DNA of 64,000 nt. Origin: a virus. Both the position numbers and the translations under genes were made by a program. How positions within the stretch are numbered: the first letter of the stretch is position 1; each line of letters starts with the position of its first letter. Of the stretch, positions 1-64,000 are shown in pieces. Under the pieces are notes generated by a model. It was not told the DNA's origin, ran no database searches, and saw nothing but the letters and a program-made list of their open reading frames with translations. The stretch lies in IMG/VR virus record IMGVR_UViG_3300009124_000005, positions 1 to 64,000 of that record; one strand, written 5' to 3'.

Positions 1-2094
1 CCTAACTATCAGTTCGTTGCTGCACGTTTGCTGTTGTTTGGTCTCCGAAAGGAATCATTCCATAAAAATATTTGGAAAGAAGGAATGCCTTCTGTCTTTG
101 ATGTTGCTGCATATAATTCTACCATTAATAAAGTCTACGATGAAGAAATCCTAGATAAATATAGTGATGAAGATTGGATTAAAATTAATTCATGGATTGA
201 TCATGATCGTGACTACTTGTTTACCTATGCTGGTTTACGTCAGGTAGTAGATAAGTATTTGGTTCAAGATCGTAGTGCTGGAGATGTTTACGAGACACCC
301 CAGTACATGTATATGATGATTGCATTAACTCTCTTTGCAGAGTATCCCCTTTCGACGAGACTCGATTATGTCAGACGATACTACGACGCAATCAGCAAGC
401 ACAAAATCAACATTCCCACACCTATCATGGCGGGAGTGCGAACTCCACTTCGACAATTTGCTAGCTGTGTGCTTGTTGATAGCGATGACTCCCTCGATAG
501 TATCTTTTCTAGTGACATGGCGATTGGCCGCTACGTTGCTCAACGTGCAGGAATCGGTATCAACGCAGGCAGAATCCGTGGCATCAACAGTAAAATCAGA
601 GGCGGAGAAGTTCAACACACAGGTGTTGTCCCTTTCCTTAAAAAGTTTGAATCGACTGTCAGATGCTGTACACAGAATGGCATTAGGGGTGGAAGCGCGA
701 CTGTACACTTCCCAATCTGGCACCAAGAGATAGAAGATATTATTGTTCTCAAGAACAATAAAGGTTCCGAAGACAATCGAGTGAGGAAACTTGACTACTC
801 AATCCAAATTTCAAAACTTTTCTACGAACGTTTCATTGCGAATGGGGAGATTAGCTTATTCTCACCGCATGACGTACCAGGTCTCTATGACGCTTTTGGT
901 ACTGATGCATTTGACGCTTGCTATGTGGACTATGAATCAGATCAGTCTGTTCCAAGAAAGACTATCAGCGCACAAAAACTCATTCTGGATATTCTAAAGG
1001 AGAGAGCAGAGACTGGTCGTTTGTATCTTATGAACATCGACCACTGCAACAGTCACTCTTCCTTCAAGGATAAGGTTACTATGAGTAACCTGTGTCAGGA
1101 GATCACACTTCCCACAGATCCACTGACTCACATTGATGGTGAAGGAGAGATTGCTTTATGTATTCTATCTGCTGTCAATGTTGGTAAACTAAAGTCTCTT
1201 GATGAGATGGAAGAGTTATGTGACCTTGCTGTTCGTGGTCTCGAAGAACTCATTGACTACCAACAGTATCCTGTAAAGGCAGCAGAAGCGTCTACAATCA
1301 ATCGCAGATCTCTTGGAGTGGGGTTTATTGGTCTCGCCCATTACCTTGCCAAGCAGGGGTGTATGTATGATTCTCCAGAGACTGTGAAAGTAGTTCATGA
1401 ACTTACAGAATCATTCCAATATAATCTACTCAAAGCATCTAACAATATTGCAAAAGAGAAAGGACCCTGTGGTTACTTTGATCGCACTAAATATGCAGAA
1501 GGCATTCTGCCGATTGATACTTATAAAAAAGATGTTGATGAACTGGTTGCGCCAGAGTATAACTATGATTGGGAAACTTTACGAACCGACATTCGAGCAC
1601 ACGGACTTCGACATAGCACGTTGTCCGCACAGATGCCATCGGAAAGCAGTTCCGTTGTGTCAAATGCAACCAATGGAATCGAACCACCTAGAGGATACTT
1701 GTCCGTTAAGAAAAGCAAGAAGGGACCCCTTAAACAGATTGTTCCACAGTATAACACCCTTAAGAGTAGTTACACTCTCCTTTGGGATATGCCTAGTAAT
1801 ACAGGTTATATTAATGTTGTCGCAGTAATGCAGAAGTTTTTCGACCAGGCAATCTCTGGTAACTGGAGTTACAATCCATCTAACTACGAGAACAATGAAG
1901 TTCCTGTTTCAGTTATGGCAGGTGATTTCCTGAATACATATAAGTATGGGTGGAAGACATCTTATTATCAGAACACTTACGACAATAAAAACGATGAGGT
2001 AGAAGAAGAAGTCGAAAAGAAACAAAGCATTGAAGACTTATTAACACAAATTTTAGACACCGAGGAAGAAGCCTGTGACAGTTGCGCGATTTAG
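1..2094 (+). CDS. nrdA: Ribonucleotide reductase class I alpha subunit (5' end missing)
   Basis: Catalytic large subunit that reduces ribonucleotides for phage DNA synthesis. The reading frame is open from the first base, so the true start lies left of the window. Cysteine codons at about 466 (ASCVLV), 1093 (NLCQE, with the active-site Asn and Glu) and 1159 (LCILSA) match the E. coli C225/C439/C462 triad. The KTSYYQN motif near the C-terminus holds the radical-relay tyrosine pair, and the chain ends CDSCAI, the C-terminal redox CxxC. nrdB follows directly. No inactivating change is seen. Confidence 0.96.
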   Translation, partial: PNYQFVAARLLLFGLRKESFHKNIWKEGMPSVFDVAAYNSTINKVYDEEILDKYSDEDWIKINSWIDHDRDYLFTYAGLRQVVDKYLVQDRSAGDVYETPQYMYMMIALTLFAEYPLSTRLDYVRRYYDAISKHKINIPTPIMAGVRTPLRQFASCVLVDSDDSLDSIFSSDMAIGRYVAQRAGIGINAGRIRGINSKIRGGEVQHTGVVPFLKKFESTVRCCTQNGIRGGSATVHFPIWHQEIEDIIVLKNNKGSEDNRVRKLDYSIQISKLFYERFIANGEISLFSPHDVPGLYDAFGTDAFDACYVDYESDQSVPRKTISAQKLILDILKERAETGRLYLMNIDHCNSHSSFKDKVTMSNLCQEITLPTDPLTHIDGEGEIALCILSAVNVGKLKSLDEMEELCDLAVRGLEELIDYQQYPVKAAEASTINRRSLGVGFIGLAHYLAKQGCMYDSPETVKVVHELTESFQYNLLKASNNIAKEKGPCGYFDRTKYAEGILPIDTYKKDVDELVAPEYNYDWETLRTDIRAHGLRHSTLSAQMPSESSSVVSNATNGIEPPRGYLSVKKSKKGPLKQIVPQYNTLKSSYTLLWDMPSNTGYINVVAVMQKFFDQAISGNWSYNPSNYENNEVPVSVMAGDFLNTYKYGWKTSYYQNTYDNKNDEVEEEVEKKQSIEDLLTQILDTEEEACDSCAI

Positions 2095-2122
2095 AGTGGA
2101 AGAACCAAAACAGATTGAAGGT

Positions 2123-3253
2123 ATGACAGTGTTTAACACTAATAAAGTCGATACCACTAAACAAAAAATGTTTTTTGGTGCTCCACTTGGAGTCCAAAGA
2201 TACGATCAGTTTAAGTATCCAGTATTCGATAAACTAACCCAGACACAACTGGGTTATTTTTGGAGACCAGAAGAAATATCATTACAAAAAGATCGTGCAG
2301 ACTATCAAACATTACGCCCCGAGCAAAAGCACATTTTCACTGCCAACCTTAAGTACCAGATCCTCCTGGATAGTGTACAAGGGCGTGGTCCTGGGATGGC
2401 TTTTGCACCTTATTGTTCTCTACCCGAGCTTGAAGGGGCAATGAATATCTGGCAGACTATGGAGATGATCCACAGTCGGTCCTACACATACATCATTAAG
2501 AATGTGTACCCAGATCCTACCGAAGTTCTTGATACTATTGTTGATGATGAGAAAATTCTTGCTCGTGCTAAAAGTGTGACTGCATCATACGATGATTTCC
2601 TACAAGCAGCACAAGAATGGGGTGCTGGTAATCAATGGGAACATGCACTTGATAAAGTTCCTACAGCACAGTATGAACTGCGTGAACTTAAGAGAAAACT
2701 TTATAGGGCAATGGTTAATGTATACATTCTTGAGGGTATTCGTTTTTACGTTAGTTTTGCATGTTCCTTTGCTTTTGGCGAACTTAAAATAATGGAAGGC
2801 AATGCCAAGATCATTGGTCTGATTGCTCGTGACGAGTCACAACACATGACTATTTCTCAAAATGTTATTAAGAAATGGTTGGAAGGCGATGACCCAGAGA
2901 TGCGTGAGATTGCTAAAGAAGAAGAGCAAAACATTATTCAAATGTTCCGCGACTGTGTGGAAGAAGAAAAGAACTGGGCAGAGTATCTGTTCAAAGATGG
3001 CAGCATGATCGGACTGAATGACAAACTGCTCTCCAAGTATGTTGAGTGGGTTGCTAACCGTCGTATGAAATCTATTGGTTTAAAACCAGCATATGATGTT
3101 GCTGCTAGTAATAATCCACTACCATGGACAGAGCACTGGTTGAACTCCAAGTCTATGCAGGTGGCACCACAAGAGACAGAGGTTGAGTCCTATGTTATTG
3201 GTGGTATCAAACAAGATGTTAGTGAGAAAACATTCTCGGGATTTAAATTATGA
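2123..3253 (+). CDS. nrdB: Ribonucleotide reductase class I beta subunit
   Basis: Diiron/tyrosyl-radical subunit paired with NrdA. EMIHSRSYTY carries the iron ligands E and H and the radical tyrosine, spaced as in E. coli E115-H118-Y122; RDESQHM carries the E238/H241 equivalents. The start is set at the ATG preceded by GAAGG (MTVFNTNKVD); an in-frame GTG at 2075 would overlap nrdA by 20 nt and lacks a good ribosome site. 376 residues is normal for the family. The stop overlaps the next gene as ATGA. Confidence 0.94.
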   Translation: MTVFNTNKVDTTKQKMFFGAPLGVQRYDQFKYPVFDKLTQTQLGYFWRPEEISLQKDRADYQTLRPEQKHIFTANLKYQILLDSVQGRGPGMAFAPYCSLPELEGAMNIWQTMEMIHSRSYTYIIKNVYPDPTEVLDTIVDDEKILARAKSVTASYDDFLQAAQEWGAGNQWEHALDKVPTAQYELRELKRKLYRAMVNVYILEGIRFYVSFACSFAFGELKIMEGNAKIIGLIARDESQHMTISQNVIKKWLEGDDPEMREIAKEEEQNIIQMFRDCVEEEKNWAEYLFKDGSMIGLNDKLLSKYVEWVANRRMKSIGLKPAYDVAASNNPLPWTEHWLNSKSMQVAPQETEVESYVIGGIKQDVSEKTFSGFKL

Positions 3254-3480
3254 CAATGAGACAACAAACTAATCCTGCGATTGGTAATTATCTGACTCAA
3301 ATGGAAAAAAGAAACCCTGTTCAGAAACCAGTTTACTGGTGGAACAGGCAGAACGAAGATGAGTTTATCAAAACCATCCAAGCATTCCTTTGGGCCAATG
3401 ACATTCCACCCAACAGCGTCAACTGGATGAAGCTTCTGAAGGGTGAGTATATTCCTGCCCCAGAAGAGATTGAAGAATGA
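3250..3480 (+). CDS. Small conserved phage protein, unknown function
   Basis: 76 residues, soluble, aromatic-rich (KPVYWWNRQNEDEF), with an acidic C-terminus. I do not recognise a family. It overlaps nrdB by ATGA and is itself overlapped by ATGA with the next short frame, so it is probably translationally coupled in the nrd operon. Confidence 0.8.
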   Translation: MTMRQQTNPAIGNYLTQMEKRNPVQKPVYWWNRQNEDEFIKTIQAFLWANDIPPNSVNWMKLLKGEYIPAPEEIEE

Positions 3481-3656
3481 ACTTTGTATACAGGTGGTTA
3501 CATGGCATTAGAGTGGAGAGAGAAACTGCTCGCAACAAACCTGCCCAATCAGGAGGAGAGAGACCTCCTGTCAAGAGGACCGAGCAGTCTGGCACAAGCG
3601 TGGAAACTCGGAGCAATGAAGTACAGATACAGATACCTGATCCGTGGGACCGATGA
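3477..3656 (+). CDS. Short ATGA-coupled protein (59 aa), unknown
   Basis: Frame beginning MNFVYRWLHGIRVERE and ending IPDPWDR. Its start overlaps the previous stop as ATGA and its own stop overlaps the nuclease start at 3653 as ATGA, giving an unbroken coupled chain nrdB-76 aa-59 aa-nuclease. A competing +1 frame (3502-3672, MALEWREKLL) covers almost the same bases and has an AGGTGG before its ATG, but it does not fit the chain. The ATGA series is the main reason for preferring this frame; homology could not be checked. Confidence 0.6.
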   Translation: MNFVYRWLHGIRVERETARNKPAQSGGERPPVKRTEQSGTSVETRSNEVQIQIPDPWDR

Positions 3657-3985
3657 AGACACAGAGTGCTAAAGCGAAAGGTCGTAACTTACAGAAGTGG
3701 GTGAGACAAATGTTGATCGAGATGCTTGATGTCCATCCAGAGGACATTGAGTCTCGGTCTATGGGTGCAGGTGGTGAAGACCTGATAATGGCACGAGCTG
3801 CTAGACAAAAGTTCCCACACTCGATAGAATGTAAGAACGTTGAACGACTCAATGTCTGGGATGCATACGAACAGGCAGCATCAAACTGTGGTGACTATGA
3901 ACCTATCGTAGTCATGAAAAAGAATAGGAAGAAACCTTTAGTGGTTGTTGATGCAGAATACTTCATCGGACTCTTTAATAAATAA
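3653..3985 (+). CDS. Putative PD-(D/E)XK endonuclease
   Basis: 110 residues. RSMGAGGEDLIMARAARQ followed by SIECKN fits the GED ... (E)xK core of small restriction-like or Holliday-resolvase-like nucleases. The start is the ATG at 3653 that overlaps the preceding stop; an upstream in-frame ATG at 3644 is possible. It sits at the end of the nrd cluster, consistent with a DNA-metabolism role. The substrate is unknown. Confidence 0.65.
   Translation: MKTQSAKAKGRNLQKWVRQMLIEMLDVHPEDIESRSMGAGGEDLIMARAARQKFPHSIECKNVERLNVWDAYEQAASNCGDYEPIVVMKKNRKKPLVVVDAEYFIGLFNK
3977..3984 (+). promoter_or_regulatory. Late promoter box AATAAATA
   Basis: T4-type late -10 box 20 nt before the ATG at 4005, the same spacing seen before 36039 and 40035. 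Confidence 0.5.
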
Positions 3986-4004
3986 TAGAATAGAGGATTA
4001 TATT

Positions 4005-4169
4005 ATGCCGCGATCACAGTTGACCAAGAATGATATCCTGGCAAAAGTTTATCAAATGAAAACAGATTTATATTCTGACGCTCATAAAGATAAGACAGGT
4101 CAATGGCATGATGGTGCTCATCATTTCTTAAACAAAGTATTAGATGCTCTCAATGAATATAGATGTTGA
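4005..4169 (+). CDS. Small conserved phage protein (54 aa), unknown
   Basis: MPRSQLTKNDILAKVYQMK... hydrophilic, helical. The start is chosen at the ATG after AGAGGA and a late box; longer in-frame starts would run into the nuclease gene. Overlaps the next short gene by 17 nt. Confidence 0.7.
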   Translation: MPRSQLTKNDILAKVYQMKTDLYSDAHKDKTGQWHDGAHHFLNKVLDALNEYRC

Positions 4170-4293
4170 GATTAAAAAACTATTAGAACGAGTCAGACGC
4201 ATGAAAAATGATATGCTGTTTGAAGAACCATGCCCCATTTATGAAGCAGACGTTGACGATTGGGAAGACTTCTGGTATAATAAAGACAAATAA
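4153..4293 (+). CDS. Small acidic protein (46 aa), unknown
   Basis: MNIDVEIKKLLERVRRMKND followed by an acidic tail with DWEDFWYNK. It overlaps the previous gene and a sigma-70-like promoter (4253-4281) is embedded in its 3' end. No family recognised. Confidence 0.6.
   Translation: MNIDVEIKKLLERVRRMKNDMLFEEPCPIYEADVDDWEDFWYNKDK
4253..4281 (+). promoter_or_regulatory. Sigma-70-like promoter before metalloprotease gene
   Basis: TTGACG, 17-bp spacer, TATAAT; ends 24 nt before the ATG at 4305. Confidence 0.7.
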
Positions 4294-4304
4294 TTAATCA
4301 CTTT

Positions 4305-4976
4305 ATGATCAAAACATTATTTGCAGCACTTGCTGCATCTGCCTTGCTTATTCCTGCACAAGCAGAACCAATTAGAGAAAGTGACTACAATACACCACAT
4401 GCCATGGGATGTATGCTCCTTGGTGAATGCACTGGTGGTGTCAATAAAGTATACTCGATTCTTGATATCTCATCGGAGTATGATAACGAAGAAAAATTCA
4501 CTGGTGTTACTGGTGAGTTTCATAATATGTTACATTCACTCAATCAAGTTGGTGTGAATGTATTTCTTGCTGACAGTAAGTATTTTCCAGCAGGACATCG
4601 TGGTGTCTATCATACTTTATCTAATAACTTCTTCCTGAATAAGGATTACATGGGACAACCTAATGTTCTCATGATGGTAATGCGTCACGAAGGATGGCAC
4701 GCAGCACAAGATTGTATGGCAGGTACGATTGACAACAGTCTGATTGCTATCATCAAACCAGAGGATGAAGTTCCAATGATCTGGCGTGTAATGGCAGAGC
4801 GTACATATCCTACTAATGCTGTACCATGGGAAGCAGAAGCAGGTTGGGCAGGTAGAACTGAAAATATGACAATGAATGCTCTTGCTGCTTGTGCTGGTGG
4901 TAATATGTGGGAAATATACCCTCCCACTCCTTTGACACGTAAGTATCTGGTAGACTTCGGATACATTAAAGAGTAA
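4305..4976 (+). CDS. Exported HExxH zinc-metallopeptidase-like protein
   Basis: 223 residues. MIKTLFAALAASALLIPAQA is a clear Sec signal peptide. MRHEGWHAAQD (about residue 125-135) gives HEGWH, the HExxH zinc motif, and VPWEAEAGWAG about 45 residues later offers a glutamate as a gluzincin-type third ligand. The mature protein would act outside the cytoplasm, perhaps on the host envelope. It has its own promoter and heads a run of small membrane/secreted proteins. The peptidase assignment rests on motif geometry only. Confidence 0.6.
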   Translation: MIKTLFAALAASALLIPAQAEPIRESDYNTPHAMGCMLLGECTGGVNKVYSILDISSEYDNEEKFTGVTGEFHNMLHSLNQVGVNVFLADSKYFPAGHRGVYHTLSNNFFLNKDYMGQPNVLMMVMRHEGWHAAQDCMAGTIDNSLIAIIKPEDEVPMIWRVMAERTYPTNAVPWEAEAGWAGRTENMTMNALAACAGGNMWEIYPPTPLTRKYLVDFGYIKE

Positions 4977-5167
4977 TGTATACCATCTGGATCCATGTTA
5001 AGGCATTCTTTGCTGTTGTGGTCGTGAGTTGTGCTCACCCTGATAACTGGCAGCAATGTATTAGGGTGGACCAGTGGTTGATTCCTGATTTAGTGCATGC
5101 TTGGCAGATTAAAACTGGTGAGCATGTACCTTATCAGCAAGAGAAAGACTATCTATTAAATAAATAG
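4976..5167 (+). CDS. Small lipoprotein-like protein (63 aa)
   Basis: N-terminal hydrophobic stretch IWIHVKAFFAVVVVSC followed by AHPDN; VVSC resembles a lipobox, so it may be a short lipoprotein. Start overlaps the metallopeptidase stop as TAATG. Unknown function; a spanin-like role is only a guess from size and context. Confidence 0.65.
   Translation: MYTIWIHVKAFFAVVVVSCAHPDNWQQCIRVDQWLIPDLVHAWQIKTGEHVPYQQEKDYLLNK
5159..5166 (+). promoter_or_regulatory. Late promoter box AATAAATA
   Basis: 21 nt before the ATG at 5188, overlapping the upstream stop; followed by a small hairpin AGAGC-CTA-GCTCT. Confidence 0.5.
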
Positions 5168-5187
5168 AAGAGCCTAGCTCTTTATTC

Positions 5188-5478
5188 ATGGAATCAAATC
5201 CACAGAAGAAAGAGGAAATCAAAAAGGAAAATAAATTTGAGTGGGCGGATGAGGGTGTATCAACTCTCGTCCGAGTTATTATTCTTGGATGGTCAGCAGC
5301 AATTCTGACCCTTAATTATGTAACTGTTCCTGGTATTCCTCAAAAAAACATCGATCCAACTTTTATTGCCAGCGTGTTCACGGGGACGCTTGCGACGTTC
5401 GGTGTCGTTGCGTCTAAAAAGAAAGACGATTCAAAAGAAGCACCTACATTGGAGAAGAAAGATGCAAAAATTGATTAA
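5188..5478 (+). CDS. Small two-span membrane protein, holin-like
   Basis: 96 residues: charged N-terminus (KKEEIKKENK), hydrophobic VRVIILGWSAAILTLNYV (about 28-45), second hydrophobic segment FIASVFTGTLATFGVVA (about 58-75), then a Lys/Asp-rich tail. Size and topology fit a holin, and a lysozyme gene lies 3 kb away, but no holin family is recognised. Confidence 0.65.
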   Translation: MESNPQKKEEIKKENKFEWADEGVSTLVRVIILGWSAAILTLNYVTVPGIPQKNIDPTFIASVFTGTLATFGVVASKKKDDSKEAPTLEKKDAKID

Positions 5479-5698
5479 TGGTGTAGCGTTGTTATCTGGT
5501 TTAGTTTCTTTAGCTGTCTTAGGGGGTGGTGCTTATCTTTACGTTCAAAAGGATACATTAATTGAAGGTGCTAGGGAGAAAGCAACTGCTGCTATCACTG
5601 AAGCAATCACAGAAGCACTACCAGGAATGATAGATGCTGCAATGCCAGAAGTACCTGAACTGCCTGGTGCAACTGGTGGTGTTATTCCTGGTATGTAA
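5462..5698 (+). CDS. Membrane-anchored small protein (78 aa)
   Basis: One N-terminal hydrophobic segment (GVALLSGLVSLAVLGGGAYLYV), then an amphipathic Ala/Glu helix and a Pro/Gly-rich end. The start is the ATG at 5462, overlapping the previous gene by 17 nt. Unknown function. Confidence 0.65.
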   Translation: MQKLINGVALLSGLVSLAVLGGGAYLYVQKDTLIEGAREKATAAITEAITEALPGMIDAAMPEVPELPGATGGVIPGM

Positions 5699-5700
5699 TC

Positions 5701-6501
5701 ATGGAAATTAAGAGTATCCAACCAATTGATATTAATATTAGAGAGTTGGATATTCCTGATATTGATATATGGGAAGTGCCTAATAGAGGAACTCCTTCTA
5801 TAAACACAGTACCAGTTACTGTGGAATTAGGCACACCCATTGTTAATATTCCTGGTTGTGTGGAAGCGAATACTGCAAACAATAATAATGAAAACTTATT
5901 AGTTGATGATGATCCAGTAGTTATTTGTGATGCTGGTATGCCATCTTTTGGGGCGTTAGATTATAATAAAGAGGACTTAACATTTACTGGTCCTCCAGTA
6001 CAGCCTCCTAAACTTGATACTGACAGTCCAGATAATTTGGAGCCCGCTCCTCAATCTACGACACCACCGCCACCTACTCCCCCAGCAAGCATTCAGTGTC
6101 CTACTCAAGAACAGTTATCTAAAGAACCCGTGGGGTTCCTGTTTGATAGTGGACGCAAAGAAATATTAGGATACAAGTTGGTTGGAGACCAATGTATCCG
6201 AGAGATAGGTGATGTACCTATCATTACACAAGTATTAAATGGATTACCCCCAACTGGTGTTGTTATCACCACTGGGGGTATTGCTGTAGTTGCTACTACA
6301 TCAGCACTGCTTGCCAAACCATTCTTTGACATTCTTCTAAAGGTAATCAAACCTACAGTTAAGAAAGTTCTGAAGAAGGTTGCTGCTATTCGGGGGAAGA
6401 AACTGAAGGTCTTGTCTGTAGAGGACCGCCGAGCAGAACAGAGGGATCGTAATCAAGCGATTGCAAAGTTGAAGTCTGTGAAGGCGAAGACGAAGAAGTA
6501 G
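5701..6501 (+). CDS. Proline-rich protein with C-terminal membrane segment and basic tail
   Basis: 266 residues: a beta-like, Asp/Pro/Thr-rich N-terminal two thirds with a PPPPTPP linker, a hydrophobic GVVITTGGIAVVATTSALLA segment near residue 185-205, then a very basic C-terminus (KKVLKKVAAIRGKKLK ... KAKTKK). It ends head-on against the minus-strand gene at 6386, overlapping it by 116 nt. Conserved-looking cyanophage protein, not assigned. Confidence 0.7.
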   Translation: MEIKSIQPIDINIRELDIPDIDIWEVPNRGTPSINTVPVTVELGTPIVNIPGCVEANTANNNNENLLVDDDPVVICDAGMPSFGALDYNKEDLTFTGPPVQPPKLDTDSPDNLEPAPQSTTPPPPTPPASIQCPTQEQLSKEPVGFLFDSGRKEILGYKLVGDQCIREIGDVPIITQVLNGLPPTGVVITTGGIAVVATTSALLAKPFFDILLKVIKPTVKKVLKKVAAIRGKKLKVLSVEDRRAEQRDRNQAIAKLKSVKAKTKK

Positions 6502-7315
6502 GTCTGGGAATAGAATGTACGTGCGGTGCGATAGCATTCTTATTCATAACAATAACATCAGCACAGACATTCGCATACTTACTACCAGGTCGGAAAATAA
6601 TTCCTTCCTTCATTAGTGTACCACAATTTTTAAGACGAGCAATCTCAAAGTCTAATCTTTTATTTGCAGTAAGTTGTTTCATCATTGCGATGTTAGAAGA
6701 TGCTGCTTCCTTGCATAATGCTTGTAAGTTTTTATCTGTAGGTGTGCTCCATGTCATAGAGAAACCTACACCTAAACTGTAGTTATCCTTCTGTCCTGTC
6801 CTAGTCCTTTTGTTGAAAATAATATCTCCAGGATTATCAATACGACCATCCCCTATTGCATTCCCGTCAGCATCGAAGGCACCGACGTTATCAGCAACAT
6901 CATATACTGGGTCGTTAAAATAATCTTCATATGGTTTAGAAGCAGAGACACTTCCTGTTACATACGGTGTAAAGTTGCGAGTGGGACCTTGACATGATAT
7001 ACCATTTCCATATGTGTTTGTAATGTATGGTCCCTGAAGGACCTGTATAGCTTGGTTTGTAACGGAGCCTGAAGAGTTAGCAACAGGATTAGCAGTAGCA
7101 GACACACCACCAACAGTTTCAGCATAAGAAGGATTAGCGAATAATAAAGTTACTGTGAGAAGATACTTGTGGTATCGGTTATGCTTATAACCTCGGTTTC
7201 TCTTTGAATAATTGTTTGATTGCTTAAACCAGGACCGCGATAAGTTTCTGTGAACTGAAACGCTGCTCCTGGGGTTGTTTGTGTGAACGATGGCTTGCTT
7301 GCTACACCTGTCCAT
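6386..7315 (-). CDS. Exported protein with internal signal sequence; start unresolved
   Basis: The conserved-looking part begins KYLLTVTLLFANPSYAETVGG, a typical signal peptide with AYA-like cleavage, at about nt 7165; the mature part has cysteines (ISCQGP, ALCKEA, LKNCG, NVCADV). The frame has no ATG, GTG or TTG near this signal peptide; the only ATG is at 7315, 50 codons upstream, deep inside the previous gene. Either translation starts at a non-standard codon, a frameshift from the 7150-7596 gene delivers ribosomes, or the original start was lost. The C-terminus is Ser/Pro-rich and overlaps the convergent plus-strand gene. Confidence 0.65.
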   Translation of the reverse strand: MDRCSKQAIVHTNNPRSSVSVHRNLSRSWFKQSNNYSKRNRGYKHNRYHKYLLTVTLLFANPSYAETVGGVSATANPVANSSGSVTNQAIQVLQGPYITNTYGNGISCQGPTRNFTPYVTGSVSASKPYEDYFNDPVYDVADNVGAFDADGNAIGDGRIDNPGDIIFNKRTRTGQKDNYSLGVGFSMTWSTPTDKNLQALCKEAASSNIAMMKQLTANKRLDFEIARLKNCGTLMKEGIIFRPGSKYANVCADVIVMNKNAIAPHVHSIPRPTSSSSPSQTSTLQSLDYDPSVLLGGPLQTRPSVSSPE

Positions 7316-7596
7316 GATGATGTCACTCCATTAATAGTTACATTGCTAGCACCTGGTTGTGGTGATAAATTACCAGATGCTGTGACACCAGAACCAGTAG
7401 CAGAGTACTGGTATCCAGTGTTATAGTCCATCGAGTTGATGGTCTCGGTTATCTTTTGTGTCGTTTCTGTCCTGCTCGTCATTGAGCCCTGTGTGAAGTT
7501 TGGGACCACGGGGACCGCCAGGGCAACGGCAGGAATAAGACTTACTCCCACCGCAGACATCACAATATATATGATTTTCCTTCCAAAAAGGGTCAT
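7150..7596 (-). CDS. Exported protein (148 aa), unknown
   Basis: Signal peptide RKIIYIVMSAVGVSLIPAVALA, then a Thr/Ser/Gly-rich beta-like domain. Start at the ATG preceded by AGGAG with 8-nt spacing; the in-frame GTG at 7605 is too close to that site. The AGGAG overlaps the stop of the upstream gene, so the two are coupled. Middle gene of three exported proteins on this strand. Confidence 0.75.
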   Translation of the reverse strand: MTLFGRKIIYIVMSAVGVSLIPAVALAVPVVPNFTQGSMTSRTETTQKITETINSMDYNTGYQYSATGSGVTASGNLSPQPGASNVTINGVTSSWTGVASKPSFTQTTPGAAFQFTETYRGPGLSNQTIIQRETEVISITDTTSIFSQ

Positions 7597-7607
7597 CTCT
7601 AACACTC

Positions 7608-8114
7608 CTAGTCAATGACAGTGATCTCGCTTACGAATTGTCCAGTTGCAGTCGTGCCAGCTCCACCAGCCGTCACGCTAATAGCACCAGTGGTGCCTAC
7701 AGTACCTGCTAGAGAACCAGCAGTTCCAGCTGTGTAAGAAGTAATTGAACCGAAGTTAGGAACAGTTCCTACAGTAGGAGATGCAGTTGGGATTGCATCA
7801 CCTTGTGTATAAGAAGCAGTGAATGAGAATGCTTCGCCAGATGTTGCTTGAGATGCAGTAACAACACTAGAAGAACCAGTAAAACCATCGCTGGTCATCA
7901 GCACAGCATTGCCAATAACACCAGCATTGCTGCCATCGCTAGTAGTTACATTACTGCCAGAGATAGACATGCCATGACCAACTCTCGTTGCAGTAGACCT
8001 TGCAGCATCAACAGTAAGTTGAACGGATGAAGCATGTTTTGTAACGATACCACCTGCATTTGCAGCAGATGTTGTCATCAGAACCATTCCAAAAGCAAGT
8101 AATGCTTTTTTCAT
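7608..8114 (-). CDS. Exported Ser/Thr/Gly-rich protein (168 aa), unknown
   Basis: MKKALLAFGMVLMTTSAANA is a signal peptide; the rest is low-complexity Gly/Ser/Thr/Ala beta-like sequence. A late box 26 nt upstream supports this ATG over the longer frame to 8168. First gene of a three-gene minus-strand late unit of exported proteins; function not recognised. Confidence 0.75.
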   Translation of the reverse strand: MKKALLAFGMVLMTTSAANAGGIVTKHASSVQLTVDAARSTATRVGHGMSISGSNVTTSDGSNAGVIGNAVLMTSDGFTGSSSVVTASQATSGEAFSFTASYTQGDAIPTASPTVGTVPNFGSITSYTAGTAGSLAGTVGTTGAISVTAGGAGTTATGQFVSEITVID

Positions 8115-8139
8115 GAAACAAATAGAATAGAATATAAAA

Positions 8140-8147
8140 TATTTATA
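8140..8147 (-). promoter_or_regulatory. Late promoter box TATAAATA (minus strand)
   Basis: Reverse complement of TATTTATA, 26-33 nt upstream of the ATG at 8114; drives the exported-protein unit. Confidence 0.65.
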
Positions 8148-8156
8148 CGATGGGGC

Positions 8157-8185
8157 TTGACGCGACATACATACTGTGTTACTAT
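8157..8185 (+). promoter_or_regulatory. Sigma-70-like promoter before lysozyme gene
   Basis: TTGACG, 17 bp, TACTAT, ending 13 nt before the ATG at 8199; divergent from the late promoter at 8140. Confidence 0.6.
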
Positions 8186-8198
8186 GTGATCTGTCGCA

Positions 8199-8795
8199 AT
8201 GAAACGCATGACTACAGCACTGTCTCTGGCAGCAGCAGCAACGACTGCTTTCGCTGCTTACAGCGCAATGACTTCACCACCACCAGTAGTAACTGCTCCT
8301 CCTGTAGTAGAACCTCCTACGATCGAGTATAATCTTACGTGGAAGTGTGAGGACTGCACTCTAAATGAGCAGTATGTACTGGCTCAACTTCAAGAACATA
8401 CTAAAATTACAGATCGTAATGCCCTTGCTACGATCATGGGCAACATCAAACAGGAGAGTAAGTTCATCCCTAACATCTGTGAAGGTGGTGCTAGGGTGTC
8501 TTATGAGAACTGCCTCTCTGGTGGATTTGGTTTAATTCAGTGGACTAGTATTGGACGCTACAAGGGTCTTGGAAACTTTTGTGCTAAATATCTGTGCGAT
8601 CCCAGTAGTCTTGAAGGTCAGACTCGCTGGATGATTAATGAACCAATCTTCCAACGCTATCTCCCCGAGTTTGAGGGACATGGATATTCAATCTCCCAAT
8701 ATATGGTTCCTGCATACTACTGGTTGGGATGGGGCATCAAAGGCAACCGTGAAATCTATGCATATGACTACACTAAAAAGATGGTTTTAGCATGA
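8199..8795 (+). CDS. Tail-lysozyme-like endolysin with signal peptide
   Basis: 198 residues. Signal peptide MKRMTTALSLAAAATTAFAAY, Pro-rich linker (PPPVVTAPPVVEPP), then a lysozyme domain: ATIMGNIKQESKF with the catalytic Glu, and GGFGLIQWTSIGRYKGL, the pattern of the phage tail lysozyme family. Cysteine pairs (CEDC; CAKYLC) may form disulfides. Export suggests a Sec-delivered endolysin acting on peptidoglycan. Overlaps the next gene by ATGA. Confidence 0.8.
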   Translation: MKRMTTALSLAAAATTAFAAYSAMTSPPPVVTAPPVVEPPTIEYNLTWKCEDCTLNEQYVLAQLQEHTKITDRNALATIMGNIKQESKFIPNICEGGARVSYENCLSGGFGLIQWTSIGRYKGLGNFCAKYLCDPSSLEGQTRWMINEPIFQRYLPEFEGHGYSISQYMVPAYYWLGWGIKGNREIYAYDYTKKMVLA

Positions 8796-9064
8796 CATAT
8801 CCAGCACCAAAATATCTTAAAGACGACCCTTGGTTTGGTCCTGCTCCATTTTCAGACAAGCAAATGGAATACAAACTTGCTTATGAGCAATCTGTTATTG
8901 AAAACTTACTTCTTGATGAACCAATCTATTCAGAAGTAAAAAATATACATCAAGTGATGTATGATATTGCTACTGCTCATGGTAAAACCACCACCCAACT
9001 TAATCCACTACCTACACTTGGTGGAGGTTCTGAACAAGTTTGGATGTCAGGTGCTGGACTATGA
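8792..9064 (+). CDS. Conserved phage protein (90 aa), unknown
   Basis: MTYPAPKYLKDDPWFGPAPF..., soluble, ends in LGGGSEQVWMSGAGL. ATGA overlaps on both sides couple it to the lysozyme and to the next gene. No family recognised. Confidence 0.75.
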   Translation: MTYPAPKYLKDDPWFGPAPFSDKQMEYKLAYEQSVIENLLLDEPIYSEVKNIHQVMYDIATAHGKTTTQLNPLPTLGGGSEQVWMSGAGL

Positions 9065-9273
9065 TTGATGACTGGCGATACAGTGACGAACGTATGGAGA
9101 TGAGACAAAAAGTTTATGGTCTCCTCCTGACAAAATTTGGTTCTGCCCTTGACGAAAATGGAGAACCTATGTATACTATGGACAGCATTACACAATGCTC
9201 TCACGACTGGGTATCACAAGGCAATGTAAGGACAGATGGCATAGTGGCATACTTTAAAGCATACTATGCTTGA
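9061..9273 (+). CDS. Small protein (70 aa), unknown
   Basis: MIDDWRYSDERMEMRQKVY...; helical. Start overlaps the previous stop (ATGA); a longer frame from 9040 is less likely. Its TGA stop is embedded in the -35 box of the tmRNA promoter. Confidence 0.75.
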   Translation: MIDDWRYSDERMEMRQKVYGLLLTKFGSALDENGEPMYTMDSITQCSHDWVSQGNVRTDGIVAYFKAYYA

Positions 9274-9298
9274 CAACACCTAATCACTGTGCTAATAT
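9270..9298 (+). promoter_or_regulatory. Strong sigma-70-like promoter of the tmRNA gene
   Basis: Perfect TTGACA at 9270-9275, 17-bp spacer, TATAAT-like TAATAT at 9293-9298. Predicted start near 9305, just before the acceptor piece of the tmRNA. Confidence 0.8.
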
Positions 9299-9304
9299 AT
9301 ACAT

Positions 9305-9563
9305 TGTTCAAGAGGTTGCAAAGTCTGTTGTTCTGGACAGGGGTTCGATTCCCCTCACTTCCATTCTTGGGGGTGCCATGGTTTCGACAGGGCAAAAAGG
9401 TTGTAATTGTTGACGGAACAAAACCATAGATGCAAACACATCTGACTCCGCTGCGAATAACATCGTAGCATTCTCCCGCAGCACCGTTGCTGCCTGAATG
9501 GGAGATGGGGGATAAGTTATCCTTCTAATCCAATAACTCTTGGGGGTGCAATGCCCCTTCTTC
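9305..9563 (+). ncRNA. ssrA: Two-piece (circularly permuted) tmRNA
   Basis: The 3' tRNA-like piece comes first: T-arm stem AGGGG/CCCCT (9339-9343/9351-9355) with loop TTCGATT, then acceptor strand CACTTCC (9356-9362) and A. After a 5-nt spacer the 5' piece starts GGGGGTGCCATGGTTTCGAC (9369 on), the tmRNA signature. GGGGGTG pairs with CACTTCC, and CAGGGCAA (9388-9395) pairs with TTGTTCTG (9328-9335) as helix P2. The tag frame runs GCG at 9453 to TGA at 9495-9497 and encodes ANNIVAFSRSTVAA, close in form to picocyanobacterial tags. A GGGG...CCCC hairpin at 9542-9557 followed by TTCTT closes the gene. CCA is not encoded. Ends are approximate. Confidence 0.88.
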
Positions 9564-9565
9564 AT

Positions 9566-9638
9566 GGGCAAGTAGCATAATGGATAATGCCCCGCTCTTC
9601 TAAAGCGTAGACTGTAGGTTCGAGTCCTACCTTGCCTG
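9566..9638 (+). tRNA. tRNA-Arg (UCU)
   Basis: Acceptor GGGCAAG/CTTGCCT, T loop TTCGAGT, anticodon loop CTTCTAA with TCT. Reads AGA codons, which are common in AT-rich phage genes. Confidence 0.9.
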
Positions 9639-9642
9639 TTTG

Positions 9643-9676
9643 GTAGAGCACTTGTATAAATAAAAGAGTGCTCTAC
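9643..9676 (+). promoter_or_regulatory. Hairpin with late promoter in its loop, before HNH gene
   Basis: Perfect 10-bp inverted repeat GTAGAGCACT (9643-9652) / AGTGCTCTAC (9667-9676). The loop contains TATAAATA (9655-9662). The 3' arm ends 8 nt before the ATG at 9685, so a read-through transcript would hide the ribosome site while a late transcript starting in or after the loop would not. Confidence 0.75.
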
Positions 9677-9684
9677 TAAAACAG

Positions 9685-10107
9685 ATGAAACAAACTGCTA
9701 CCTGTTTAAACTGTTCTACGGTATTTGAATACAACCCTCATCACAAGCGTGGTAAGTATTGTAATAACAAATGCCAGCAAGAGCATAAGAGAAAACAGTT
9801 CATTACTGAATGGAAGCAGGGTTTAGTTTCAGGTGGTTCTTCTTATCACTTATCACAGTATGTGAGAAACCATCTATTAGAGGAAGCAGATTACAAGTGT
9901 TCCAAGTGTGGTTGGACGGGCACTAACATTCATACTGGTAGAGTTCCTTTGGAAATCGACCATATAGATGATGACCCATACAATCATTCTCCTGACAATT
10001 TACAAGTTCTTTGTCCTAATTGTCATGCTTGTAAAACCCAAGCACCTCAAAAAAGCAAGGGTGGGAGATACCAAAATAGAACTCACCCAAAATTCCAGGG
10101 CGATTAG
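9685..10107 (+). CDS. HNH homing endonuclease with N-terminal zinc finger
   Basis: 140 residues. N-terminal C4-type finger (CLNC ... CNNKC), then YKCSKCGWTG, LEIDHIDDDPYNHSPDNLQVLCPNCHACKT, the HNH core with H-D, N and the second CxxC zinc pair. It lies between tRNA-Arg and tRNA-Val; its TAG stop is nucleotides 8-10 of tRNA-Val. Probably a free-standing homing endonuclease targeting this tRNA region. Confidence 0.85.
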   Translation: MKQTATCLNCSTVFEYNPHHKRGKYCNNKCQQEHKRKQFITEWKQGLVSGGSSYHLSQYVRNHLLEEADYKCSKCGWTGTNIHTGRVPLEIDHIDDDPYNHSPDNLQVLCPNCHACKTQAPQKSKGGRYQNRTHPKFQGD

Positions 10108-10169
10108 CGCAGCGGCAGCGCAGTAGATTTACATTCTATTGGTCACTGGTTCAAATCCAGTATCGCCCA
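10098..10169 (+). tRNA. tRNA-Val (UAC)
   Basis: Acceptor GGGCGAT/ATCGCCC plus A; anticodon stem GTAGA/TCTAT, loop TTTACAT with TAC; T loop TTCAAAT. First 10 nt overlap the HNH gene. Confidence 0.9.
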
Positions 10170-10185
10170 TAGTATACCTATACTA

Positions 10186-10497
10186 ATGAAAAAAGAAAAA
10201 ATCAAAGACCAGCTAGAACAGATCTATATCGAGTTAGCATACATCAGAGGTATGTTGAGAAATGTTAGTAATCAGATGCAAGAATTGCGGGAAACAACTG
10301 GAGTCGCATCCAACGAAAATGAGATGTTGCGGGTGTCCGAACCTTACGAGCATCCGTGGAACCAACATATCAGGGAACAATCTATCTCTAGTGGAACTAG
10401 TAACGAACCACCAGAAATCAGAGAGTATTACGAAACTGTCACCGCAAGACTTGGTTTTTCAGGAGGAAAGGCGACTACGAAAGGTCCGTCGCATTGA
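10186..10497 (+). CDS. Small helical protein overlapping a zinc-finger gene
   Basis: Frame of 103 codons. The first 25-30 residues (MKKEKIKDQLEQIYIELAYIRGMLR) look like a genuine helical protein; the rest shares its bases with the 10262 gene in another frame and looks like a shadow of it. Either a long overprinted gene or a short gene that lost its stop. Confidence 0.4.
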   Translation: MKKEKIKDQLEQIYIELAYIRGMLRNVSNQMQELRETTGVASNENEMLRVSEPYEHPWNQHIREQSISSGTSNEPPEIREYYETVTARLGFSGGKATTKGPSH

Positions 10498-10513
10498 CTT
10501 TGAAGAACGATAA
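10262..10513 (+). CDS. Small zinc-finger protein
   Basis: 83 residues. MLVIRCKNCGKQLESHPTK followed by RCCGCPN gives a CxxC ... CxxC zinc-ribbon pattern I associate with a conserved cyanophage family. The C-terminus is charged (EERRLRKVRRIDFEER). Carries the talC promoter in its 3' end. Confidence 0.7.
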   Translation: MLVIRCKNCGKQLESHPTKMRCCGCPNLTSIRGTNISGNNLSLVELVTNHQKSESITKLSPQDLVFQEERRLRKVRRIDFEER

Positions 10514-10522
10514 AACTATTAT
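10494..10522 (+). promoter_or_regulatory. Sigma-70-like promoter of talC
   Basis: TTGACT, 17 bp, TATTAT; the -35 overlaps the TGA stop at 10495-10497. Ends 9 nt before the talC ATG. Confidence 0.65.
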
Positions 10523-10531
10523 ACAATCAAC

Positions 10532-11179
10532 ATGAAAATTTTCCTAGACACTGCTGACTACGAAGCAATTGCCGAACGTTATCAAACTGGTTTAGTAGAT
10601 GGCATCACTACAAATCCTACACTAGTTCGTAAGTCTGGTGTGAACTACCTTGATTTTATTAATGCTCTCGCAACTGACTTTCATTTTGAAAGTATTTCTG
10701 CTGAAGTAGATGGAGATACTGCTAACGAAATGATTGCTAATGCTCAAAAATATATTGAGATTGGTTCTAATGTCACTATCAAACTTCCACTTACCCGTGA
10801 AGGTTTGATTGCCTGTAAAGAACTTACTGATGATGGTATTGAAACTAACGTCACGTTATGTTTCTCTGTCTCACAAGCAGTGATGGCAGCGAAAGCAGGT
10901 GCTACATACATCTCACCTTTCATTGGTAGATTGAATGATAACTCTATTAGTGGGGTTGAACTTGTTCGTGCTATCTCTGGACTCTATTGTGGTCAAGGTG
11001 TTCGTACTCGTATCCTTGCTGCCAGTTTAAGAGATGTCCACCACGTCTCCCGTTGTCTGCTGTATGGTGCTAACGTAGTAACGTTGCCGCCAGGTGTCTT
11101 CGACAAGATGTATAATCATGTCTTAACTGACTCTGGTCTAAATATTTTTGAACAAGATTTCGCACAAATCAAAGCATGA
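10532..11179 (+). CDS. talC: Transaldolase (TalC/MipB type)
   Basis: 215 residues, the short transaldolase class typical of cyanophages. MKIFLDTADYEAI, GITTNPTLVRKSG, ISAEV, VTIKLPLTREG (catalytic Lys), NVTLCFSVSQA and ISPFIGRL match the barrel strands. Transfers a dihydroxyacetone unit in the pentose phosphate pathway; in infected cyanobacteria it is thought to redirect carbon to NADPH and ribose for nucleotides, alongside the nrd genes and the photosystem genes. Overlaps the glutaredoxin gene by ATGA. Confidence 0.93.
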   Translation: MKIFLDTADYEAIAERYQTGLVDGITTNPTLVRKSGVNYLDFINALATDFHFESISAEVDGDTANEMIANAQKYIEIGSNVTIKLPLTREGLIACKELTDDGIETNVTLCFSVSQAVMAAKAGATYISPFIGRLNDNSISGVELVRAISGLYCGQGVRTRILAASLRDVHHVSRCLLYGANVVTLPPGVFDKMYNHVLTDSGLNIFEQDFAQIKA

Positions 11180-11421
11180 GATTCACTATCTATTCCAAGT
11201 ATGGTTGTTCATACTGCCAGCAAATCAAGTTACTCTTTGAATTAAATGAGTTTAAGTTTGTTGAACTTCATTTAGATAGAGACTTCGATAAGAATGAATT
11301 TTATGAGTTGTTTGGTGCAGGATCTACGTTCCCTCAAGTTATTCTGAATGACAAGATTTCTTTGGGTGGATGTACAGAGACAGTAAAGTATTTACAAAAA
11401 GAACAAATTTGTTGTAACTAA
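11176..11421 (+). CDS. Glutaredoxin (CSYC)
   Basis: 81 residues, thioredoxin fold: YSKYGCSYCQQIK active site at 10-13, STFPQV cis-proline loop, LGGC near the C-terminus. Probably reduces the phage ribonucleotide reductase. Coupled to talC (ATGA) and to the next gene by one base. Confidence 0.88.
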   Translation: MRFTIYSKYGCSYCQQIKLLFELNEFKFVELHLDRDFDKNEFYELFGAGSTFPQVILNDKISLGGCTETVKYLQKEQICCN

Positions 11422-11645
11422 TGATTGACCCCAGTGAAATGATTGAAGTCAGTGAAGAACAGTTTCAATCTGACTTTGACACCTACATGGAACGCATTGA
11501 AAATGATGGTGCATATTATCTGATCCGTCGTCCTGATGGCACTGCTGTTGTGGCGGCACCAGTTACAGAAGAAATCGAACCATACCTTGACATTATGCCG
11601 ACATTAGACTATAATGACGGAGTTGCTGAAGACCCTTCCTACTGA
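11421..11645 (+). CDS. Phd/YefM-like small protein (74 aa)
   Basis: MIEVSEEQFQSDFDTYMERI then a hairpin-like AYYLIRRPDGTAVVAAPV resembles the N-terminal fold of Phd/YefM antitoxins (helix FxxxFxxYLxxV, then strand-turn-strand). No toxin-like partner is obvious next to it. The acidic tail is unlike a DNA-binding antitoxin, so this may be only the fold. Confidence 0.6.
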   Translation: MIDPSEMIEVSEEQFQSDFDTYMERIENDGAYYLIRRPDGTAVVAAPVTEEIEPYLDIMPTLDYNDGVAEDPSY

Positions 11646-11893
11646 TGAAAATTCTTCTTGAGCGTTTCCCATACCGCTACGTAGAGTGTGGTGTGTTGGA
11701 GACTAATGGACTACCTGACTTTCGTATTCAGAAAGCAGACTCCTATACTAAACGGTATAGTGATATGTACCTCTGTGACAATCAAATGCAAATGCTAACT
11801 GCAATGGAAGACTTTGAATATACAAAGTGGTTAGATTCCGACAACGTTCCTTGCTATGTTAAAGATACTGTAGGTAATCATTATGACAACTAA
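11645..11893 (+). CDS. Conserved phage protein (82 aa), unknown
   Basis: MKILLERFPYRYVECGVLETNG..., soluble; start overlaps the previous stop by one base and the end overlaps the next start by 11 nt. Confidence 0.7.
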   Translation: MKILLERFPYRYVECGVLETNGLPDFRIQKADSYTKRYSDMYLCDNQMQMLTAMEDFEYTKWLDSDNVPCYVKDTVGNHYDN

Positions 11894-12197
11894 CTCTCAC
11901 CTGACTGACGCACTTGATTCTGTTACTAAAGCACTCATTGAAGCTTTGGAATCAAAAAATGAAGATCAAGTTGTAAAACTGTTTGAACTTTACAATAATA
12001 TCAAGGCAGCACAACCAAAAGGCAATGGTATTTCGATCGATTTCACTTCGACACCTGCTTGGACTGACTTTGGTGCAGCATCACCTATAACCTTTAATCA
12101 TGATGATGTAATTTCTTTTGGTGATGTAGGAGAGGTTCCTATTGGAGATACCATTATCACTACTGGTTCGGGTATAGATACTATTAGTCTTGGATAG
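11883..12197 (+). CDS. Conserved phage protein (104 aa), unknown
   Basis: Helical N-terminal half (DALDSVTKALIEALESKNEDQVVKL), Gly/Asp/Thr-rich C-terminal half. End of the talC-glutaredoxin operon. No family recognised. Confidence 0.7.
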   Translation: MTTNSHLTDALDSVTKALIEALESKNEDQVVKLFELYNNIKAAQPKGNGISIDFTSTPAWTDFGAASPITFNHDDVISFGDVGEVPIGDTIITTGSGIDTISLG

Positions 12198-12267
12198 ACT
12201 ATAAACTTATCCTGGTGGAGCTGGGTAGATTCATCTGCTGGTCCAGTCTCGGAAAGACTATAAACTT
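12196..12267 (+). repeat. 13-bp direct repeat in intergenic spacer
   Basis: AGACTATAAACTT occurs at 12196-12208 and 12255-12267, 59 bp apart. The stretch between is richer in G/C than its surroundings. A weak promoter may sit at 12266-12292 (TTGACC, 15 bp, TATACT). Confidence 0.5.
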
Positions 12268-12293
12268 GACCAACTTAATAACGTTTTATACTG

Positions 12294-13046
12294 ATGTTTG
12301 ATAAACCAATTACAATTTATTATCATCAGTATGATAACGATTGTACTAGAAAAGAATCTGAATTCATGTATGAGTCTTGTCTCTCTGTAGACGGTATTGG
12401 ATATGAACCAGAGTCTTTGATATCCATGTCCGATGGTGAAGAGATTTATTCTGCGTGTCCTATTTGGAGACATAGAGAAGAAAGAACTTTTGCTATTCGC
12501 TCTCCTATCGATTTTACAGTACACATCAACAAAGCAAGAAAAGGAATTAGTGTTCCTAACTTCACGCAAGATCAGTTTCAGAACTATGTTTGTGGAAATT
12601 CTGATCCTAGATGGTGTACTGATAAAAGAATTAGTATTCAACTAGCGATTCCAAAGTTTATCTTTTGGACAGATGAAAAAAACATTTGGATAGAGCAAAA
12701 AAATCATTGGAGAACATCAGTAAAAAATAACTTTACTGCTGTTGGTGGGTGGTATAATACCTCCAACTGGACTAGAACTATCAATCCTTGTCTTGATGTT
12801 GTAGATCATAGCAAAGATATTGTTGTTAAGAGAGGCGACATTTTATATGAGGTTGCCTTTCATGCTCCTAAAAAATCTAGGAAAATCTCTTTAGTTAAAC
12901 AAACTCCTCCAAAACAAATTCAAAATAGATTTGTCCGAGGATTTAATATCAAAAGATTTTTACCTAAAAAAACTATAGAATTTGCATTGGGAGATACTTC
13001 TTCTAAATGTCCATTCAGGTTTGGTTCCCCGCAGGATAAGGGTTAA
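12294..13046 (+). CDS. Conserved phage protein (250 aa), unknown
   Basis: Soluble protein rich in aromatic residues (IYYHQYDND, WRTSVKNNFTAVGGWYNTSNW). No signal peptide, no recognised motif; basic C-terminal 50 residues. I do not recognise a family. Its last codons overlap a GC-rich structured segment. Confidence 0.7.
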   Translation: MFDKPITIYYHQYDNDCTRKESEFMYESCLSVDGIGYEPESLISMSDGEEIYSACPIWRHREERTFAIRSPIDFTVHINKARKGISVPNFTQDQFQNYVCGNSDPRWCTDKRISIQLAIPKFIFWTDEKNIWIEQKNHWRTSVKNNFTAVGGWYNTSNWTRTINPCLDVVDHSKDIVVKRGDILYEVAFHAPKKSRKISLVKQTPPKQIQNRFVRGFNIKRFLPKKTIEFALGDTSSKCPFRFGSPQDKG

Positions 13047-13142
13047 GCCTGCTGGTGCGGGTGAAGATATCGCCGCCTGGTTTCTTGTTTCCAGTTAAAG
13101 AACAAGTGGCGTGCATGTGCTCTGGGGTGTGACAACCCCAAC
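13026..13142 (+). other. GC-rich, highly structured segment (possible ncRNA)
   Basis: Several nested inverted repeats: CCCGCA/TGCGGG enclosing CAGG/CCTG, GCGG/CCGC, CTTGTT/AACAAG, CGCC/GGCG, and GGGGT/ACCCC. No open frame covers it. It lies between the 250-aa gene and tRNA-Gly. It could be a structured RNA, an intron or tRNA remnant, or a processing signal; no known family was recognised. Confidence 0.4.
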
Positions 13143-13143
13143 T

Positions 13144-13214
13144 GCGGGATTAGTTTAGAGGCAAAACTAAAGGTTTCCAACCTTTCGTCATCGGTTCGAT
13201 TCCGATATCCCGCT
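13144..13214 (+). tRNA. tRNA-Gly (UCC)
   Basis: Acceptor GCGGGAT/ATCCCGC plus T; anticodon loop TTTCCAA with TCC between AAGG and CCTT; T loop TTCGATT. Confidence 0.9.
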
Positions 13215-13216
13215 TG

Positions 13217-13354
13217 GGACACTAAACAAAGTGTCCACTGTAGTAGAAATACTCATTTCTAACTACATAAATAAATGTTACAACTGTCACAGTGACAGTT
13301 GTAACAAAACGAGACACGTCGAGTCTCTATTCATCTGTGGGTAAACACTCCACA
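13217..13354 (+). promoter_or_regulatory. Multi-hairpin leader with late promoter and 31-nt palindrome
   Basis: Five hairpins in a row: GGACACT/AGTGTCC (13217-13236), an 11-bp bulged stem (13240-13266), a perfect 15-bp palindrome around A13291 (13276-13306), GAGAC/GTCTC (13311-13327) and TGTGG/CCACA (13336-13354). The late box CATAAATA (13266-13273) lies directly before the palindrome, so late transcripts would start inside its left arm. The downstream gene starts at 13378 after AAAGG. Confidence 0.65.
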
Positions 13355-13377
13355 AGTAAACAAAGGTATTAACAAAC

Positions 13378-13749
13378 ATGATCAAATCTGTATTCGCAGC
13401 AACCGCTGCTCTTTCTGTCTCTGCTGGTGCCGCTTTCGCTGGCCCCTACGTCAACGTGGAAACCAACGCTGGTTGGACTGGATCCGAGTACAACGGTGCT
13501 GGAACAGACCTTCACCTGGGTTACGAAGGTGCTCTTGGCGAAACTGGTTCATACTACGTTCAGGGTGGCGCTACCGTGCTGACTCCTGATGGTGGTGACG
13601 CTGACACCGTGCCTTCAGGCAAGGCAGGAGTTGGTCTGGGTTTGACTGAAGCACTTGGTGCATATGGTGAAGTGTCCTTCGTAGGTTCTGGTGACGAAGA
13701 TCTTGACCGTGGTTACGGTGCTAAACTGGGTTTGAAGTATAACTTCTGA
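13378..13749 (+). CDS. Exported porin-like small beta-barrel protein
   Basis: 123 residues. Signal peptide MIKSVFAATAALSVSAGAAFA, then alternating beta strands (YVNVETNAGW, LHLGYEGAL, YYVQGGATV, GKAGVGLGL, GAYGEVSFVG) ending AKLGLKYNF with a terminal Phe, as in outer-membrane barrels. Codons are richer in G/C than neighbouring genes, suggesting high expression or host origin. It has a dedicated structured leader and a terminator after it. Confidence 0.75.
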   Translation: MIKSVFAATAALSVSAGAAFAGPYVNVETNAGWTGSEYNGAGTDLHLGYEGALGETGSYYVQGGATVLTPDGGDADTVPSGKAGVGLGLTEALGAYGEVSFVGSGDEDLDRGYGAKLGLKYNF

Positions 13750-13754
13750 TCTTG

Positions 13755-13783
13755 TAGACACATAGACATCTAGATGTTATACT
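13755..13783 (+). promoter_or_regulatory. Sigma-70-like promoter abutting a terminator
   Basis: TAGACA, 17 bp, TATACT. Predicted start (about 13790) lies inside the left arm of the terminator hairpin that follows. Confidence 0.6.
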
Positions 13784-13809
13784 GGGGGTGCGATGGCATC
13801 CCCTTTTTT
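13784..13809 (+). terminator. Rho-independent terminator of porin-like gene
   Basis: GGGGGTGC/GCATCCCC stem, GATG loop, six T. The T run ends at the ATG of the next gene. Confidence 0.8.
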
Positions 13810-14013
13810 ATGAAATTAGTTCTCAAATTTCTAACAAATCCAGGAACGATGACCTCCCTCACACTACTGGGGATGATAGCAATTATAGGGGCACTGCATA
13901 ACCATGCCCACTTCTCTATGGAGCAGGATGCAGATAGTTACGTGAGGCAGTGGTGTAGATCATCAGCAGAAAACAAAAAGACCTGCATCAGTTATGGTAG
14001 TTCGTATGATTAA
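13810..14013 (+). CDS. Small membrane protein (67 aa)
   Basis: MKLVLKFLTNPGTMTSLTLLGMIAIIGALHNH: one hydrophobic helix, then a polar tail with two cysteines (CRSSAENKKTC). Start immediately after the terminator T run, with no classical ribosome site. Unknown function. Confidence 0.6.
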   Translation: MKLVLKFLTNPGTMTSLTLLGMIAIIGALHNHAHFSMEQDADSYVRQWCRSSAENKKTCISYGSSYD

Positions 14014-14332
14014 AAAGTATTTGAGATTCATTAAAAAGATTCCCGAGAGACACTACTTCCCTATCTTTGTTATTGTATCTCTATACTTTATCGTTCCGAT
14101 TAGTGAGATTCTAGTAACACTGGGTGCTATTCTTTACTTCAAGTTTGAAACTAAAGTTAGACCTGTGGTTGGTAGACTTACCAAGAGACTACCTACTTGG
14201 TTGACATATGGTGGTAGTATCCTATTCTTCCTGGTAATGATTGACGACACTCTCTTTTATGTGGTGCTCTTCATCATGGCAATATGGGGAGCAAGTAAAG
14301 CAAGCAAACCTGATATGACTGATCAGGAATGA
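14006..14332 (+). CDS. Polytopic small membrane protein (108 aa)
   Basis: Basic N-terminus MIKKYLRFIKKIPERHYFP, then two to three hydrophobic segments (FVIVSLYFIVPISEILVTLGAILYF; ILFFLVMIDDTLFYVVLFIMAIW). An in-frame ATG at 13994 is an alternative start. Overlaps the previous gene. Unknown function. Confidence 0.65.
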   Translation: MIKKYLRFIKKIPERHYFPIFVIVSLYFIVPISEILVTLGAILYFKFETKVRPVVGRLTKRLPTWLTYGGSILFFLVMIDDTLFYVVLFIMAIWGASKASKPDMTDQE

Positions 14333-14337
14333 TTATC

Positions 14338-14376
14338 AAAGAAGGTCTTGACGCCCTTCTTTTTTTGATATATACT
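14338..14376 (+). promoter_or_regulatory. Composite terminator-promoter before hli
   Basis: Stem AAAGAAGG/CCTTCTTT followed by a T run ends the upstream unit; the 9-nt loop contains the -35 box TTGACG (14348-14353) of a promoter whose spacer is the 3' arm plus T run and whose -10 is TATACT (14371-14376). Confidence 0.75.
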
Positions 14377-14403
14377 ATGTAAAGTTTCATTACAAAAGGT
14401 AAC

Positions 14404-14613
14404 ATGACTGTAACAACTGAAGACGGTGGACGCACAAACATGTGGGCCACAGAACCCCGTATGTACACTGATCCCTCCTACACCGAACGCTATGGTCTTG
14501 AAACCCACGCAGAACGTGCAGAGAAAGCGAATGGTCGCTATGCTATGATGGGTATCGTTGCAGGATTCATTTCGTATGCTGTGACTGGTAACTTTTTCTT
14601 TGGAATTATTTGA
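14404..14613 (+). CDS. hli: High-light-inducible protein
   Basis: 69 residues. ERAEKANGRYAMMGIVAGFISYAVTG carries the chlorophyll-binding ExxNGRxAMxG motif in the single membrane helix of Hli/SCP proteins. Thought to protect photosystems during infection by binding chlorophyll or quenching energy. Own promoter just upstream; stop overlaps the next start (TGATG). Confidence 0.92.
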   Translation: MTVTTEDGGRTNMWATEPRMYTDPSYTERYGLETHAERAEKANGRYAMMGIVAGFISYAVTGNFFFGII

Positions 14614-14900
14614 TGCGGCTTACACAAGATGAACTTTGGAATCAGATTACAACCCTTGGTTGGGATGTAAGGCATGATAACATCGTGATTGAAATTGGAG
14701 GCACTGTTGTCTCTGGTATCCATCAAGGTGAGGATTACAACAAAAAGTGGGCAACTCCATACGGTGTGCGTAAATATAATAAGGATGCGTTTATCGTACT
14801 CAAAAATCTATCTAGAAATGACGACACCAAGTCTCAACCTATTGATAGAGAACATCTACCTCACCACTTGAAAGATGACGAACCCAAACCAACTGTATGA
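14613..14900 (+). CDS. Conserved phage protein (95 aa), unknown
   Basis: MRLTQDELWNQITTLGWDVRHDN..., soluble alpha/beta. Start ATG overlaps the hli stop. No family recognised. Confidence 0.7.
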   Translation: MRLTQDELWNQITTLGWDVRHDNIVIEIGGTVVSGIHQGEDYNKKWATPYGVRKYNKDAFIVLKNLSRNDDTKSQPIDREHLPHHLKDDEPKPTV

Positions 14901-15024
14901 AGACATACAGAAACTGGATGACATGTATGAAGAACTTATGTGGCATCCACAAGACAAACTACAGTTCACCCATGATGGTGAACGTATCATCATAACAAAC
15001 ACTACATTGGAGAACAAAAAATGA
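14875..15024 (+). CDS. Small protein (49 aa), unknown
   Basis: MTNPNQLYEDIQKLDDMYEELM, helical, then a short beta-like FTHDGERIIITNTT. Overlaps the previous gene by 26 nt and the next by ATGA. Confidence 0.6.
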   Translation: MTNPNQLYEDIQKLDDMYEELMWHPQDKLQFTHDGERIIITNTTLENKK

Positions 15025-15140
15025 AATTTGGATTTACAGAACAGGCAGAAATTCTTAACTCCCGTCTTGCGATGTTAGGATTCATCATTGCCGTTGGTAC
15101 ATATGCAACCACAGGACAAATTATTCCAGGGGTATGGTAA
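15021..15140 (+). CDS. hli: Very short high-light-inducible protein
   Basis: 39 residues: MKFGFTEQAEILNSRLAMLGF then IIAVGTYATTG. AEILNSRLAMLGF is the chlorophyll-binding helix start (E..N.R.AM.G). Reduced to essentially one helix. ATGA overlap with the previous gene. Confidence 0.85.
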   Translation: MKFGFTEQAEILNSRLAMLGFIIAVGTYATTGQIIPGVW

Positions 15141-15269
15141 ATGTTAATATTAGCAGCAACATTATTTGCAGTATTCATTGTGGGTGCTACATTACAAGAT
15201 GATGTTGATGATGATGATCAAGGTGGTGACGGTGGTCTGATGACCCCGATCATGATTCCCACTTCATAA
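15141..15269 (+). CDS. Small membrane protein with Asp-rich tail (42 aa)
   Basis: MLILAATLFAVFIVGATLQ helix, then DDVDDDDQGGDGG and MTPIMIPTS. Starts directly after the hli stop and is followed by a terminator. Possibly works with the Hli protein; unknown. Confidence 0.6.
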   Translation: MLILAATLFAVFIVGATLQDDVDDDDQGGDGGLMTPIMIPTS

Positions 15270-15277
15270 ACTGTCCC

Positions 15278-15313
15278 AAGACCCTTCGGGGTCTTTTTTA
15301 ATGGGTGTATAAT
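15278..15313 (+). terminator. Terminator of hli unit, with a -10 box just after
   Basis: AAGACCC-TTCG-GGGTCTT stem-loop and T run (15278-15299). TATAAT at 15308-15313 lies 17 bp after TTCGGG in the loop, a poor -35; a weak member of the terminator-promoter class. Confidence 0.75.
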
Positions 15314-15329
15314 ATATCCATTGAACACC

Positions 15330-15358
15330 GCTCCTTTAGCAATCTGGTGAATGCAGCA
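15330..15358 (+). pseudogene. 5' fragment of a tRNA gene
   Basis: GCTCCTTTAGCAATCTGGTG continuing AATGCAGCA matches the acceptor 5' strand, U8 and D arm of a tRNA and is nearly identical to the intact tRNA-Met at 15804 through TTTAGCAATCTGGT. No anticodon arm follows; the HNH gene begins instead. Confidence 0.6.
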
Positions 15359-15388
15359 TTTTTATAAATAGGTGTATGTATGTATTCA
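15348..15388 (+). promoter_or_regulatory. Hairpin with late promoter in its loop, before second HNH gene
   Basis: TGAATGCA (15348-15355) can pair with TGTATTCA (15381-15388), 8 bp with one G-U. The loop holds TATAAATA (15363-15370). The 3' arm ends 5 nt before the ATG at 15394. Confidence 0.55.
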
Positions 15389-15393
15389 TAACT

Positions 15394-15813
15394 ATGATTG
15401 CTTGTAAATCTTGCGGTAAAGAAGTTCCACAAAGTCTCCGTAAAGGTGGGCGAGCAAAACTTTATTGTAATGAAAGTTGTCGTGCTAAATGGAGGTATAA
15501 AAACGATCCTGTAATCAAAGACAGGAACACTTATACCGAACAAAAAGCAAGAGGTTATTCCAATAAGTGGAAAGCACTTCAATACAAAGGTGGTAAGTGT
15601 CAAACTTGTGGTGAAGATAGACCCGCAACTCTATGTTTTCACCACAAAGACCCGTCAAAAAAATCATTTAATCTTGATGGGAGAACCTTTGCAAATCGTA
15701 AGTGGGAATTTGTTAAGGAGGAAGTTGATAAATGCGACCTTCTTTGCCATAACTGCCACAATGTGCTACACTATGGAGACAGTTGGGGAGAATTCCTAAA
15801 CGAGCTGGTTTAG
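15394..15813 (+). CDS. HNH endonuclease between tRNA sequences
   Basis: 139 residues. MIACKSCGKEVPQ zinc finger with a CNESCRAKW continuation, then CQTCGEDRPATLCFHHKDPSKK and CDLLCHNCHNVLHYG, an HNH-type fold with two CxxC pairs. An upstream in-frame ATG at 15376 is possible but sits in the hairpin. The stop TAG is nucleotides 8-10 of tRNA-Met. A tRNA 5' fragment precedes the gene. Confidence 0.8.
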   Translation: MIACKSCGKEVPQSLRKGGRAKLYCNESCRAKWRYKNDPVIKDRNTYTEQKARGYSNKWKALQYKGGKCQTCGEDRPATLCFHHKDPSKKSFNLDGRTFANRKWEFVKEEVDKCDLLCHNCHNVLHYGDSWGEFLNELV

Positions 15814-15877
15814 CAATCTGGTAGAATGCTCGGAACTCATAATTCCGCGAAGGTGGGTTCAATTCCCACAACCAGCA
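15804..15877 (+). tRNA. tRNA-Met (CAU)
   Basis: Acceptor GCTGGTT/AACCAGC plus A; anticodon stem CGGAA/TTCCG, loop CTCATAA with CAT; T loop TTCAATT. A CAU anticodon could also be tRNA-Ile2 if modified. Confidence 0.88.
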
Positions 15878-15879
15878 TG

Positions 15880-15896
15880 GCTCCCTCACAAGGAGC
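15880..15896 (+). other. Hairpin, or 3' remnant of a split tRNA
   Basis: GCTCC/GGAGC stem. AAGGAGC at 15890-15896 followed by A is also the exact complement of the acceptor strand GCTCCTT of the tRNA fragment at 15330. Confidence 0.35.
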
Positions 15897-15928
15897 ACCT
15901 TTGAGTACAAGTACTTATCTTTAAGGTC

Positions 15929-15957
15929 TTGACAGGGTATAGCAGATCTGCTATACT
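15929..15957 (+). promoter_or_regulatory. psbA promoter with palindromic operator-like spacer
   Basis: TTGACA, 17 bp, TATACT. A perfect 18-bp palindrome TATAGCAGATCTGCTATA (15938-15955) fills the spacer and most of the -10 box. Confidence 0.75.
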
Positions 15958-16123
15958 AAATACATCGGTTAGTTAAGGAATCAACATATTTCTTAACGGT
16001 TCGTAACACCCCAAACCGAGACCTATAGGGTGTATAAATCACGTCTCTCATATCCCCGGCTGAGGGTGCTGGGGAAATAGTAACTCCACCATTCCCTGAT
16101 GGTCTTACTTTTCGTACAAAACA
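15958..16123 (+). promoter_or_regulatory. psbA leader with hairpins and a late-like box
   Basis: 166-nt untranslated leader. GTTAAG/CTTAAC and CCCCGGC/GCTGGGG can form stems; TATAAATC at 16033-16040 resembles a late box 84 nt before the ATG. No open frame of note. Confidence 0.5.
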
Positions 16124-17200
16124 ATGGCAACAACTCTTTCAAGGCAACAAACATCCCCATGGCAGAATTTCTGTGAGTGGGTAACATCAACTAACAACCG
16201 TTTGTATGTTGGTTGGTTCGGTGTACTGATGATCCCAACACTGCTTGCAGCAACTGTCTGCTTCATTGTTGCATTCATCGCAGCACCTCCCGTGGACATT
16301 GACGGAATCCGTGAACCCGTTGCTGGTTCACTCATGTATGGTAACAACATCATCTCTGGTGCAGTTGTTCCTTCTTCAAACGCAATCGGTCTTCACTTCT
16401 ACCCCATCTGGGAAGCTGCCTCACTCGATGAGTGGCTCTACAATGGTGGTCCTTTCCAACTGGTTGTTTTCCACTTCCTGATCGGCATCTACGCCTATAT
16501 GGGACGTGAGTGGGAACTCTCTTACCGCTTGGGCATGCGCCCCTGGATCTGTGTTGCCTACTCGGCACCAGTCGCTGCTGCGAGTGCAGTATTCCTCGTC
16601 TATCCTTTCGGTCAAGGTTCTTTCTCTGATGCGATGCCCTTGGGTATCAGTGGTACATTCAACTACATGTTGGTCTTCCAGGCTGAGCACAACATCCTGA
16701 TGCACCCCTTCCACATGCTGGGAGTCGCAGGTGTCTTCGGTGGTTCACTGTTCTCCGCAATGCATGGTTCACTGGTTACATCTTCACTCGTCCGTGAGAC
16801 GACTGAAACAGAGTCACAGAACTATGGTTATAAGTTCGGACAAGAGGAAGAGACGTACAACATCGTCGCTGCACACGGCTACTTCGGTCGTTTGATCTTC
16901 CAATACGCTTCATTCAACAACTCACGTTCATTGCACTTCTTCCTTGCTGCATGGCCTGTTGTTGGCATCTGGTTCACCGCACTTGGTGTCTCCACGATGG
17001 CGTTCAACCTCAACGGTTTCAACTTCAACCAGTCCATCCTTGATGGTCAGGGTCGTGTGCTCAACACCTGGGCAGACGTATTGAACCGCGCAGGTCTCGG
17101 GATGGAGGTAATGCACGAGCGCAACGCACACAATTTCCCACTGGATCTTGCTGCTGCTGAATCTACTCCTGTTGCACTTATCGCACCTTCTGTCGGTTGA
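16124..17200 (+). CDS. psbA: Photosystem II D1 protein
   Basis: 358 residues, full length. Starts [20 protein letters not shown], with the five helices of D1, WIGRL-type helices replaced by YLGWFG-like [15 protein letters not shown], and the C-terminal [20 protein letters not shown] with manganese ligands and the processed tail ending APSVG. Uninterrupted, no intron. Replaces damaged host D1 during infection so that photosynthesis continues. Own promoter and terminator; psbD lies downstream. Confidence 0.98.
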
Positions 17201-17212
17201 TACTCGGATTCC

Positions 17213-17275
17213 TAATAAACGACGTTTATTAAGAAAACAACTAAAGGGGTCGGTAAGACCCCTTTCTTTTTCTAT
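17213..17275 (+). terminator. psbA terminator
   Basis: Two stems: TAATAAAC-GAC-GTTTATTA (17213-17231) and AAAGGGGTC-GGTAA-GACCCCTTT (17243-17265) followed by CTTTTTC. Confidence 0.8.
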
Positions 17276-17291
17276 CGTAATGTAAAGTTTT

Positions 17292-17513
17292 ATGTCTACT
17301 GATCTTAAAATATTTTCACAAACTTGTGACAAACTATACGATAGACATCATTATAAAATGGTGTACTCAAACAATCAATCTATCGTAGTTGATTCTTGGG
17401 AAAAAGTTAGACAAGTCTGGTGGGAAACACCAGCTAACTTTGCATCTCATATTGAAGTGATTGATATCGTTCAAACAAATAAAAAATCTAAATCTAGTGG
17501 AGGGTTTAAATAG
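17292..17513 (+). CDS. Small protein between psbA and psbD, unknown
   Basis: 73 residues, basic and aromatic ([27 protein letters not shown]), no membrane helix. Its stop overlaps the psbD GTG start (TAGTG) and its 3' end supplies the psbD ribosome site GGAGGG, so it is coupled to psbD. Confidence 0.7.
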
Positions 17514-18568
17514 TGGTAGCATCAACATTACAACAACAACGGAGGGGATGGTTTGACATCTTGGACGACTGGCTTAAACGGGATCGCTTTGTCTTTGTGG
17601 GCTGGTCTGGATTATTACTTCTTCCCACTGCTTATCTGTCCATTGGCGGTTGGCTTACTGGCACAACTTTTGCTACGAGTTGGTACACCCACGGACTTGC
17701 TAGTTCCTATCTTGAGGGTGCTAACTTTCTTACGGCAGCTGTCTCGACGCCTGCTGACGCTATGGGTCATTCTCTTCTTCTACTTTGGGGTCCTGAAGCT
17801 CAAGGCGATTTCGTCAGGTGGATCCAACTTGGAGGGCTTTGGGCCTTTGTTGCTCTCCACGGTGCATTTGCCCTTATAGGTTTCATGCTTCGTCAGTTTG
17901 AACTGGCACGTCTTATCGGTATCCGTCCCTATAATGCGATTGCTTTTTCTGGTCCTATTGCTGTATTCGTCAGTGTTTTCCTCATCTATCCTTTGGGACA
18001 GTCCTCTTGGTTTTTCGCGCCGTCCTTTGGTGTCGCGGCGATCTTCAGGTTCTTGTTGTTCCTCCAGGGTTTTCATAACTGGACCTTGAACCCCTTCCAC
18101 ATGATGGGTGTAGCAGGTATCCTAGGTGGTGCATTGCTTTCTGCCATTCATGGTGTTACAGTAGAGAATACCTTATATGAAGATGGAGAACAAGCAAACA
18201 CATTTAAAGCGTTCGATTCCACTCAAGAGGAGGAGACCTATTCGATGGTTACAGCGAATCGTTTTTGGTCGCAGATCTTCGGGGTTGCGTTTAGCAATAA
18301 GCGTTGGTTGCACTTCTTTATGTTGTTTGTTCCTGTCATGGGTCTTTGGGTCTCTTCTATTGGCATCATTGGGCTTGCTCTTAATCTTCGTGCCTATGAT
18401 TTTGTGAGTCAAGAGATTAGAGCAGCAGAAGACCCGGAATTCGAGACATTTTACACAAAAAATATACTTTTAAATGAAGGATTACGTGCATGGTTAGCAC
18501 CTGCTGATCAACCACATGAAAATTTTATATTTCCAGAGGAAGTATTACCTCGTGGAAATGCTCTTTGA
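17513..18568 (+). CDS. psbD: Photosystem II D2 protein
   Basis: 351 residues, GTG start overlapping the previous TAG, with GGAGGG 8 nt before. [68 protein letters not shown] and the end [14 protein letters not shown] are typical D2. Full length, uninterrupted. Partner of D1 in the photosystem II core. Confidence 0.98.
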
Positions 18569-18586
18569 TCACTTCCTAAACTGTCC

Positions 18587-18624
18587 ACCACCTCATTGAC
18601 TGGGGTGGTTTTTTATTGTATAAT
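18587..18624 (+). promoter_or_regulatory. Composite psbD terminator and downstream promoter
   Basis: ACCACC/GGTGGT stem with T run; loop contains TTGACT (18596-18601), and TATAAT (18619-18624) lies 17 bp further, so termination and initiation signals overlap. Confidence 0.75.
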
Positions 18625-18652
18625 ACTCTCATACAAGTCAGACCCATGAAGT

Positions 18653-18982
18653 ATGAACTGGTATGAGTATTGGATAGGTCATTGTTGGATGACTGGATGG
18701 AAAAATATTCGACATGCCTTCAACATCTGGGCAGATCTTATGACATCAAACTATGATGGGTATAGTGTGCTTGATTATGATGACCCATACACAGAATGCA
18801 GAGAATGGTTTTGGCAAACTCTTGGTGAGGACGATGTTTATCCTAAAGCATTTCTCGAACATCTAATACAAATGGTAGATGATATTGAAACTGGTAAGGT
18901 AAAAACTTATCCAACAGATGAAGTGTTTGATAGACTAAAATCCTTAACCGACTATCCCTGGCAATCCAATGAACAATCTTAA
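18653..18982 (+). CDS. Small aromatic-rich protein (109 aa), unknown
   Basis: MNWYEYWIGHCWMTGWKNI, then acidic sequence (YDDPYTECREWFW; GEDDVY). Soluble. Its last codons form one copy of an imperfect direct repeat. No family recognised. Confidence 0.7.
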   Translation: MNWYEYWIGHCWMTGWKNIRHAFNIWADLMTSNYDGYSVLDYDDPYTECREWFWQTLGEDDVYPKAFLEHLIQMVDDIETGKVKTYPTDEVFDRLKSLTDYPWQSNEQS

Positions 18983-19278
18983 AATCTACTGTCAAACTCA
19001 AGAAGATCAATCTAACATATTTGACTTTCTTTTTTATGAATATCAAAATGATATTAAGTATTCAACTTGGGAACCTGACGGTGATGATGAAAATCCAGGA
19101 ACTTGGGGGATGTTCATTGATGATTTCCCGCCAGAATTGGTGGATAAGTTAGAGCAGTATCTTGAGGGTGAAGATTCTTGGGCACTTGATGAAGAAGTTG
19201 AATTTGCACTAGAATGAAACACCACGTCCCTGCCTATCGTGAGATCCTTGACCGACTACAACCCCTTGCAATCCAATG
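18942..19278 (+). repeat. Imperfect direct repeats (about 36 bp) flanking a small gene
   Basis: 18942-18977 (ATCCTTAACCGACTAT ... GCAATCCAATGAA) and 19240-19280 (ATCCTTGACCGACTAC ... GCAATCCAATGAA). In both copies the final ATGA is the start codon of the following gene. Confidence 0.65.
18969..19217 (+). CDS. Small acidic protein (82 aa), unknown
   Basis: MNNLKIYCQTQEDQSNIFDFLFYEYQ..., acidic C-terminus (LEGEDSWALDEEVEFALE). Start codon lies in the first direct-repeat copy. Confidence 0.7.
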   Translation: MNNLKIYCQTQEDQSNIFDFLFYEYQNDIKYSTWEPDGDDENPGTWGMFIDDFPPELVDKLEQYLEGEDSWALDEEVEFALE

Positions 19279-19279
19279 A
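19214..19279 (+). pseudogene. Truncated duplicate of small-gene ends
   Basis: 21-codon frame MKHHVPAYREILDRLQPLAIQ. The first six residues equal those of the gene at 19648 after the HNH gene, and the remainder is the second copy of the direct repeat. Looks like debris from insertion of the HNH gene. Confidence 0.45.
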
Positions 19280-19635
19280 AGTTGAGATTTTGTGTAATTT
19301 GTGGAACAAATAAAAACTTGGAGCATCATCACATAAAACCACTTTCCATGGGTGGAGATGATCATCAACATAATTTCCTTACGTTGTGTACCGAGCATCA
19401 TTCTATGATTCATCAGATTAGACCAGGATACTGGAATAAAATGAGAAAACTACAAAAAGAAGGATTTCGTAAAGCAAAAGAACGTGGAGTAAAATTTGGT
19501 AGGAAAAGAACATACACACCTAAACAAGAAGAACAAGTTTGGGAACATCGTGAAAAAGGTTATGGGTATGGAACCATAGGTAAGATGTTAGGTTTACATC
19601 CCAGTATGATTAAACGTATTATTAAAGGAGTGTAA
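19276..19635 (+). CDS. HNH endonuclease with C-terminal helix-turn-helix
   Basis: 119 residues. FCVICGTNKNLEHHHIKPLSMGGDDHQHNFLTLCTEHHSMIH: CxxC, HHH, N, CxxHH HNH core. The C-terminal GRKRTYTPKQEEQ ... GYGTIGKMLGLHPSMIKRII is a resolvase-type helix-turn-helix for DNA binding. Starts exactly at the end of a direct repeat. Probably a free-standing homing enzyme. Confidence 0.85.
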   Translation: MKLRFCVICGTNKNLEHHHIKPLSMGGDDHQHNFLTLCTEHHSMIHQIRPGYWNKMRKLQKEGFRKAKERGVKFGRKRTYTPKQEEQVWEHREKGYGYGTIGKMLGLHPSMIKRIIKGV

Positions 19636-19641
19636 ATTGAA

Positions 19642-19911
19642 ATGAAACACCATGTTCCTGAAGAGATTAAGAAGAATGGATTTGCTTGCTTCGGTAGTTT
19701 GAATCAAGCAGAGAGAGCATGTGTTCTACTTGGTGATGATGCTTACAGAGAATCATTAGACCTTGAGAATGATGATGCTCCCTGTTGGCAGATTCCAAGT
19801 GGAGAACACTCCACTTTTGCTGGATGGAATCCCCAATGTGTACCCACCATGGAGTACATTGTATGGAAACTAAAACGCCTTGACGGTATTATCAATGGAG
19901 AGATTTATTGA
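19642..19911 (+). CDS. Conserved phage protein (89 aa), unknown
   Basis: MKHHVPEEIKKNGFACFGSL..., soluble, with CWQIPSGEHSTFAGWNPQC. Start ATG follows the HNH gene after 6 nt. No family recognised. Confidence 0.7.
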   Translation: MKHHVPEEIKKNGFACFGSLNQAERACVLLGDDAYRESLDLENDDAPCWQIPSGEHSTFAGWNPQCVPTMEYIVWKLKRLDGIINGEIY

Positions 19912-20104
19912 TACCAAAATTGACCTTTAGTATCAATAAACTGGTAAAAATTTTTCCGGTAAAAAAATGATCAAAAAAGTTGAGTAATAATACGGATGTT
20001 AAAATGTGTGCATATCCTTATAATTACTATTATGAATGAGGAATAGAAAATGTAACCAAAAATTCTGAACTTTACTATGATTAAACAATATTTTGGAGAA
20101 AAAA
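19907..20104 (+). other. AT-rich spacer with hairpin, no gene seen
   Basis: ATTGATAC (19907-19914) pairs with GTATCAAT (19930-19937) across the stop of the previous gene. Further on, A-tracts (CCGGTAAAAAAATGATCAAA, then AAAGTTGAGTAATAATA) resemble the extended late-promoter element at 32223 and 44221. Otherwise nothing recognisable. Confidence 0.45.
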
Positions 20105-20281
20105 ATGCATAACCTACTATCCCGAGCTCAAATGGATGAGTGGCGACACTTTGAAAGTACTGTTAATCAAGCGGAGGAAGAGATGATGGCAATCAATGAT
20201 TATTATGAGTGTTTGATTGAGTGTAATGATGATCAATCGGCGTGTAAACGAATCTGTAAATCTGTGTTGACTGATTACTAG
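20105..20281 (+). CDS. Small cysteine-containing protein (58 aa), unknown
   Basis: MHNLLSRAQMDEWRHFES..., ending YYECLIECNDDQSACKRICKS with four cysteines (CxxxC ... CxxxC), which may bind metal or form a helical hairpin. Start after GGAG. No family recognised. Confidence 0.65.
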   Translation: MHNLLSRAQMDEWRHFESTVNQAEEEMMAINDYYECLIECNDDQSACKRICKSVLTDY

Positions 20282-20295
20282 TAAGATGATATAAT
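20267..20295 (+). promoter_or_regulatory. Sigma-70-like promoter abutting a terminator
   Basis: TTGACT, 17 bp, TATAAT; predicted start near 20302 lies in the left arm of the terminator. Confidence 0.7.
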
Positions 20296-20296
20296 G

Positions 20297-20319
20297 GGGG
20301 TCTTTAAGACCCCTTTTTT
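20297..20319 (+). terminator. Rho-independent terminator
   Basis: GGGGTCT-TTA-AGACCCC followed by six T, 2 nt before the next ATG. Confidence 0.8.
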
Positions 20320-20320
20320 C

Positions 20321-20914
20321 ATGCTTTATAGTGATATATTTCTCTTTCCTATTAAGTTGGGAGAAACAATAGATGAAGAGTTCTCCTACAAAAATGATTT
20401 GATTGAATGGATCATAAAGTATAAAAAAAATGATGTTAATAACAATGTTAAAGTAAGTAACCGTGGTGGGTATCAAACAAGGGGAAACTTTTATAAAGAA
20501 CCTGGAGCGGAAGGATTTGATCCATTCATGGACAAAATTTGGAAACAAATTTGTGAAACAATCGAAAACTATTCTGAAGGAATAATGTTGAACGATTATT
20601 TAAATACTAATACATTAAACCTTGTAAATATTTGGATCAATGTTAATGGACCAGGAGCATTTAATCATGTGCATCAGCATCCAGGATCAGTACTATCCGG
20701 TGTTTTTTGGGTAAAATCTTCTGAAAAAAGTGGATTTCTCAACATGATGGATCCTCTCGAAATGAATACATATTGTCTTGGTCCTAACATGGCTCACTTC
20801 AAACCGATTGAAGGAAAAATGATAGTGTTTCCCTCTTGTCTTCCTCATAACGTAGACCCTAACGATGATGGAGAGACTAGAATATCCATCTCATTCAACC
20901 TTGACTTTGGGTAG
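20321..20914 (+). CDS. 2OG-Fe(II) oxygenase-like protein
   Basis: 198 residues. LVNIWINVNGPGAFNHVHQHPGSVLSGVFWV, then GKMIVFPSCLPHNVDPN and RISISFNLDF: a double-stranded beta-helix with HxH...H iron ligands and the Arg that binds 2-oxoglutarate, as in phage putative prolyl hydroxylase-like proteins. Substrate unknown. The ATG sits directly after the terminator; no strong ribosome site. Confidence 0.8.
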   Translation: MLYSDIFLFPIKLGETIDEEFSYKNDLIEWIIKYKKNDVNNNVKVSNRGGYQTRGNFYKEPGAEGFDPFMDKIWKQICETIENYSEGIMLNDYLNTNTLNLVNIWINVNGPGAFNHVHQHPGSVLSGVFWVKSSEKSGFLNMMDPLEMNTYCLGPNMAHFKPIEGKMIVFPSCLPHNVDPNDDGETRISISFNLDFG

Positions 20915-20929
20915 GGTCTCTGCTATACT
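20901..20929 (+). promoter_or_regulatory. Sigma-70-like promoter of glutaredoxin gene
   Basis: TTGACT, 17 bp, TATACT, embedded in the end of the oxygenase gene; 22 nt before the ATG at 20952. Confidence 0.7.
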
Positions 20930-20951
20930 GTATAAGAAATCAGAAAACGAC

Positions 20952-21203
20952 ATGGACATTATCATGTACAGCATCCCTGGATGCGACTACTGTTCTCACG
21001 CCAAAGAACTTTTCAGAAGATCCGAGGTTGAGTATACTCAATACATTGTTGGTAGAGATTTAACAAAATCAGAACTTCTTAAAAAATATCCGTTAGCACA
21101 TGGATATCCGTACATTATTATTGACGGTGAACCTATTGTTGGTGGGTTAGTTGCTACTGCAAAACTTTTTGTTGAAAAAGGATTAATCAAATCGAAGAAA
21201 TGA
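20952..21203 (+). CDS. Glutaredoxin (CDYC)
   Basis: 83 residues. MYSIPGCDYCSHAKELF active site, YPYIIIDGEPIVGG with the cis-proline (here GYPYI) and GG motif. Second intact glutaredoxin in the window; likely electron donor for ribonucleotide reductase or a stress function. Start chosen downstream of the promoter. Confidence 0.85.
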   Translation: MDIIMYSIPGCDYCSHAKELFRRSEVEYTQYIVGRDLTKSELLKKYPLAHGYPYIIIDGEPIVGGLVATAKLFVEKGLIKSKK

Positions 21204-21364
21204 AAGATGGCGACCTACAAATAAATAAAGGTGTGGAGTTAATGCTTCGTAGGAGGACGAAAGATAATCCAGATAGCAAAGGACTTAAAGTTCATAAAAC
21301 ATTCTCTCTTGGCAGTAAACTAATACGATTTAAGTTTGAATTTACTTGGGAGAGTACAACTTAA
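21200..21364 (+). CDS. Small basic protein (54 aa), unknown
   Basis: MKDGDLQINKGVELMLRRRTKD..., basic, beta-like C-terminus. ATGA overlap with the glutaredoxin gene. Confidence 0.6.
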   Translation: MKDGDLQINKGVELMLRRRTKDNPDSKGLKVHKTFSLGSKLIRFKFEFTWESTT

Positions 21365-21376
21365 AAGGAGAACGCC

Positions 21377-21610
21377 ATGACAGTAGCAGTAATTATTACA
21401 TTCTCAACTATTCTAATGATTCTATTTGCGATAGTAGGTGTGCTGATTGGATGGACCGCAAATGATTTTTTATATACGTTCATGAATACTAGAGCAAACC
21501 TCCCTACTCATCCAGAAATGTATGATGAAGAAGGTCTGGTTATTAATGAAGAACTTTTATACGTCAAATTTGTTGACGAGGAGGACGAACAAGAGGATGA
21601 TTATTATTGA
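21377..21610 (+). CDS. Small membrane-anchored protein (77 aa)
   Basis: N-terminal hydrophobic helix VAVIITFSTILMILFAIVGVLIGW, then TANDFLYTFMNT and an acidic tail (VDEEDEQEDDYY). Good AAAAGGAG ribosome site. Overlaps rnh by 14 nt. A conserved partner of rnh in this phage group as I recall it; function unknown. Confidence 0.75.
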   Translation: MTVAVIITFSTILMILFAIVGVLIGWTANDFLYTFMNTRANLPTHPEMYDEEGLVINEELLYVKFVDEEDEQEDDYY

Positions 21611-22463
21611 CATGAATCAAGTTATGATTAGTAACTTGATGGCTCAAATAAAACGTGATGTTCTTGACGAAAGACTTGTAAGACATATGGTTTTAACCAG
21701 TCTTTCGTCTTATGAGAAACAATACATGGAAGAATATGGTGAAGTAGTTCTTGCGTATGACAGTAGACATTACTGGCGTAAGGATGTCTTTCCTTACTAC
21801 AAACAAAACCGTAAAAAAGACAGACAAAAATCTGGTCATGACTGGGGTAGCATCTTTGAGGTTCTGAATAAGATTAGAGATGAGATCAAAAAATACTTTC
21901 CATATAAAGTGATTGAAGTGCATGGAGCAGAAGCAGATGATGTAATCGCTACTCTATGCAGAAATAAAAAATCTGAAGATAAGGTTCTTATTTTATCCGG
22001 AGATAAAGACTTCATTCAGTTGCAAAAGTATCCTGGTATCAAACAGTTTAATCCTATTACAAAAAGACCAGTTGCTAATGATGATCCACAAAAGTATATC
22101 AAAGAACATATACTTCGTGGGGACAAATCAGATGGTATTCCTAACTTCTTATCAGCAGATGATACTTTTATAACAGGAGTTCGACAAAAACCAATCAGTC
22201 AAAAGAAAATGGCAAAATGGGTTGACCAATCGCCAAACGAGTTCTGTCTTGATACTCAACAACTTTTTAATTATCATAGGAATAGAAGACTTATTGACTT
22301 TGATTATGTGCCTGAAGAAATTGCGGACAAAATTATGGATCAATATAACTCTATAAATATTTCTGAAAAGAAAGTACCTTTAGATTATTTCAAAGAACAT
22401 CAGTTGAATGAACTGATGCAAGAATTTTTCTTTCGTCGTTTATCGCCATTCCAAACAAAATGA
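21597..22463 (+). CDS. rnh: RNase H / 5'-3' exonuclease (T4 Rnh-like)
   Basis: 288 residues. MIIIDMNQVMISN, VVLAYDSRHYWRKDVFPYYK, EVHGAEADDVIATL, VLILSGDKDFIQLQ and RGDKSDGIPN hold the acidic metal ligands of the FEN-like T4 RNase H, which removes RNA primers from Okazaki fragments. Start at the ATG overlapping the previous gene. Followed by an ATGA-coupled gene. Confidence 0.92.
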   Translation: MIIIDMNQVMISNLMAQIKRDVLDERLVRHMVLTSLSSYEKQYMEEYGEVVLAYDSRHYWRKDVFPYYKQNRKKDRQKSGHDWGSIFEVLNKIRDEIKKYFPYKVIEVHGAEADDVIATLCRNKKSEDKVLILSGDKDFIQLQKYPGIKQFNPITKRPVANDDPQKYIKEHILRGDKSDGIPNFLSADDTFITGVRQKPISQKKMAKWVDQSPNEFCLDTQQLFNYHRNRRLIDFDYVPEEIADKIMDQYNSINISEKKVPLDYFKEHQLNELMQEFFFRRLSPFQTK

Positions 22464-22894
22464 AAATGTTAATCAGTGAAGTGCTCCAAAAAGTGAGTAA
22501 TGCAAAGACTAAAGCAGCAAAGATAAAAATCTTGTTGGAAAATAATACTAATGCCTTGCGCTCTTTACTCATCATCAACTTTGATGAGAGTGTAGAGTCT
22601 CTTATTCCTGAAGGACCAGTGCCATACAACCCGAACGATGCCCCAGAGGGCACCGAGCACACCTTACTGGAGAAAGAGTACAGGAAACTCTATCTGTTCT
22701 TCAAGGGCGGTAGCAGTTCCCTCAAGCAGTCGCAGAGAGAGAATCTGTTCATCCAGATGCTTGAAGGATTATCGGAAGCAGAAGCAGAACTTCTTGTGCT
22801 GGCAAAAGATAAAGCACTGAACAAAAAGTATCGTATCACCCGAGCTTGTGTTGAAGAAGCATTTCCTGCTATTGAATGGGGGAATAGATCTTAA
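22460..22894 (+). CDS. Conserved phage protein (144 aa), unknown
   Basis: Helical MKMLISEVLQKVSNAKTKAAKIKILLENN, a central Pro-rich EGPVPYNPNDAPEG, then helices. ATGA overlap with rnh and one-base overlap with the next gene. A conserved T4-like family by appearance, not assigned. Confidence 0.75.
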   Translation: MKMLISEVLQKVSNAKTKAAKIKILLENNTNALRSLLIINFDESVESLIPEGPVPYNPNDAPEGTEHTLLEKEYRKLYLFFKGGSSSLKQSQRENLFIQMLEGLSEAEAELLVLAKDKALNKKYRITRACVEEAFPAIEWGNRS

Positions 22895-23160
22895 TGGCAA
22901 AGAGTGTTAACATACTCCAACAAGATTGTGATCCAACACTTGCTCAAGACAAGTCGCTACCTTACACAGCTTATCTGGTGGAGTATGTCCAAGAGGGACT
23001 GACAAAATTTGATATTGCTACTTGCAATAAAGTAGTAGACCTTTTTGATTATTATTACGATAATTATAAAAAAGATTTTATTAACTTTACTCAAACAGAA
23101 GGTAGAATCAATCCCAAACTGTACGGATATGTATCCAAAGCAGAAACCAAATCTAAATGA
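22894..23160 (+). CDS. Conserved phage protein (88 aa), unknown
   Basis: MAKSVNILQQDCDPTLAQ ... TAYLVEYVQEGLTKFDI ... VDLFDYYYDNY. Soluble. Coupled to the preceding gene. A transcription-accessory role is possible from its place but not supported by a motif. Confidence 0.7.
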   Translation: MAKSVNILQQDCDPTLAQDKSLPYTAYLVEYVQEGLTKFDIATCNKVVDLFDYYYDNYKKDFINFTQTEGRINPKLYGYVSKAETKSK

Positions 23161-23197
23161 TTGACACATCTAAATAGTTATGGTATAATAATACCAT
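23161..23197 (+). promoter_or_regulatory. Promoter with palindrome over its -10 box
   Basis: TTGACA, 17 bp, TATAAT. ATGGTAT-AATA-ATACCAT (23180-23197) is a near-perfect inverted repeat centred on the -10. Reads rightward across the antisense HNH gene towards 23645. Confidence 0.6.
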
Positions 23198-23200
23198 CGT

Positions 23201-23581
23201 TCATCCCCCAATGATCGTATAACCTTCTGATTGTAAAAGTCGGATGGCTTTTCTAATCCTTTCTTCTTTATTGTGATGCATATCAATATGATCCTCTTTA
23301 GATAAAGGATTTAGATTATCGGGTTTGTTATTAGATGGATCGCCATCAATATGATGCACTTCATCACCAGCAAATCCGTGGAATGCTTCTGCTACTAATC
23401 TGTGAACTTTTATATAAGTTCTCTTCTGATTGTAACATATATTAATTCCAAACCTACCTCTACCATTATCGTGTGGTTTGAGTTTCTTTCTCTTACCCCA
23501 ACGCTCACTCCAGATGTTACCATCGGAATCGGCAAAGTAACCAGGATAAGAAGGTATTGGTCTAATGTCCATCTGTCTCAT
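23201..23581 (-). CDS. NUMOD4/HNH homing endonuclease (minus strand)
   Basis: 126 residues. IPSYPGYFADSDGNIWSERWG is a NUMOD4-type DNA-binding segment; VHRLVAEAFHGFAGDEVHHIDGDPSNNKPDNLNPLSKEDHIDMHH is the HNH_3 core (HH, N, H). It runs against its neighbours. A longer frame to 23641 exists but the late box lies inside it, so the ATG at 23581 (or 23572) is preferred. Confidence 0.85.
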   Translation of the reverse strand: MRQMDIRPIPSYPGYFADSDGNIWSERWGKRKKLKPHDNGRGRFGINICYNQKRTYIKVHRLVAEAFHGFAGDEVHHIDGDPSNNKPDNLNPLSKEDHIDMHHNKEERIRKAIRLLQSEGYTIIGG

Positions 23582-23585
23582 ATAA

Positions 23586-23607
23586 CTAGAAGTATTTATA
23601 CATCTAG
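23586..23607 (-). promoter_or_regulatory. Late promoter in a short hairpin loop, before minus-strand HNH gene
   Basis: On the minus strand CTAGA-TGTATAAATACT-TCTAG: a 5-bp stem whose 12-nt loop holds TATAAATA (23600-23593). The 3' arm ends 4 nt before the ATG at 23581. Confidence 0.5.
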
Positions 23608-23644
23608 GGGACGCAAGTAAGTCGCGGAACGGAGCGTTCATCCC

Positions 23645-23812
23645 ATGCTAGAACTATTATTCTATACAACACTCTCATGTACTCAAACTGATGCTATTAT
23701 GCTGAAGATTGAGAACAATGCGAATCTATCTTCTCTATTGAAGATAGAGTTGGTCGAGACCCTTAAGGACTCATCACCAGAATGTGAGTGGTACTGGGAC
23801 GCAAACGACTGA
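23645..23812 (+). CDS. Small conserved protein (55 aa), unknown
   Basis: MLELLFYTTLSCTQTDAIMLKI ... LVETLKDSSPECEWYWDAND. The hydrophobic start and CEWYWDAND end look like a conserved cyanophage small protein. Preceded by the HNH gene on the other strand. Confidence 0.65.
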   Translation: MLELLFYTTLSCTQTDAIMLKIENNANLSSLLKIELVETLKDSSPECEWYWDAND

Positions 23813-23858
23813 AGGAACGGGAGACTTAAAACCTCACCCCAACTTCAGGAGAAGACTC

Positions 23859-24026
23859 ATGAACACACTGCAAATGATCAAGAAGCAGATCAACAAGGCA
23901 TCTGCACTTCACGACGCACAGATCAGTCACGCCACATATCGTGGTGTTGAGTATGATACACGATGTGTCGAATCGAAAGAAACACACGGTACATTCTGTT
24001 ATCGTGGACGTACATACAGTAAGTGA
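23859..24026 (+). CDS. DUF4278-like small protein (55 aa)
   Basis: MNTLQMIKKQINKASALHDAQ then ATYRGVEYDT and GTFCYRGRTY: the YRGxxYD strand pattern of the cyanobacterial DUF4278 family. Start at the ATG after AGGAG; the longer GTG frame to 23784 overlaps the previous gene. Confidence 0.75.
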   Translation: MNTLQMIKKQINKASALHDAQISHATYRGVEYDTRCVESKETHGTFCYRGRTYSK

Positions 24027-24043
24027 TCTACTTGTAAATAATC

Positions 24044-24078
24044 AGAGGGGTTGTTACCCCTCTTTTTTATGCTAAAAT
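24044..24078 (+). promoter_or_regulatory. Composite terminator and weak promoter
   Basis: AGAGGGG-TTGTTA-CCCCTCT plus T run. The six-base loop TTGTTA is a possible -35, with TAAAAT (24073-24078) 16 bp on. Confidence 0.65.
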
Positions 24079-24120
24079 ACTAAAGGTATACAAAAGAATA
24101 AAAATGTGTTATAATAACTT

Positions 24121-24360
24121 ATGAAAAGATCTAGACTTATTAAAAAAGCACTTACTAGAGCAGTCAAGAGCGGAGAAGATATTAACAATCTTGTTGGTAT
24201 CTATACAGATCAACTTCTAAAGGAAGCACTACAAAAACAAACTATCAAGAGAAAAGGATTTGGTTATGAGCGTAAAACTGATTTCAGTGACCCCAGAAGC
24301 AGAGAAGATGATGGGGTACGTAGCGAGAGTCAGCAACCCGAACAACCAGGAGAATCCTAA
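24121..24360 (+). CDS. Small basic protein (79 aa), unknown
   Basis: MKRSRLIKKALTRAVKSGEDINNLVGIYTDQLL..., helical and basic; the last 30 residues overlap thyX in another frame and look unstructured. TATAAT at 24110-24115 is 6 nt before the ATG. Confidence 0.6.
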   Translation: MKRSRLIKKALTRAVKSGEDINNLVGIYTDQLLKEALQKQTIKRKGFGYERKTDFSDPRSREDDGVRSESQQPEQPGES

Positions 24361-24901
24361 AGTCTCTGGTCTGCTTAAATACTGTGTCAATCATCAACAC
24401 TGGTCTGTTTTTGAGCAAGCATTCATGACTCTTGAGATCGAGACTACCAGGGGACTGGCAGCTCAAATTTTGAGACATAGATCATTCACATATCAAGAGT
24501 TCTCTCAAAGGTATGCTGATAGTTCTATGTTGGCAGAAACTATTCCACTTCCAGAACTTCGTAGGCAAGACACAAAGAATCGTCAAAACTCTATTGATAA
24601 TGTTGACCCGTTTATCCGTCAAGAGTTTCAGATCAAAATGCAGCGGCACTTTGAAGAAGGAATGAAACTCTATCAAGAGATGCTTGAGTATGGTATTGCA
24701 AAGGAGTGTGCTCGTTTTGTGCTTCCCCTTGCCGTACCCACAAAATTATACATGAGTGGCTCATGTCGCTCATGGATCCATTATATCCAACTGCGTTCTG
24801 CTAATGGCACACAGAAAGAGCATATGGATATCGCTAATGAATGTAAGCAAGTTTTTATTGAACAATTTCCAACCGTATCAGCGGCATTAGAATGGCAATG
24901 A
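24266..24901 (+). CDS. thyX: FAD-dependent thymidylate synthase
   Basis: 211 residues. RHRSFTYQEFSQRYAD contains the ThyX signature RHRxxS; SGSCRSWIHYIQLR and the C-terminal helices also fit. Makes dTMP from dUMP using FAD and methylene-tetrahydrofolate, complementing nrdAB. Start at the second of two close ATGs, 9 nt after AGGA. Overlaps the previous gene by 95 nt. Confidence 0.94.
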   Translation: MSVKLISVTPEAEKMMGYVARVSNPNNQENPKVSGLLKYCVNHQHWSVFEQAFMTLEIETTRGLAAQILRHRSFTYQEFSQRYADSSMLAETIPLPELRRQDTKNRQNSIDNVDPFIRQEFQIKMQRHFEEGMKLYQEMLEYGIAKECARFVLPLAVPTKLYMSGSCRSWIHYIQLRSANGTQKEHMDIANECKQVFIEQFPTVSAALEWQ

Positions 24902-25113
24902 ATGAACCAATCACAGTAGATGATTACAAAAATGTATCCGAAGAGTTCTTTGGTAAATATAACTACGTTGTAGAACGTATGGGACCAGGACCTAATAAAG
25001 CAGAAGATGTTTTGAAAGTCATGGAAGCATTAAGCGCACAAGTTATTAAAGAACGAGTTAAAAATAAAATCGGTCCATTCGGATTCAATAAAAAGACCCA
25101 AGAGGAAGAATAA
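24898..25113 (+). CDS. Small protein (71 aa), unknown
   Basis: MNEPITVDDYKNVSEEFFGKYNYVVERMG..., helical, ends KKTQEEE. Start overlaps the thyX stop (ATGA); an ATG two codons earlier is possible. Confidence 0.7.
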   Translation: MNEPITVDDYKNVSEEFFGKYNYVVERMGPGPNKAEDVLKVMEALSAQVIKERVKNKIGPFGFNKKTQEEE

Positions 25114-25352
25114 TGCCTACATATCCTGTTAAACATAAAGAGACTGGAGAGACTAAAGAACTCTCTATGTCCATGATCGAGTATTCAAAGTGGCGAGAAG
25201 AAAATCCCGAGTGGGATAAAGACTGGTCAGCAGGATGTGCTTCTGCCCAAGAAGTCGGTGAATGGAAACATAAGATGAGTAAGACTCATCCTGGATGGAA
25301 CGATATCATGACTCGTGCATCTAAAGTCCGTGGTTCAACTATTGAGTGGTAA
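25113..25352 (+). CDS. Conserved phage protein (79 aa), unknown
   Basis: MPTYPVKHKETGETKELSMSMIEYSKWREENPEWDKDW... Starts with a short beta hairpin like a zinc-ribbon regulator but without cysteine pairs. TAATG overlap with the previous gene; phoH follows. Confidence 0.75.
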   Translation: MPTYPVKHKETGETKELSMSMIEYSKWREENPEWDKDWSAGCASAQEVGEWKHKMSKTHPGWNDIMTRASKVRGSTIEW

Positions 25353-25354
25353 CT

Positions 25355-26107
25355 ATGCCAAGATCTAGAAAGCGTAATCAACCTGACATCAATGGTATGT
25401 CAAACAAACAGATGAAGAGGAAGAAACCTATTGATTCTTCTTATCTGTTACCTGTAGAACCTCTAACAGATAATCAAAAGATTATGTTTGAGGAGTATGA
25501 TAAAGGACAAAACATCTTTGCTTATGGGTGTGCTGGTACAGGCAAAACATTTGTTGCTTTGTATCTAGCTCTTCGTGATGTATTGCATGAGTATACACCA
25601 TATGATAAGGTGTATATCGTTAGATCATTAGTTGCTACAAGGGAGATTGGTTTTCTTCCTGGTACACATGAAGATAAAGCATCTCTTTACCAGATTCCAT
25701 ACAAGAATATGGTAAAATACATGTTCGAGATGCCTGATGATGCATCATTCGAGATGTTGTATGAGAATCTGAAAGCACAAGAGACAGTATCGTTCTGGTC
25801 CACATCATTCTTGCGCGGTACTACACTTGATAATGCTATTGTTATTATCGATGAGTGTCAGAACCTCAACTTCCACGAACTTGATTCAATCATGACACGT
25901 TGTGGTCAAGATACAAAGATCATGTTCTGTGGTGATGCAAGACAGTCTGACTTGCAGAAATCTAATGAGCGTACAGGTATCATTGACTTCCAAAAAATCC
26001 TTGAGAACATGAAAGAGTTCTCTATGGTTGAGTATGGTATTGAAGATATTGTTCGTTCGGGTCTCGTTAAGTCTTACTTGATTAGTAAACTTAACCTGGG
26101 TCTGTGA
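25355..26107 (+). CDS. phoH: PhoH-like P-loop ATPase
   Basis: 250 residues. NIFAYGCAGTGKTFVAL is the Walker A, NAIVIIDECQNLNFHELDSIMTR the Walker B and following helix, KIMFCGDARQSDL the sensor motif. Basic N-terminal extension. Common in marine cyanophages and often linked to phosphate stress, although the biochemical role in phage is unproven. Overlaps the nuclease gene by one base. Confidence 0.93.
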   Translation: MPRSRKRNQPDINGMSNKQMKRKKPIDSSYLLPVEPLTDNQKIMFEEYDKGQNIFAYGCAGTGKTFVALYLALRDVLHEYTPYDKVYIVRSLVATREIGFLPGTHEDKASLYQIPYKNMVKYMFEMPDDASFEMLYENLKAQETVSFWSTSFLRGTTLDNAIVIIDECQNLNFHELDSIMTRCGQDTKIMFCGDARQSDLQKSNERTGIIDFQKILENMKEFSMVEYGIEDIVRSGLVKSYLISKLNLGL

Positions 26108-26799
26108 TGCATATCTTTAATCATGTAGATGGTATCATACCGATTGAAATGAACGCAGAGATGATTGATGGTAAACGTTACTACCTTACCCCAACCGGTG
26201 GGCAGTACCCATCAATCACTACTGTGATCAGTAACAATTCTGCAAAGCAAGCAGGTCTTGCCAAGTGGAGAGCAAGAGTCGGTAAAGAAGCAGCACAAGC
26301 AAAGACTTCTCGTGCTGCTGGTAGAGGTACACGATATCATAAACTCGTTGAAGACTACATCAACAACGAACTTGATACAAAAAAGTACAAAGATATGCCA
26401 CTGCCGTGGACAATGTTCCACTCTTCTCGTAAAGAACTAGATAATATAAATAGGGTATACTTACAAGAGGCAGCGTTATACTCTGATTATTTACAAATTG
26501 CAGGACGAGTGGACTGCATTGCAGAGTATAAAGGGGAACTGGCTATCATCGACTTTAAGACAGCAGCAGAACCAAAAAGAGAACGATATCTTTACGATTA
26601 CTACGTGCAAGAATGTGGATACGCATGTATGTTGCGTGAAGTGTACGGGTTGACTGTAAAGAAATTAGTGACGATTGTTGCTTGTGAGAATGGTGACACT
26701 CAAGTAAGTGTTGTTCCGCCAAAAAAAGAATATCTTTTATCATTGCAAGCATATATCAAGGAGTATCAAGAAAAACATGCTAGAAAAACTGGAGGATAA
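26107..26799 (+). CDS. PD-(D/E)XK exonuclease
   Basis: 230 residues. SITTVISN, RGTRYHKLVEDYI, then IAGRVDCIAEYKGELAIIDFKTA: the H, D and DxK core of the Cas4/RecB-like nuclease family. YYVQECGYACML follows with the Q-x-x-x-Y motif. Probably a DNA exonuclease in replication or recombination. Start overlaps the phoH stop (TGATG). Confidence 0.85.
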   Translation: MHIFNHVDGIIPIEMNAEMIDGKRYYLTPTGGQYPSITTVISNNSAKQAGLAKWRARVGKEAAQAKTSRAAGRGTRYHKLVEDYINNELDTKKYKDMPLPWTMFHSSRKELDNINRVYLQEAALYSDYLQIAGRVDCIAEYKGELAIIDFKTAAEPKRERYLYDYYVQECGYACMLREVYGLTVKKLVTIVACENGDTQVSVVPPKKEYLLSLQAYIKEYQEKHARKTGG

Positions 26800-26803
26800 A
26801 TTT

Positions 26804-27022
26804 ATGACAACTGCGAAATTCTCGCAGGATGTTGAAAAAATTGCATACGAAAACAATATGAATTATATTGATGCGATTGTTCATTACTGTGAAACAAATG
26901 AGATTGAAATCGAATCAGTATCTAAACTGATTAGCAAACCTCTAAAAGAAAAGTTAAAGTACGACGCACAAAAACTAAACTACATCAAGAAAACTAGTAG
27001 AGCTAAACTATTGTTGGTATGA
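26804..27022 (+). CDS. 33: Late-transcription coactivator (gp33-like)
   Basis: 72 residues. FSQDVEKIAYENNMNYIDAIVHYCETNEIEIESVSKLISKPLKEKL is the pattern of phage late-transcription coactivators, which bridge late sigma factor, RNA polymerase and the sliding clamp. GGAGG 8 nt before the ATG. ATGA overlap with the next gene. This fits the many late boxes in the window. Confidence 0.7.
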   Translation: MTTAKFSQDVEKIAYENNMNYIDAIVHYCETNEIEIESVSKLISKPLKEKLKYDAQKLNYIKKTSRAKLLLV

Positions 27023-27366
27023 GTGACTTCTTTACATCTGAAATGGTCCAGGGAGACCTACAAGAACTTGCAAAGATGCAAGAGTATTGCATGAAATCGA
27101 TGGTGGTATTCCCTGCACTGTCTCCTGAAAAGAAGATGGAATACTTCAACGTGCTCCAAGAGATGATCGAAAAGCAGAAGGTTTTCTACGCCCGACTCAA
27201 GTTGAGTGGACCAGATAACCAAGAGGCACAAGACATGGCAGACAGCATTAAGCAGGCTGCTATGATGTATGGTGCCAGCGAACATGAGGACGCGAACGTG
27301 ATCTTTGATGATCTCATCAGCAAAGTTGAGATGATGAAGAAAGCATTAGAGGCAGAAGGGTCTTGA
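27019..27366 (+). CDS. DUF1825-like protein (115 aa)
   Basis: MSDFFTSEMVQGDLQELAKMQEYC ... PEKKMEYFNVLQEMIEKQKVFYARLKLS: helical, resembling the cyanobacterial DUF1825 family. Function unknown; conserved near gp32 in cyanophages as I recall. Its stop lies in the -35 box of the next promoter. Confidence 0.7.
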   Translation: MSDFFTSEMVQGDLQELAKMQEYCMKSMVVFPALSPEKKMEYFNVLQEMIEKQKVFYARLKLSGPDNQEAQDMADSIKQAAMMYGASEHEDANVIFDDLISKVEMMKKALEAEGS

Positions 27367-27391
27367 CCCCTCCTTCTGCCTGTGTTATAAT
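27350..27391 (+). promoter_or_regulatory. Hairpin with -35 in its loop, promoter of gp32 unit
   Basis: AGGCAGAAGG/CCTTCTGCCT, 10 bp, loop containing TTGACC (27363-27368); TATAAT at 27386-27391 after 17 bp. No T run, so termination is uncertain. Confidence 0.7.
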
Positions 27392-27432
27392 ACGTTGGTG
27401 ACGCGGGGTCACGTAAACAGAACAGAAACATC

Positions 27433-27663
27433 ATGAAAACATTCGATCTGTCCAGTCTTTCTATGGACGAAACTGAAGAGCTTTACGACTTGGTACGTAA
27501 GTTTCAAGTTACCGAAGCTACTGTAACCGAACGTGGTTACTGTGCTAGTGTTCTTGATAAGCTCATGGAGATGATGGGTATGGGATCAATTCTGTTCCCT
27601 ATCTGTAAGAAAGACTACACATCTGTGATCGAGAAAGCATACGCTCTAAAGAATACGCTCTAA
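27433..27663 (+). CDS. Small protein upstream of gp32 (76 aa), unknown
   Basis: MKTFDLSSLSMDETEELYDLVRKFQVTEATV..., helical. Its C-terminal codons (KAYALKNTL) are part of a 14-nt tandem repeat. May be a leader gene for gp32. Confidence 0.75.
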   Translation: MKTFDLSSLSMDETEELYDLVRKFQVTEATVTERGYCASVLDKLMEMMGMGSILFPICKKDYTSVIEKAYALKNTL

Positions 27664-27679
27664 AGCATACGCTCTCTCC
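27638..27679 (+). repeat. Three tandem 14-nt repeats before gp32
   Basis: CATACGCTCTAAAG, AATACGCTCTAAAG, CATACGCTCTCTCC in direct succession, spanning the stop of the previous gene and ending 38 nt before the gp32 start. Confidence 0.8.
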
Positions 27680-27717
27680 TGATCATACAAGCCAAATCCG
27701 AACTATCCTAAACATCC

Positions 27718-28611
27718 ATGTCTAATTTCGCAGAACTTAAGCGCAAGTCCCAGACCAACTTTGACTTCCTTCAAAAGGAACTCACTAAATCCAGCACTTC
27801 CTCTGGTGGTGCCGATGAACGTCTCTGGAAGCCCGAACTTGACGCTAGCGGTAACGGTTATGCAGTATTGCGTTTCCTTCCCGCTCCTGAAGGGGAAACC
27901 CTTCCCTGGGCGAAACTATACCGTCACGCCTTCCAAGGACCAGGCGGTTGGTTGATTGAAAACTGTCTCACTACTAATGGTGATCAGTGTCCCGTCTGTG
28001 CTCACAATAACAAGTTGTGGAACAGTGGGGTTGAGAGTGACAAAGATGTTGCTCGTAAACAGAAGCGTAAACTGGAATACTATTCCAACGTTCTGGTTGT
28101 GAGTGACCCCAAGCACCCTGAAAATGAAGGTAAAGTATTTCTTTATAAGTATGGCAAGAAGATTCATGATAAGATCATCGGTGCTATGCAACCTGAATTC
28201 CAAGACGAATCTCCTGTAAATGTATTTGACTTTTGGGAAGGTGCTAACTTCAAGCTGAAGATCCGTACCATTGCTGGTTACTGGAACTATGATGCTTCGG
28301 AGTTCACTGCACCTGCTGCACTCTCTACTGATGATGACGAGATGGAATCATTGTGGAAGCAAGCATACAGTCTGGAAGCATTCACTGCTTCTAGCGAGTT
28401 CAAAGAGTATGGAGCTATTGAGAACCGTTTGAATGCTGTGCTTGGTCTTTCGACTCCTCGTGCAGTAGCACAAGAACAACAGGAAGAAGAGTTTGAACCA
28501 GTTGCTACCACTACTATTGGTAGTAATGATTTCAACTCACCAGATATCACCGCATCATCTACTGATGATGACGATGCTCTATCTTACTTCCAAAAACTTG
28601 CTGAAGAATGA
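27718..28611 (+). CDS. 32: Single-stranded DNA-binding protein gp32
   Basis: 297 residues. N-terminal basic LAST-like segment (LKRKSQTNFDFLQK), core GYAVLRFLPAPEGETLPWAKLYRHAFQGPGGWLIENC and CPVCAHNNKLW with zinc-binding cysteines, then an acidic C-terminal tail (STDDDDALSYFQKLAEE) that recruits replication proteins. Coats ssDNA during replication and recombination. Strong terminator follows. Confidence 0.93.
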   Translation: MSNFAELKRKSQTNFDFLQKELTKSSTSSGGADERLWKPELDASGNGYAVLRFLPAPEGETLPWAKLYRHAFQGPGGWLIENCLTTNGDQCPVCAHNNKLWNSGVESDKDVARKQKRKLEYYSNVLVVSDPKHPENEGKVFLYKYGKKIHDKIIGAMQPEFQDESPVNVFDFWEGANFKLKIRTIAGYWNYDASEFTAPAALSTDDDEMESLWKQAYSLEAFTASSEFKEYGAIENRLNAVLGLSTPRAVAQEQQEEEFEPVATTTIGSNDFNSPDITASSTDDDDALSYFQKLAEE

Positions 28612-28618
28612 TACAGCG

Positions 28619-28645
28619 AAGGGGGTCTATGACCCCCTTTTTTTA
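28619..28645 (+). terminator. gp32 terminator
   Basis: GGGGGTC-TAT-GACCCCC extended by A/T pairs, then a run of eight T; lies between the convergent gp32 and gp53 genes. Confidence 0.85.
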
Positions 28646-29323
28646 TACCCCTGTTTTCTTCAGACGTTTTGAAATAAAATCTGATGATTGTTTATAGTTA
28701 TTTTCTTTTCTAAATTCAGATACAAACTGTGTAAGGTATCTTGATTTTAATAAGTAGATTTCTCTGTGACTATTATTTAAATCTTCTTCATGATCAAACG
28801 CACTCACTGGATATGATACTGATGAACCAGGAACGGTTACAGTATTAGTTCCATCCCAATAGTTGAAAGATTTATTATAAAAAGATTCATCTACTTTTAA
28901 ACCCGCTTCCAACACAATAACAGGTACTTTTCTGGGCGTAGCATCACCAGTTAATGATTGATTAGTTTTTACTTCTCTGGTCTTGTAATATAGTGGAGCA
29001 TAAGGATTCTCATACTTCTTTTCGCAGTACTTTTGCAGAGCATAAGATGATATCGGCCAGTCAAATAGTGGGTTAATAATATTGTTGGTAAGTATCACAA
29101 CCCAGTCGTAGAATGGTGTGTCGTAAGCAGCATTAGAAATAGTTGCTGGAGTTTCTCCATCTTCTACTGCATACTTGTTGTAGTAAACAGAAGAACTAAA
29201 GATCTCCGGAACTATTTCATATCTTCTGAAGAAATTCTTTGCAGTTACAAAGTCTGAACTTGTAAAAGGATATCCGATAGGTTTAGTATCGTATTCTATG
29301 TTAGGAATGAGATTAAAGTACAT
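28643..29323 (-). CDS. 53: Baseplate wedge protein gp53
   Basis: 226 residues. MYFNLIPNIEYD ... VTAKNFFRRYEI ... YDTPFYDWVVILTNNIINPLFDWP matches the T4 gp53 N-terminal domain that holds adjacent wedges together. Lies at the end of the minus-strand unit gp4-unknown-gp48-gp53 with one-base overlaps. Structural, assembled in the cytoplasm. Confidence 0.85.
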   Translation of the reverse strand: MYFNLIPNIEYDTKPIGYPFTSSDFVTAKNFFRRYEIVPEIFSSSVYYNKYAVEDGETPATISNAAYDTPFYDWVVILTNNIINPLFDWPISSYALQKYCEKKYENPYAPLYYKTREVKTNQSLTGDATPRKVPVIVLEAGLKVDESFYNKSFNYWDGTNTVTVPGSSVSYPVSAFDHEEDLNNSHREIYLLKSRYLTQFVSEFRKENNYKQSSDFISKRLKKTGV

Positions 29324-30315
29324 TAGAAAGACGCTGCTCCAATAGTGATATCTTCTGCAAACAGCATCTTCAACTCTGCAAAGTTGATTGTTATGTTAGT
29401 AGCAACTGGTGCTCCTCCTTCATATGAAGACCATGAACCATCAGGTGTATAGTTAATGGATACATTAGTGATAGCACAAGGTTTAAACTGTGATACAAAT
29501 GGATTCGGACTGCTGCCTGTCATAAAAGTTACCCGTACTACATTTGGGACATTAATAAAAGCACCACCTCCAAATGATGGAAGTATATTTTTTTTAAAGG
29601 TGTTGCAAATCGCACGAATTTGATTTGTTTCTTCTACGTTAGACGCAAACATTTTGTAAGTCAATGAAAATGTTCTCATCTCTGGAGATTCATACATCAT
29701 TTCTACATTAGGATTCACAATCGTACCACCAATTCCTCCTAATGCTTGGTTGAGAGTCACTCCAGAACCTAATGCCTTGTTAGCATTACTTACGAGGAAG
29801 TCTGCTGCTTTTTTTCTTGCCTCGTCGCCAAGATCTGTAATAGTGTCTCCTAAATTGAAGTCTCCACTCATTGCTTTCATCAAACGACCAGCAAGAAACC
29901 CAAAACCAGCACCAGACCAGTTTGCACCATATTCTGACTGAACATCTTCAGGCATATACATTATAATATTCTTGCCAGATTTGTCTCCTAAAATATTCTC
30001 GCTGTCATTAAAATCTATAGATTCTGAATATTCTTCTGCGTTACCTGACGCACCTCCAGTTTTAAACGGTGGCTTGTATTTAAAGAATTCAAATGTAACG
30101 TAGTCAGTGTCTCCTTCGATTCGTGCGTTACTATATGGGTATCTATAAGTAGAAGATTCTAAATTTAAACTGCCGAATTTAGAGGGTTTAAGCTTAAGTT
30201 TTTTTACTGCTGCTACTGCTTCCGAAGCCGCTTCTGCCACTTCCTCTTGACGTTTTTTAGCAGCTCTTGCAGCAGCAGCGTCTCTTTCTTTTCTCTTTTG
30301 CTCGGACCTACCCAT
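29323..30315 (-). CDS. 48: Baseplate tail-tube cap gp48
   Basis: 330 residues. Lys/Ala-rich N-terminal helix (KRKERDAAAARAAKKRQEE), then SGKNIIMYMPEDVQSEYGANW, YESPEMRTFSLTYKMFASNVEETNQIRAICNTFKK and SVNYTPDGSWSSYEGGAPV-like C-terminus, as in gp48, the platform on which the tail tube polymerises. One-base overlaps with gp53 and the upstream gene. Confidence 0.85.
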   Translation of the reverse strand: MGRSEQKRKERDAAAARAAKKRQEEVAEAASEAVAAVKKLKLKPSKFGSLNLESSTYRYPYSNARIEGDTDYVTFEFFKYKPPFKTGGASGNAEEYSESIDFNDSENILGDKSGKNIIMYMPEDVQSEYGANWSGAGFGFLAGRLMKAMSGDFNLGDTITDLGDEARKKAADFLVSNANKALGSGVTLNQALGGIGGTIVNPNVEMMYESPEMRTFSLTYKMFASNVEETNQIRAICNTFKKNILPSFGGGAFINVPNVVRVTFMTGSSPNPFVSQFKPCAITNVSINYTPDGSWSSYEGGAPVATNITINFAELKMLFAEDITIGAASF

Positions 30316-30986
30316 TACTGTACCATCTCCTTGTCTGACTGTTTACCATAACCTTTGATAACTCGTTGTGCTTTGATACGATCCTGATCTTTTTTAGAAA
30401 TTTCATCCCATACAGATTCTTTATCGTATGCAATGTTACCAGATCCTTTTGTAATAACGAAGTCTTCAACAGGTAAGAAGATAGATGTCTCCCACTCATC
30501 TATAGCAAGATCCAAGAAAGGACTTTTACAATGTGTCTTTATATATTTATGTATGATTATCTTGGGTAGGTCAATGAATCCACGTTCTAGTTTCTGAATT
30601 ACTTTAACTCTTGCTTTGGGTCTTAAGTAATGTAAATTAGCACCATAAAATTCATTGCCAAAGTCTTTTATTACATAGACTAATGGAAACTTATCGTAGT
30701 ATGGTAGACTCTTTGTTTTTGCTTCGTACTCAAACAAATATAAGTGACCATCTCTTACTGTGGTCCGTAAAATATTTTCATCTTGTTGAGTATCATATCG
30801 ATCACGTTTTTCGATTTCTAATACTCTTTGTGGTTCTGTTTTATATGTAGATGAAAGTGACTTTACCTTGTCCCTATACCAGGACACGGATTTTTTTTCT
30901 CCGTTCGTTGCATCACTAACTTTTTCAAAGATAGTTTTATATGTATTAGCAGTTCCTCCGAACCCTTTACTTTTTGTTTTTGCCAT
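30315..30986 (-). CDS. Conserved phage protein (223 aa), unknown
   Basis: Basic protein (pI high by composition) with YKTIFEKVSDATNGEKKSVSWYRDKV, TVRDGHLYLFEYEAKTK, FPLVYVIKDFGNEFYGANLHYL. Lies between gp4 and gp48 and overlaps gp4 by 20 nt. A virion or assembly protein by context; no T4 equivalent recognised. Confidence 0.75.
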   Translation of the reverse strand: MAKTKSKGFGGTANTYKTIFEKVSDATNGEKKSVSWYRDKVKSLSSTYKTEPQRVLEIEKRDRYDTQQDENILRTTVRDGHLYLFEYEAKTKSLPYYDKFPLVYVIKDFGNEFYGANLHYLRPKARVKVIQKLERGFIDLPKIIIHKYIKTHCKSPFLDLAIDEWETSIFLPVEDFVITKGSGNIAYDKESVWDEISKKDQDRIKAQRVIKGYGKQSDKEMVQ

Positions 30987-31431
30987 TAGATCTTCCTACT
31001 CCTAAATGATCTTCGGTAAGGATTAAAAATTTCATCTGTCTATCCTCACAAAAGTCTTCAGCAGCGTCCCATTTGGCACGGTTCTTCATAAATGTAAAGA
31101 CTTCTTTTTTCCAAGCGACAGTTTTGCGTTTGGGTTTTTCATTAGGTGGTTGTGTTTGTTTTTTAGGTTTCACTTCAATAATATACTTTTGATATTTACC
31201 ACTCTTATCTTTTACTTTGATGTAAAAGTCTGGATAATATCTATGTACTCTTCCGTCAGTAGGACACTTGTAAGGAATAATTATTTCCTCACTACCCCAC
31301 TCGATGATGCTACCATTATGATCACAGAAGAACATAAATTTACGCTCCCATAGCGAGCGATAAATTATTCTGGTTGGATTTCCTTTGTACTTCCGTGGGT
31401 TAGTTGGCTTATAAATGCCTGAATATGCCAT
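30967..31431 (-). CDS. 4: Head completion protein gp4
   Basis: 154 residues. YRSLWERKFMFFCD, IIEWGSEEIIIPYKCPTDGRVHRYYPDFYIKV, YIIEVKPKKQT: an endonuclease-like fold (E, PD, ExK) shared by gp4/gp50 head completion proteins, which finish filled heads before tail joining. First gene of the minus-strand unit, 28 nt after a late box. Confidence 0.85.
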   Translation of the reverse strand: MAYSGIYKPTNPRKYKGNPTRIIYRSLWERKFMFFCDHNGSIIEWGSEEIIIPYKCPTDGRVHRYYPDFYIKVKDKSGKYQKYIIEVKPKKQTQPPNEKPKRKTVAWKKEVFTFMKNRAKWDAAEDFCEDRQMKFLILTEDHLGVGRSNGKNKK

Positions 31432-31458
31432 GCTAAATATAGATGGACCAACTATTTT

Positions 31459-31465
31459 TATTTAG
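31459..31465 (-). promoter_or_regulatory. Late promoter box CTAAATA (minus strand)
   Basis: 28 nt upstream of the gp4 start. It lies inside a 5' extension of the divergent gene's frame, which argues against starting that gene at 31443. Confidence 0.6.
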
Positions 31466-31511
31466 CGTGTCATTAGATACTTTCATACAATCTATTGCTA
31501 AACAGGGGGGG

Positions 31512-32189
31512 ATGTCCTTCTCTAATGGTTATGATGTTGAGTTTAATCTTCCGAATAAGGATGAGAAAAAAGGTAGTGGGTTAGGGTTAACCGACTACCT
31601 TAAAGAAAAATGTGGTATTGAAGGCATTGGTGGGTCCACTAATGCAACTAATATGGGTGGATTAGTTCAGATGCTTTGTGATGAAGCACAACTTCCTAAT
31701 GTACAGGCAGCAGTAGGACAGTTGAGTGGTAGAGTTATGGGAGAAAGTCAGATTAGTTATCCATATGCCAGATTTTACAGTGATTTGTCACTCACATGGA
31801 TGTGTGATGCTAATATGATACCACTCAAATTTATTACGGGTTGGCATAACTATATCTTTGATGGTAATCAAAATGATTCTCCTATCAATAAGGAGAAAAG
31901 TAATTTAGAGGCAGTAAAGAATACACAACCCAATCCAATAACCAGAGCGATACGACTGAAATATCCTGAACAATATATGTGTCAGAAGGTAAAAATTACC
32001 AAAACTGAAAAGGGTAGATCCGCTCCTAACTCCCGAGTACCGATTAGTTACATCTTGGAAAATGTTTATCCATATTCTATTGATTCTATTCCGTTGTCCT
32101 ATGGTACTTCACAGATCACCAAGGTAACTGCTAACTTTTACTATCAAAAACATACTGTTGTTCTTAACGATGGTACTGATCAACACTAG
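31512..32189 (+). CDS. 54: Tail-tube-fold baseplate protein (gp54-like)
   Basis: 225 residues from the ATG after a G run (MSFSNGYDVEFNLPNK). GESQISYPYARFYSDLSLTWMCDANMIPLKFITGWHNYI and ENVYPYSIDSIPLSYGTSQITKVTANFYY fit the gp19/gp54 tube fold. gp54 starts tail-tube assembly on gp48. A longer frame to 31443 overlaps the minus-strand late promoter. Confidence 0.65.
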   Translation: MSFSNGYDVEFNLPNKDEKKGSGLGLTDYLKEKCGIEGIGGSTNATNMGGLVQMLCDEAQLPNVQAAVGQLSGRVMGESQISYPYARFYSDLSLTWMCDANMIPLKFITGWHNYIFDGNQNDSPINKEKSNLEAVKNTQPNPITRAIRLKYPEQYMCQKVKITKTEKGRSAPNSRVPISYILENVYPYSIDSIPLSYGTSQITKVTANFYYQKHTVVLNDGTDQH

Positions 32190-32215
32190 TAAGGCAAATT
32201 TGACTTTTCAGTTAC

Positions 32216-32271
32216 AAAAAAGTCGAAAAAAAATCGCCACCAAAAATTGACTCAAAAAGTCGAACTAAATA
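32216..32271 (+). promoter_or_regulatory. Extended late-promoter element before gp26
   Basis: CGAAAAAAAATCGCC, then A-tracts and AAAAAGTCG, ending in CTAAATA (32265-32271), 27 nt before the gp26 ATG. Almost the same arrangement recurs at 44221-44269. Confidence 0.65.
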
Positions 32272-32297
32272 AATATACGATTTGAACTCACATATCA

Positions 32298-33011
32298 ATG
32301 GCATTACCTAAACTTGGCGTACCTACGTATGAACTTACGTTGCCTTCTACCGGGAAAACTGTAAAATATAGACCATTTCTTGTTAAAGAAGAAAAAGTAC
32401 TACTTTTAGCATTAGAATCTGATAATGAGAAAGAAGTAATTACTGCTGTAAAAAACACATTGCGAGCATGTGTATTATCTAGAGTAAAAGTTGATCAACT
32501 ACCATCATTCGATCTGGAGTACCTATTTCTTAAGATTCGTGCTGCTGCTGTCGGTGAAGTTATCGAAATGACGGTAACTTGTACTGATGATAACGAAACT
32601 CAAGCAAAAGCATCAATCAATATTGATGAGGTTGAGGTAAAGAAAGATGATAAGCATAGTAGAAAGATTATGCTTACAGACGATATGGGGATTATGCTCA
32701 ATTATCCAAGTATGGATAGATTTATTGAATCGCAGTTTCTCAACAAAGATTTAGATCCAGAGCATATTTTCAACTTTATTGCTGAACATATTGAGCAAAT
32801 TTTTGATGGTGAAGATGTATATGATTCTACAACTACCACAAAGAAAGAGTTTCGTGAGTTTGTTGAGGGGTTGACCAGCAAACAGTTTGAAGCAATTCAA
32901 AACTTTTATGAGACTATGCCTCGCTTACTACACACATTTAAGGTGTTGAATCCTAATACTGGTAATGAATGTGAGTATACTATTGAGGGATTGCAAAGTT
33001 TTTTCGCATAG
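32298..33011 (+). CDS. 26: Baseplate hub assembly protein gp26 (tail-chaperone-like)
   Basis: 237 residues. MALPKLGVPTYELTLPSTGKTVKYRPFLVKEEKVLLLALES is the T4_baseplate (gp26) pattern, followed by a C-rich-free helical domain (IFNFIAEHIEQIFDGEDVYD; KKEFREFVEGLTSKQFEAIQNFYETMPRL). It ends on a slip site and lies directly before the tape measure gene, the place of tail assembly chaperones. Confidence 0.85.
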   Translation: MALPKLGVPTYELTLPSTGKTVKYRPFLVKEEKVLLLALESDNEKEVITAVKNTLRACVLSRVKVDQLPSFDLEYLFLKIRAAAVGEVIEMTVTCTDDNETQAKASINIDEVEVKKDDKHSRKIMLTDDMGIMLNYPSMDRFIESQFLNKDLDPEHIFNFIAEHIEQIFDGEDVYDSTTTTKKEFREFVEGLTSKQFEAIQNFYETMPRLLHTFKVLNPNTGNECEYTIEGLQSFFA

Positions 33012-33035
33012 CGGTCTTCCAGAATAGTTTGGAGG
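32999..33035 (+). promoter_or_regulatory. Putative -1 frameshift signal gp26 to gp51
   Basis: T TTT TTC (32999-33005) in the gp26 frame, two codons before its stop, then a stem CTTCCA (33016-33021)/TGGAGG (33030-33035) 10 nt downstream. Confidence 0.65.
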
Positions 33036-33196
33036 GCTATTACAAAACTAACTTTGCTTTGATGCAGTACCATAAATACTCTTTGACGGAGATTGAACAC
33101 CTCATGCCGTGGGAAAGAGAAGTTTATACTGCTCTTCTAATTCAACATATTCAAGAGGAAAAGAAAAAAGCAGAGGAAGCAAAGGCTCGTAGATGA
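33005..33196 (+). CDS. 51: gp51-like frame, probably read by -1 frameshift from gp26
   Basis: 63 codons after the slip site: FRIAVFQNSLEGYYKTNFAL, then YHKYSLTEIEHLMPWEREVY and a basic/acidic helical end QEEKKKAEEAKAR. MPWERE-type motifs are typical of T domains of tail chaperones and of gp51, the hub assembly catalyst. No ATG with a ribosome site: TTG 33029 and ATG 33062 are the only internal options. Fusion with gp26 would be about 299 residues. Stop overlaps the tape measure start (ATGA). Confidence 0.7.
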   Translation, partial: RIAVFQNSLEGYYKTNFALMQYHKYSLTEIEHLMPWEREVYTALLIQHIQEEKKKAEEAKARR

Positions 33197-36009
33197 ACTT
33201 CAACACCCCAGCACCAAAAGATATCGTAAGATGGTATAGGAAAGGTGTGCCTGGTGGTGGACAGAAGGATCGCATCTTTGATAGATTAAAAGCAAAGTTA
33301 ACTGGCGGCACGGATGATAGTGGCACCAGTTACTTTTCTATGTTGGAGAAGAAACTCTCCGATAAAGATGCTGATATAATTATCAAGAATATGAAGAAGG
33401 ATATCGATGGATATCCTATGTTTGAGACTGGTAGTACCAGTGGTCAGGATGAGAGAACATATCAAGAATGGATTGTTGAGAGATATTTAAAAACGGCTGG
33501 TACGGAAGGATTTACTGATACATCTGTTGCTGAAGAAAAGAAAGAAGAAGAAGTAGAAGAAGAAGCAGAAGAGATTGTAGAGGAAGCAGAAGAAGAAGTA
33601 AAAGAGAACATTGAAGAAGCAGTTGAGGTAGTAGACGAAGTAATAGAAGAAGCAGATGTATCGGAAGAAACGGGCGATATATCAGACATTACAGATATTT
33701 TACCGCAATCATTTATCGATGCAGTAAATCAAAAGCAAGGAACAGATTATCAAAAGACAAAGAAATCTACTGGGGTATCAAACACCAAGATTTTATCAAC
33801 ACTTGTTGGATCATTACAAAAAATCCAAGGACAACTTGGTAGTATTGATAATGAACTGAAAAAGCAGAATGCTCTTATTGGTGCTGCGTTAGGGACCACT
33901 GTAAGCAATCTTAATCAGATTGAGACCAGTCATGATGGTCTTAATGATAGATTCGATGGTATTCTAGAAGCATTTGAAGCACAGACCGCATTAAAGAAAA
34001 AAGAACTTGATGATGCAGAAATTGATGCTGCTATTGATGAACAAGACGATGTTATTGATGCTGCAGGAACAGAAGATATAAAAGGTTTTGATCCTAGAAA
34101 AGCGGGATCACCTGGTTATATTACTGGGTGGATTAAGAAAGCTCTTGGTAAACTATGGAAAAAATTTGCTCCTAAAAAAGTACGAGCGATTGTTAGACTT
34201 TTTAGAAATAAGTTAGCAAAATTTGCTCCTAAAAAACTTATACAATCTGTAACAAAAAAAGCACTTGGTATTAGTGCTGATGCTGGTAGACGTGGTGCTC
34301 AAAGAGTTGTAACTAGAAGTGCATTACAGATAGGAGGTAAGAAATTAGCCCAAGCAGGTGCTGTTAAAGCAACTCAAGCATTTGTTAAGAAAGCAGCATT
34401 AGGATTGATGCGTCCTATTATAAAACGCATCCCTATCTTTGGTGGATTGATTGATTTTGCTGTCTCACTGATGTTAGGAGAACCTGTAGGTAGAGCAGCA
34501 GCAAAAGCAGTGGGTGCTACTCTTGGTGGAGTTTTAGGAACGTTCATCCCCATTCCATTTGTTGGAACTGTTATTGGTGGTGTTCTTGGAGATATGGTGG
34601 GTGGATTCTTGTATGATGCACTGACTGGCGGGGGTGGTTCTACACCTAAAAAACAAGAAACCCCACAACAGAAAGAAACTGGTGGTTTAACAAAACCTGG
34701 ACCTGCAGTATTACATGGTACTGAAGCAATTATTCCTGCAGATCGGTATGAATCTGGTACAAAGAATCAAGATATGACAGGCAACGCACTGTCGCCTATT
34801 GGTGGAGCATTGATTGGAGCATCTGCTAACTTCTTGACACAAGCAGGACCAGCAGCATCTTTAGTTGCTCCTATGTTTAAGCAATCTGCCAACGCATTGA
34901 CAAAGTTCTTTGATGTACCTGCAACACTCGCACAGACAAATGTTGGTGGATCATTTGCTGGTATTGATACTACGATAAAAGATGCTAAAAAGAAGAGTGA
35001 TGATGAAGAGAATATAAATCCAGATGAGTTTGGACCTGAAGGTGGAATAGCAGAAGAAAAAATGCTCGATAAAATGAAGGGTGGGGTGACCGGATTCTTT
35101 GGTGGTATGCTAAAGTTATTTGGCATAAGAATGCCACCCGAAGTTGACGTTAATGATGATGATGGTAATGGTGGTAAATTTGGAGGAAATGGTAAGTTTA
35201 TTCAGGGCAACTCTGGAGCGTCTGGTGGCATACATTATCATATTGGTCCTGGTAGTTATCAAGATGGAAATATTACCTCTTCAGCTGGTAATGCTGATGC
35301 AAGAGCAGTAGCAGAAAAAGTAGTTAAGCATTTCCAAGGTAAAAAGAGTATCTACATTGGTAGATTGGGGTACACTGTTAAAGAATCTGATACCCCAGCG
35401 ATTATCAAAGAGAAAGTAAAACGAGGACAGGAGGTACATAGTTCTGGTCGTGGGTCACAAGGTGGTATTGACTTGCAGATTGGTGGTGCATCATATCCTG
35501 GAGCAAAAGTTCCTTTCCCATTAAAAACTGAAGGTCTTAAGTATCGTACTGGAGGTTTTGGTGTAACTGCTAAAGTTTCTGGTTCAAATGCATTTGTAGC
35601 ACATGGACTGTATGATGAAAATGGTAAGCAAGCACCACAAGAAGACAGTGTAGTATATGGTGAAGGTGGGGATACTCCATCAGTACCAACACAGATTGTC
35701 GTTGGTGATAGAGGAAAAGAAAAGGTTATGAAAAACCTGGTTGCTTCTTTTAAACCAGTATCTGATATGCTTGATGCATTTAACGCAGCACAGTCAACAG
35801 ATGAGGTGATTGCTGCCACTAGAGCATATGCTCCTGAAGTTCTTATGTATGATGATGATGAAGAGGGTGGGATGGGACAACAGATTATTGTGGTAAATAA
35901 TACACCACCTATGGCACCGATGCCTATGGGTGGTGGTGGTACTATAGTAACAAGAAAACCTACTACATCAGCATCAAAAACTTTACTGATGCAAAAACTA
36001 TTTGCTTGA
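33193..36009 (+). CDS. 29: Tail tape measure / hub protein (gp29-like)
   Basis: 938 residues. Acidic coiled-coil region (EEEVEEEAEEIVEEAEEEVK, about 115-150), further coiled coil, basic KKALGKLWKKFAPKK, a hydrophobic stretch (IPIFGGLIDFAVSLMLGEPV; GGVLGTFIPIPFVGTVIGGV, about 415-470), then TGGLTKPGPAVLHGTEAIIP, a motif seen in tape measure proteins. Sets tail length and is expelled at infection. Position after gp26/gp51 supports the call. Confidence 0.8.
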   Translation: MNFNTPAPKDIVRWYRKGVPGGGQKDRIFDRLKAKLTGGTDDSGTSYFSMLEKKLSDKDADIIIKNMKKDIDGYPMFETGSTSGQDERTYQEWIVERYLKTAGTEGFTDTSVAEEKKEEEVEEEAEEIVEEAEEEVKENIEEAVEVVDEVIEEADVSEETGDISDITDILPQSFIDAVNQKQGTDYQKTKKSTGVSNTKILSTLVGSLQKIQGQLGSIDNELKKQNALIGAALGTTVSNLNQIETSHDGLNDRFDGILEAFEAQTALKKKELDDAEIDAAIDEQDDVIDAAGTEDIKGFDPRKAGSPGYITGWIKKALGKLWKKFAPKKVRAIVRLFRNKLAKFAPKKLIQSVTKKALGISADAGRRGAQRVVTRSALQIGGKKLAQAGAVKATQAFVKKAALGLMRPIIKRIPIFGGLIDFAVSLMLGEPVGRAAAKAVGATLGGVLGTFIPIPFVGTVIGGVLGDMVGGFLYDALTGGGGSTPKKQETPQQKETGGLTKPGPAVLHGTEAIIPADRYESGTKNQDMTGNALSPIGGALIGASANFLTQAGPAASLVAPMFKQSANALTKFFDVPATLAQTNVGGSFAGIDTTIKDAKKKSDDEENINPDEFGPEGGIAEEKMLDKMKGGVTGFFGGMLKLFGIRMPPEVDVNDDDGNGGKFGGNGKFIQGNSGASGGIHYHIGPGSYQDGNITSSAGNADARAVAEKVVKHFQGKKSIYIGRLGYTVKESDTPAIIKEKVKRGQEVHSSGRGSQGGIDLQIGGASYPGAKVPFPLKTEGLKYRTGGFGVTAKVSGSNAFVAHGLYDENGKQAPQEDSVVYGEGGDTPSVPTQIVVGDRGKEKVMKNLVASFKPVSDMLDAFNAAQSTDEVIAATRAYAPEVLMYDDDEEGGMGQQIIVVNNTPPMAPMPMGGGGTIVTRKPTTSASKTLLMQKLFA

Positions 36010-36010
36010 A

Positions 36011-36018
36011 AATAAATA
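36011..36018 (+). promoter_or_regulatory. Late promoter box AATAAATA
   Basis: 20 nt before the ATG at 36039. Confidence 0.6.
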
Positions 36019-36038
36019 AAGGCATAGAGGCATAACTA

Positions 36039-38594
36039 ATGGCAGCAGGAACAGTCGGCTTTAACGACACTTCTCAACCAGGAAAGGACCATATTGGGGC
36101 AATGATCTCCAAGGTTATTGCTGCGCGTAAATTTGCCAGAGAAGAGCGAGAGGCAGCAGAAGAAAAGGCAAAGAAAGCAGGATATGATAGTTTAGATGAA
36201 CTTGGTGTAGAAAAAGGATTCTTTTTCAAGGCAGCACTGAAGAGTAAGTTCGGTGGATCATACATCAGTGGTAAGAAGCAAGACATTCAACAGACAGTTG
36301 ATCGTGTCAAACTGCTGAAGAATCCCAAGGCACAGTTCTGGAACTTTGTAGACAATAGAGGCGCTGACGGTAAAGAGATAAAGAAACTGTCTGAAGTTGA
36401 AAGATTTCGAGAACAGTTTGATAACTATGCATTTGTAAGTGCCAAGAGAGCTCCTGAAAAGGTAGAATCATCCGAAGAGATGATACCTGATACGGCAGAA
36501 GAAACTGCATCATCAGCATCAGGAACTGGTAAGAGTAGAGTATCACGAGAAGATATTCTTACTGCAGTAAGTGCCATTGCATCATCACTTGAACAGACTG
36601 CACAGTCTATCAATAATACACTTGGCGAGACAAAGAATATTGCCAGTGACGTACAGGCAATCAAGACTGATGTTATTGCTCAATTGAGTGAAAGAACTGA
36701 TACTATTGAAGCAAAGTTAGATGCTATTGCTGCTGCTATTAATGCACAGACAGCATTACAAAAGAAAACCACTGATGATAAACAAGGTGCTCAAAAAATG
36801 AGTGGTGGAGCAGCAGTTAAAAATGCTGCTGATAGTAATGTCGTTGATAATGTGATGACTCCTGAAGATGAAGGTGAAGAATCAGATTTAGATACAGATA
36901 ATATAGCAGATACACCTAGACAAGAACCTGATGCTGACGACCCCAACAAACCGCCAGAAGCAGAGACTGGTGGTATTGTTTCTGGTCCTGATAGTGGTTA
37001 TCTTGCCAAGTTGCATGGCGATGAGATGGTTGTTCCATTAGACAACAACTATACTCAAGGTGAACCAAGTGCGATGGATGGTAAGGTAAGACCTGTACCA
37101 GAAACTCCTGCTATGACGCCCAAAACTTCTGCAGTGTCATCTAAACCACAATCATTTGAGAAGGGAACATCTAACCTTGGTGGTAAGGTAGGATTTACTG
37201 ATTTAAATCTTGGTATGGCATCGAAATCTAGTAGTGGTTCTGATGCTATGACACAACCATTAATGGATGCAATGTCACTGCCTATGATGGTTGCTGGTGG
37301 TACAATACTATCATCCGTCACTAACTTGATGAATCAACTGGGACCAGAGGGTGATTCTTTTGCGGGTGAAATTGCCAAGGTAGCAAGACCTATCGCTGAT
37401 GTATTTGGGTTGCCTAATAGTCTTGCTAATAAAGTAACTGGACAAAAGAGTAGTAAGGGTGATTCTGATACTAAAAATAAAGATAAAACTGAAGCAAAGA
37501 AGAAAGGATTCTTTAGTAACTTATTTGAAAAGTTAAAGAAAGTTTCTGGTGGCGGTGGCGGCGGCGGAGGCGGCGGTGGTGGATCTACTACTGGTGGTGG
37601 CGGCAGTGGTGGTAGTGCTTCTCAAAAGGAAGTGGCCGATGTGATGGGAGCAGAGTTTGAAAAACAAGGATTATCTGAAGAAGGTGCAAAACTTGCCTTG
37701 GCAGAAATAGGACGAGAGAATAGTTTAAGTAGATCTCTTATTCTTGGTACTCATGATGATGGCGGCAAGACTGCATATGGTGCTGTTAGTTGGCAAGGCG
37801 GTCGGGAAAAAGTATTGTTGGATGAGTTAAAAGCAAGGGGGATTGATCCAACAGTAGCAGGACTTCAAGGTAGTGGAGACGAAGGTCTTCGCGCAAATGC
37901 AGCGGCGATGATTAAAGAAATTGCTGCCAGAGGGCATACAGAACTGTTAGATTTACTTAAGAAACCAAATCTTACCGATGCAGAAAAAGATAAGGTAAGA
38001 AAACTATTTAAAGATCAATACTTTGTTTATAATAAAGGTATTTCGATACAAAGAAGTAGAGACTGGTATGAAACTGTTAGTAAGATGGGTCAAACTCCCC
38101 CATCAAGTACAGAAGACGATATCGTAGATTCTACAGATTCTCCGGAATCTATGATACCTACAGATTCACAATTAATTACCCAGAACTTCGGAGCAAAGAC
38201 AGGAGATAGAATACACTTTATGCATAATGGCAAAATGCATAATGCATATAAAACTACTAAAGGTTTTGCGTTGTTTTACCATAAGATGCCTATTGATACA
38301 AGCAATGGTAAAAATGCTGCTGTAGTTAAATCTTTTATTAAAGAAGGTAAAAGACGATCAGCAATTAGTTCTCCAACTTCATCAGAAACACCTGGTCAGA
38401 CACAAGCAGCACTACAGAAACCAGATAAAAATACTGGTGGGTCGGGTGCAACTCAAGTTGCTATGTTAAATACTTCTGCGGGGCAGCAACAATCTGCAGG
38501 CACGAATAAACCTCCAACACCACAACAAACTGTTGTTAAAGAGGGTGACACTAATAATTTAACATCCATGTTTGCATCACCACTAGTAGGATAA
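36039..38594 (+). CDS. Second tape-measure-like protein with lysozyme-like domain
   Basis: 851 residues. Basic coiled coil at the N-terminus (AARKFAREEREAAEEKAKK), TGGIVSGPDSGYLAKLHGDE resembling the tape-measure motif of the upstream protein, a hydrophobic patch (LPMMVAGGTILSSVTNLM), a poly-glycine linker near residue 503-525, then EEGAKLALAEIGRENSLSRS ... YGAVSWQGG resembling a lytic transglycosylase/lysozyme domain. Probably a tail-tip structural protein that helps open the cell wall. Confidence 0.7.
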   Translation: MAAGTVGFNDTSQPGKDHIGAMISKVIAARKFAREEREAAEEKAKKAGYDSLDELGVEKGFFFKAALKSKFGGSYISGKKQDIQQTVDRVKLLKNPKAQFWNFVDNRGADGKEIKKLSEVERFREQFDNYAFVSAKRAPEKVESSEEMIPDTAEETASSASGTGKSRVSREDILTAVSAIASSLEQTAQSINNTLGETKNIASDVQAIKTDVIAQLSERTDTIEAKLDAIAAAINAQTALQKKTTDDKQGAQKMSGGAAVKNAADSNVVDNVMTPEDEGEESDLDTDNIADTPRQEPDADDPNKPPEAETGGIVSGPDSGYLAKLHGDEMVVPLDNNYTQGEPSAMDGKVRPVPETPAMTPKTSAVSSKPQSFEKGTSNLGGKVGFTDLNLGMASKSSSGSDAMTQPLMDAMSLPMMVAGGTILSSVTNLMNQLGPEGDSFAGEIAKVARPIADVFGLPNSLANKVTGQKSSKGDSDTKNKDKTEAKKKGFFSNLFEKLKKVSGGGGGGGGGGGGSTTGGGGSGGSASQKEVADVMGAEFEKQGLSEEGAKLALAEIGRENSLSRSLILGTHDDGGKTAYGAVSWQGGREKVLLDELKARGIDPTVAGLQGSGDEGLRANAAAMIKEIAARGHTELLDLLKKPNLTDAEKDKVRKLFKDQYFVYNKGISIQRSRDWYETVSKMGQTPPSSTEDDIVDSTDSPESMIPTDSQLITQNFGAKTGDRIHFMHNGKMHNAYKTTKGFALFYHKMPIDTSNGKNAAVVKSFIKEGKRRSAISSPTSSETPGQTQAALQKPDKNTGGSGATQVAMLNTSAGQQQSAGTNKPPTPQQTVVKEGDTNNLTSMFASPLVG

Positions 38595-38595
38595 T

Positions 38596-40008
38596 ATGGC
38601 ACAAGAAGATTTACAATACGCTTCTAGTTTTAAACCAAAGAAAGTAACTATTACTTCTGTCAGTGGTGATGAGAAAGTCATCACTGATTTGGTGCAGAAC
38701 TTTTATTACTTTGAGAATATCGCAATGCCTACTCTTGAGGCTATTGCTGTTATTTCTGACTCTGGTGGAAACCTGATTGCAAGTCTTCCTATTCAGGGGT
38801 ATGAAGATATCGAGATTGTTCTTGAAGGACAAGATGAAGAAGAGATTGTATATAACTTTAAGGTGTTTAGAGTCTTTGATAGATTCAGTGCTGATAGAGT
38901 ACAAGTATACAAACTTGGTATGATATCCAAAGAGGCATTGATTAATGAGACAATCAGATTACCTAAACTACTGACAGGTAAACCTGATGCTATTGTTAGT
39001 AGTTTGTTGAAAGAAAACTTATCTACAGAGAAAGAAATTAAGACAGATCCGACACTATTTAAAGTTAGATTTCATCCAGGAAAGAAGACTCCTTTTTCAA
39101 TCATCAGCGGACTGTTACAAAAAACAGTAGCACAAGATGCAAATAATAGTAGTACTGCATCAGGCGGTGGTGCTGGTGGTGGAACGGATGGACAAGGTGG
39201 TGTTGCTGACATAGACTCTGGTTCTTACGGTAAGATGAGTGGCAGTGCCGGATACTTATTCTATGAGAACTATGATGGATATAATTTTAACTCTATTGAT
39301 AGATTAAACTCTCTTGAGAAAAATCCTCCAGTTATACAACTCTATCAAGAGAATAATGAACTTGGACAATCTAAATTAAATAAGATTTTATCTATTGATT
39401 TTAAACAAGAGATTGATATGCTCACCAAGTTGAGAATGGGAACATTCTCTTCCGTAGTATGTTTCTATAACTACAGCACAGGTTCTTATGAAGAGTTTGC
39501 ATTTTCATTAAAAGATTCGTTTAAAGATCAGAGTCATCTTGGTTCTCAATCTGGTTTGTTGAAAGGTCAATCTGATTTAGCATCTAAACCAACAAGAATC
39601 ATGTCAGCATTGATTGATCATGAAACTTGGTTTAATGAAAAAGAAATCGCATCTCCAGAGAAAAAAGATGGTGGTAGTAATGCTGCCGAGTTCCCTGACT
39701 GGCAGAAGAGTTATATTTCCCAGTCTATTTCTCGGATGAATAGTATTAATAATCAAGAAGCAAAGATTACTATTCCATTGCATCCTGAACTCAAGGTAGG
39801 ACAAACAGTTGAGATTTTTATTCCTAATATGATTGCCACACCTGACAGAAAAGAAGAACCATATGATCCAGAACATAGTGGTGTGTATCTGATTTCTAAA
39901 CTGAATCACGCTTATGATTTCAAGAATATTAAAGGTAATACCCATCTTACGTTGATTCGTGATTCTTATGGTCGAAGAGATGAAGATTCAAAGGCAGAAA
40001 CTGCCTAA
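38596..40008 (+). CDS. 27: Baseplate hub protein gp27-like
   Basis: 470 residues. SFKPKKVTITSVSGDEKVITDLVQNFYYFENIAMPTLEA, then FKVRFHPGKKTPFSIISGLL, and DHETWFNEKE ... KITIPLHPELKVGQTVEIFIP near the end, as in gp27, the trimeric hub ring that holds gp5. Contains a Gly-rich insertion (GGGAGGGTDGQGG, about 195). Adjacent to the gp5-like gene. Confidence 0.75.
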   Translation: MAQEDLQYASSFKPKKVTITSVSGDEKVITDLVQNFYYFENIAMPTLEAIAVISDSGGNLIASLPIQGYEDIEIVLEGQDEEEIVYNFKVFRVFDRFSADRVQVYKLGMISKEALINETIRLPKLLTGKPDAIVSSLLKENLSTEKEIKTDPTLFKVRFHPGKKTPFSIISGLLQKTVAQDANNSSTASGGGAGGGTDGQGGVADIDSGSYGKMSGSAGYLFYENYDGYNFNSIDRLNSLEKNPPVIQLYQENNELGQSKLNKILSIDFKQEIDMLTKLRMGTFSSVVCFYNYSTGSYEEFAFSLKDSFKDQSHLGSQSGLLKGQSDLASKPTRIMSALIDHETWFNEKEIASPEKKDGGSNAAEFPDWQKSYISQSISRMNSINNQEAKITIPLHPELKVGQTVEIFIPNMIATPDRKEEPYDPEHSGVYLISKLNHAYDFKNIKGNTHLTLIRDSYGRRDEDSKAETA

Positions 40009-40014
40009 TAAATA
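40007..40014 (+). promoter_or_regulatory. Late promoter box AATAAATA
   Basis: Overlaps the gp27 stop region, 20 nt before the ATG at 40035. Confidence 0.6.
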
Positions 40015-40034
40015 ATACGTAACTGCTGTTTGAT

Positions 40035-43000
40035 ATGGATCCCGTATTATCATCATTAATGCAGACTCACCAGGTTGGTGAAGATGGATTTCATTGGTGG
40101 ATTGGTCAGGTTGAAACATCTAATACTGATGACCCAAAAGAGTCTGGAAGGTATCGTGTTAGAATTATAGGACATAACCTAAAGGACGCTACTCCTACCA
40201 AGGATTTGCCTTGGGCACAGGTAATGTTGCCGGTTACGACACCATTTAGTGACGGTGGCGTTACGGGTGCGTCCGTAGAACTACGTGCAGGTAACTGGGT
40301 AACCGGATTCTTCCTTGATAATGATAAGCAAAAGCCAATCATTATGGGATCGATTGGTCACACTGCTGGTGCGACTGAAGTAAAACTTGATGAACCACAA
40401 GACTCCGGTGAAGGTAAAGGATTAGTTACCTATACAGATCCAAAAACTAAATCACAGACACATCGTTCACAAGATAGACAAGGTGGTGTAGACGAAGAAA
40501 CTGGGGGGAATTGTGATGGTGGTGAACCTGATGCTTGTCGTGCTAATCTAGAGGATGGTGCTCCCGCTATCATCGCTGCATTACGTGGTAAGCACAGTGA
40601 AGCAAACCCTATTGGAATGAAGACTTGTGTTACCCTCGCTAACCCTACTTGCGGTACGGAGAGTAACTTCGGCAAGCAACTGACTAACATCGTGGGTGAT
40701 ATGTTGGCAGCAAACCAGGCATCTGGTGGTCAACTTGGAAGTTTTTATGTCAGTAAAGTAAATGGATTCTTGTATGATAAAGTAGCGATTGCTCGTTATC
40801 ATATTGGTAGAGTTACAAGACTTGTAAGAAGTCTTGTCGGTAGGATTCAGTCAGAAATCATTAGAAAAATTCGTGAAGGTATTGAATTTTTAGTTAAAGC
40901 AGCACTGGGTCTCAACGTACCAGAAGAGCAGAAAGAAAAAGTACCTGTAGATCCAAAATCAGATTTTGATACTGTTAAACCTAAAGGTAATATCTTAAAA
41001 AGAATCAAGAAAGTACTCGATAAAATCTTGCAAGCATTAGGTTGTGCTATTGAGGATTTGATTGATAAGTTAGTAAGTTGGTTGACGAACTTATTATTTG
41101 ATTTCATTATGGAGATTTTCTCTCCAGCAGCATGTGCAATCAAAAACTTGATTGATGGTATTCTTAATCAAATCTTGTCGTTGATTGATGGGTTGATATC
41201 AACAGTTCTAGGACCTATACAACAAATTTTATCTCTTATTGGTGGTTCTGTTGACCTAGTATCATCAGCAATCCAAAAAGTAATGTCTTTCCTTGGCATC
41301 AACTGTAGTGGACCGAGTTCAAAGTGTGCTGAATCCACTAAAGAATGTAATGATTGTGGTACTGATGATGACGAGGAAGATTTCCTTGATAAGTTAATAG
41401 GTCAAATTGAAGACGGTGATACTGGAGAGCGTTTGAATTGTCCAGAATCTTTAGATTATTTGGATCCGGAACCAACTAAAGTTATTTTTGTTGGTGGTGT
41501 TCCTACTTGGAATCCTCCGGAGATTCCTACCGGTGGTTCTAAACCACCTGGAAATCAATTCCCTGGCGAAGAGACTCCTGATAACTTCTTCCCGTCAACA
41601 GCAGACGATCCTGCAAACGATCCTAATATCATTCCGCAGTTTCCTGATGATGATGATGATGATGACTTCTTCCCTGACGGACCTGGCACGGTGCCAGATG
41701 GTACTTTTCCTGATGATGATGACGCTAATGATATAGTTGGTGAAGATGGTGAACCTGATCTGCCAAGAGATGCTGGTGGCACCCCATATTACACTGTAGT
41801 AGCTGACCCAACGTTTGTTACTGAAAGTGATATCATCACGTATACTGTTAGAACATCTAACGTACCTATTGGTACTATTCTTAAGTATAGATTGTCTGGC
41901 GATACTATTGTTCCTGAATATATTGTTGGTGAGTCTTTAACTGGAGATTTTGTTATCAACGAAATTGAAACTGTCACTGAAGATGTTGTTGATGATGATG
42001 GTAATCTTGTACCAGTAGAAATCCCTCTTGGTATTGGTGTAATAACAGTACAACTTGCTGCGGATGATGTGTTGACATCTACCTATCAAGAAATGTTCTT
42101 CACTGTCATTGATGCCTCTGATGTAGATACTGATGCTGTTGCACAAGTTACTATTACTTATGATGCATATGGTTTAATCAATCCATTCTACAATCCAAAT
42201 ACAGTACCTAGAGAGACTGTTTCTGTAGTATCAGACAAAGAACTATATTATGAAGGTGAAGATATTGTTTACACTATCACGTCAGAAAATATTCCTGATG
42301 GCACGGTGTTAGAATATATTCTGTATGGAGACATCTCTCCAGATGATATTGTTCAAGATTCTACATCCGGTTCATTTGTTATCAGAGATAATGCTTCTAA
42401 AGTTACAGTTGGTATTATTGAAGATCTTCAAGAAGAATTTGACGAGAAAGTGTACTTCAAAGTAGTAGGTTACGATGCGTTCACTGATGCAACTATTGTA
42501 GGAACTGCTGTTGTTGATGATGGTACATCAACAGAAGAAGTCCGAGTTGAGTTAACGAAACCAACAGTATATCCTCCTATTACTGATGTTAGTGGCGGTA
42601 TTATTAGTATTCCCGTCAAGGATTCTGGCGATTCTTATTTAGAAGCACCAAAAGTTATTATTAGTTCTGGAAATGGTTTTGGTGCAACTGCTATTGCACT
42701 ATTAGATACTAGAGGATATGTATCAGAGATTAGAGTTACTAGAAAAGGACTTGGGTACAAAGTAAACACTCCTGAATCTAATGGACTTCAATGCATTATT
42801 GATTCATTCACTTTGATTGCTCCTGGCATTAGATATAGTAAAACTCCAACCGTATACATAAATGGTGAGGAAGGAATTGCTCAAGCAATTATTGATCCGA
42901 GAGGATATGTGATTAGTATACAGATCCTCGACAGAACTGTAAAATACACAGAAGCGCCCAAAGTAAAAATTATTGGTGGTGGCGGAAGTGGAGCAGTTGC

Positions 43001-43091
43001 TCTACCGAATATGGTGTGTCTTGATCCTGATGACCTCACTACAGTAGGATCTGTTAAGATTGGAACCGGTAAATATATTGATTGCCCATAA
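40035..43091 (+). CDS. 5: Baseplate hub gp5-like protein with OB fold and Calx-beta-like repeats
   Basis: 1018 residues. N-terminal OB-fold (RVRIIGHNLKDATPTKDLPWAQVMLP; VELRAGNWVTGFFLDNDKQK) like gp5/VgrG. Then a large helical insertion (LVRSLVGRIQSEIIRKIREGIEFLV), an Asp/Pro-rich linker with a run of eight aspartates (about 535-570), and two similar beta domains (YTVVADPTFVTESDIITYTV; VVSDKELYYEGEDIVYTI) of Calx-beta type. No lysozyme catalytic domain is visible, unlike T4 gp5. The spike appears to be encoded separately by the next gene. Confidence 0.75.
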   Translation: MDPVLSSLMQTHQVGEDGFHWWIGQVETSNTDDPKESGRYRVRIIGHNLKDATPTKDLPWAQVMLPVTTPFSDGGVTGASVELRAGNWVTGFFLDNDKQKPIIMGSIGHTAGATEVKLDEPQDSGEGKGLVTYTDPKTKSQTHRSQDRQGGVDEETGGNCDGGEPDACRANLEDGAPAIIAALRGKHSEANPIGMKTCVTLANPTCGTESNFGKQLTNIVGDMLAANQASGGQLGSFYVSKVNGFLYDKVAIARYHIGRVTRLVRSLVGRIQSEIIRKIREGIEFLVKAALGLNVPEEQKEKVPVDPKSDFDTVKPKGNILKRIKKVLDKILQALGCAIEDLIDKLVSWLTNLLFDFIMEIFSPAACAIKNLIDGILNQILSLIDGLISTVLGPIQQILSLIGGSVDLVSSAIQKVMSFLGINCSGPSSKCAESTKECNDCGTDDDEEDFLDKLIGQIEDGDTGERLNCPESLDYLDPEPTKVIFVGGVPTWNPPEIPTGGSKPPGNQFPGEETPDNFFPSTADDPANDPNIIPQFPDDDDDDDFFPDGPGTVPDGTFPDDDDANDIVGEDGEPDLPRDAGGTPYYTVVADPTFVTESDIITYTVRTSNVPIGTILKYRLSGDTIVPEYIVGESLTGDFVINEIETVTEDVVDDDGNLVPVEIPLGIGVITVQLAADDVLTSTYQEMFFTVIDASDVDTDAVAQVTITYDAYGLINPFYNPNTVPRETVSVVSDKELYYEGEDIVYTITSENIPDGTVLEYILYGDISPDDIVQDSTSGSFVIRDNASKVTVGIIEDLQEEFDEKVYFKVVGYDAFTDATIVGTAVVDDGTSTEEVRVELTKPTVYPPITDVSGGIISIPVKDSGDSYLEAPKVIISSGNGFGATAIALLDTRGYVSEIRVTRKGLGYKVNTPESNGLQCIIDSFTLIAPGIRYSKTPTVYINGEEGIAQAIIDPRGYVISIQILDRTVKYTEAPKVKIIGGGGSGAVALPNMVCLDPDDLTTVGSVKIGTGKYIDCP

Positions 43092-44209
43092 TGAGTAACG
43101 TACACAATAAAACAGATACTGTTAAACCATCCGCTGGTGCTGCTGGTGTTGCTGCCGAGGGTGGTGCTGCAGAACCTCAAGCAAGGAAGGATACTGCAGA
43201 TACAGAACAGTTTTGTGCAGTAAAACCAACAGTGCATTGGGTTTCCAATGGTTGGACTTGTATGGATTGGGAAGGTGATGACAACACTCCTGGTGGATAC
43301 ACTGTTACCAATGGTCAGAGTGCTTTGTTCTTTGATGAAACCGGTAATATGGTATTCACCACAGGACTTCCCTCTCAAGCAGGTTGTGGTGGTAAACTGA
43401 TATTCAGTAGTGCAGGACAAATGCACAACGTATCAGGACCAATCTCTATTCAGTCTAAAGGTCCAAAAGATGCTACAAGGTCTGCTGATAGCAGTAGTAG
43501 AGGTGAATCTACTAAAGAATCTCATGCGTATTCTGTTTATGCAGAGGGAAAGGTTGCTATTGAAGCACAGGGAGAATCTTGTGACTTAAAAGGTGATAAC
43601 ATCACTATTAATGCTCTTAAAACATTAACACTTAAAGCAGGAGAAGCAGTTAACATCGAAGTTGGTGATGGTAACGGTAAGATGAGCATCTTCACGGGTG
43701 ACTACAATCTTAATACATCATTCAACAACAAAACTATTGGTAGTGCTGACTACACTGATGGTGCTGGCGAAAAAACACTGAATACTACGCAACCAGGATC
43801 AGTTGAAGCTACCAATAGTATTGGAACTATCAACCGTACTATTAAGGGTAACTATTATCTTGGTGTGGCGGGTCACTACAACCTTCAGGCACTTTCTAAT
43901 ATCAACTTAAAGTCAACTACAGGTGGATATGGTTTATCGACCACTGGCAATCACTATCTTTTTGCAGGAGGAACAAAGACGGAAGAGATTGCTGGTATTG
44001 TTCCTGCTATTGGAGACAAACCACCTGTTGTAGGTGCATGTTGGGACTTAAAACTAGGACCAGGCAAGCAATCATTCTCGGCAAAGATGGCAAGCGGTGT
44101 TCAAATTCTTTCTACTCTTGGTGTGAACAAGATTACTATGGCGGGGGTAACATCCGCAACGTTTGCTGGTACACTTACTGTAAAAGCGATTACGATTTTC
44201 TTGAATTGA
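43091..44209 (+). CDS. Baseplate spike-like beta-helix protein
   Basis: 372 residues. N-terminal Ala/Gly-rich, then repeated short beta strands (YSVYAEGKVAIEAQGESCDLKGDNITINALKTLTLKAGEAVNIEV) typical of gp5 C-terminal beta-helix spikes. TAATG overlap with the gp5-like gene. Probably supplies the membrane-piercing needle. Confidence 0.7.
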   Translation: MSNVHNKTDTVKPSAGAAGVAAEGGAAEPQARKDTADTEQFCAVKPTVHWVSNGWTCMDWEGDDNTPGGYTVTNGQSALFFDETGNMVFTTGLPSQAGCGGKLIFSSAGQMHNVSGPISIQSKGPKDATRSADSSSRGESTKESHAYSVYAEGKVAIEAQGESCDLKGDNITINALKTLTLKAGEAVNIEVGDGNGKMSIFTGDYNLNTSFNNKTIGSADYTDGAGEKTLNTTQPGSVEATNSIGTINRTIKGNYYLGVAGHYNLQALSNINLKSTTGGYGLSTTGNHYLFAGGTKTEEIAGIVPAIGDKPPVVGACWDLKLGPGKQSFSAKMASGVQILSTLGVNKITMAGVTSATFAGTLTVKAITIFLN

Positions 44210-44220
44210 ATACATAAATA

Positions 44221-44269
44221 CCGAAAAAAAATCGCCTGTAAAAAATAGCAGAAAAAGTCGCTCTAAATA
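44221..44269 (+). promoter_or_regulatory. Extended late-promoter element
   Basis: CCGAAAAAAAATCGCC, A-tracts, AAAAAGTCG, then CTAAATA (44263-44269), 23 nt before the ATG at 44293. Matches the element before gp26. Confidence 0.65.
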
Positions 44270-44292
44270 ACAGTGGTGGAACGGATTCTTTA

Positions 44293-44607
44293 ATGTTATC
44301 TACGCAATATAGACTACGACTTCAATTTATTTGCAAATGTATTGTTGCTGGTGAAGATGTCAAGTTATCTGATATGATCTGGGCAGAAAAACTTGCCAAA
44401 TCGCACACACTTGCTAGGGATTGGTTACAAAAAGCACGACGCCAACATTCTCAAAACATCGAAGAGGGCAGTACAGACGATTTTCTGAATAGGATGGGTT
44501 TAGGAGATCCCGATCCATCCAATCATAAAAAGGGGTTTACATCTGCTGATGATATGTTAGAATGGTTTCGCCAAGACAAACCTGATGACTGGCGACAGAG
44601 AGATTAA
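44293..44607 (+). CDS. Conserved phage protein (104 aa), unknown
   Basis: Helical: YRLRLQFICKCIVAGEDVKLSDMIWAEKLAKSHTLARDWLQKARR, ending DDMLEWFRQDKPDDWRQRD. Has its own late promoter. A conserved cyanophage family by appearance; role unknown. Confidence 0.75.
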   Translation: MLSTQYRLRLQFICKCIVAGEDVKLSDMIWAEKLAKSHTLARDWLQKARRQHSQNIEEGSTDDFLNRMGLGDPDPSNHKKGFTSADDMLEWFRQDKPDDWRQRD

Positions 44608-44783
44608 TGCCTAGCGAATTTGATTACGTCGAAGCACCTACTGAAGGTGAAGTTGATAAATGGGGATTTACGATCAAACCCTCTATCAGCGATAATGAGT
44701 TAATACGCAGATGTTTAAGGAATGCTCCTTGTGGTTGCGACAAGAAGCAAGTTGAACGCTTGATTAAAGAATATCATGACTAA
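44607..44783 (+). CDS. Small protein (58 aa), unknown
   Basis: MPSEFDYVEAPTEGEVDKWGF ... NAPCGCDKKQVERLIKEYHD; CGC may bind metal. TAATG overlap with the previous gene and 8-nt overlap with the next. Confidence 0.65.
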   Translation: MPSEFDYVEAPTEGEVDKWGFTIKPSISDNELIRRCLRNAPCGCDKKQVERLIKEYHD

Positions 44784-44880
44784 AAAACAATATAAACAAT
44801 TACTGCTGGATCACTTCACAGAGCAGTTGGATAAATTGACAGCAAAAGAACTCAAGGAACTTGCTGCGAGACACACATGA
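44776..44880 (+). CDS. Very short helical protein (34 aa)
   Basis: MTKKQYKQLLLDHFTEQLDK..., one amphipathic helix. Embedded in a chain of overlapping starts and stops. Confidence 0.5.
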   Translation: MTKKQYKQLLLDHFTEQLDKLTAKELKELAARHT

Positions 44881-45008
44881 CGGATTATGTCTGTATCGCG
44901 ACATGGGATCCTATTTTTGATATGATGCGCTATCATTGGGTACACAAGTCCGAAAAGGATCCTGTGCAATTCGTAAAAAGCCTCAACCCAGAGCAAGAAG
45001 TGCTATGA
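44877..45008 (+). CDS. Small protein (43 aa), unknown
   Basis: MTDYVCIATWDPIFDMMRYHW..., ATGA overlaps on both sides. Confidence 0.55.
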   Translation: MTDYVCIATWDPIFDMMRYHWVHKSEKDPVQFVKSLNPEQEVL

Positions 45009-45298
45009 GACAACTGTTCCTAGTTCCCACTGGTGATGATAGATGTATCACTCATGATGGACACGTTCAAATGGGTAGCTTCAATCATTCTGTAGAGAAG
45101 CATCTTGAATTATGTCCTGATCAAGATTGGCAAGTAACATACTGGATGCCTGATCCATTAGGATTAAGATACAAGAGAGTGAACTATCAACATACTGTGA
45201 AAGCAAACGAAGGTTCTCCTAGAACTGATAATGCTTTGGATAGTCGTCCCAGAGACTTTCCTGACCAACCAACCGAAAGACTGGAAAGAGTATTGTGA
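45005..45298 (+). CDS. Small protein (97 aa), unknown
   Basis: MRQLFLVPTGDDRCITHDGHV ... WQVTYWMPDPLGLRYKRV; the C-terminus is charged and probably disordered. ATGA overlap sets the start; GTGA overlap with the next gene. Confidence 0.65.
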   Translation: MRQLFLVPTGDDRCITHDGHVQMGSFNHSVEKHLELCPDQDWQVTYWMPDPLGLRYKRVNYQHTVKANEGSPRTDNALDSRPRDFPDQPTERLERVL

Positions 45299-45528
45299 AA
45301 AAAGTTAAGATTACTCCCGAAACTTATCAAAAGATGGAAGATGAGTTCCGAGAAGAAGGACTTGCTTTTACTATTACCATTCCTACACAGGAAACGATTG
45401 ATAAGTGGCAAAATGCTACTCCTATCCCTCAACCAGTAAGACATAACGTTGATATGGTTGCTGATATGTGGGCAGAGCATAATAGAATAGAAGAAGAACG
45501 CAAACTACAATTAGAACTTGATTTATGA
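45295..45528 (+). CDS. Small charged protein (77 aa), unknown
   Basis: GTG start overlapping the previous TGA. MKKVKITPETYQKMEDEFREEG..., helical acidic end. ATGA overlap with the next gene. Confidence 0.65.
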   Translation: MKKVKITPETYQKMEDEFREEGLAFTITIPTQETIDKWQNATPIPQPVRHNVDMVADMWAEHNRIEEERKLQLELDL

Positions 45529-45728
45529 AAGACTTCAATACTCCAGGGTCCAATAAAAGTTGGATGGATGAAGGTTTTAAAAAATATATTGTAGAATGGC
45601 AACTGGAAAATGTTCGTAACGTGTTAAATGGGACATTAGAAAAGAAAATCCTTGTAAATAGCAAGGGAGAAGTATCCAAGCAAATTGTTATCAACTACAC
45701 CGAAAATGAAGACATCAGTAATTTATAG
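45525..45728 (+). CDS. Small protein (67 aa), unknown
   Basis: MKDFNTPGSNKSWMDEGFKKYIVEWQ..., basic middle. Overlaps the degenerate glutaredoxin gene by 23 nt. Confidence 0.6.
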   Translation: MKDFNTPGSNKSWMDEGFKKYIVEWQLENVRNVLNGTLEKKILVNSKGEVSKQIVINYTENEDISNL

Positions 45729-45951
45729 TAACGGAAATCAAGAGTGTGAGCGTATTGCAATGCTTTTGAGATCTCTTGGTGGTGAATTTCACGAATATGT
45801 TTTAGATTTTGATTTTGATGATCATCAATTTAGAATGGAATTTGGTCCAGATGCAACATATCCACAGGTTGCAATAGGCAACTTTCACGTAGGTAATATG
45901 CATGATACACTGGAATATCTAAAAAATATGGGTCTGCTCGACGAAAGTTGA
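45706..45951 (+). CDS. Glutaredoxin-like protein with degenerate active site
   Basis: 81 residues. VIYSNGNQECERIAMLLRSLG where CxxC is expected: only the second cysteine of the motif remains (NQEC). ATYPQVAIGNFHVG keeps the cis-proline loop. Thioredoxin fold likely, redox role altered or monothiol. Start at the ATG giving the correct first strand. Stop overlaps a promoter. Confidence 0.7.
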   Translation: MKTSVIYSNGNQECERIAMLLRSLGGEFHEYVLDFDFDDHQFRMEFGPDATYPQVAIGNFHVGNMHDTLEYLKNMGLLDES

Positions 45952-45976
45952 CAGATCAGGGCACATACGTTATAAT
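45948..45976 (+). promoter_or_regulatory. Consensus promoter of tRNA-Leu
   Basis: TTGACA, 17 bp, TATAAT, 13 nt before the tRNA; -35 overlaps the TGA stop of the previous gene. Confidence 0.8.
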
Positions 45977-45989
45977 ATGAGGGTCCCAA

Positions 45990-46074
45990 GGGGCGGTGGC
46001 GGAATCGGTAGACGCACCTGACTTAAAATCAGTTGGGCATTATGCCTGTGAGAGTTCAAGTCTCTCTCGCCCCA
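45990..46074 (+). tRNA. tRNA-Leu (UAA)
   Basis: 85 nt with long variable arm (GGGCATTATGCCT). Acceptor GGGGCGG/TCGCCCC plus A; anticodon loop CTTAAAA with TAA; T loop TTCAAGT. Confidence 0.9.
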
Positions 46075-46083
46075 TGTCCATTA

Positions 46084-46090
46084 CTAAATA
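46084..46090 (+). promoter_or_regulatory. Late promoter box CTAAATA
   Basis: 19 nt before the ATG at 46110. Confidence 0.55.
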
Positions 46091-46109
46091 ATCCGTAGTG
46101 GAAAAAGTC

Positions 46110-46376
46110 ATGAAATACGAACTTTCCCAATCATATTGTTTCTTTATGGGACAAGTGGTAAGAATGTATTTCATACAAGGTATTCCATATACCTTTGATG
46201 AACTACCGCAAATCATTCAAGATCACCCATCAGTACAAACCGAAGCATTGCAAGGTTGTGATTGGGATGATGAAGAATTATATAAGTGGTCTTCATATCT
46301 TGCTGAAGAGGAGTGTCATCCTCTAATGTTTGATATTGAAGTTAATGATCCTGAACTATTACCCAAAGATGATTGA
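46110..46376 (+). CDS. Small protein (88 aa), unknown
   Basis: MKYELSQSYCFFMGQVVRMYF..., acidic (CDWDDEELYKW; EECHPLMFDIEVND). A GTG start four codons earlier (46098) is possible. Overlaps cpeT by 8 nt. Confidence 0.7.
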   Translation: MKYELSQSYCFFMGQVVRMYFIQGIPYTFDELPQIIQDHPSVQTEALQGCDWDDEELYKWSSYLAEEECHPLMFDIEVNDPELLPKDD

Positions 46377-46893
46377 TATATTTAATGAATGGTTTGAGGG
46401 AACGTGGGAGAATAAAGTTCAAGCATTTTCATATCCTTCAAAGTTTGCTATGGTCCGTCTGGTCCATAAAAAAATCCAAGGTACAGAATCAATGTACTAT
46501 GGTGAGCAAGCATATAACTATTCGATAGATGCACCTTATCGTCAATTTATTGTGGAAGCACTAGAAGATAATGGGTCAATACGAGTAAAAAACTATGATT
46601 TTGATAAAAACTTCCATCTGGGGTTTAAAAATTTAGAATCTCGTCCTGAAGGGTTGACTCATAAAGAGTCTTGTGATATAATGTTTACATTCGACGGTGA
46701 TTCATTCCAAGGTTCACTCCAAGGATGTAGTTGTTACGTCGAATGGCAAGATCAAATAACCTATATCAAAAATGATATCTTTCTATCGAAAGAACAATAT
46801 AATGTAGTTGATAGAGGTTATTTGGTGGATACCGACAAACAAGTTTGGGGTGGCAAACACGGTCACTTCAAATTTTTAAAGACGCCCCTGTAG
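46369..46893 (+). CDS. cpeT: CpeT-like phycobiliprotein lyase
   Basis: 174 residues. FNEWFEGTWENKVQAFSYPSKFAMVRLVH, YNYSIDAPYRQFIVEAL, SCDIMFTFDGDSFQGSLQGCSCYV, and GYLVDTDKQVWGGKHGHFKF follow the CpeT/CpcT barrel, which attaches bilin to phycobiliproteins. Presumably host-derived and active on host antenna. Its TAG stop is nucleotides 8-10 of tRNA-Thr. Contains an internal promoter. Confidence 0.88.
   Translation: MIDIFNEWFEGTWENKVQAFSYPSKFAMVRLVHKKIQGTESMYYGEQAYNYSIDAPYRQFIVEALEDNGSIRVKNYDFDKNFHLGFKNLESRPEGLTHKESCDIMFTFDGDSFQGSLQGCSCYVEWQDQITYIKNDIFLSKEQYNVVDRGYLVDTDKQVWGGKHGHFKFLKTPL
46654..46682 (+). promoter_or_regulatory. Internal promoter inside cpeT
   Basis: TTGACT, 17 bp, TATAAT. 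The -35 is part of a GACTC-ATAAA-GAGTC inverted repeat. About 200 nt before tRNA-Thr. Confidence 0.5.
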
Positions 46894-46955
46894 CTCAGCG
46901 GTAGAGCAGTGCTTTTGTAAAGCAAAGGTCATCAGTTCAAATCTGTTCGGGGGCT
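46884..46955 (+). tRNA. tRNA-Thr (UGU)
   Basis: Acceptor GCCCCTG/CGGGGGC plus T; anticodon loop TTTGTAA with TGT; T loop TTCAAAT. First 10 nt overlap cpeT. Confidence 0.88.
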
Positions 46956-46976
46956 CTCGATCCTCTATTTAAAATA

Positions 46977-47498
46977 ATGAAATATCAAATTTTTGACAAC
47001 TATATGCCTGCAGGTTGGCATTCCGAACTGTGTGAGATGGTTATCAAAAATCCAATGTTTCAATGGTTTGATAGTACCGTTTTAGAAAAAGAATCTGCGG
47101 TTGAAGATAAGTATAATCAACATTTTGTGCATATCTTATATAAAGAAATGCAAGTTAAGAGTTATGCTTTTGAGTTTTTTGAACCATTGTTTAGAAAACT
47201 CAAGGTCGATATGATCTATAGATCTCAACTTAACATGACATTATGTACTCCAAAAATACGTGAATATGGTTACCATATTGACAATTATATTGATAATGAT
47301 TATATGAAATACTGTAAGACAGCAGTATATTATATCAATACATGTGATGGATATACTGGATTTGAAAGTGGTGAGAAAGTTAATAGTGTTGGTAATCGCT
47401 TGGTATCATTTCCCAGTGATTTGAGGCATACAAGTACAACAACTACTGATACTAGATCGAGATATGTAATTAATATTAATTACTTTGGTGGCGTGTAG
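46977..47498 (+). CDS. 2OG-Fe(II) oxygenase (prolyl-hydroxylase-like)
   Basis: 173 residues. REYGYHIDNYIDNDYMKYCK (HxD), AVYYINTCDGYTGFESG, GNRLVSFPSDLRHTSTTTTD (distal H) and RSRYVININYF (2OG-binding Arg) form the oxygenase core. Second oxygenase in the window, unrelated in detail to the one at 20321. Lies between tRNA-Thr and tRNA-Asn and stops on TAG at nucleotides 8-10 of tRNA-Asn. Confidence 0.85.
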   Translation: MKYQIFDNYMPAGWHSELCEMVIKNPMFQWFDSTVLEKESAVEDKYNQHFVHILYKEMQVKSYAFEFFEPLFRKLKVDMIYRSQLNMTLCTPKIREYGYHIDNYIDNDYMKYCKTAVYYINTCDGYTGFESGEKVNSVGNRLVSFPSDLRHTSTTTTDTRSRYVININYFGGV

Positions 47499-47560
47499 CA
47501 CAATGGCAGTGCGAGGAGCTGTTAACTCCTAGGTTGCAAGTTCGAGTCTTGCCACGCCAG
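47489..47560 (+). tRNA. tRNA-Asn (GUU)
   Basis: Acceptor TGGCGTG/CACGCCA plus G; anticodon loop CTGTTAA between AGGAG and CTCCT; T loop TTCGAGT. First 10 nt overlap the oxygenase gene. Confidence 0.9.
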
Positions 47561-47601
47561 TTGGCGATTATCGTCAAATCAAAACCCCTTCCGTGTGCTT
47601 G

Positions 47602-47639
47602 AAACCTCCCTCACAAGGGGAGGTTTTATTGTATAAATA
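47602..47639 (+). promoter_or_regulatory. Terminator followed by late promoter of the giant gene
   Basis: AAACCTCCC-TCACAAG-GGGAGGTTT then T-rich sequence (47602-47629); TATAAATA at 47632-47639, 39 nt before the ATG at 47678. Confidence 0.75.
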
Positions 47640-47677
47640 ATCCAAGAAGAAATAGTCCTAGAAGGAACGGGTTAATT

Positions 47678-50600
47678 ATGCCTCTTACAAGACTTGATAA
47701 TCTTTACTCAAGTAAAACGGGTAAGTATCTATATGTATCTCCAGATGACTTTAATGCGACTGATGAGTTAGACAATAGAGGTAACTCCCCACTACGTCCA
47801 TTCAAGACGATCCAGAGAGCATTTATTGAGGTATCACGTTACTCTTACCTGCCTGGTAAGGATAATGATAGGTTTGACCAGTTCAGTGTAATGCTGATGC
47901 CTGGTAATCACTTTATTGATAACCGTCCTGGTCTTGTAGATGCAGCAACCCCAGTATCACGTAATTTTGACGCTGGTAACCTGATTGAGGCCAATACACA
48001 AGAAATTATTGACCGTGCTGCTGCTGAAATTGCTGTTCAGCACCCCGATTTTTACTATCCTGGTGATAATCAAACTGATGATGGATCTAGATATGCTGAT
48101 TCATATCGTCTGATTCAGTTAAACAGACAAGAAATTATTGACAATGCATATGCTGTAGTAGCAGCAAATCCTCCTGTTCCTGCACCTCCTGATCTTGAGA
48201 ACAAGTGTAAGATTGACATTGGACGCTTCATCGACGCTGTTTCTCTTGATGTAGCACAGGCTGGTGGTAACGTATATACCCGTAAACTTCTTCAAAATTA
48301 CTTCAATGAAGCAGGAACTGCTTGGATTGATGATAGTTTAGAAGGTGAAGTAACAGAGTCTATTGCTGCATTTGAGTCGGCAAGAGACAATATGCTTCTT
48401 GCTATCACCAACCAACTGACTGTAAAAGATCTTACTATCACTGCTGATCCTGCAACTGGTGATAACGAAGATCCTGCTTCCTGTGCAGATGTTCAGACTT
48501 TTATCAATAATTTGACCACAGTTGTCACAACTGTATTGTCTGATGAAAATCTATCAAATCTTCCTGCAGAAACAGTATCGGATCACGAAACTGCTGGTGA
48601 GCAGAAGTGTAAGCGCGACCTTGGATATGTTGTAGAAGCTGTCATTGCTGACATTCGTAACGGTGGTAATGCTAATACTATTTCTGCTACCAAAAATTAT
48701 TTCGACCGTGATGGTAATCCTGTTGCTGACGGATTAGTTGGGGAAATTACTGAATCAGTAACTTCCTTCAACAAAGCAAGAGACATGATGAAACTTGCTG
48801 TAACTAACTCGCTGTATGAGAAGGATCTTACTATATCTCCAGGTCCTGCAATTGCAGGTCAGGCAACGCCGACTATTGAATACAACGCATCAGGCAATAT
48901 CGCTACCTGCGTTGATGTTCAGTCATCCATCACAACACTTGTTGCTATTCTCACTGATACCCTCACTGCAGGTACGCTTACAGGTCTCGCTGCAGTTCAG
49001 GTTACTGGTACTGTGCCTGTATTTGATTACAACAGAGCACTGGAAGAATGGCAGGATGATTCGATTCTTGATCTTTCCAATCCAGACAACGTTCTCTACA
49101 AGTTTAACTCCACGACTGGTGGCACTATCGTTCCCAGAGGTTGTTCGCTGATTGGTTATGACCTTCGACGCACGATTGTCAGACCTCTGTTTGTTCCTGA
49201 TCCCGTAGATGGTGCTTATGGAAGAACTTCTATCTTTAACTTGACCGGTGGTTGTTATCTGTGGCAGTTCACTATCAAGGATGGTGATCTTTCCGAGAAC
49301 TCTCCTTTGTATGATCAGGCAGATCGTGTTGGTAAGGTATACAACAATCCATCCGATTTCTCTTCATTAGCGATTCCCGAGTATTCGCACCATAAGATCA
49401 CTATCATGACTTATGCGGATAATGCTGAACTCGATCGTTATTACGAGAAAGTTGGTAGAGCATTCGCACAGTTCCAACCCACCATCGATGATGGCGATTT
49501 AGAAGCACTGGTACAAGAGAATAGGATTGTTGGTCCTCTATCTGATACCAGAACAATCGAGAGTATCGAGATTGTAGACATTGCTCCTGGATCTTCTGCT
49601 CGAATTACTGTATCCACAAAGATTGACCACGGATATTTTAGGGGTCAGTACATCGCTGTTATCAATAGTGGATTATCAGAGAATGTCAACGGTACATTCA
49701 AGGTTGACACAGTTGATCAGGATAATCCCAAAGTATTCTCCTATACTATTCCCATCAATGCTGCTGGTCTGGGATTAGTTTCTGGTACAACATACACAGC
49801 TGCTAATGGTCTTGGCACTAACGGTGTTATCCAAGCAGAAATTGACTCGGTTGAGTCTGCATCACCATATGTCTTTAACTGCTCTATTAGATCCACCTGG
49901 GGACAGTGTGGTATGTGGGCAGATGGATCCAAGGCAACTGGATTCAAGTCGATGGTTGTTGCACAGTACACGGGTGTTTCGCTACAGAAAGATGACAGAG
50001 CGTTCATTCGTTACGATAGATTTACTAACACTTGGAATCAAGCAGCACTCACTGATGCATTTGCTACCATTCCTTATCACACTAAAGGTGATGCATACTG
50101 GAAGGATGATTGGAGAAACTTCCACATTCGTGCAACGGATGACTCTTTCATTCAGTGCGTCTCGGTCTTCGCTGTTGGTTTCCACGATCACTTCCTGATG
50201 GAAAGTGGTGGTGACATGTCTATCACCAACTCGAACTCCAACTTCGGTAATACATCACTTCACGCAATTGGTTTTAAAGGATTCTCCTTCAACCAAGATA
50301 AAGGTGGTTATATTGATGCTATCATTCCTCCAAAAGTTGTTAATACTTCTGCCACAGCAATTGTTAAGCAGCAATACTATACGATTGATATTGAAGCATC
50401 TAACGATCAAGGTAATAATACTAGTCTGTATCTTGCCGGAGACACTAATCAAGATCCTGCAGACAGACCTGCAGCTACTATTGGTGGATATCGTATTGGT
50501 GCCAAAACTGGAGATAGATTATATGTTAAACTGCCTTCTGGTGGCGTAGGTGGTAAGCAAACTTATTCTGCTGAACTATCTCCAAGTGGATTCCAGACAT

Positions 50601-53600
50601 TTACTACATCACTCTCTACGTTAACTCCAGCAGGACTTAACATCAATCTTGATGTTGATGGTGATGGTAATGACGATTTTAATTACGCACAAGATGCGGC
50701 AAATCAAATTGAAAGGAATAGAGTATGGTTACAGCAAGAGACCTATGGTCATATTACTGCCAAGTATCCCGCACTATTAACTAATCCTAATATCACGATT
50801 GGTAAGTGTGAAAGAGACATCGGATACTTTGTTGATGCAACTGTCAAGGACTTGCGTCTTGGTGGTAACATCAATACAATTCTTGCTGCCGAAGGTTATC
50901 TAGTTGGTGGTCAGTTAGACTTCATCGACAACGAACTGACTGAAACTTTAGAAGCATATGATTACCTGAAGCGCCTGATGATCGGCGCAATGCGTAACTT
51001 CAACTTCTTGATTAAAAATTGTACAACAACCGATGGTAGTGCAACTGTTGTAGTTGGAGATACTTCAGGTCTTGTTCCTGGTATGAGAGTTATTGAATAT
51101 GATCAAGACGATTATACAAATGGTCTTCTTGATGACGGAGCGGTTTCGCTTCCTGACAACATTAACGTTAATACTGCTATCATTGGCGAGATTGTAAACT
51201 CAACTACAATCACATTGGTAGATCAGGCAACAGGTGTAGCATATAATGCAGTTGGAACAACTAATACTGCATGGTTGTATTTTGAGAATCTTTCCCAATA
51301 TGCTCAAACATTCCAGTATGCCAATAATGATATTACCCAGGATACAAATTATCCAGAGTGTGCCAACATTGCTACAGCAATTGAAGGATACTTTGATAAT
51401 GTTAACCTGGTTTTGTCTGGTAACGGTAGTCAAGCAGTAAGAGTAGAAGCACCTATCGAGTCTCGCTCTTTAACTGGACGTGCAACTTTATTTTCTATTA
51501 ATACGGGTGGATTACAATCTGATCCCCATGGATTACAAACTGGTACACCGGTAAGACTTGTTCCAAGAGCATTGACAGTTGACACTGATAAGCGTCTTGT
51601 TAGATTGCCTCGTGGATTTGAAACCAATAGACCTTACTATGTAATCGCTCCTGGTAGAGATACATATCCATATTCATTCAATAATACTAGTGAGTTTGAT
51701 ACAACTGCTGGAACAGGTTTATTACTTGCTGCCACTAAAGAAAACGCAGCTGCTGGTATTTACATCTACTCGCCAGAAACTGAAGCAATTGATCCTGGAG
51801 TAGAGATTGTTCTACAGCAGTATGTTCTTGACGAGTCATATGACTTGCATCGCTATGTCACTAATGTGAGTGGAATATATCTTGAGACAGATATTCCTCA
51901 CGTCTTTGATGTTCCCCTACCTAACGTACCCGCACAAACTATTTTCTTCAGAACTTCTTCTGATGCTAACTCATCACTTCCTGATATTGCTGGTGGTGGA
52001 CCAGTAGAAACTGATGTTTATTACTATCCTCGCTATGTAACCAAGACGAAGTTCTCGGTTCATACATCTCAAGCAGATGCACAAGCAGGTGTAAACGCAG
52101 TTATCTTTACTGCTAACAGTGGTAGTGACTTCATTGTATATGGAGATAAGAAAACATCTCCGTTGAAGTTTGATGCTTCTAACTTCAATAGATGGTATCT
52201 TAACGTTATCGATGAATCTTCGGGTGGTCAAAATCAAAACGGTATTCTTACAAGATTCCATGATCCTGATTTTGTTGATGGAACCGGTAATCTATTCACC
52301 CCAGATACATGGTATGAGAGATATTCTGATGATAGAAACGAACTCGATAGAATCTATCGTTTGCGTTATGTTGTTCCACAATATCTTGATAACGTCCGTG
52401 AACCTCTTAATGGTTATGTTATTAAGACTAGAACTGATGATAGAAGAAGACTTCGCCCACAAAAGTTAACTCTGGAACCATATAGCAGTGGAGCTCCTGC
52501 TGTAGCACAATTCTTCAACCCATCACAACCTACAGAACAACTTGGTGCTTCTTTAGCAGATTTGAATACTGCTGGTATTGATATCGGTTCGCCCGAGGAT
52601 CTATATGATCCATATGAAAATCCTCTTCAGATTGAGTTCCAATCAAAGATTGCAACTACCATTCAAAGTGCAAGAACTGTCACGAATGATCTTGGCGAAA
52701 GCAGATTAGAATTAACTGTATTTGATCATACTATTACTAATCAGAGTTTAAAGAACGAAATCTTTACTATTATTGAAATTTCTGCTCCTCAAGGTGCTGG
52801 TATTGAAGAAGATTTATTCAATAGTGATGATGACAACTACGTAACTTGGAGTGGTTATTGCACTGGTTCTGCATATGTTCATGCATATTTCCCAGCAGCT
52901 ATTGAAGCAACAGCATTTGTTATTCTTAAGAATGTCACTGGCAAACTTGATTTCAACACTGCTGGTGCGGGATACGTTGGCAATACTGTTACAACATTCA
53001 CACAATCGAATGGAACTTTCTGGGAATTATTAGGTGAACCTGATAGTTGGAATAACACAACTCCTTATCAAGGAGCATCTAGATCTACTAGAGATAACTT
53101 CCTCTATAGAATTGAGGGAGCAAATCTTTATACAGTTGTTCCTGGTGATAGAGTAACAACTCCTGGCGGTGATACTTATACAGTATCAAATATTTCTGAT
53201 GTTCCTGAAATTGAAGATAGTTTCTATATTTTTGACGTTGAACAGATTCAAGAAGTTATTCCTGCACAACAGGATGGTATCTACTATCTAACCGCTGTCC
53301 GTGGTAACATCTCTCCATATCCAACTGGTGCTGGTGTTGGTGATAACTTTAGAAACTATAAGTTCTCTCAACCAATCTCCAATCTGTATCCATTAGATTA
53401 CAAGAATGATCCACTGTGGTTCCAGGTTCAAGATGACGGAACCAGAGATGTATCCATTGTTGATCCTCCTGCATCATCAGCTGCGGCAGATAACTATGTT
53501 CATGGTCTTGTAACACTTAATGATTACAAGTATAGTGAGACAAAAGAATCAGTTTCAGATCTTCTTGCTACTGATCCACTTCTTTCCTATCAATTTACGA

Positions 53601-56600
53601 ACACTACATCAAATGTTGATGGAAATATTGTTGATAACAGATTGAGAGCACAAGAAGGTAATGCTTCTATCGGTTCAGAAAACAGAAAGATCCCCATCAA
53701 TGGTGACTCTGTATATCCTCTAGATGGTAGATACTATGTTGAGTTGCGTCGTCCATCGATTGCAAGATCTGGTAACCACACCTTTGAATATCTTGGTTTC
53801 GGTCCTGGTAACTACTCAACTGGTTTCCCACTTCGTCAGGAAGTTGTTCTATCTGATAAGCAAGACTTCTACGCACAAGCAAAACGTGAAGACGGCGGTA
53901 TTGTCTTCTACACGGGTCTAAACTCTAACGGTGACCTCTATATTGGTAATCGTAAGATCAACGCTATCACAGGCGAAGAGACGTTCCTTGAGCAGGCAGT
54001 TCTAGGTGATAGCGGTGATGATAGTGATACTATTGGAGCACTTGTCACTACATTTGACACTGCAGTTACATTTAATGACAAAGTAACAGTTGAAGGAGAT
54101 TTGTTCCTCAACAACCCAGTAACAATTAATGTTGACCCATTCGAGGGAGATTCACTTCGCATCCTATCATTGGTTGGTGCTGGTGATGACCCAACTCTTG
54201 ATAGATCTTCTTTCAGAGACAATAAAGACGGCGACATTGTTCTAACCAAGAACGAAGTTAAAGCAGGTGTATTTAAACTTAATCCTCGCGGTAATGTAGG
54301 TGCTCAAGGTCAGGTTTATAGTATTAGAACACATTATACTGGTGGTACTCCTTCTAATGTAACACCAAATAATACTGGTTTAGTTGCTAATGGCGGTTCT
54401 GCTTGGTATTCTTTGCAGAATATTACTTACGGTTCTTCTATCATTCCTAATGCTGGTGATATTATTTGGAAAGGCGAGGAAGTTGGTTATTCTGGATCTT
54501 TGGGTTGGATTTACTCAAACTTCTTTACCGAGATTGGAGATGGTCAAATCTTTACTATTACTACTGACAATTCTACTGCTGTTACAATTCAGTGGGCTGT
54601 TGGTGTTACTAACCAAGACCTGAAGGTTAAAGTTGGTGAGAAACTTCGTATTTCTTCTTTCAGTAACAACTTCTTTGACGGAACTTGGAATGTAATTAGT
54701 GCAGTAGATGTAGAAAATACATGTCAGATCAGACTCTTTAACGAGATTGCTGCAAATACATACAACTGGGAAGACGAAGGTCCTGGTGCGAAGATTGAAG
54801 TTTCTGAATCCATCTGGAAAGAAACTGGTGTACTTGGAGCAGAAGCATTACGTACATACACTAATATCCCTGGTGACTATAAGTTAGGCATCAATACAGT
54901 TGGTAGAACTAATCAAGAAGCATCATTGACCGCTAATGTATCTTCTGATTCAGATCCTCGTGCTAACTTGGATGTTGTTGGTAATGCGTTCATCAGTGGT
55001 AAGAATTTAGTAACATATGATGCTCTTGGTGCAGTTTCCGCTAATAACTATCTGGGCGAACCTTCTAACAATAAGGTATACTTCCCACTTACTAATGCAT
55101 TCTTGGTTGGTGGTGATAGTTCTGATGGAGATGACTTCGCAACATTACGTGTTTCTACAACAGATCTCGCGGTTGTTGATCAATCCGCTACTTATAGAGT
55201 AGGTGGTCGCGTTGGTGTTAACACCAGCATCGGATTAGATCCTTCAACTGAACTCGATAAGAACTTCGTTGTTATCGGTGATTCCAGATTTACTGGAAAC
55301 GTGCAGATTCAAGATGACTTGAGTGTGGATGGTGGAGATCTTAACTCTACTGCAGAATCATTCCAGTTCTTAACAAATAATGTTGATTTCTTCGTCGGTT
55401 TAAATCAAGCAGAGTCGATTATTCTTGGTAACTCTACTGCAAATTCTCAATCGATCAGTATCGGTGATTCTGTCGGTAGTTCATCAACTCAAACTGTCAG
55501 AATTGGTTCTAATGCGGGATCAACTAACCTTAAAATTCATGAAAGATCGCAGAATGCGGTAGTTGATATTGCTACAGTTGAGGATGATGTTACTAGTAAC
55601 TGTGATGTCAGACTTGGCGGTGGAGCACCTAACCTTGCTTCTAGCACATATATTGGTACATATCAGACTAAACTTGCTGGCACACTTGAAGTTGCTGCTT
55701 TTGCTGGCACATCTTCTGCTCGTATCTTTACTCCTGCAGCAACACTTAATATCGGTGATGGTCAGTCAACAACTGCATTAAAACTTGGAGTTAACGCTTC
55801 CCAAGTTACTATTGCATCGTTGGGTGGTAAGACTACTATTAGAAACTCTCTTGATGTTCTTGCAACTGCCACTGTTTTTGGTAACCTTAAACTTGATGGT
55901 GGATTGAGTGCTGGTATTGTCGAACTTGAAAGAGCAAGATTCGCGACTAGCCCATCCGATCACATTGTTGGTTCACTGGAAAATCCAAATGTTACATTCC
56001 TTAAGTTCTCACAAACAGGAAAAGTAATTGATACTGCTGGTGTTGGTCTTTGGGGTGGTTCTTCTTTCTTACTTGGTGGTGGTCAGATTGCTGCTATTGA
56101 TAACATCAATCCTACTCAAAGTGCAACTTGGGTTGCTAACACCACATATTCTTTCATCGAAGCAACTGGTGGAACTGGTGAAGGTGGATTGTTCACTATT
56201 CAAGTATTGAGTGATGGTACTGCCGTTGTTGAATTAGTATCTCCTGGTTCTGGTTATAGCAACAATGATCTTCTTACTATTCCTGCTGCTGTTTTAGGTA
56301 ATCCAGCTGGCGATGATTTAACTTTCCAGGTTTCTGGAGTTAATGCTGCTGGTAATCTTTACAACTTACCGATCACTCAACCATCTGTTAGTGATTTCCA
56401 GATTGGTGATTTGCTTCTGATTGATAGAGCAGATCCCCTATCTCCTGATAGTATTGATGGCACTGGTGCTACTTTACCAAAGGATCAATCACAAACGGAA
56501 ATTGTTCAGGTTGTTGGACTAACTAATATCACCAACCCGAATGATCCTAGTGGTTTCCGTATCTCGGTTTCTCGTGCTGACTCTGGCACAACAGCAAGAA

Positions 56601-58123
56601 CGGATCACCCTGATGGTTGTGTAATCAATAAGTTAGATAAGCAAACAAATGCTTCATTTATTACTGGATTTGACTTCGATTACAACGGTGAATTAGATCC
56701 TGTATCAAGTGTACTCATTACTGATGCACAAGTTCAGAAGATTGTTTCTGACGGCACTGACATTGTTACGATTCATTGGCAGAGTGAAACAAACTCTACA
56801 CTTAATGTTGATTATGGTGAGTTTATCAGAATCTCTGGCACAAACGTAAGTGAACTGAATGGTGATTGGCCTGTACAATCAAGCATTGTTGCTAATGCTA
56901 GTACGGTAGAAGTTAGACTTTCTAATACACTTGCTGCTGCTGAATATCTCTGGTCTGATCAATCTTCTGATGCAGAAGTTAGACTGCAGAGTGCATCTGG
57001 TCTTCTTGCTGATACTGCTAATGTTCGTATTGGTATTTCTGAATTCGGTGGAGTTTTAACAACTAGTGATTACTTACTTCTTTCTAATAGTGAGATTGTT
57101 AAAGTTGTTGAACTAGTATCTACAGACATTCAATCATTCATTGTTACTGATGGTGGTACGCCAGAGTCTGTTAACTTTAAGATTGAATCTACAACCGGTA
57201 ATACATTCGGTAGCGGAGATCTTAACTTCGGTCAAGGATTTAATAAGTTAGTTGTTGATGGTCCTACAGGTAATACTGCTATTGCAGGAACACTTACTAC
57301 CGAGAACACACTTACGATCAACGGTTCTACAATCGAAGGTCAGCAGTTCTTTACAATCACCAACGGTGGTCCTTCTTACCTATCTGATGGAACAACTGTT
57401 GCGGTTCCGTTCAGAAAAACATTCCAGATTGATACTGCAACAGGTGATTTGATCTTGAATGGTGGTAACTTCAATATCTATAGTGTTGATGGAACTACAC
57501 CGAGACTTACCTTTGATAATTCTTCTGGAGATTTTACCACATACGGTTCATTCTCTGCTTTAGGAACAGGAACAAGTACATTTGGCGGATCATTAGCAAT
57601 TGCTGGTGATGTTACGATCAATGGTGGTGACCTAACTATTAACTCTGGAGGAAACCAATCCTTCGCTATTCGTGCTGATAAAGCGATTACACTTGGTGGA
57701 ATTACTAACTACTTCTCACCTACAGGTGGCCGCAGATGGGATTATTCCGATTCCTTTGTTGTTGAAGCCGACGCAAACGTAAATTACTTCTTAAATGTAA
57801 GTCAGAACACGGTTGTTAAACTTCCTGATAATGCAAAATTGGGCGACATGATTAGGATTATAGATATTGGTGGTATCCTGACCTATAACTTATCACTTGT
57901 TGTTAGAGCACCAAGTAATGTTAGAGTTCAGAATTCTGCTAGTAACACAGGATCTATAATGCTTTCTGGTAACTCCGCAAATCTTTCTGGATGGAATGGT
58001 GGTGAACTTATTGTTCAAACACCTTATGCAGGATTTGCTCTTGTGTATGCAGGAGCATCTGATCCTGACGGAAATACCGCTGTTTCTACCTCCAAAGTTG
58101 GTTGGTATCTAATCGAAGTATAA
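47678..58123 (+). CDS. Giant virion structural protein (3481 aa), tail-fibre-like
   Basis: Begins MPLTRLDNLYSSKTGKYLYV and continues with FNATDELDNRGNSPLRPFKTIQRAF, a beta-helix-like start. A module of about 100 residues recurs at least three times: CKIDIGRFIDAVSLDVAQAGG, CKRDLGYVVEAVIADIRNGG, CERDIGYFVDATVKDLRLGG, each followed by a stretch with SVTSFNKARD or ETLEAYDYLKR-like sequence. The C-terminal third has fibre-type triplet repeats (GDSRFTGNVQIQDDLSVDGG; GNTAIAGTLTTENTLTINGS). Late promoter upstream; no signal peptide. Probably a proximal tail fibre or baseplate-attached fibre. Confidence 0.8.
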   Translation: MPLTRLDNLYSSKTGKYLYVSPDDFNATDELDNRGNSPLRPFKTIQRAFIEVSRYSYLPGKDNDRFDQFSVMLMPGNHFIDNRPGLVDAATPVSRNFDAGNLIEANTQEIIDRAAAEIAVQHPDFYYPGDNQTDDGSRYADSYRLIQLNRQEIIDNAYAVVAANPPVPAPPDLENKCKIDIGRFIDAVSLDVAQAGGNVYTRKLLQNYFNEAGTAWIDDSLEGEVTESIAAFESARDNMLLAITNQLTVKDLTITADPATGDNEDPASCADVQTFINNLTTVVTTVLSDENLSNLPAETVSDHETAGEQKCKRDLGYVVEAVIADIRNGGNANTISATKNYFDRDGNPVADGLVGEITESVTSFNKARDMMKLAVTNSLYEKDLTISPGPAIAGQATPTIEYNASGNIATCVDVQSSITTLVAILTDTLTAGTLTGLAAVQVTGTVPVFDYNRALEEWQDDSILDLSNPDNVLYKFNSTTGGTIVPRGCSLIGYDLRRTIVRPLFVPDPVDGAYGRTSIFNLTGGCYLWQFTIKDGDLSENSPLYDQADRVGKVYNNPSDFSSLAIPEYSHHKITIMTYADNAELDRYYEKVGRAFAQFQPTIDDGDLEALVQENRIVGPLSDTRTIESIEIVDIAPGSSARITVSTKIDHGYFRGQYIAVINSGLSENVNGTFKVDTVDQDNPKVFSYTIPINAAGLGLVSGTTYTAANGLGTNGVIQAEIDSVESASPYVFNCSIRSTWGQCGMWADGSKATGFKSMVVAQYTGVSLQKDDRAFIRYDRFTNTWNQAALTDAFATIPYHTKGDAYWKDDWRNFHIRATDDSFIQCVSVFAVGFHDHFLMESGGDMSITNSNSNFGNTSLHAIGFKGFSFNQDKGGYIDAIIPPKVVNTSATAIVKQQYYTIDIEASNDQGNNTSLYLAGDTNQDPADRPAATIGGYRIGAKTGDRLYVKLPSGGVGGKQTYSAELSPSGFQTFTTSLSTLTPAGLNINLDVDGDGNDDFNYAQDAANQIERNRVWLQQETYGHITAKYPALLTNPNITIGKCERDIGYFVDATVKDLRLGGNINTILAAEGYLVGGQLDFIDNELTETLEAYDYLKRLMIGAMRNFNFLIKNCTTTDGSATVVVGDTSGLVPGMRVIEYDQDDYTNGLLDDGAVSLPDNINVNTAIIGEIVNSTTITLVDQATGVAYNAVGTTNTAWLYFENLSQYAQTFQYANNDITQDTNYPECANIATAIEGYFDNVNLVLSGNGSQAVRVEAPIESRSLTGRATLFSINTGGLQSDPHGLQTGTPVRLVPRALTVDTDKRLVRLPRGFETNRPYYVIAPGRDTYPYSFNNTSEFDTTAGTGLLLAATKENAAAGIYIYSPETEAIDPGVEIVLQQYVLDESYDLHRYVTNVSGIYLETDIPHVFDVPLPNVPAQTIFFRTSSDANSSLPDIAGGGPVETDVYYYPRYVTKTKFSVHTSQADAQAGVNAVIFTANSGSDFIVYGDKKTSPLKFDASNFNRWYLNVIDESSGGQNQNGILTRFHDPDFVDGTGNLFTPDTWYERYSDDRNELDRIYRLRYVVPQYLDNVREPLNGYVIKTRTDDRRRLRPQKLTLEPYSSGAPAVAQFFNPSQPTEQLGASLADLNTAGIDIGSPEDLYDPYENPLQIEFQSKIATTIQSARTVTNDLGESRLELTVFDHTITNQSLKNEIFTIIEISAPQGAGIEEDLFNSDDDNYVTWSGYCTGSAYVHAYFPAAIEATAFVILKNVTGKLDFNTAGAGYVGNTVTTFTQSNGTFWELLGEPDSWNNTTPYQGASRSTRDNFLYRIEGANLYTVVPGDRVTTPGGDTYTVSNISDVPEIEDSFYIFDVEQIQEVIPAQQDGIYYLTAVRGNISPYPTGAGVGDNFRNYKFSQPISNLYPLDYKNDPLWFQVQDDGTRDVSIVDPPASSAAADNYVHGLVTLNDYKYSETKESVSDLLATDPLLSYQFTNTTSNVDGNIVDNRLRAQEGNASIGSENRKIPINGDSVYPLDGRYYVELRRPSIARSGNHTFEYLGFGPGNYSTGFPLRQEVVLSDKQDFYAQAKREDGGIVFYTGLNSNGDLYIGNRKINAITGEETFLEQAVLGDSGDDSDTIGALVTTFDTAVTFNDKVTVEGDLFLNNPVTINVDPFEGDSLRILSLVGAGDDPTLDRSSFRDNKDGDIVLTKNEVKAGVFKLNPRGNVGAQGQVYSIRTHYTGGTPSNVTPNNTGLVANGGSAWYSLQNITYGSSIIPNAGDIIWKGEEVGYSGSLGWIYSNFFTEIGDGQIFTITTDNSTAVTIQWAVGVTNQDLKVKVGEKLRISSFSNNFFDGTWNVISAVDVENTCQIRLFNEIAANTYNWEDEGPGAKIEVSESIWKETGVLGAEALRTYTNIPGDYKLGINTVGRTNQEASLTANVSSDSDPRANLDVVGNAFISGKNLVTYDALGAVSANNYLGEPSNNKVYFPLTNAFLVGGDSSDGDDFATLRVSTTDLAVVDQSATYRVGGRVGVNTSIGLDPSTELDKNFVVIGDSRFTGNVQIQDDLSVDGGDLNSTAESFQFLTNNVDFFVGLNQAESIILGNSTANSQSISIGDSVGSSSTQTVRIGSNAGSTNLKIHERSQNAVVDIATVEDDVTSNCDVRLGGGAPNLASSTYIGTYQTKLAGTLEVAAFAGTSSARIFTPAATLNIGDGQSTTALKLGVNASQVTIASLGGKTTIRNSLDVLATATVFGNLKLDGGLSAGIVELERARFATSPSDHIVGSLENPNVTFLKFSQTGKVIDTAGVGLWGGSSFLLGGGQIAAIDNINPTQSATWVANTTYSFIEATGGTGEGGLFTIQVLSDGTAVVELVSPGSGYSNNDLLTIPAAVLGNPAGDDLTFQVSGVNAAGNLYNLPITQPSVSDFQIGDLLLIDRADPLSPDSIDGTGATLPKDQSQTEIVQVVGLTNITNPNDPSGFRISVSRADSGTTARTDHPDGCVINKLDKQTNASFITGFDFDYNGELDPVSSVLITDAQVQKIVSDGTDIVTIHWQSETNSTLNVDYGEFIRISGTNVSELNGDWPVQSSIVANASTVEVRLSNTLAAAEYLWSDQSSDAEVRLQSASGLLADTANVRIGISEFGGVLTTSDYLLLSNSEIVKVVELVSTDIQSFIVTDGGTPESVNFKIESTTGNTFGSGDLNFGQGFNKLVVDGPTGNTAIAGTLTTENTLTINGSTIEGQQFFTITNGGPSYLSDGTTVAVPFRKTFQIDTATGDLILNGGNFNIYSVDGTTPRLTFDNSSGDFTTYGSFSALGTGTSTFGGSLAIAGDVTINGGDLTINSGGNQSFAIRADKAITLGGITNYFSPTGGRRWDYSDSFVVEADANVNYFLNVSQNTVVKLPDNAKLGDMIRIIDIGGILTYNLSLVVRAPSNVRVQNSASNTGSIMLSGNSANLSGWNGGELIVQTPYAGFALVYAGASDPDGNTAVSTSKVGWYLIEV

Positions 58124-58127
58124 AAAA

Positions 58128-59609
58128 ATGCCTTTCTATCAAGAAACTAAAACTGCAAGAGGTGCTGCTATTGGCACGATTATGCCATGGACTGGGGGAT
58201 TGACATCAATCCCCTCTGGATGGATTATTTGTGATGGTCAGAGTATCTCTGCTAATGATTTTCCGTTATTAGCACAAGCAATTGGAGACACTTATAATGC
58301 TGGCAACAGCGATTTTGATGGTAATTTTCCTGGTTATGTGGGTAACATTAAAATGCCTAACCTCAACGGTAAAACGTTGATTGATATTGAGTCATCGTAT
58401 TTTGCCGATTTTAGTGCTGGTGGTACTGGTCGTCTTGCGGATGTAGATCCAAAAGCGTTGATCTTAATGGACCCTATCATCGGAACAAATGAAGATGCTG
58501 GAGTAACTACTATTTTTACTGATGTTTTTGTTGATTTAGTTTTTAATATTAATAATGATGACAGATCTGGATATCTAGGTAGAATACAAGGAAATACAAA
58601 AATTGATGGGGAAGGATTTATAACTATTTACCCTGGACCAAGAAAGTTAGGTAGAGCGCATATTAAGAGACATACTCATTTAGGATCTTTAGAAACTGTT
58701 GATAGTCGTAATAAAACTAAACCTGGACAAGGAGTAATTCCTTATGATCCGGTTTATTATACTCTTTTTGCTCAAGGTACTGATAACGATGGACAATCGG
58801 CAGATAGTGATGATGACGTCAGTACTGATGAAGCAAAAGGAGTTGCTTTTTACTTTGGTTGGTCTGACGACGAAGGTTGGCAAAATGATTCCCCAGCTGG
58901 CACGGGTACAGATACCTCTAACATATCTGCATCTCTACCTCGTCTTGTCCCTTCCACCGATACCGACGGTAACGAAGACTCTAACATATATGGTGGTATC
59001 GTAGCTGGTAGATTGACGAGTGCTGGCTCGACCGGTGCAAACAGCCCTGCACCACAAGATGCTAATGTTGTTGATACATGGACTTTACAATGGCCCATTG
59101 GCAATGATATTCCTAGTGGTTTTGGTGAAGGTCAACCTGGTAAAGTTCTTGCAAAAGCACGTTCAGAGCAACCGCCTATTAATATGAAACCAAGATACGT
59201 AACTGGAACTCCCCTAACTGACGAATTTATTGACTATGATGGATTTGATAAGTATATTTCGGACAGGGTTCCTGCGGGTATCGGAGGAAATACTGTTAGC
59301 ATTCCTGAAGGATTTACAAATTATTATACAACATCTGACACTACCGTTGGTGATACACTTGTGAGTAATCCTGGACTTGGTTTTATTGGAAATAATGAAT
59401 CTCCTGGTGCTCCGATTGTTGCACATACTCATGACGAGTTTGATGTATCATTTGATAGTAGTAGAATGAGACCTCAAAGCAACTTAACTGCAAGTGTTAG
59501 CATGCCAAATGCTACCCTTGATAATGTGGCAAATCGAAATGCATTACAAATTGATTTTAATATTCAACAACCAAGAGTAACTTCAATATACATTATCAGG
59601 GCATACTAA
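58128..59609 (+). CDS. Tail collar domain fibre protein (493 aa)
   Basis: N-terminal GTIMPWTGGLTSIPSGWIICDGQSISANDFPLL ... IKMPNLNGKTLIDIE is the phage tail collar domain. Long beta-rich middle; KRHTHLG and AHTHDEFDV histidine motifs are typical of short fibres that bind metal at the trimer tip. Starts 4 nt after the giant gene. Confidence 0.8.
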   Translation: MPFYQETKTARGAAIGTIMPWTGGLTSIPSGWIICDGQSISANDFPLLAQAIGDTYNAGNSDFDGNFPGYVGNIKMPNLNGKTLIDIESSYFADFSAGGTGRLADVDPKALILMDPIIGTNEDAGVTTIFTDVFVDLVFNINNDDRSGYLGRIQGNTKIDGEGFITIYPGPRKLGRAHIKRHTHLGSLETVDSRNKTKPGQGVIPYDPVYYTLFAQGTDNDGQSADSDDDVSTDEAKGVAFYFGWSDDEGWQNDSPAGTGTDTSNISASLPRLVPSTDTDGNEDSNIYGGIVAGRLTSAGSTGANSPAPQDANVVDTWTLQWPIGNDIPSGFGEGQPGKVLAKARSEQPPINMKPRYVTGTPLTDEFIDYDGFDKYISDRVPAGIGGNTVSIPEGFTNYYTTSDTTVGDTLVSNPGLGFIGNNESPGAPIVAHTHDEFDVSFDSSRMRPQSNLTASVSMPNATLDNVANRNALQIDFNIQQPRVTSIYIIRAY

Positions 59610-59610
59610 A

Positions 59611-60510
59611 ATGGTAACGAGAACTAGTAACTATACTCACAACAAATCTAACTGGGGCGGAATTCCCGGAACCATTCAAATGCATACCGTTCATGGTTTG
59701 GGATTTAACAATGATCCAACTACTGCAATATTTAAAAATACCATGCCTGGGGGATTTTTAAAATGTGATGGAACCGTAAAGAATGCAAAAGATTTTTACT
59801 TGTTATCACAAATTTTGGGAGTAGGAGACAACTCTAGATTCAAAAAAGATTCGGTTCTTGTGAGAAATCCTGATATTGCAACAAATGATCTTGGTCAGTT
59901 TCAACTTCCCGATTTAGGATCAAAAGTAATTATTGGTAGTAGAGGATCGGGAGAGTATTTTTCTACAACTTTGGAAGATGATGCTGGTGTTAGTAAAGTC
60001 GGTGTTGAAGTAGAACCTCTCACCAATATTGGAGATAGAGCAACAGTAAACTATATCGGAAATATGGTAATCGCCTCTGATATTGCTAACTTTAATGGAA
60101 GTCCTAGGTTTACTATTCCTAGAAATACCAGTTCAACCACTCTTTCTATTGATGAATTTCAAGGTCATTATCATAATGCTGGTGGCGGCGGTGGATTTAC
60201 AGTTTTAAATAAAACAGTTACTCATGCTACTGGTGGTGACGGTAAAGGACCTAGAGCTAACACCGCAAATGCTTCTGCGGGAAATAGTCTAGAAGAAACT
60301 TCTTTAAATGTTCCTACAGGTGAACCGGGACACGATCACACAATTACAAGACCCTATACATATACTAGTGATTTTACATATACGTATAACAATATTGATG
60401 TTCCTCTAGATGATATGGAATCTTATGTAGATGTGGATGTTGAAAATTTAAATGTATTGAATCAAGTCGTTACGCCATTTATTTTAGTTCATTATATTAT
60501 CAAATTTTAG
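59611..60510 (+). CDS. Second tail collar protein (299 aa)
   Basis: WGGIPGTIQMHTVHGL ... NTMPGGFLKCDGTVKNAKDFYLLSQILG ... FQLPDLGSKVIIGSRG: collar domain again; FQGHYHNAGGGGGFT and PGHDHTITRP are H-x-H motifs. Follows the first collar gene by 1 nt; a paralogous, shorter fibre. Confidence 0.8.
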   Translation: MVTRTSNYTHNKSNWGGIPGTIQMHTVHGLGFNNDPTTAIFKNTMPGGFLKCDGTVKNAKDFYLLSQILGVGDNSRFKKDSVLVRNPDIATNDLGQFQLPDLGSKVIIGSRGSGEYFSTTLEDDAGVSKVGVEVEPLTNIGDRATVNYIGNMVIASDIANFNGSPRFTIPRNTSSTTLSIDEFQGHYHNAGGGGGFTVLNKTVTHATGGDGKGPRANTANASAGNSLEETSLNVPTGEPGHDHTITRPYTYTSDFTYTYNNIDVPLDDMESYVDVDVENLNVLNQVVTPFILVHYIIKF

Positions 60511-60522
60511 CGGTAATATTTT

Positions 60523-62115
60523 ATGGGACGGTATTCTATAGGTAGATCTGGTAGTGGTTACATTAGTGTACCATCAGATGTAAAGACCATGACTTATATC
60601 ACTGTAGCTGGTGGTGGCGGTGGTGGTTATCCTAACATTCCTAATTTACCTAGACCTGGATTCACGGCACCATCGGCAGGTGGATATACTTGTGCCGGTG
60701 GAGTTATATCTTATGGTGGTGGAGGAGGTAGTTTATACAGTCCTGGATATGGTGGTAGTGGTAACTGGCGTAGTGGTCAATCAGGTAGATTCGGTGGTGG
60801 TCCGTGGAATAGAGCTGCCTCTGGATATTCGAGTTATGGATCTGGTGGATCTGGTCAGTGGAGAGGAACATCTAGTTCATATGGTGGAGGAGGCGGTGGT
60901 GCATCTTGCTGTACAAAATCTAGAGGAACTAGTGGTGCTGTAGCAGGACAACAGATTTATGTTCGTATAGGATACGGAGGAACACAAGGAGGAAGTGGTA
61001 ACTGTAGATATGGTGCTTCTGGAGGATTTTTTGGGTGTGTTTGTACATATGATGCACCGTTACCATCAATCAGTGCTAATCCTGGTGCTTTTCGATTAAA
61101 TGGAACTGATGGAAATAATGCTCGAACAACGTTATCTTGGACGGTTGGTGGTGGGGATTCTACATCAGAAGTATTGGAAAGACTGCGAAATGGCTCTGTT
61201 GTTGAATCATATGGACAAGTAAATAGGACTAATAACTCGTTTGTCGTTGCTCCTACAGAAACTAGTGAATTTAGATTAACCGCTTCAAACCCTGCATATA
61301 GTAGGTCAGATTCAGTTATTGTTAACGTTTATGTAGAACCGGTAGTAACATTTTCAGCATCCTCTGGTAATCAGGACCCAGGATCCAACCCACCAACTTA
61401 TACGATAGTACAAGGAAACAGTATTATATTGTCTTGGAGCGTAACTGGCGATGCTTCCTCATTAAATATTTCACCTGGTGTTGGGTCTTCTGTTCTTAAT
61501 AGTCAAACGGTAGTATCTCCGACCATAACGACAACATATACTGCTACTGCTTCAGGATTAGGAGGAACTGGTTCTTCTGAATTACTAATAACAGTTTTGC
61601 AACCATCATCTATCAATGTAAGTGGACCTATTAATATATTGTATGGAGAAAATGTACCAATAACTATTACCGCTACAAATTCTGATGGTGGTATTAGTTA
61701 CATTGCTGAATATCTATATCTAGATGGAACTAACGAGTTTAAACCTTCTGTAGCAATACCTAATACTACTGGAGATGAAGTAGAAGTAGATCCATATAAT
61801 ATTCCTATTGAATATAATGATTTTGGTCCATTTAAAGTGCGACTAGTGTTTACTGTAGATGGATATGGTAGTTTGGCAGCAACTGATACTATTGAAGTTC
61901 CTGTCATTATCGACCAACTGCCTGATGCCATTGACATTCCAGAAACTGATGATACTTTTAAGAATGAAGAACCTGTCGTAACACCTGATGTTGAAGTTAC
62001 GACAGATCAAATTGTTATTGATGATATTGATATACCTGTTGAAGTTAAAGCAGATTATCCAATACAGATTGAGATTGATGACAGCGGAACATTCATTAAT
62101 GTGAGGGAAATCTAA
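60523..62115 (+). CDS. Glycine-rich adhesin-like fibre protein A (530 aa)
   Basis: Residues 1-185 are strongly Gly/Ser/Tyr-rich with cysteines (GGGGGASCCTKSRG; FGCVCTYD), resembling polyglycine-helix adhesins of T-even gp38 type. The rest is Ig-like beta domains (SWSVTGDASSLNISPG; TTTYTATASGLGGTG) and a C-terminal segment almost identical to that of the next gene. Likely a host-recognition tip protein. Confidence 0.7.
   Translation: MGRYSIGRSGSGYISVPSDVKTMTYITVAGGGGGGYPNIPNLPRPGFTAPSAGGYTCAGGVISYGGGGGSLYSPGYGGSGNWRSGQSGRFGGGPWNRAASGYSSYGSGGSGQWRGTSSSYGGGGGGASCCTKSRGTSGAVAGQQIYVRIGYGGTQGGSGNCRYGASGGFFGCVCTYDAPLPSISANPGAFRLNGTDGNNARTTLSWTVGGGDSTSEVLERLRNGSVVESYGQVNRTNNSFVVAPTETSEFRLTASNPAYSRSDSVIVNVYVEPVVTFSASSGNQDPGSNPPTYTIVQGNSIILSWSVTGDASSLNISPGVGSSVLNSQTVVSPTITTTYTATASGLGGTGSSELLITVLQPSSINVSGPINILYGENVPITITATNSDGGISYIAEYLYLDGTNEFKPSVAIPNTTGDEVEVDPYNIPIEYNDFGPFKVRLVFTVDGYGSLAATDTIEVPVIIDQLPDAIDIPETDDTFKNEEPVVTPDVEVTTDQIVIDDIDIPVEVKADYPIQIEIDDSGTFINVREI
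61919..62077 (+). repeat. Near-identical C-terminal coding repeat (copy 1)
   Basis: 61919-61976 is identical over 58 nt to 63610-63667, and 62025-62077 is identical over 53 nt to 63716-63768; the sequence between differs. Confidence 0.9.
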
Positions 62116-63806
62116 TGCCAAGTTATTCGGGAAGGGGATATGGACAGAGAACTATTCAAATACCAGCAGGATCTACGAATGTAAGATTTAGTATAGGAGC
62201 TGCATCAGGTGGTGGATCAGCATCTACTACATGGAATTATTCTCGTGGTGGTTTTGGTAGATCTGGTGATTTTAGATTAACTAGTCGTGACTATACATAT
62301 AATCTGACGTTTTACATGGGTCGAGAAGGATCAAAAGGACAAGGACCAGCTAACCCTGGTGGATATGGTGGCAGTTCCCCGATTGCAAGCGGTGGTAATG
62401 GTTACCGTTCTGGTGGCGGTGGAGGTGGAGCATCAGGAGTATATGACGGTGGATTGAACAGATATACTGTCATTGTTGGTGGTGGTGGCGGCGCTGGTAG
62501 ATTTGATAACAATACTGGTTATGGTGGATATTATACTGCCGGTCGTGGTATTGGTGGCGGAGGTACAACAAGTGGAATAGGTGGAAGAAATGGTGGGAAT
62601 GCTCCTGCAGGTCACCGTGGTGGTGGCGGTGGAGGATCTTCTACTGGCGGTGCCGGTGGGTTAGGTGGTGCAACAACCACCAATGGATATGCTGGTATTG
62701 GAGGAAATTCTGCTTGGTATAGCAATGGAAGTTATTATCAATGGACTTATAATAGTGGATATAGTAATTTTGGTGACGGATTCTATACGTTGTCGTTTGA
62801 TTATGCTAGACCAAATATTCAGTATTTTACAATTAGTCCTGATCAAATTGTTCGAGGCGGCAGTGCTCAACTAACATATCAAATTAATGGTTATGTAACT
62901 AATGTTTCTTTGACTGATTTTAGTGGCAATCAACCACAAAATCAGTCACCTCCTGGTGTTACAATATCACCTGTTAATGATAGAACATATACGTTAAGTG
63001 CATTTGGACCTGGAGGAACTACTTCGCAATCCGTAAGTGTTGATGTTCTTATTCCACCAACCGCTACTCTTACAACAACTGCTACTGATAATACAATAAT
63101 ACAAGGGCAATCTACCTTTTTAGAATATACTATTACTGGAGATGTTTCTTCAGCACAAATTTCTCCTGGCATTGGTCCTATTAATATTCAGTCAACTCCA
63201 ATCCAAATATCTCCAACTGTAACTACGACATATACAATAACTGCTTCTCATCCATTAGCAGGTCAAGGTTCTAATCAAGTTACTGTTACTGTTATTACAC
63301 CTCCTGTAATAACATTAACGTATCCTTTATCTGTTGATTATGGTGAAGATATTAATCTCAATGTACAATCCGAAAATGCTACCACATCTCTACAATTATT
63401 AGTAAGATATTATTACGCTGACAATACATATACTGACTATGAACTTGTGGAAGATCTTCCTATTGCAGATGTAGTTGATCGAGATGTGATACACACACCA
63501 ACTTATAATAATCTTGGACCTACTATTATAGAATATAAATTATATGCTATAGGTGAGGGTTCATTGACTGCGGAAGATATTGAACAAGTATCAATCAACA
63601 TTGACAGAATGCCTGATGCCATTGACATTCCAGAAACTGATGATACTTTTAAGAATGAAGAACCTGTTGTAACACCTGATATCGCAGTTACTAGTCAGCG
63701 ACTTCTTGTTGATGGTATTGATATACCTGTTGAAGTTAAAGCAGATTATCCAATACAGATTGAGATTGGTGATAGTGGAATCTACGTAGATATCAGGGAG
63801 ATTTAG
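62115..63806 (+). CDS. Glycine-rich adhesin-like fibre protein B (563 aa)
   Basis: Paralogue of the previous gene: Gly-rich N-terminal 220 residues (GGGGGGASGVYDGG; GGGGGSSTGGAGGLGG), then Ig-like domains (STFLEYTITGDVSSAQISPG) and the shared C-terminus DAIDIPETDDTFKNEEPVV ... VEVKADYPIQIEI. One-base overlap with the previous gene. No cysteine-rich part, unlike protein A. Confidence 0.7.
   Translation: MPSYSGRGYGQRTIQIPAGSTNVRFSIGAASGGGSASTTWNYSRGGFGRSGDFRLTSRDYTYNLTFYMGREGSKGQGPANPGGYGGSSPIASGGNGYRSGGGGGGASGVYDGGLNRYTVIVGGGGGAGRFDNNTGYGGYYTAGRGIGGGGTTSGIGGRNGGNAPAGHRGGGGGGSSTGGAGGLGGATTTNGYAGIGGNSAWYSNGSYYQWTYNSGYSNFGDGFYTLSFDYARPNIQYFTISPDQIVRGGSAQLTYQINGYVTNVSLTDFSGNQPQNQSPPGVTISPVNDRTYTLSAFGPGGTTSQSVSVDVLIPPTATLTTTATDNTIIQGQSTFLEYTITGDVSSAQISPGIGPINIQSTPIQISPTVTTTYTITASHPLAGQGSNQVTVTVITPPVITLTYPLSVDYGEDINLNVQSENATTSLQLLVRYYYADNTYTDYELVEDLPIADVVDRDVIHTPTYNNLGPTIIEYKLYAIGEGSLTAEDIEQVSINIDRMPDAIDIPETDDTFKNEEPVVTPDIAVTSQRLLVDGIDIPVEVKADYPIQIEIGDSGIYVDIREI
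63610..63768 (+). repeat. Near-identical C-terminal coding repeat (copy 2)
   Basis: Second copy of the repeat described for 61919-62077, at the same relative place in gene B. Confidence 0.9.
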
Positions 63807-63808
63807 AT

Positions 63809-64000
63809 ATGGGAACTTCAGGCAATTTACATACATTCGATTCTTTTTACGGCGTTTTCAATCCTGGTTATTATAGAGCGGATACTTTCTATACTTCAAA
63901 CCCAGGTGGTGAATCAATCACCGCATATTCTCCTGTAGCCACTCGTGTTTGGAATCTTTTTATGTCTGGTAGCGTTCCTGGAATCGTTGGGAGTGTTTCA
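63809..64000 (+). CDS. Fibre-region protein (3' end beyond window)
   Basis: Open frame MGTSGNLHTFDSFYGVFNPG ... running off the right edge (64 codons visible). ATG 3 nt after the previous stop. Not recognised; context suggests another tail or adhesin gene. Confidence 0.6.
   Translation, partial: MGTSGNLHTFDSFYGVFNPGYYRADTFYTSNPGGESITAYSPVATRVWNLFMSGSVPGIVGSVS

Follow-up and report, generated by a model that had tools for sequence, protein, structure and literature searches.

In Prochlorococcus and marine Synechococcus the tmRNA (Rfam family RF01851) is permuted and carries a 16-aa tag, whose first codon, GCG or GCU, stands at the foot of a 6-bp hairpin; in Prochlorococcus the molecule is seen as two separate pieces on Northern blots (PMC1242208). 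Phage two-piece tmRNAs are a kind already known, since one published survey counts 53 of them among 133 distinct phage tmRNA structures, with 50 marine or aquatic, and includes both cyanobacterial and phage copies in its tree (PMC9004378). The same survey describes the OM43 phage Melnitz, a marine T4-like phage with a permuted ssrA of alphaproteobacterial type and a predicted glutamine riboswitch. A permuted tmRNA from a nominally archaeal MAG holds a tRNA-Ala in its intervening sequence, called a unique feature in the 2025 tmRNA database paper (PMC11915505). In E. coli tmRNA the frame is set by A86, a nearly invariant base that lies four nucleotides ahead of the resume codon; pyrimidines at this position abolish activity, and a more stable helix at the resume region is thought to block function (PMC2481249).

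We analyzed a 64,000-nt stretch (the window), positions 1 to 64,000 of the IMG/VR virus record IMGVR_UViG_3300009124_000005, which comprises 91,698 bases. The record is similar to S-RIM44, S-CAM1, S-CAM3 and Syn1, and the matched stretches include ribonucleotide reductase, psbA/psbD and transaldolase, indicating a T4-like cyanophage. A complete permuted tmRNA gene lies within positions 9270–9588, and no tRNA or tmRNA gene was found in the remaining 27.7 kb of the record. Positions 9287–9557 match RF01851 (cyano_tmRNA) over the complete model, 1–288, at 126.0 bits (E = 8.9e-34). This score is far above the gathering score of 70 bits and the whole model is covered, thus the match is not due to chance. 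A second family, RF04321 (tmRNA_permuted), scores 90.9 bits (E = 3.4e-16), and ARAGORN calls a permuted tmRNA (tmRNA*) at 9274–9588 with the tag ANTSDSAANNIVAFSRSTVAA. The preliminary description of this DNA had proposed a phage-encoded, permuted tmRNA of the picocyanobacterial type and had suggested the covariance model and the ARAGORN permuted mode as checks; both match, and the gene is intact by the covariance model.

The gene, like all features described here, is on the plus strand, and its 3′ tRNA-like half precedes the 5′ half, with the acceptor and P2 helices pairing across the two. The 3′ piece of the precursor spans approximately 9305 to 9363 in the Rfam alignment and ends at the discriminator A9363, after which CCA is not encoded. 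It includes the first strand of P2 (9328–9335), the T arm (9339–9355; a 5-bp stem of 9339–9343 with 9351–9355 and the loop TTCGATT) and the 3′ strand of the acceptor stem (9356–9362). A 5-nt spacer (9364–9368), expected to be removed, separates it from the 5′ half (9369–9497 by ARAGORN and Rfam), which contains the other acceptor strand (9369–9375), the tmRNA signature ATGGTTTCGAC, the second strand of P2 (9388–9395), the resume region and the tag frame. The 7-bp acceptor includes G.U pairs at 3:70 (9371.9360) and at 4:69, and P2 has 8 bp. The T-stem, acceptor and P2 pairings noticed earlier are all present at their proposed positions and lengths. The Rfam model ends with a G/C hairpin (9542–9557) that closes the 5′ half at its 3′ end. 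No terminator was called there in a promoter and terminator scan, and the next gene is a tRNA-Arg(TCT) (9565–9639, by ARAGORN and Rfam), whose 5′ processing may also free the tmRNA 3′ end.

We compared the gene with relatives obtained by pattern scans of IMG/VR and phage isolates, which gave at least 118 extended-tag loci (window included), at least 32 short-tag loci of cyanobacterial type and at least 26 loci of other types, and with at least 120 host loci from a genome collection. Across 42 diverse phage copies, 94.3% of the cells in the four helices are paired and 11 pairs have changed on both sides; when the partners were slid by 1–3 columns as a control, 43–56% were paired with 1–5 two-sided pairs. 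Two-sided changes occur at five of the eight P2 pairs and at two acceptor pairs, and both the acceptor and the T-stem are 100% paired in these relatives. The G3.U70 pair, the alanine signal, and the discriminator A are each invariant (42/42). This covariation, together with the invariant G3.U70 and discriminator, shows that the RNA is maintained and is not a relic.

The window copy shares with the host tmRNA the gene order, the G3.U70 acceptor, T arm, P2 and signature, as well as the ANNIV-FSR tag core, the VAA end and the 3′ hairpins. An open tag frame, an Ala resume codon (GCA 9432) and an A at −4 (A9428) are also present. Two features typical of hosts, and not required by RF01851, are absent: the 16-aa tag and the hairpin CCUGCUCGG..GAGC, which hosts carry between P2 and the tag. 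Copies without this hairpin are here termed type B. We regard both absences as variation within the family, because the full-length match to the model is retained and other type B phages match it as well.

Excision of the spacer is very likely, judging from the arrangement in related phages. In at least 23 related loci, the window not among them, an entire tRNA gene occupies the gap that separates the tmRNA halves, namely tRNA-Tyr(GTA) in 15 of the loci listed and tRNA-Asn(GTT) in 8. A nested tRNA, itself cut at both ends, would separate the halves, which argues for two-piece maturation. The archaeal-MAG tmRNA shares this intact tRNA gene inside the spacer, although there it is a tRNA-Ala (PMC11915505). 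The nested state requires about 10 changes on the tree, and appears to have been gained or lost repeatedly, or exchanged. In one further relative (L304, 5774–6336, minus strand) the spacer consists of roughly 240 nt of repeated inverted TTAGTATTC.../...TAATACTC units and holds no tRNA.

A promoter of sigma-70 type, TTGACA-N17-TAATAT with an extended −10 (TGC before the −10), lies at 9270–9298, in agreement with the earlier claim that the gene has a consensus promoter of its own. The score of 10/12 consensus matches is weak taken alone, but conservation amid differing upstream DNA adds support: the −35, the extended −10 and the start region are kept in eight relatives, and others, whose upstream flanks differ. 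This suggests that promoter and tmRNA move together. Many other relatives have the tmRNA directly 3′ of tRNA-Thr or another tRNA gene, and these copies are probably read from the tRNA array. The window contains no glutamine riboswitch at the Rfam gathering threshold, thus the gene is not of the riboswitch-controlled Melnitz type (PMC9004378).

We consider it highly likely that the cyanophage has in this gene a functional ssrA, permuted as in the picocyanobacteria, which resumes translation at GCA 9432 and serves ribosome rescue via the host machinery. From the gene, its fold and conservation, the tag frame and the conserved promoter, we infer expression, processing, charging, tagging, proteolysis and benefit along the following lines. 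A precursor would be transcribed from the host-like promoter, host tRNA-processing enzymes would cut out the 5-nt spacer, and the acceptor and P2 helices would hold the two RNAs together. After the addition of CCA, host AlaRS would charge the molecule through G3.U70, and host SmpB would carry it into stalled ribosomes, where translation would resume at GCA 9432 and append the 21-aa tag, whose VAA end would direct the product to the host Clp proteases. The phage would benefit in that ribosomes stay available in the infected cell, where mRNA decay or damage yields non-stop messages, with the tag under its own control. No SmpB was found (E ≤ 1) in 14 phage records, comprising the record of the window (a 91.7-kb fragment), six named phages and seven long IMG/VR records; it is absent even from S-CAM1 and S-CAM3, whose records run to about 198 kb. 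Host SmpB is thus presumably used, and the phage tmRNA would be wholly host-dependent. With smpB in 0/14 records, a whole phage-encoded tmRNA–SmpB system was rejected.

Instead of ordinary rescue, the phage tmRNA might be a decoy that competes with host tmRNA for SmpB or AlaRS, or it might tag proteins so that they escape host proteolysis. The tmRNA of phage DS6A has no tag, and such a molecule inhibits host tmRNA (PMC4131195, PMC11915505). The tag ends of many relatives would also fit, as the extended tags among the matches listed end in VAA (22), ATA (21), VTA (10), ATV (8), VAV (5) or others (6). However, in the window the tRNA-like domain is intact, the frame is complete and VAA is retained, and the lineage as a whole has conserved both the frame and an end of small residues, so we consider this alternative unlikely.

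Ribosome rescue by a tag beginning at GCA 9432 departs from the preliminary description, which had read a 14-aa tag, ANNIVAFSRSTVAA, from GCG 9453. The evidence places the start 21 nt (7 codons) upstream, so that the frame runs from GCA to TGA at 9432–9497. Among the matches listed, which are related sequences and hence not independent events, an A is found at −4 of the upstream start in 72/72 unique extended-tag phage copies and four bases before the aligned GCG 9453 position in only 1/72, while the resume codons of 68/68 hosts and 22/22 short-tag phages have the −4 A. A tag-core pattern was used in one scan and could bias these counts, which were therefore repeated on loci found without the tag, giving 35/35 at the upstream start and 1/35 at the GCG position. 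In 67/67 distinct coding sequences among the matches listed, the N-terminal extension comprises exactly 7 codons, the first of which is always Ala (GCN). In the same set, variation in the core is nearly all at third positions (entropy of 0.04, 0.01 and 0.64 by codon position), and differences in C-terminal length preserve the frame. Together, these observations predict a 21-aa tag for this phage. The ARAGORN start alone is not proof, because for about 9 of 115 hosts the program begins the tag 5′ of the probable Ala codon (VTANNIV, AKPVTANNIV); the assignment rests on the −4 A, the stems and the codon pattern.

The upstream 21 nt could be an untranslated structural insert in the same tmRNA, with resumption at GCG 9453. 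This codon aligns with the host start codon, and the extra 21 nt form a covarying hairpin, AGAUG-CAAACA-CAUCU (9428–9443, −4.2 kcal/mol), whose first base is the −4 adenosine, the equivalent of E. coli A86. A hairpin with a 4–5 bp stem encloses the phage resume codon in 72/72 unique extended copies among the matches listed, again related sequences, as AGAUG/CAUCU (45), the flipped AUCUG/CAGAU (16), AGAUG/CAUCG (9) or AGACG/CGUC (2); among the host loci listed, none reaches even 3 pairs at this position. Yet pairing does not explain the conservation of the −4 A, since 11 sequences keep it without a pairing partner, and the upstream extension invariably opens with GCN, though the second base of that codon is not needed by the hairpin. 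Furthermore, GCG 9453–9455 sits mid-stem in a second, core hairpin (GCUGCGA/UCGUAGC, 9450–9469, 7 bp), which has the general form GC(U/A)GCGA paired with UCGU(A/U)GC. The silent third bases of Ala codon 7 and of the Val codon covary in 39/40 distinct, though related, sequences among the matches listed, indicating that the old start codon is buried. With the −4 rule failing and the codon inside the core stem, the start at GCG 9453 was rejected, and resumption there is very unlikely.

For the preferred start at GCA 9432, the resume region resembles that of E. coli, sharing UA at −5/−4 and a small hairpin (GUCG-CAAA-CGAC in E. coli) that closes on the resume-codon G. The two differ in that A86 is unpaired, whereas the −4 A of most phage copies would pair with U. 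By this comparison, the predicted hairpin has to open, or else serve as a gate, in most phages. In hosts the hairpin pairs in another register (GCGAAC/GUUCGU or GCUAAC/GUUAGU), and its stem base holds the start codon. Relative to them, the phage lineage would have shifted the resume codon 7 codons upstream into a new hairpin, with the core hairpin re-registered to 7 bp and the old start buried in its stem, and STVAA replaces QAAPVAA at the end of the tag.

In the host loci, the choice between ANNIVRFSR and ANKIVSFSR follows a compensatory change in the hairpin that starts at the resume codon, and this Arg/Ser difference tracks the pairing in 38/39 of the related host loci listed. The Rfam consensus has no pairs at this hairpin, which may be one already described in structural work on two-piece tmRNA.

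In the window, the extension encodes ANTSDSA ahead of ANNIV. Some relatives read ANNIDTA-ANNIVAF, and the first 13 nt of their extension and of their core agree at up to 12 positions, while a null drawn from the other part of the tag gave at most 10 identities in 200,000 draws. A 21-nt duplication of the tag start, in frame, would account for this. On the tree the extended form does not group as a single clade (4–5 changes), and it occurs on two scaffolds, type A (at least 89 loci) and type B (at least 29, including the window), thus exchange between phages, or loss, of the extended form is likely.

Phage tags appear to have diversified while host tags stayed nearly frozen. Extended phage tags among the matches listed come from at least 118 loci, at least 48 being distinct, and have 21–32 aa; ARAGORN gives 18 distinct tags among the host loci listed, of 16 aa except for miscalled starts and with VAA in 76/77, a comparison between sets of unmatched divergence. 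The contrast does not stem from resequencing of one strain, because the host loci represent one genome per species. The core AANNIVAFSR is conserved in phages and the length and C-terminus vary. Tentatively, and with more doubt than confidence, we suggest that cyanophages rebuilt trans-translation by duplicating the start in frame and hiding the old one, with long, fast-changing tags that would alter the choice of protease or adaptor as the host tag stays frozen. A second group of phage loci has short tags of 14–19 aa, which often end in VAV or ALV, not VAA; the reservoir isolate S-CRM01 is a member.

On the tmRNA tree, phage and host sequences fall on opposite sides of one branch (support 97/100, found in 98% of bootstrap trees), and as the tree is unrooted it shows separation and not direction. 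Among the matches listed, the nearest kin of the window tmRNA are all phage copies. The earlier suggestion that the gene is probably host-derived therefore stands only in a deep sense; recent capture from a host is unlikely, and was rejected on the separation in the tree. That the gene is a functionless, drifting fragment of host ssrA, recently captured by accident, is scarcely credible, for although pieces of host tRNA and ssrA are indeed acquired by phages (PMC9004378) and the tags are diverse, the covariance model is complete, the helices and core stem show compensatory changes, the 97/100 branch divides hosts from phages, the promoter is retained where flanks differ and the frame is kept in at least 118 loci.

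S-CAM1 and S-CAM3 carry an unannotated homologue at the same place, before tRNA-Arg/tRNA-Val, with 87–93% identity, and the tag of S-CAM1 is identical to that of the window. In S-RIM44 the interval from the equivalent gene to tRNA-Arg contains no annotated tmRNA and is too short to hold one. More distant copies are located elsewhere in S-SSM7, S-CRM01, Sf-FS3 and AG-345-P14. In S-CAM3 (KU686197.1, 182658–182798) and similar records, an annotated "hypothetical protein" overlaps the tmRNA and is likely a spurious gene call. The analysis thus corrects the annotation of the inspected records, which miss the tmRNA or overlap it with "hypothetical proteins".

The features that look new are the shifted resume codon and the two hairpins that go with it, the length and variety of the tags, and the nested tRNAs. 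The available part of PMC9004378 contains nothing on tag extension or diversification, and open-access main text yielded no account of a moved start, varied tags or nested phage tRNAs; the tag strings are absent from it too, a weak indication given that papers often put tags in tables or supplements. Dozens of phage variants set against near-invariant hosts provide a natural experiment on resume-codon choice and tag requirements. The culturable S-CAM1, S-CAM3 and S-SSM7 allow a test of whether viruses change the fate of stalled-ribosome proteins. If the upstream start is true, tagged products would contain the peptide ANTSDSAANNIV.

Two other RNA elements were observed in the window. A PhotoRC-II RNA motif (15994–16088) lies just 5′ of an ORF (16124–17200) that is probably psbA, and a wcaG RNA motif (13023–13120) is found immediately ahead of a tRNA-Gly.

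Follow-up and report, generated by a model that had tools for sequence, protein, structure and literature searches.

How might an HNH endonuclease gene that stands in a cluster of tRNA genes be kept from being expressed whenever the cluster is read? The question is raised by HNH1, a gene in a 64,000-nucleotide stretch of cyanophage DNA (the window), itself part of a 91.7-kb virus record. HNH1 (9685–10107, + strand) is intact and encodes 140 aa; it matches PHROG HNH endonuclease (2.5e-17) and Pfam HNH (5.3e-6), the latter above the cut-off, so that an HNH domain is present. On the same strand, tRNA-Arg (tct; 9565–9639) is its left neighbour and tRNA-Val (tac; 10098–10169) its right, the latter overlapping the end of HNH1 such that the stop codon TAG (10105–10107) forms positions 8–10 of the tRNA. 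In S-CAM1 and S-CAM3 the HNH1 gene is absent and the two tRNA genes lie 3 bases apart, within flanking DNA that is 86–91% identical. Judging from this sequence comparison, the gene and the hairpin that precedes it are an insertion between tRNA-Arg and tRNA-Val.

Upstream of HNH1 the window carries a cyanobacterial-type tmRNA (9287–9557, + strand; Rfam RF01851, 126 bits), at whose matching place the S-CAM1 and S-CAM3 records annotate a small hypothetical CDS. A sigma-70-like promoter match (TTGACA-17-TAATAT; 9270–9298, + strand) lies upstream of the tmRNA; it agrees with the consensus at 10 of 12 positions, has an extended TG and is a consensus match only, making it a possible source of early read-through RNA. 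Between this match and HNH1 we found no terminator-like site, and the two observations together make early read-through into HNH1 plausible. Elsewhere in the window we noted wcaG and PhotoRC-II RNA motifs (13023–13120 and 15994–16088, respectively).

A hairpin around a late promoter element

The HNH1 leader contains a perfect 10-bp inverted repeat with arms GTAGAGCACT (9643–9652) and AGTGCTCTAC (9667–9676, both + strand), and the 14-nt loop between them holds TATAAATA (9655–9662, + strand), a T4-type late promoter element that is conserved in relatives; the cyanophage late promoter has been described as NATAAATA (PMC2984593). An earlier sequence-only reading had noted a repeat of this kind around TATAAATA before the first HNH gene, with a 3' arm ending 8 nt ahead of the start codon, and we verified both the arms and the distance to the ATG at 9685. 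Allowing one mismatch lengthens the arms to 14 nt (9639–9652 and 9667–9680), and RNA folding adds an outer helix, CUGUUU/AAACAG (9636–9641 and 9679–9684), that extends the 3' side to 9684 and reaches the ATG, for a leader fold of -24.0 kcal/mol. The predicted helix stops directly before the ATG, which itself stays outside. No AGGA-like Shine-Dalgarno sequence is visible in the leader, and the hairpin, as modelled, would act on the whole start region, with no visible Shine-Dalgarno sequence to hide. The possibility that the hairpin is an intrinsic terminator was rejected, as no T-run follows it.

When 30 nt on each side of a fixed TATAAATA were shuffled, an arm of this length was reached in 33 of 20,000 trials. 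The window holds eight perfect repeats of this size, against a mean of 1.4 in 12 shuffled windows, and none of the latter placed TATAAATA within a repeat loop; among the five + strand TATAAATA sites of the window, arms longer than 5 occur only at HNH1. The shorter motif ATAAATA is no commoner than chance (18 seen, 18 expected), and the promoter call therefore depends on position and on conservation in relatives. The window also contains a second HNH gene (15394–15813, + strand, with ATG 15394 taken as the start; PHROG HNH endonuclease 7.7e-25), preceded by a weaker hairpin with arms TGAATGCA and TGTATTCA, whose loop holds TATAAATA (15363–15370, + strand). Its stop codon TAG again forms positions 8–10 of a tRNA gene, here tRNA-Met (overlap 15804–15813).

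This arrangement suggests a control like that of T4. Early and middle transcripts from upstream of the tmRNA or tRNA-Arg would run on through HNH1 and fold the stem, whose 3' side would reach the region just ahead of the AUG, so that ribosomes would rarely start there. At late times the late sigma factor of the phage would use TATAAATA in the loop, and the late RNA, expected from T4 spacing to begin near 9668 within the 3' arm, would lack the 5' arm and leave the start open. The 91.7-kb fragment yielded no late sigma factor gp55, and since the record is incomplete, this absence is uninformative.

Accessibility of the start region

To compare HNH1 with similar genes, we collected leaders containing TATAAATA by four scans of viral contigs and phage records, which yielded 87 distinct HNH leaders in 12 protein clusters, many of them related to each other. 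As main measures we used the opening energy of the start region and strand-specific folding, picked after two earlier scores had been seen and dropped, an order that weakens the comparison. One of these, the expected base pairs spanning the late start, separated the leaders poorly, since weak pairing in AU-rich sequence of any kind contributes to it; the other, a two-strand duplex energy split at +1, gave no significant difference between HNH and other late genes (p = 0.13), because many leaders have their 5' arm after TATAAATA or a 3' arm that starts before +1. The leaders were grouped after they had been inspected, and 11 nuclease-like genes, several of which were checked, were taken out of the control group on inspection.

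For HNH1, the computed cost of opening the start region is 6.7 kcal/mol in read-through RNA and 1.0 in late RNA, compared with 3.1 and 2.1 when the upstream sequence is shuffled. The 87 HNH leaders behave similarly, at 6.4 kcal/mol for read-through and 2.2 for late RNA (4.1 and 2.7 when shuffled), whereas the corresponding values for the 61 other late genes are 4.2 and 2.4 (3.8 and 2.4 when shuffled); the HNH set differs from these genes taken together with seven S-PM2 genes at p = 0.0015. T4 genes used as positive controls showed large shifts, from 12.1 to 3.9 for segB, where such control is implicated, and from 14.9–15.2 to 0.9–3.7 for e, where it is known. For the HNH leaders the late value stays at 1.9–2.4 for any +1 placed 5–9 nt past TATAAATA, so the result is independent of the exact start. 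The mean drop is at least 3 kcal/mol in 8 of the 12 HNH clusters, and among ordinary late genes roughly one in four shows a drop of this size or more. Some GIY-YIG and additional HNH genes among the intended controls showed the same accessibility behaviour as the HNH set. Strong hairpins around TATAAATA precede GIY-YIG/NUMOD3-type nuclease genes in L151 (3283–3313) and L235 (minus strand, 4641–4672). Separately, S-PM2 (L246) carries late promoters between inverted repeats before the structural genes gp20 (15738) and gp13 (6834), and the gp13 repeat resembles a terminator with the late promoter in its loop.

Two layouts recur among these leaders. In one, shared by the window with RN05-S, DSL-LC03 and numerous contigs, TATAAATA lies in the loop; in the other, which we call the S-CAM3 type, the 5' arm begins right after TATAAATA and the 3' arm extends into the ATG. 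In 93% of the leaders assigned to the S-CAM3 type, structure over the start falls by 3 kcal/mol or more once the RNA begins at the late promoter, and in leaders of this type and in DSL-LC03 the helix includes or touches the ATG. The close relative L010 combines a strong stem with a small computed effect on the start (2.0 versus 0.2), because its spacer is unpaired.

One large sub-family, the HNH2 type, does not fit a start-covering mechanism. In 21 HNH2-type leaders the hairpin brackets TATAAATA and start accessibility is unchanged (2.6 versus 2.3), the hairpin ending too far upstream to cover the start; the second HNH gene of the window is an exception within this type (8.7 versus 4.1). An upstream in-frame ATG was considered as the HNH2-type start and rejected, as stops or frame shifts intervene in several relatives. 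In leaders of this type (for example L135, 3701–3751, and L156, 3930–3989), TATAAATAGGTGTATG is strongly conserved and the 5' arm matches it.

A probable RNA hairpin and its alternatives

Conservation and strand preference bear on whether the repeat acts as RNA or as DNA. Across 14 HNH1 relatives, 94.3% of stem cells are paired and three stem positions have changed on both sides, giving a covariation score that neither any of 500 shuffles nor any slid register attained; the stems include U-G pairs. In HNH leaders the sense strand folds more strongly (z -2.60) than the antisense strand (-2.02; p = 0.0003), whereas other late genes show no significant strand bias (-0.84 and -0.63), and z falls below -1.645 in 76% of HNH leaders compared with 28% of other late genes. 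Covariation and sense-strand bias thus favour an RNA hairpin over a DNA operator, and an added operator role remains compatible with them.

Were the palindrome primarily such an operator, the HNH protein or another factor would bind over the late promoter and repress it. I-TevI does repress itself at a site overlapping its own late promoter (PMC2988022), and HNH2-type leaders, in which the right arm GGTGTATG is retained and the promoter is bracketed while the start is left uncovered, also count in its favour. The stronger folding of the sense strand and the U-G pairs speak against it, as does the S-CAM3-type layout, in which the repeat follows the promoter and its stem contains or adjoins the ATG, an arrangement better suited to RNA. 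We regard an operator as an unlikely explanation of the palindrome, although operator and hairpin could coexist at HNH leaders. The hairpin also starts directly behind tRNA-Arg, and in 45 of the 87 HNH leaders a tRNA ends no more than 60 nt upstream of TATAAATA, as might be expected of an element that processes or stabilises the RNA of the tRNA operon, serving in 3' trimming of tRNA-Arg or in protection from exonucleases, with the loop TATAAATA a minor or unrelated promoter. However, 25 of the 61 other late genes are equally near a tRNA and as a group fold far less strongly, many HNH hairpins are distant from any upstream tRNA, several stems extend into the start codon, and TATAAATA stays within the hairpin or next to it, all of which leaves this role distinctly improbable.

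Composition could in principle suffice, as AU-rich late-gene leaders often fold around TATAAATA, and ordinary late genes do lean the same way, though less strongly, in both their sense z and the fraction below -1.645. The rarity of the HNH1 arm length in local shuffles, the 76% of HNH leaders beyond that threshold and the covariation in HNH1 relatives all disfavour a chance origin, to which we give very little credence. The T4 mechanism is the best explanation of the computed accessibility, the covariation, the sense-strand bias and the recurrence before many HNH genes taken together, and we consider it likely that the HNH1 hairpin would lock translation of a homing-type HNH gene until late transcription opens it. 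HNH relatives keep the layout of hairpin and promoter despite different stem sequences, and by this analogy HNH1 would probably be off early in infection and come on late. For HNH1 itself, we infer within this model that the promoter is used and where the RNA begins, along with repression and homing activity.

Putative tRNA anchors and known systems

The stop codon that HNH1 shares with tRNA-Val belongs to a wider pattern. The HNH stop forms positions 8–10 of the next tRNA gene in 40 of 87 HNH cases and in none of 61 other late genes, the cases often being related and the independent events fewer than these counts (an example outside the window is L002, 2639–2648). Further HNH genes terminate at another TAG within the tRNA, the second, around positions 19–21. 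HNH clusters tend to adjoin one tRNA: tRNA-Met for HNH2, tRNA-Pro for the S-CAM3 type and mostly tRNA-Val for the HNH1 cluster. The placement of the stop codons, together with this preference, points to the tRNA gene as the putative target or anchor of each HNH family. Upstream of several hairpins we also observed an apparent truncated tRNA 5' half (L007, ~1430–1470; L076, ~950–992; L020, ~3945–3972; L024; and the window, ~15335–15360), and in some hairpins the tRNA D-arm sequence GGTAGAGC makes up the 5' arm.

We regard it as possible, if somewhat short of probable, that these genes form a widespread cyanophage class of tRNA-anchored HNH cassettes, each family tending to one isotype, taking its stop from tRNA bases and carrying its own hairpin-gated late promoter, with several stems, including the window's, perhaps using the D-arm fragment GGTAGAGC as 5' arm. 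If so, HNH cassettes could enter an early-transcribed tRNA cluster without early expression or damage to the tRNA gene. On the main reading alone, a classical T4 control known for few genes would extend to marine cyanophages and their free-standing HNH nucleases, recurring in several protein clusters whose stems are unrelated. It becomes testable whether nuclease cassettes depend on such hairpin-gated late promoters to persist in early-transcribed regions, and the link to tRNA, by isotype and by stop codon, provides a concrete target-site hypothesis for HNH nucleases.

We found no description of hairpin-gated control of cyanophage HNH genes in the open-licence papers that we searched. F-CphI of S-PM2 and other cyanophage endonucleases are, like HNH1, free-standing genes of T4-type phages; F-CphI differs in adjoining psbA and in its link to an antisense RNA, and the passages on it that we consulted report no hairpin-gated late promoter (PMC3037559, PMC5931967). 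In T4-type phages, two reviews describe hairpin and late-promoter control for I-TevI, I-TevII, I-TevIII, segB, mobE of Aeh1, e, soc and others (PMC2988022, PMC3014915). T4 segB, like HNH1, is free-standing and flanked by tRNA genes, here tRNA-Ile and tRNA-Arg, with a hairpin that overlaps late-promoter sequence just before the start and computed accessibility that shifts alike; its late promoter is listed as predicted (PMC2988022). Unlike HNH1, segB encodes a nuclease of the GIY-YIG family, its stem includes the ATG, and its promoter is part of the 5' arm, not of the loop; the texts consulted mention no segB stop codon taken from the following tRNA. T4 gene e (lysozyme) is an ordinary phage gene rather than a nuclease gene, but its read-through RNA forms a hairpin with the same computed behaviour, and its late promoters lie in the 5' side of that hairpin (PMC3014915).

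Closer in protein family are mobE and I-TevIII. The mobE gene of Aeromonas phage Aeh1 is a free-standing HNH gene with a hairpin that hides the ribosome site, an effect shown experimentally in papers cited in PMC2988022 and PMC3014915; likened here by description, it differs from HNH1 in being embedded in a ribonucleotide reductase gene rather than in a tRNA cluster. In genes of the I-TevI and I-TevIII kind, hairpins likewise hide the ribosome site and promoters are placed so that late RNA escapes, as shown for I-TevI (PMC2988022), although these genes are intron-encoded and it is a Shine-Dalgarno sequence that is sequestered. The sequence-only reading had proposed T4-like hairpin and late-promoter control of HNH1, a proposal that gains support from layout, computed accessibility, covariation and sense-strand bias; its further remark that HNH1 offers a parallel in an unrelated nuclease family needs correcting in that I-TevIII and mobE, both HNH, were already on record (PMC2988022). 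HNH1 is thus not the first HNH nuclease gene for which such control has been proposed, and joins several T4-type phage genes for which the same control is already known.

Follow-up and report, generated by a model that had tools for sequence, protein, structure and literature searches.

The tail assembly chaperone genes of phage lambda shift frame at the slippery heptamer G GGA AAG, and in the frameshift cassette of E. coli dnaX a Shine-Dalgarno (SD)-like sequence lies about 10 nt upstream of the heptamer with a hairpin downstream, a combination typical of bacterial -1 frameshift cassettes. In T4-like phages, tail assembly chaperone genes were reportedly identified by Vladimirov, Gautam and Davidson in 2022 (Virology 566:9-15). 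The lambda gpG/gpGT pair and the chaperones of other long-tailed phages come in a short and a long form that share a start, the long one arising from a -1 shift shortly before the first ORF ends (Xu, Hendrix and Duda, 2004; PMC5009743), and genes of this type lie between those for the tail tube and the tape measure protein. The Atkins review describes this G-T frameshifting as conserved among long-tailed phages, with T4 excepted (PMC5009743). In the PRFect paper, Vladimirov et al., 2022, is the source given for T4-like phages that have a short gene plus a long one that is already fused, in place of a frameshift (PMC10885494), and the paper on phage Adele refers to it for poly-T frameshift signals in the TAC-N genes of T4-like phages (PMC12846349). 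For the Vandenendeviridae and Andersonviridae (phage Adele; PMC12846349), a -1 shift is placed near the end of TAC-N at a T-rich site (GTTTTT motif), the downstream ORF often being misannotated as a separate gene. Cyanophage gp51, in turn, has been described as lacking the first ~200 residues and as having ~20% of the T4 length (Sullivan et al., 2010; PMC3037559).

We analyzed the gp26/gp51 locus in a 64,000-nucleotide stretch of viral DNA (positions 1 to 64,000 of IMG/VR record IMGVR_UViG_3300009124_000005; hereinafter the window), which an earlier note had read as a frameshifted tail assembly chaperone pair. The heptamer, the coding capacity of the -1 frame, the T4 fusion, the hairpin, the SD-like element, the predicted fold and the gene order all support that reading and, as judged from sequence and structural models, gp26 and gp51 very probably constitute a single tail assembly chaperone gene whose long product depends on programmed -1 ribosomal frameshifting (Table 1). 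As in lambda, the predicted products are a short and a long form with one start and a -1 shift near the end of the first ORF, and the order of tail tube-like protein, gp26, gp51 and a 938-aa probable tape measure protein equals lambda V-G-T-H; the G/GT position claimed in the earlier note thus stands as regards gene order, with the tape measure identity tentative. The gp26 ORF (237 aa) ends in AGT TTT TTC GCA TAG, where T TTT TTC occupies the X XXY YYZ register of the gp26 frame, confirming the slip heptamer that had been proposed and differing from the lambda heptamer in sequence. After a -1 slip, reading would resume at CGC 33005 and end at TGA 33194-33196 (236 + 63 = 299 aa); translation across the junction (...QSFFRIAVFQ) bore out the claim that the slip opens straight into the gp51 frame. 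The absence of a convincing gp51 start codon was likewise upheld: from the upstream stop, the -1 frame of the window has no ATG, GTG or TTG until TTG 33029, the first ATG is at 33062, and neither has a convincing SD match before it (-2.2 and +2.1 kcal/mol, respectively). In-frame T TTT TTC occurs only twice in the 18,405 codons of window ORFs of at least 100 aa; the other occurrence (20314-20320), near the start of an ORF at 20294, is probably due to chance.

Table 1. Features of the gp26/gp51 locus and its flanks in the window.
Feature	Position	Strand	Evidence
Tail tube-like protein, directly upstream	31443..32189	+	PF23849 Phage_TTP_2 1e-47
gp26 ORF, predicted short tail assembly chaperone (TAC-N, lambda gpG counterpart)	32298..33011	+	PF12322 T4_baseplate 8e-69; phrog_150 6e-78; AlphaFold residues 1-85 match 2ob9, Z 7.8
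Predicted 299-aa fusion, join(32298..33005, 33005..33196)	32298..33196	+	Collinear with T4 gp51
SD-like GAGGG, 9 nt 5' of heptamer; probable dnaX-type stimulator	32985..32989	+	Anti-SD pairing; GAG codon bias
T TTT TTC slippery heptamer, predicted -1 frameshift site	32999..33005	+	In register at 187/191 loci; TTT TTC in 80/80 of cyanophage-like set
gp51 (-1 frame) extension, 63 codons + stop; predicted long-chaperone C-terminal domain (TAC-NC; T part of lambda gpGT)	33005..33196	+	phrog_634 1e-27; third-position diversity
gp26 stop codon TAG, one codon past heptamer	33009..33011	+	
Downstream stem-loop, 11 bp including G-U pairs, 4-nt loop, 7-nt spacer	33013..33038	+	MFE -13.5 kcal/mol, z -3.82; 110-locus structure peak; covariation in related clades
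Probable tape measure protein, 938 aa, overlaps end of gp51 frame	33193..36009	+	Position, length; weak tape measure phrog match, 0.0026

Using scans seeded with an alignment and with pf16, Moby, KVP40 and VAP7, we widened the set to 191 scorable gp26-family loci from cyanophages, from phages of Pseudomonas, Sinorhizobium, Vibrio and Stenotrophomonas, and from uncultured phages. T TTT TT(C/T) is in register at all but four of them (T6C in 153, T7 in 34), in counts that are inflated, the loci being phylogenetically related and not independent trials, although the tree still spans deep, well-supported branches. The conservation check that the earlier note had suggested gave the same result, with all 80 nearest IMG/VR relatives (97-48% identity) keeping T TTT TTC at the same place. 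In 29 uncultured-phage loci, the gp26 stop lies 31 nt and not 10 nt after the start of the heptamer, i.e., the stop has shifted 21 nt downstream and the heptamer is unmoved; the short chaperone of these loci (L131, L146, L158, L161-L174 and relatives) gains seven residues with the slip site fixed. The Aeromonas phages AS-zj (L197) and avDM6 (L198) have no annotated gp51, yet in both of them the heptamer is present along with a -1 extension that contains an MTPFEF motif; Aeh1 is an Aeromonas phage as well, and its published lack of gp51 may stem from incomplete annotation. The four loci lacking the heptamer are two copies of VAP7, one of K397 and L191. The last is 99% identical to Moby (L190) and has T5 in place of T6 at the slip run, which breaks the end of gp26; this is probably a homopolymer sequencing error. 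VAP7 (a member of the Ackermannviridae) and K397 are distant relatives. In VAP7 (L089), K397 (L088) and Kuja (L199; Ackermannviridae, as VAP7), the heptamer is absent and the -1 extension is open; the sequence before the stop is GTT TTT CGC, CTT TTC AAG or CTT TTT CAA, resembling the GTTTTT of Vandenendeviridae. These phages may employ a single-tRNA slip or, in VAP7 and K397, reinitiation at TAATG.

Codon choice at the slip site sets it apart from other sites encoding the same residues. Phe-Phe is written TTT TTC at 87 of 90 slip sites (TTT TTT at the rest) as against 38 of 364 other Phe-Phe pairs in the same loci, and the codon before it has T in third position at all 90 sites, whether it encodes Ser, Asn, Asp, Ala or Gly. 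Because the Phe-Phe codons differ elsewhere and the preceding residue varies, protein constraint does not explain the heptamer. Codons 235 and 236 (TTT TTC) are synonymously invariant in 80/80 cyanophage-like rows, and in that set codon 3 of gp26 alone ranks above them in excess synonymous conservation. This Leu codon (32304-32306) is TTA in 73/80 loci, and no other codon of gp26 is as strongly conserved at synonymous level (z 5.5), perhaps reflecting accessibility of the start region. A chance origin of the heptamer is ruled out by its conservation at 187 of the 191 loci, the Phe-Phe codon control and the synonymous invariance; a sequencing error behind the frame break of the window is likewise ruled out, the break being common to its relatives.

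The heptamer is flanked by candidate stimulators on both sides. Averaged over 110 loci, predicted RNA structure hardly departs from background within gp26 and rises to a sharp peak in windows starting 5 nt past the heptamer (mean -8.4 kcal/mol, mean z -2.0), with individual folds placing stems 5-8 nt downstream of it in most loci; several, e.g., S-PM2, P-SSM7, L124 and L125, have no strong hairpin there. For the window itself, the 6-bp stem at 10 nt given in the earlier note had to be revised to one of 11 bp, 7 nt past the heptamer (-13.5 kcal/mol, z -3.8 against shuffles). No one hairpin fits the whole alignment of 110 loci, since pairing registers differ between clades, and covariation was therefore tested clade by clade. 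A 30-row clade defined by the protein tree showed 11 double-change cells (0/500 shuffles) and a 14-row clade two (4/500 shuffles), whereas covariation was weak in the clade of the window (40/500 shuffles). Upstream, we found an SD-like GAGGG that the earlier note does not mention: between -18 and -6 of the heptamer, pairing with the anti-SD averages -6.65 kcal/mol over the 110 loci as against -0.75 at random gp26 sites, and it reaches -4 or better in 90% of loci versus 8% of random gp26 positions. In the GAGGG column, GAG accounts for 65 of 74 Glu codons versus a 28% GAG background. This element is a probable frameshift stimulator of the dnaX type, with its sequence and position, like the hairpin on the other side, recalling the dnaX cassette; the two differ in gene and heptamer, and the shift truncates the dnaX product while it would extend the protein here.

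We further asked where protein-coding constraint begins in the -1 frame. Diversity at its three codon positions between the heptamer and codon 14, i.e., before any ATG, is 0.09, 0.16 and 0.39 in the clade of the window and 0.19, 0.15 and 0.35 in a second clade, a pattern indicating protein-level constraint that sets in at the heptamer, ahead of any start codon. Moreover, many loci have a -1-frame stop a few codons upstream of the heptamer, in several directly against it. Given these stops, the coding that begins at the heptamer and the fixity of the heptamer where the gp26 stop moved, translation of the -1 frame needs a change of frame either on the heptamer or immediately beside it. In one large cyanophage clade, an ATG is frequent at the third codon past the heptamer (73/187 loci overall, many of them cyanophage relatives), and clades bearing it could make a free gp51 peptide alongside the fusion. 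Such dual output is compatible with frameshifting and does not apply to the window; we regard it as improbable, since this ATG has no SD and lies within the 11-bp stem in much of the clade. The same ATG speaks for the alternative that gp51 is a separate short gene with its own initiation, or with termination-reinitiation at the gp26 stop, as the database annotations have it (ATG at codon 3 in S-PM2, 19 in S-CAM3 and 33 in P-SSM7) and as TAATG or TGATG at the stop in KVP40, Moby and VAP7 could allow. However, the annotated starts vary from phage to phage and leave conserved residues out of the protein; the codon-3 ATG has an SD in range in 0/56, sits in the hairpin and falls at a hydrophobic position occupied by M, L, V or I; and both the clade of the window and that with the stop at +31 have no ATG before codon 14-43. 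Separate initiation would also leave unexplained the invariance of the heptamer and the onset of constraint there, and we consider it very unlikely. Least credible is transcriptional slippage, in which RNA polymerase adds a base on the T6-T7 run present in all but four loci to give the same fusion, as bacterial RNA polymerases generally require longer runs to slip efficiently, 153/187 loci keep the C that ends the run at six, and the SD-like element and 5-8 nt hairpin spacing are ribosomal features.

Programmed -1 frameshifting within one chaperone gene also accords with the relationship of these proteins to those of T4. Both T4 gp26 and T4 gp51 match PF12322, and T4 gp51, a single ORF, matches the gp26 family over residues 1-201 (4e-52) and the gp51 family over 147-246 (1e-23), by which it is the natural in-frame equivalent of the predicted fusion. 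Of 1,339 phage records with relatives of T4 gp51, 1,334 match at least 80% of the query at a single place. The T4 proteins are thus homologous to those of the window, with T4 gp51 ending in the gp51 domain; they differ in being encoded by two genes on opposite strands, the short gene 26 and the long, already fused gene 51, where the window has one gene and a frameshift. A second gene in the T4 manner was not found, gp26 and gp51 each being single-copy in the 91.7-kb record, which is a fragment. The shortness of cyanophage gp51 relative to T4 would follow from its N-terminal part being encoded by gp26 and joined by the frameshift. Window gp26 matches its family profile over the full length. Within its own frame, window gp51 spans the C-terminal half of phrog_634 (56-118 of 121); a Pfam search with it gave nothing convincing, and NCBIfam had no match for gp26 or gp51. 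The profile of gp26 found no relative among the sequences of solved structures. Its AlphaFold model (pLDDT 85), compared with the PDB, hit only three entries at Z of at least 4: the HK97 tail assembly chaperone 2ob9 (Z 7.8 over 84 residues, 4.3 A), 3fgx (Z 7.6) and then an unrelated chain (Z 4.3). Both of the first two have been described as phage tail assembly chaperones (PMC9603447). The match is moderate, with Z just under 8 and coverage of residues 1-94, and suggests with moderate confidence that gp26 has the TAC N-domain fold, differing from 2ob9 in the uncovered region that follows residue 94 of its ~237 aa. A model of the gp51 domain gave no useful match in the PDB (only 3hfh at Z 4.0).

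As we infer them, the slippage, its efficiency, the partners of the two forms and their role in tail assembly would be as follows. Most ribosomes would read gp26 to TAG 33009 and release the 237-aa short chaperone; in a minority, the tRNA-Phe in the P and A sites on U UUU UUC would slip back by one base, yielding a long chaperone of 299 aa that ends in the 63 residues of gp51. Pairing of GAGGG with 16S rRNA and the downstream hairpin would set the rate of slipping. Following the lambda precedent (gpG/gpGT), the short form would coat the tape measure protein, whose gene is adjacent, the extra domain of the long form would recruit tail tube subunits, and both would leave before the tail is completed. 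We hold at about even chances a broader proposal, in which marine T4-like phages set the ratio of the two forms through the SD-like element, U UUU UU(C/U) and a hairpin rebuilt in at least three registers with its spacing kept, and the T4 lineage swapped this cassette for duplication and in-frame fusion.

The proposed frameshift is a case of a known mechanism and not a new one. Among its nearest counterparts, the Vandenendeviridae and Andersonviridae share the -1 shift near the end of TAC-N, the T-rich site and the downstream ORF annotated as separate, and differ in phage family and in having GTTTTT in place of T TTT TT(C/T). The link that the earlier note drew from gp26 and gp51 to the frameshifted chaperones of other tailed phages holds as an interpretation and is weaker as a claim of newness: as far as Vladimirov et al., 2022, can be judged from the papers that cite it (PMC10885494, PMC12846349), which credit it with T4-like chaperone genes, the core claim has probably been published at least in part, and that work probably covers cyanophages. 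Among the papers searched, which included the Atkins review, the PRFect and Adele papers and Sullivan et al., 2010, none describes the heptamer of the cyanophages, its hairpin or its SD-like element. Hundreds of cyanophage records name gp26 and gp51 as baseplate hub subunit and hub assembly catalyst, with gp51 starts that vary or with gp51 missing, and reading the two as one frameshifted tail chaperone gene would correct this baseplate annotation. It would also offer a testable account of how the ratio of two chaperones is set in abundant marine phages and, with the gene pair of T4, would point to an evolutionary exchange between a frameshift and a pair of genes, in either direction.
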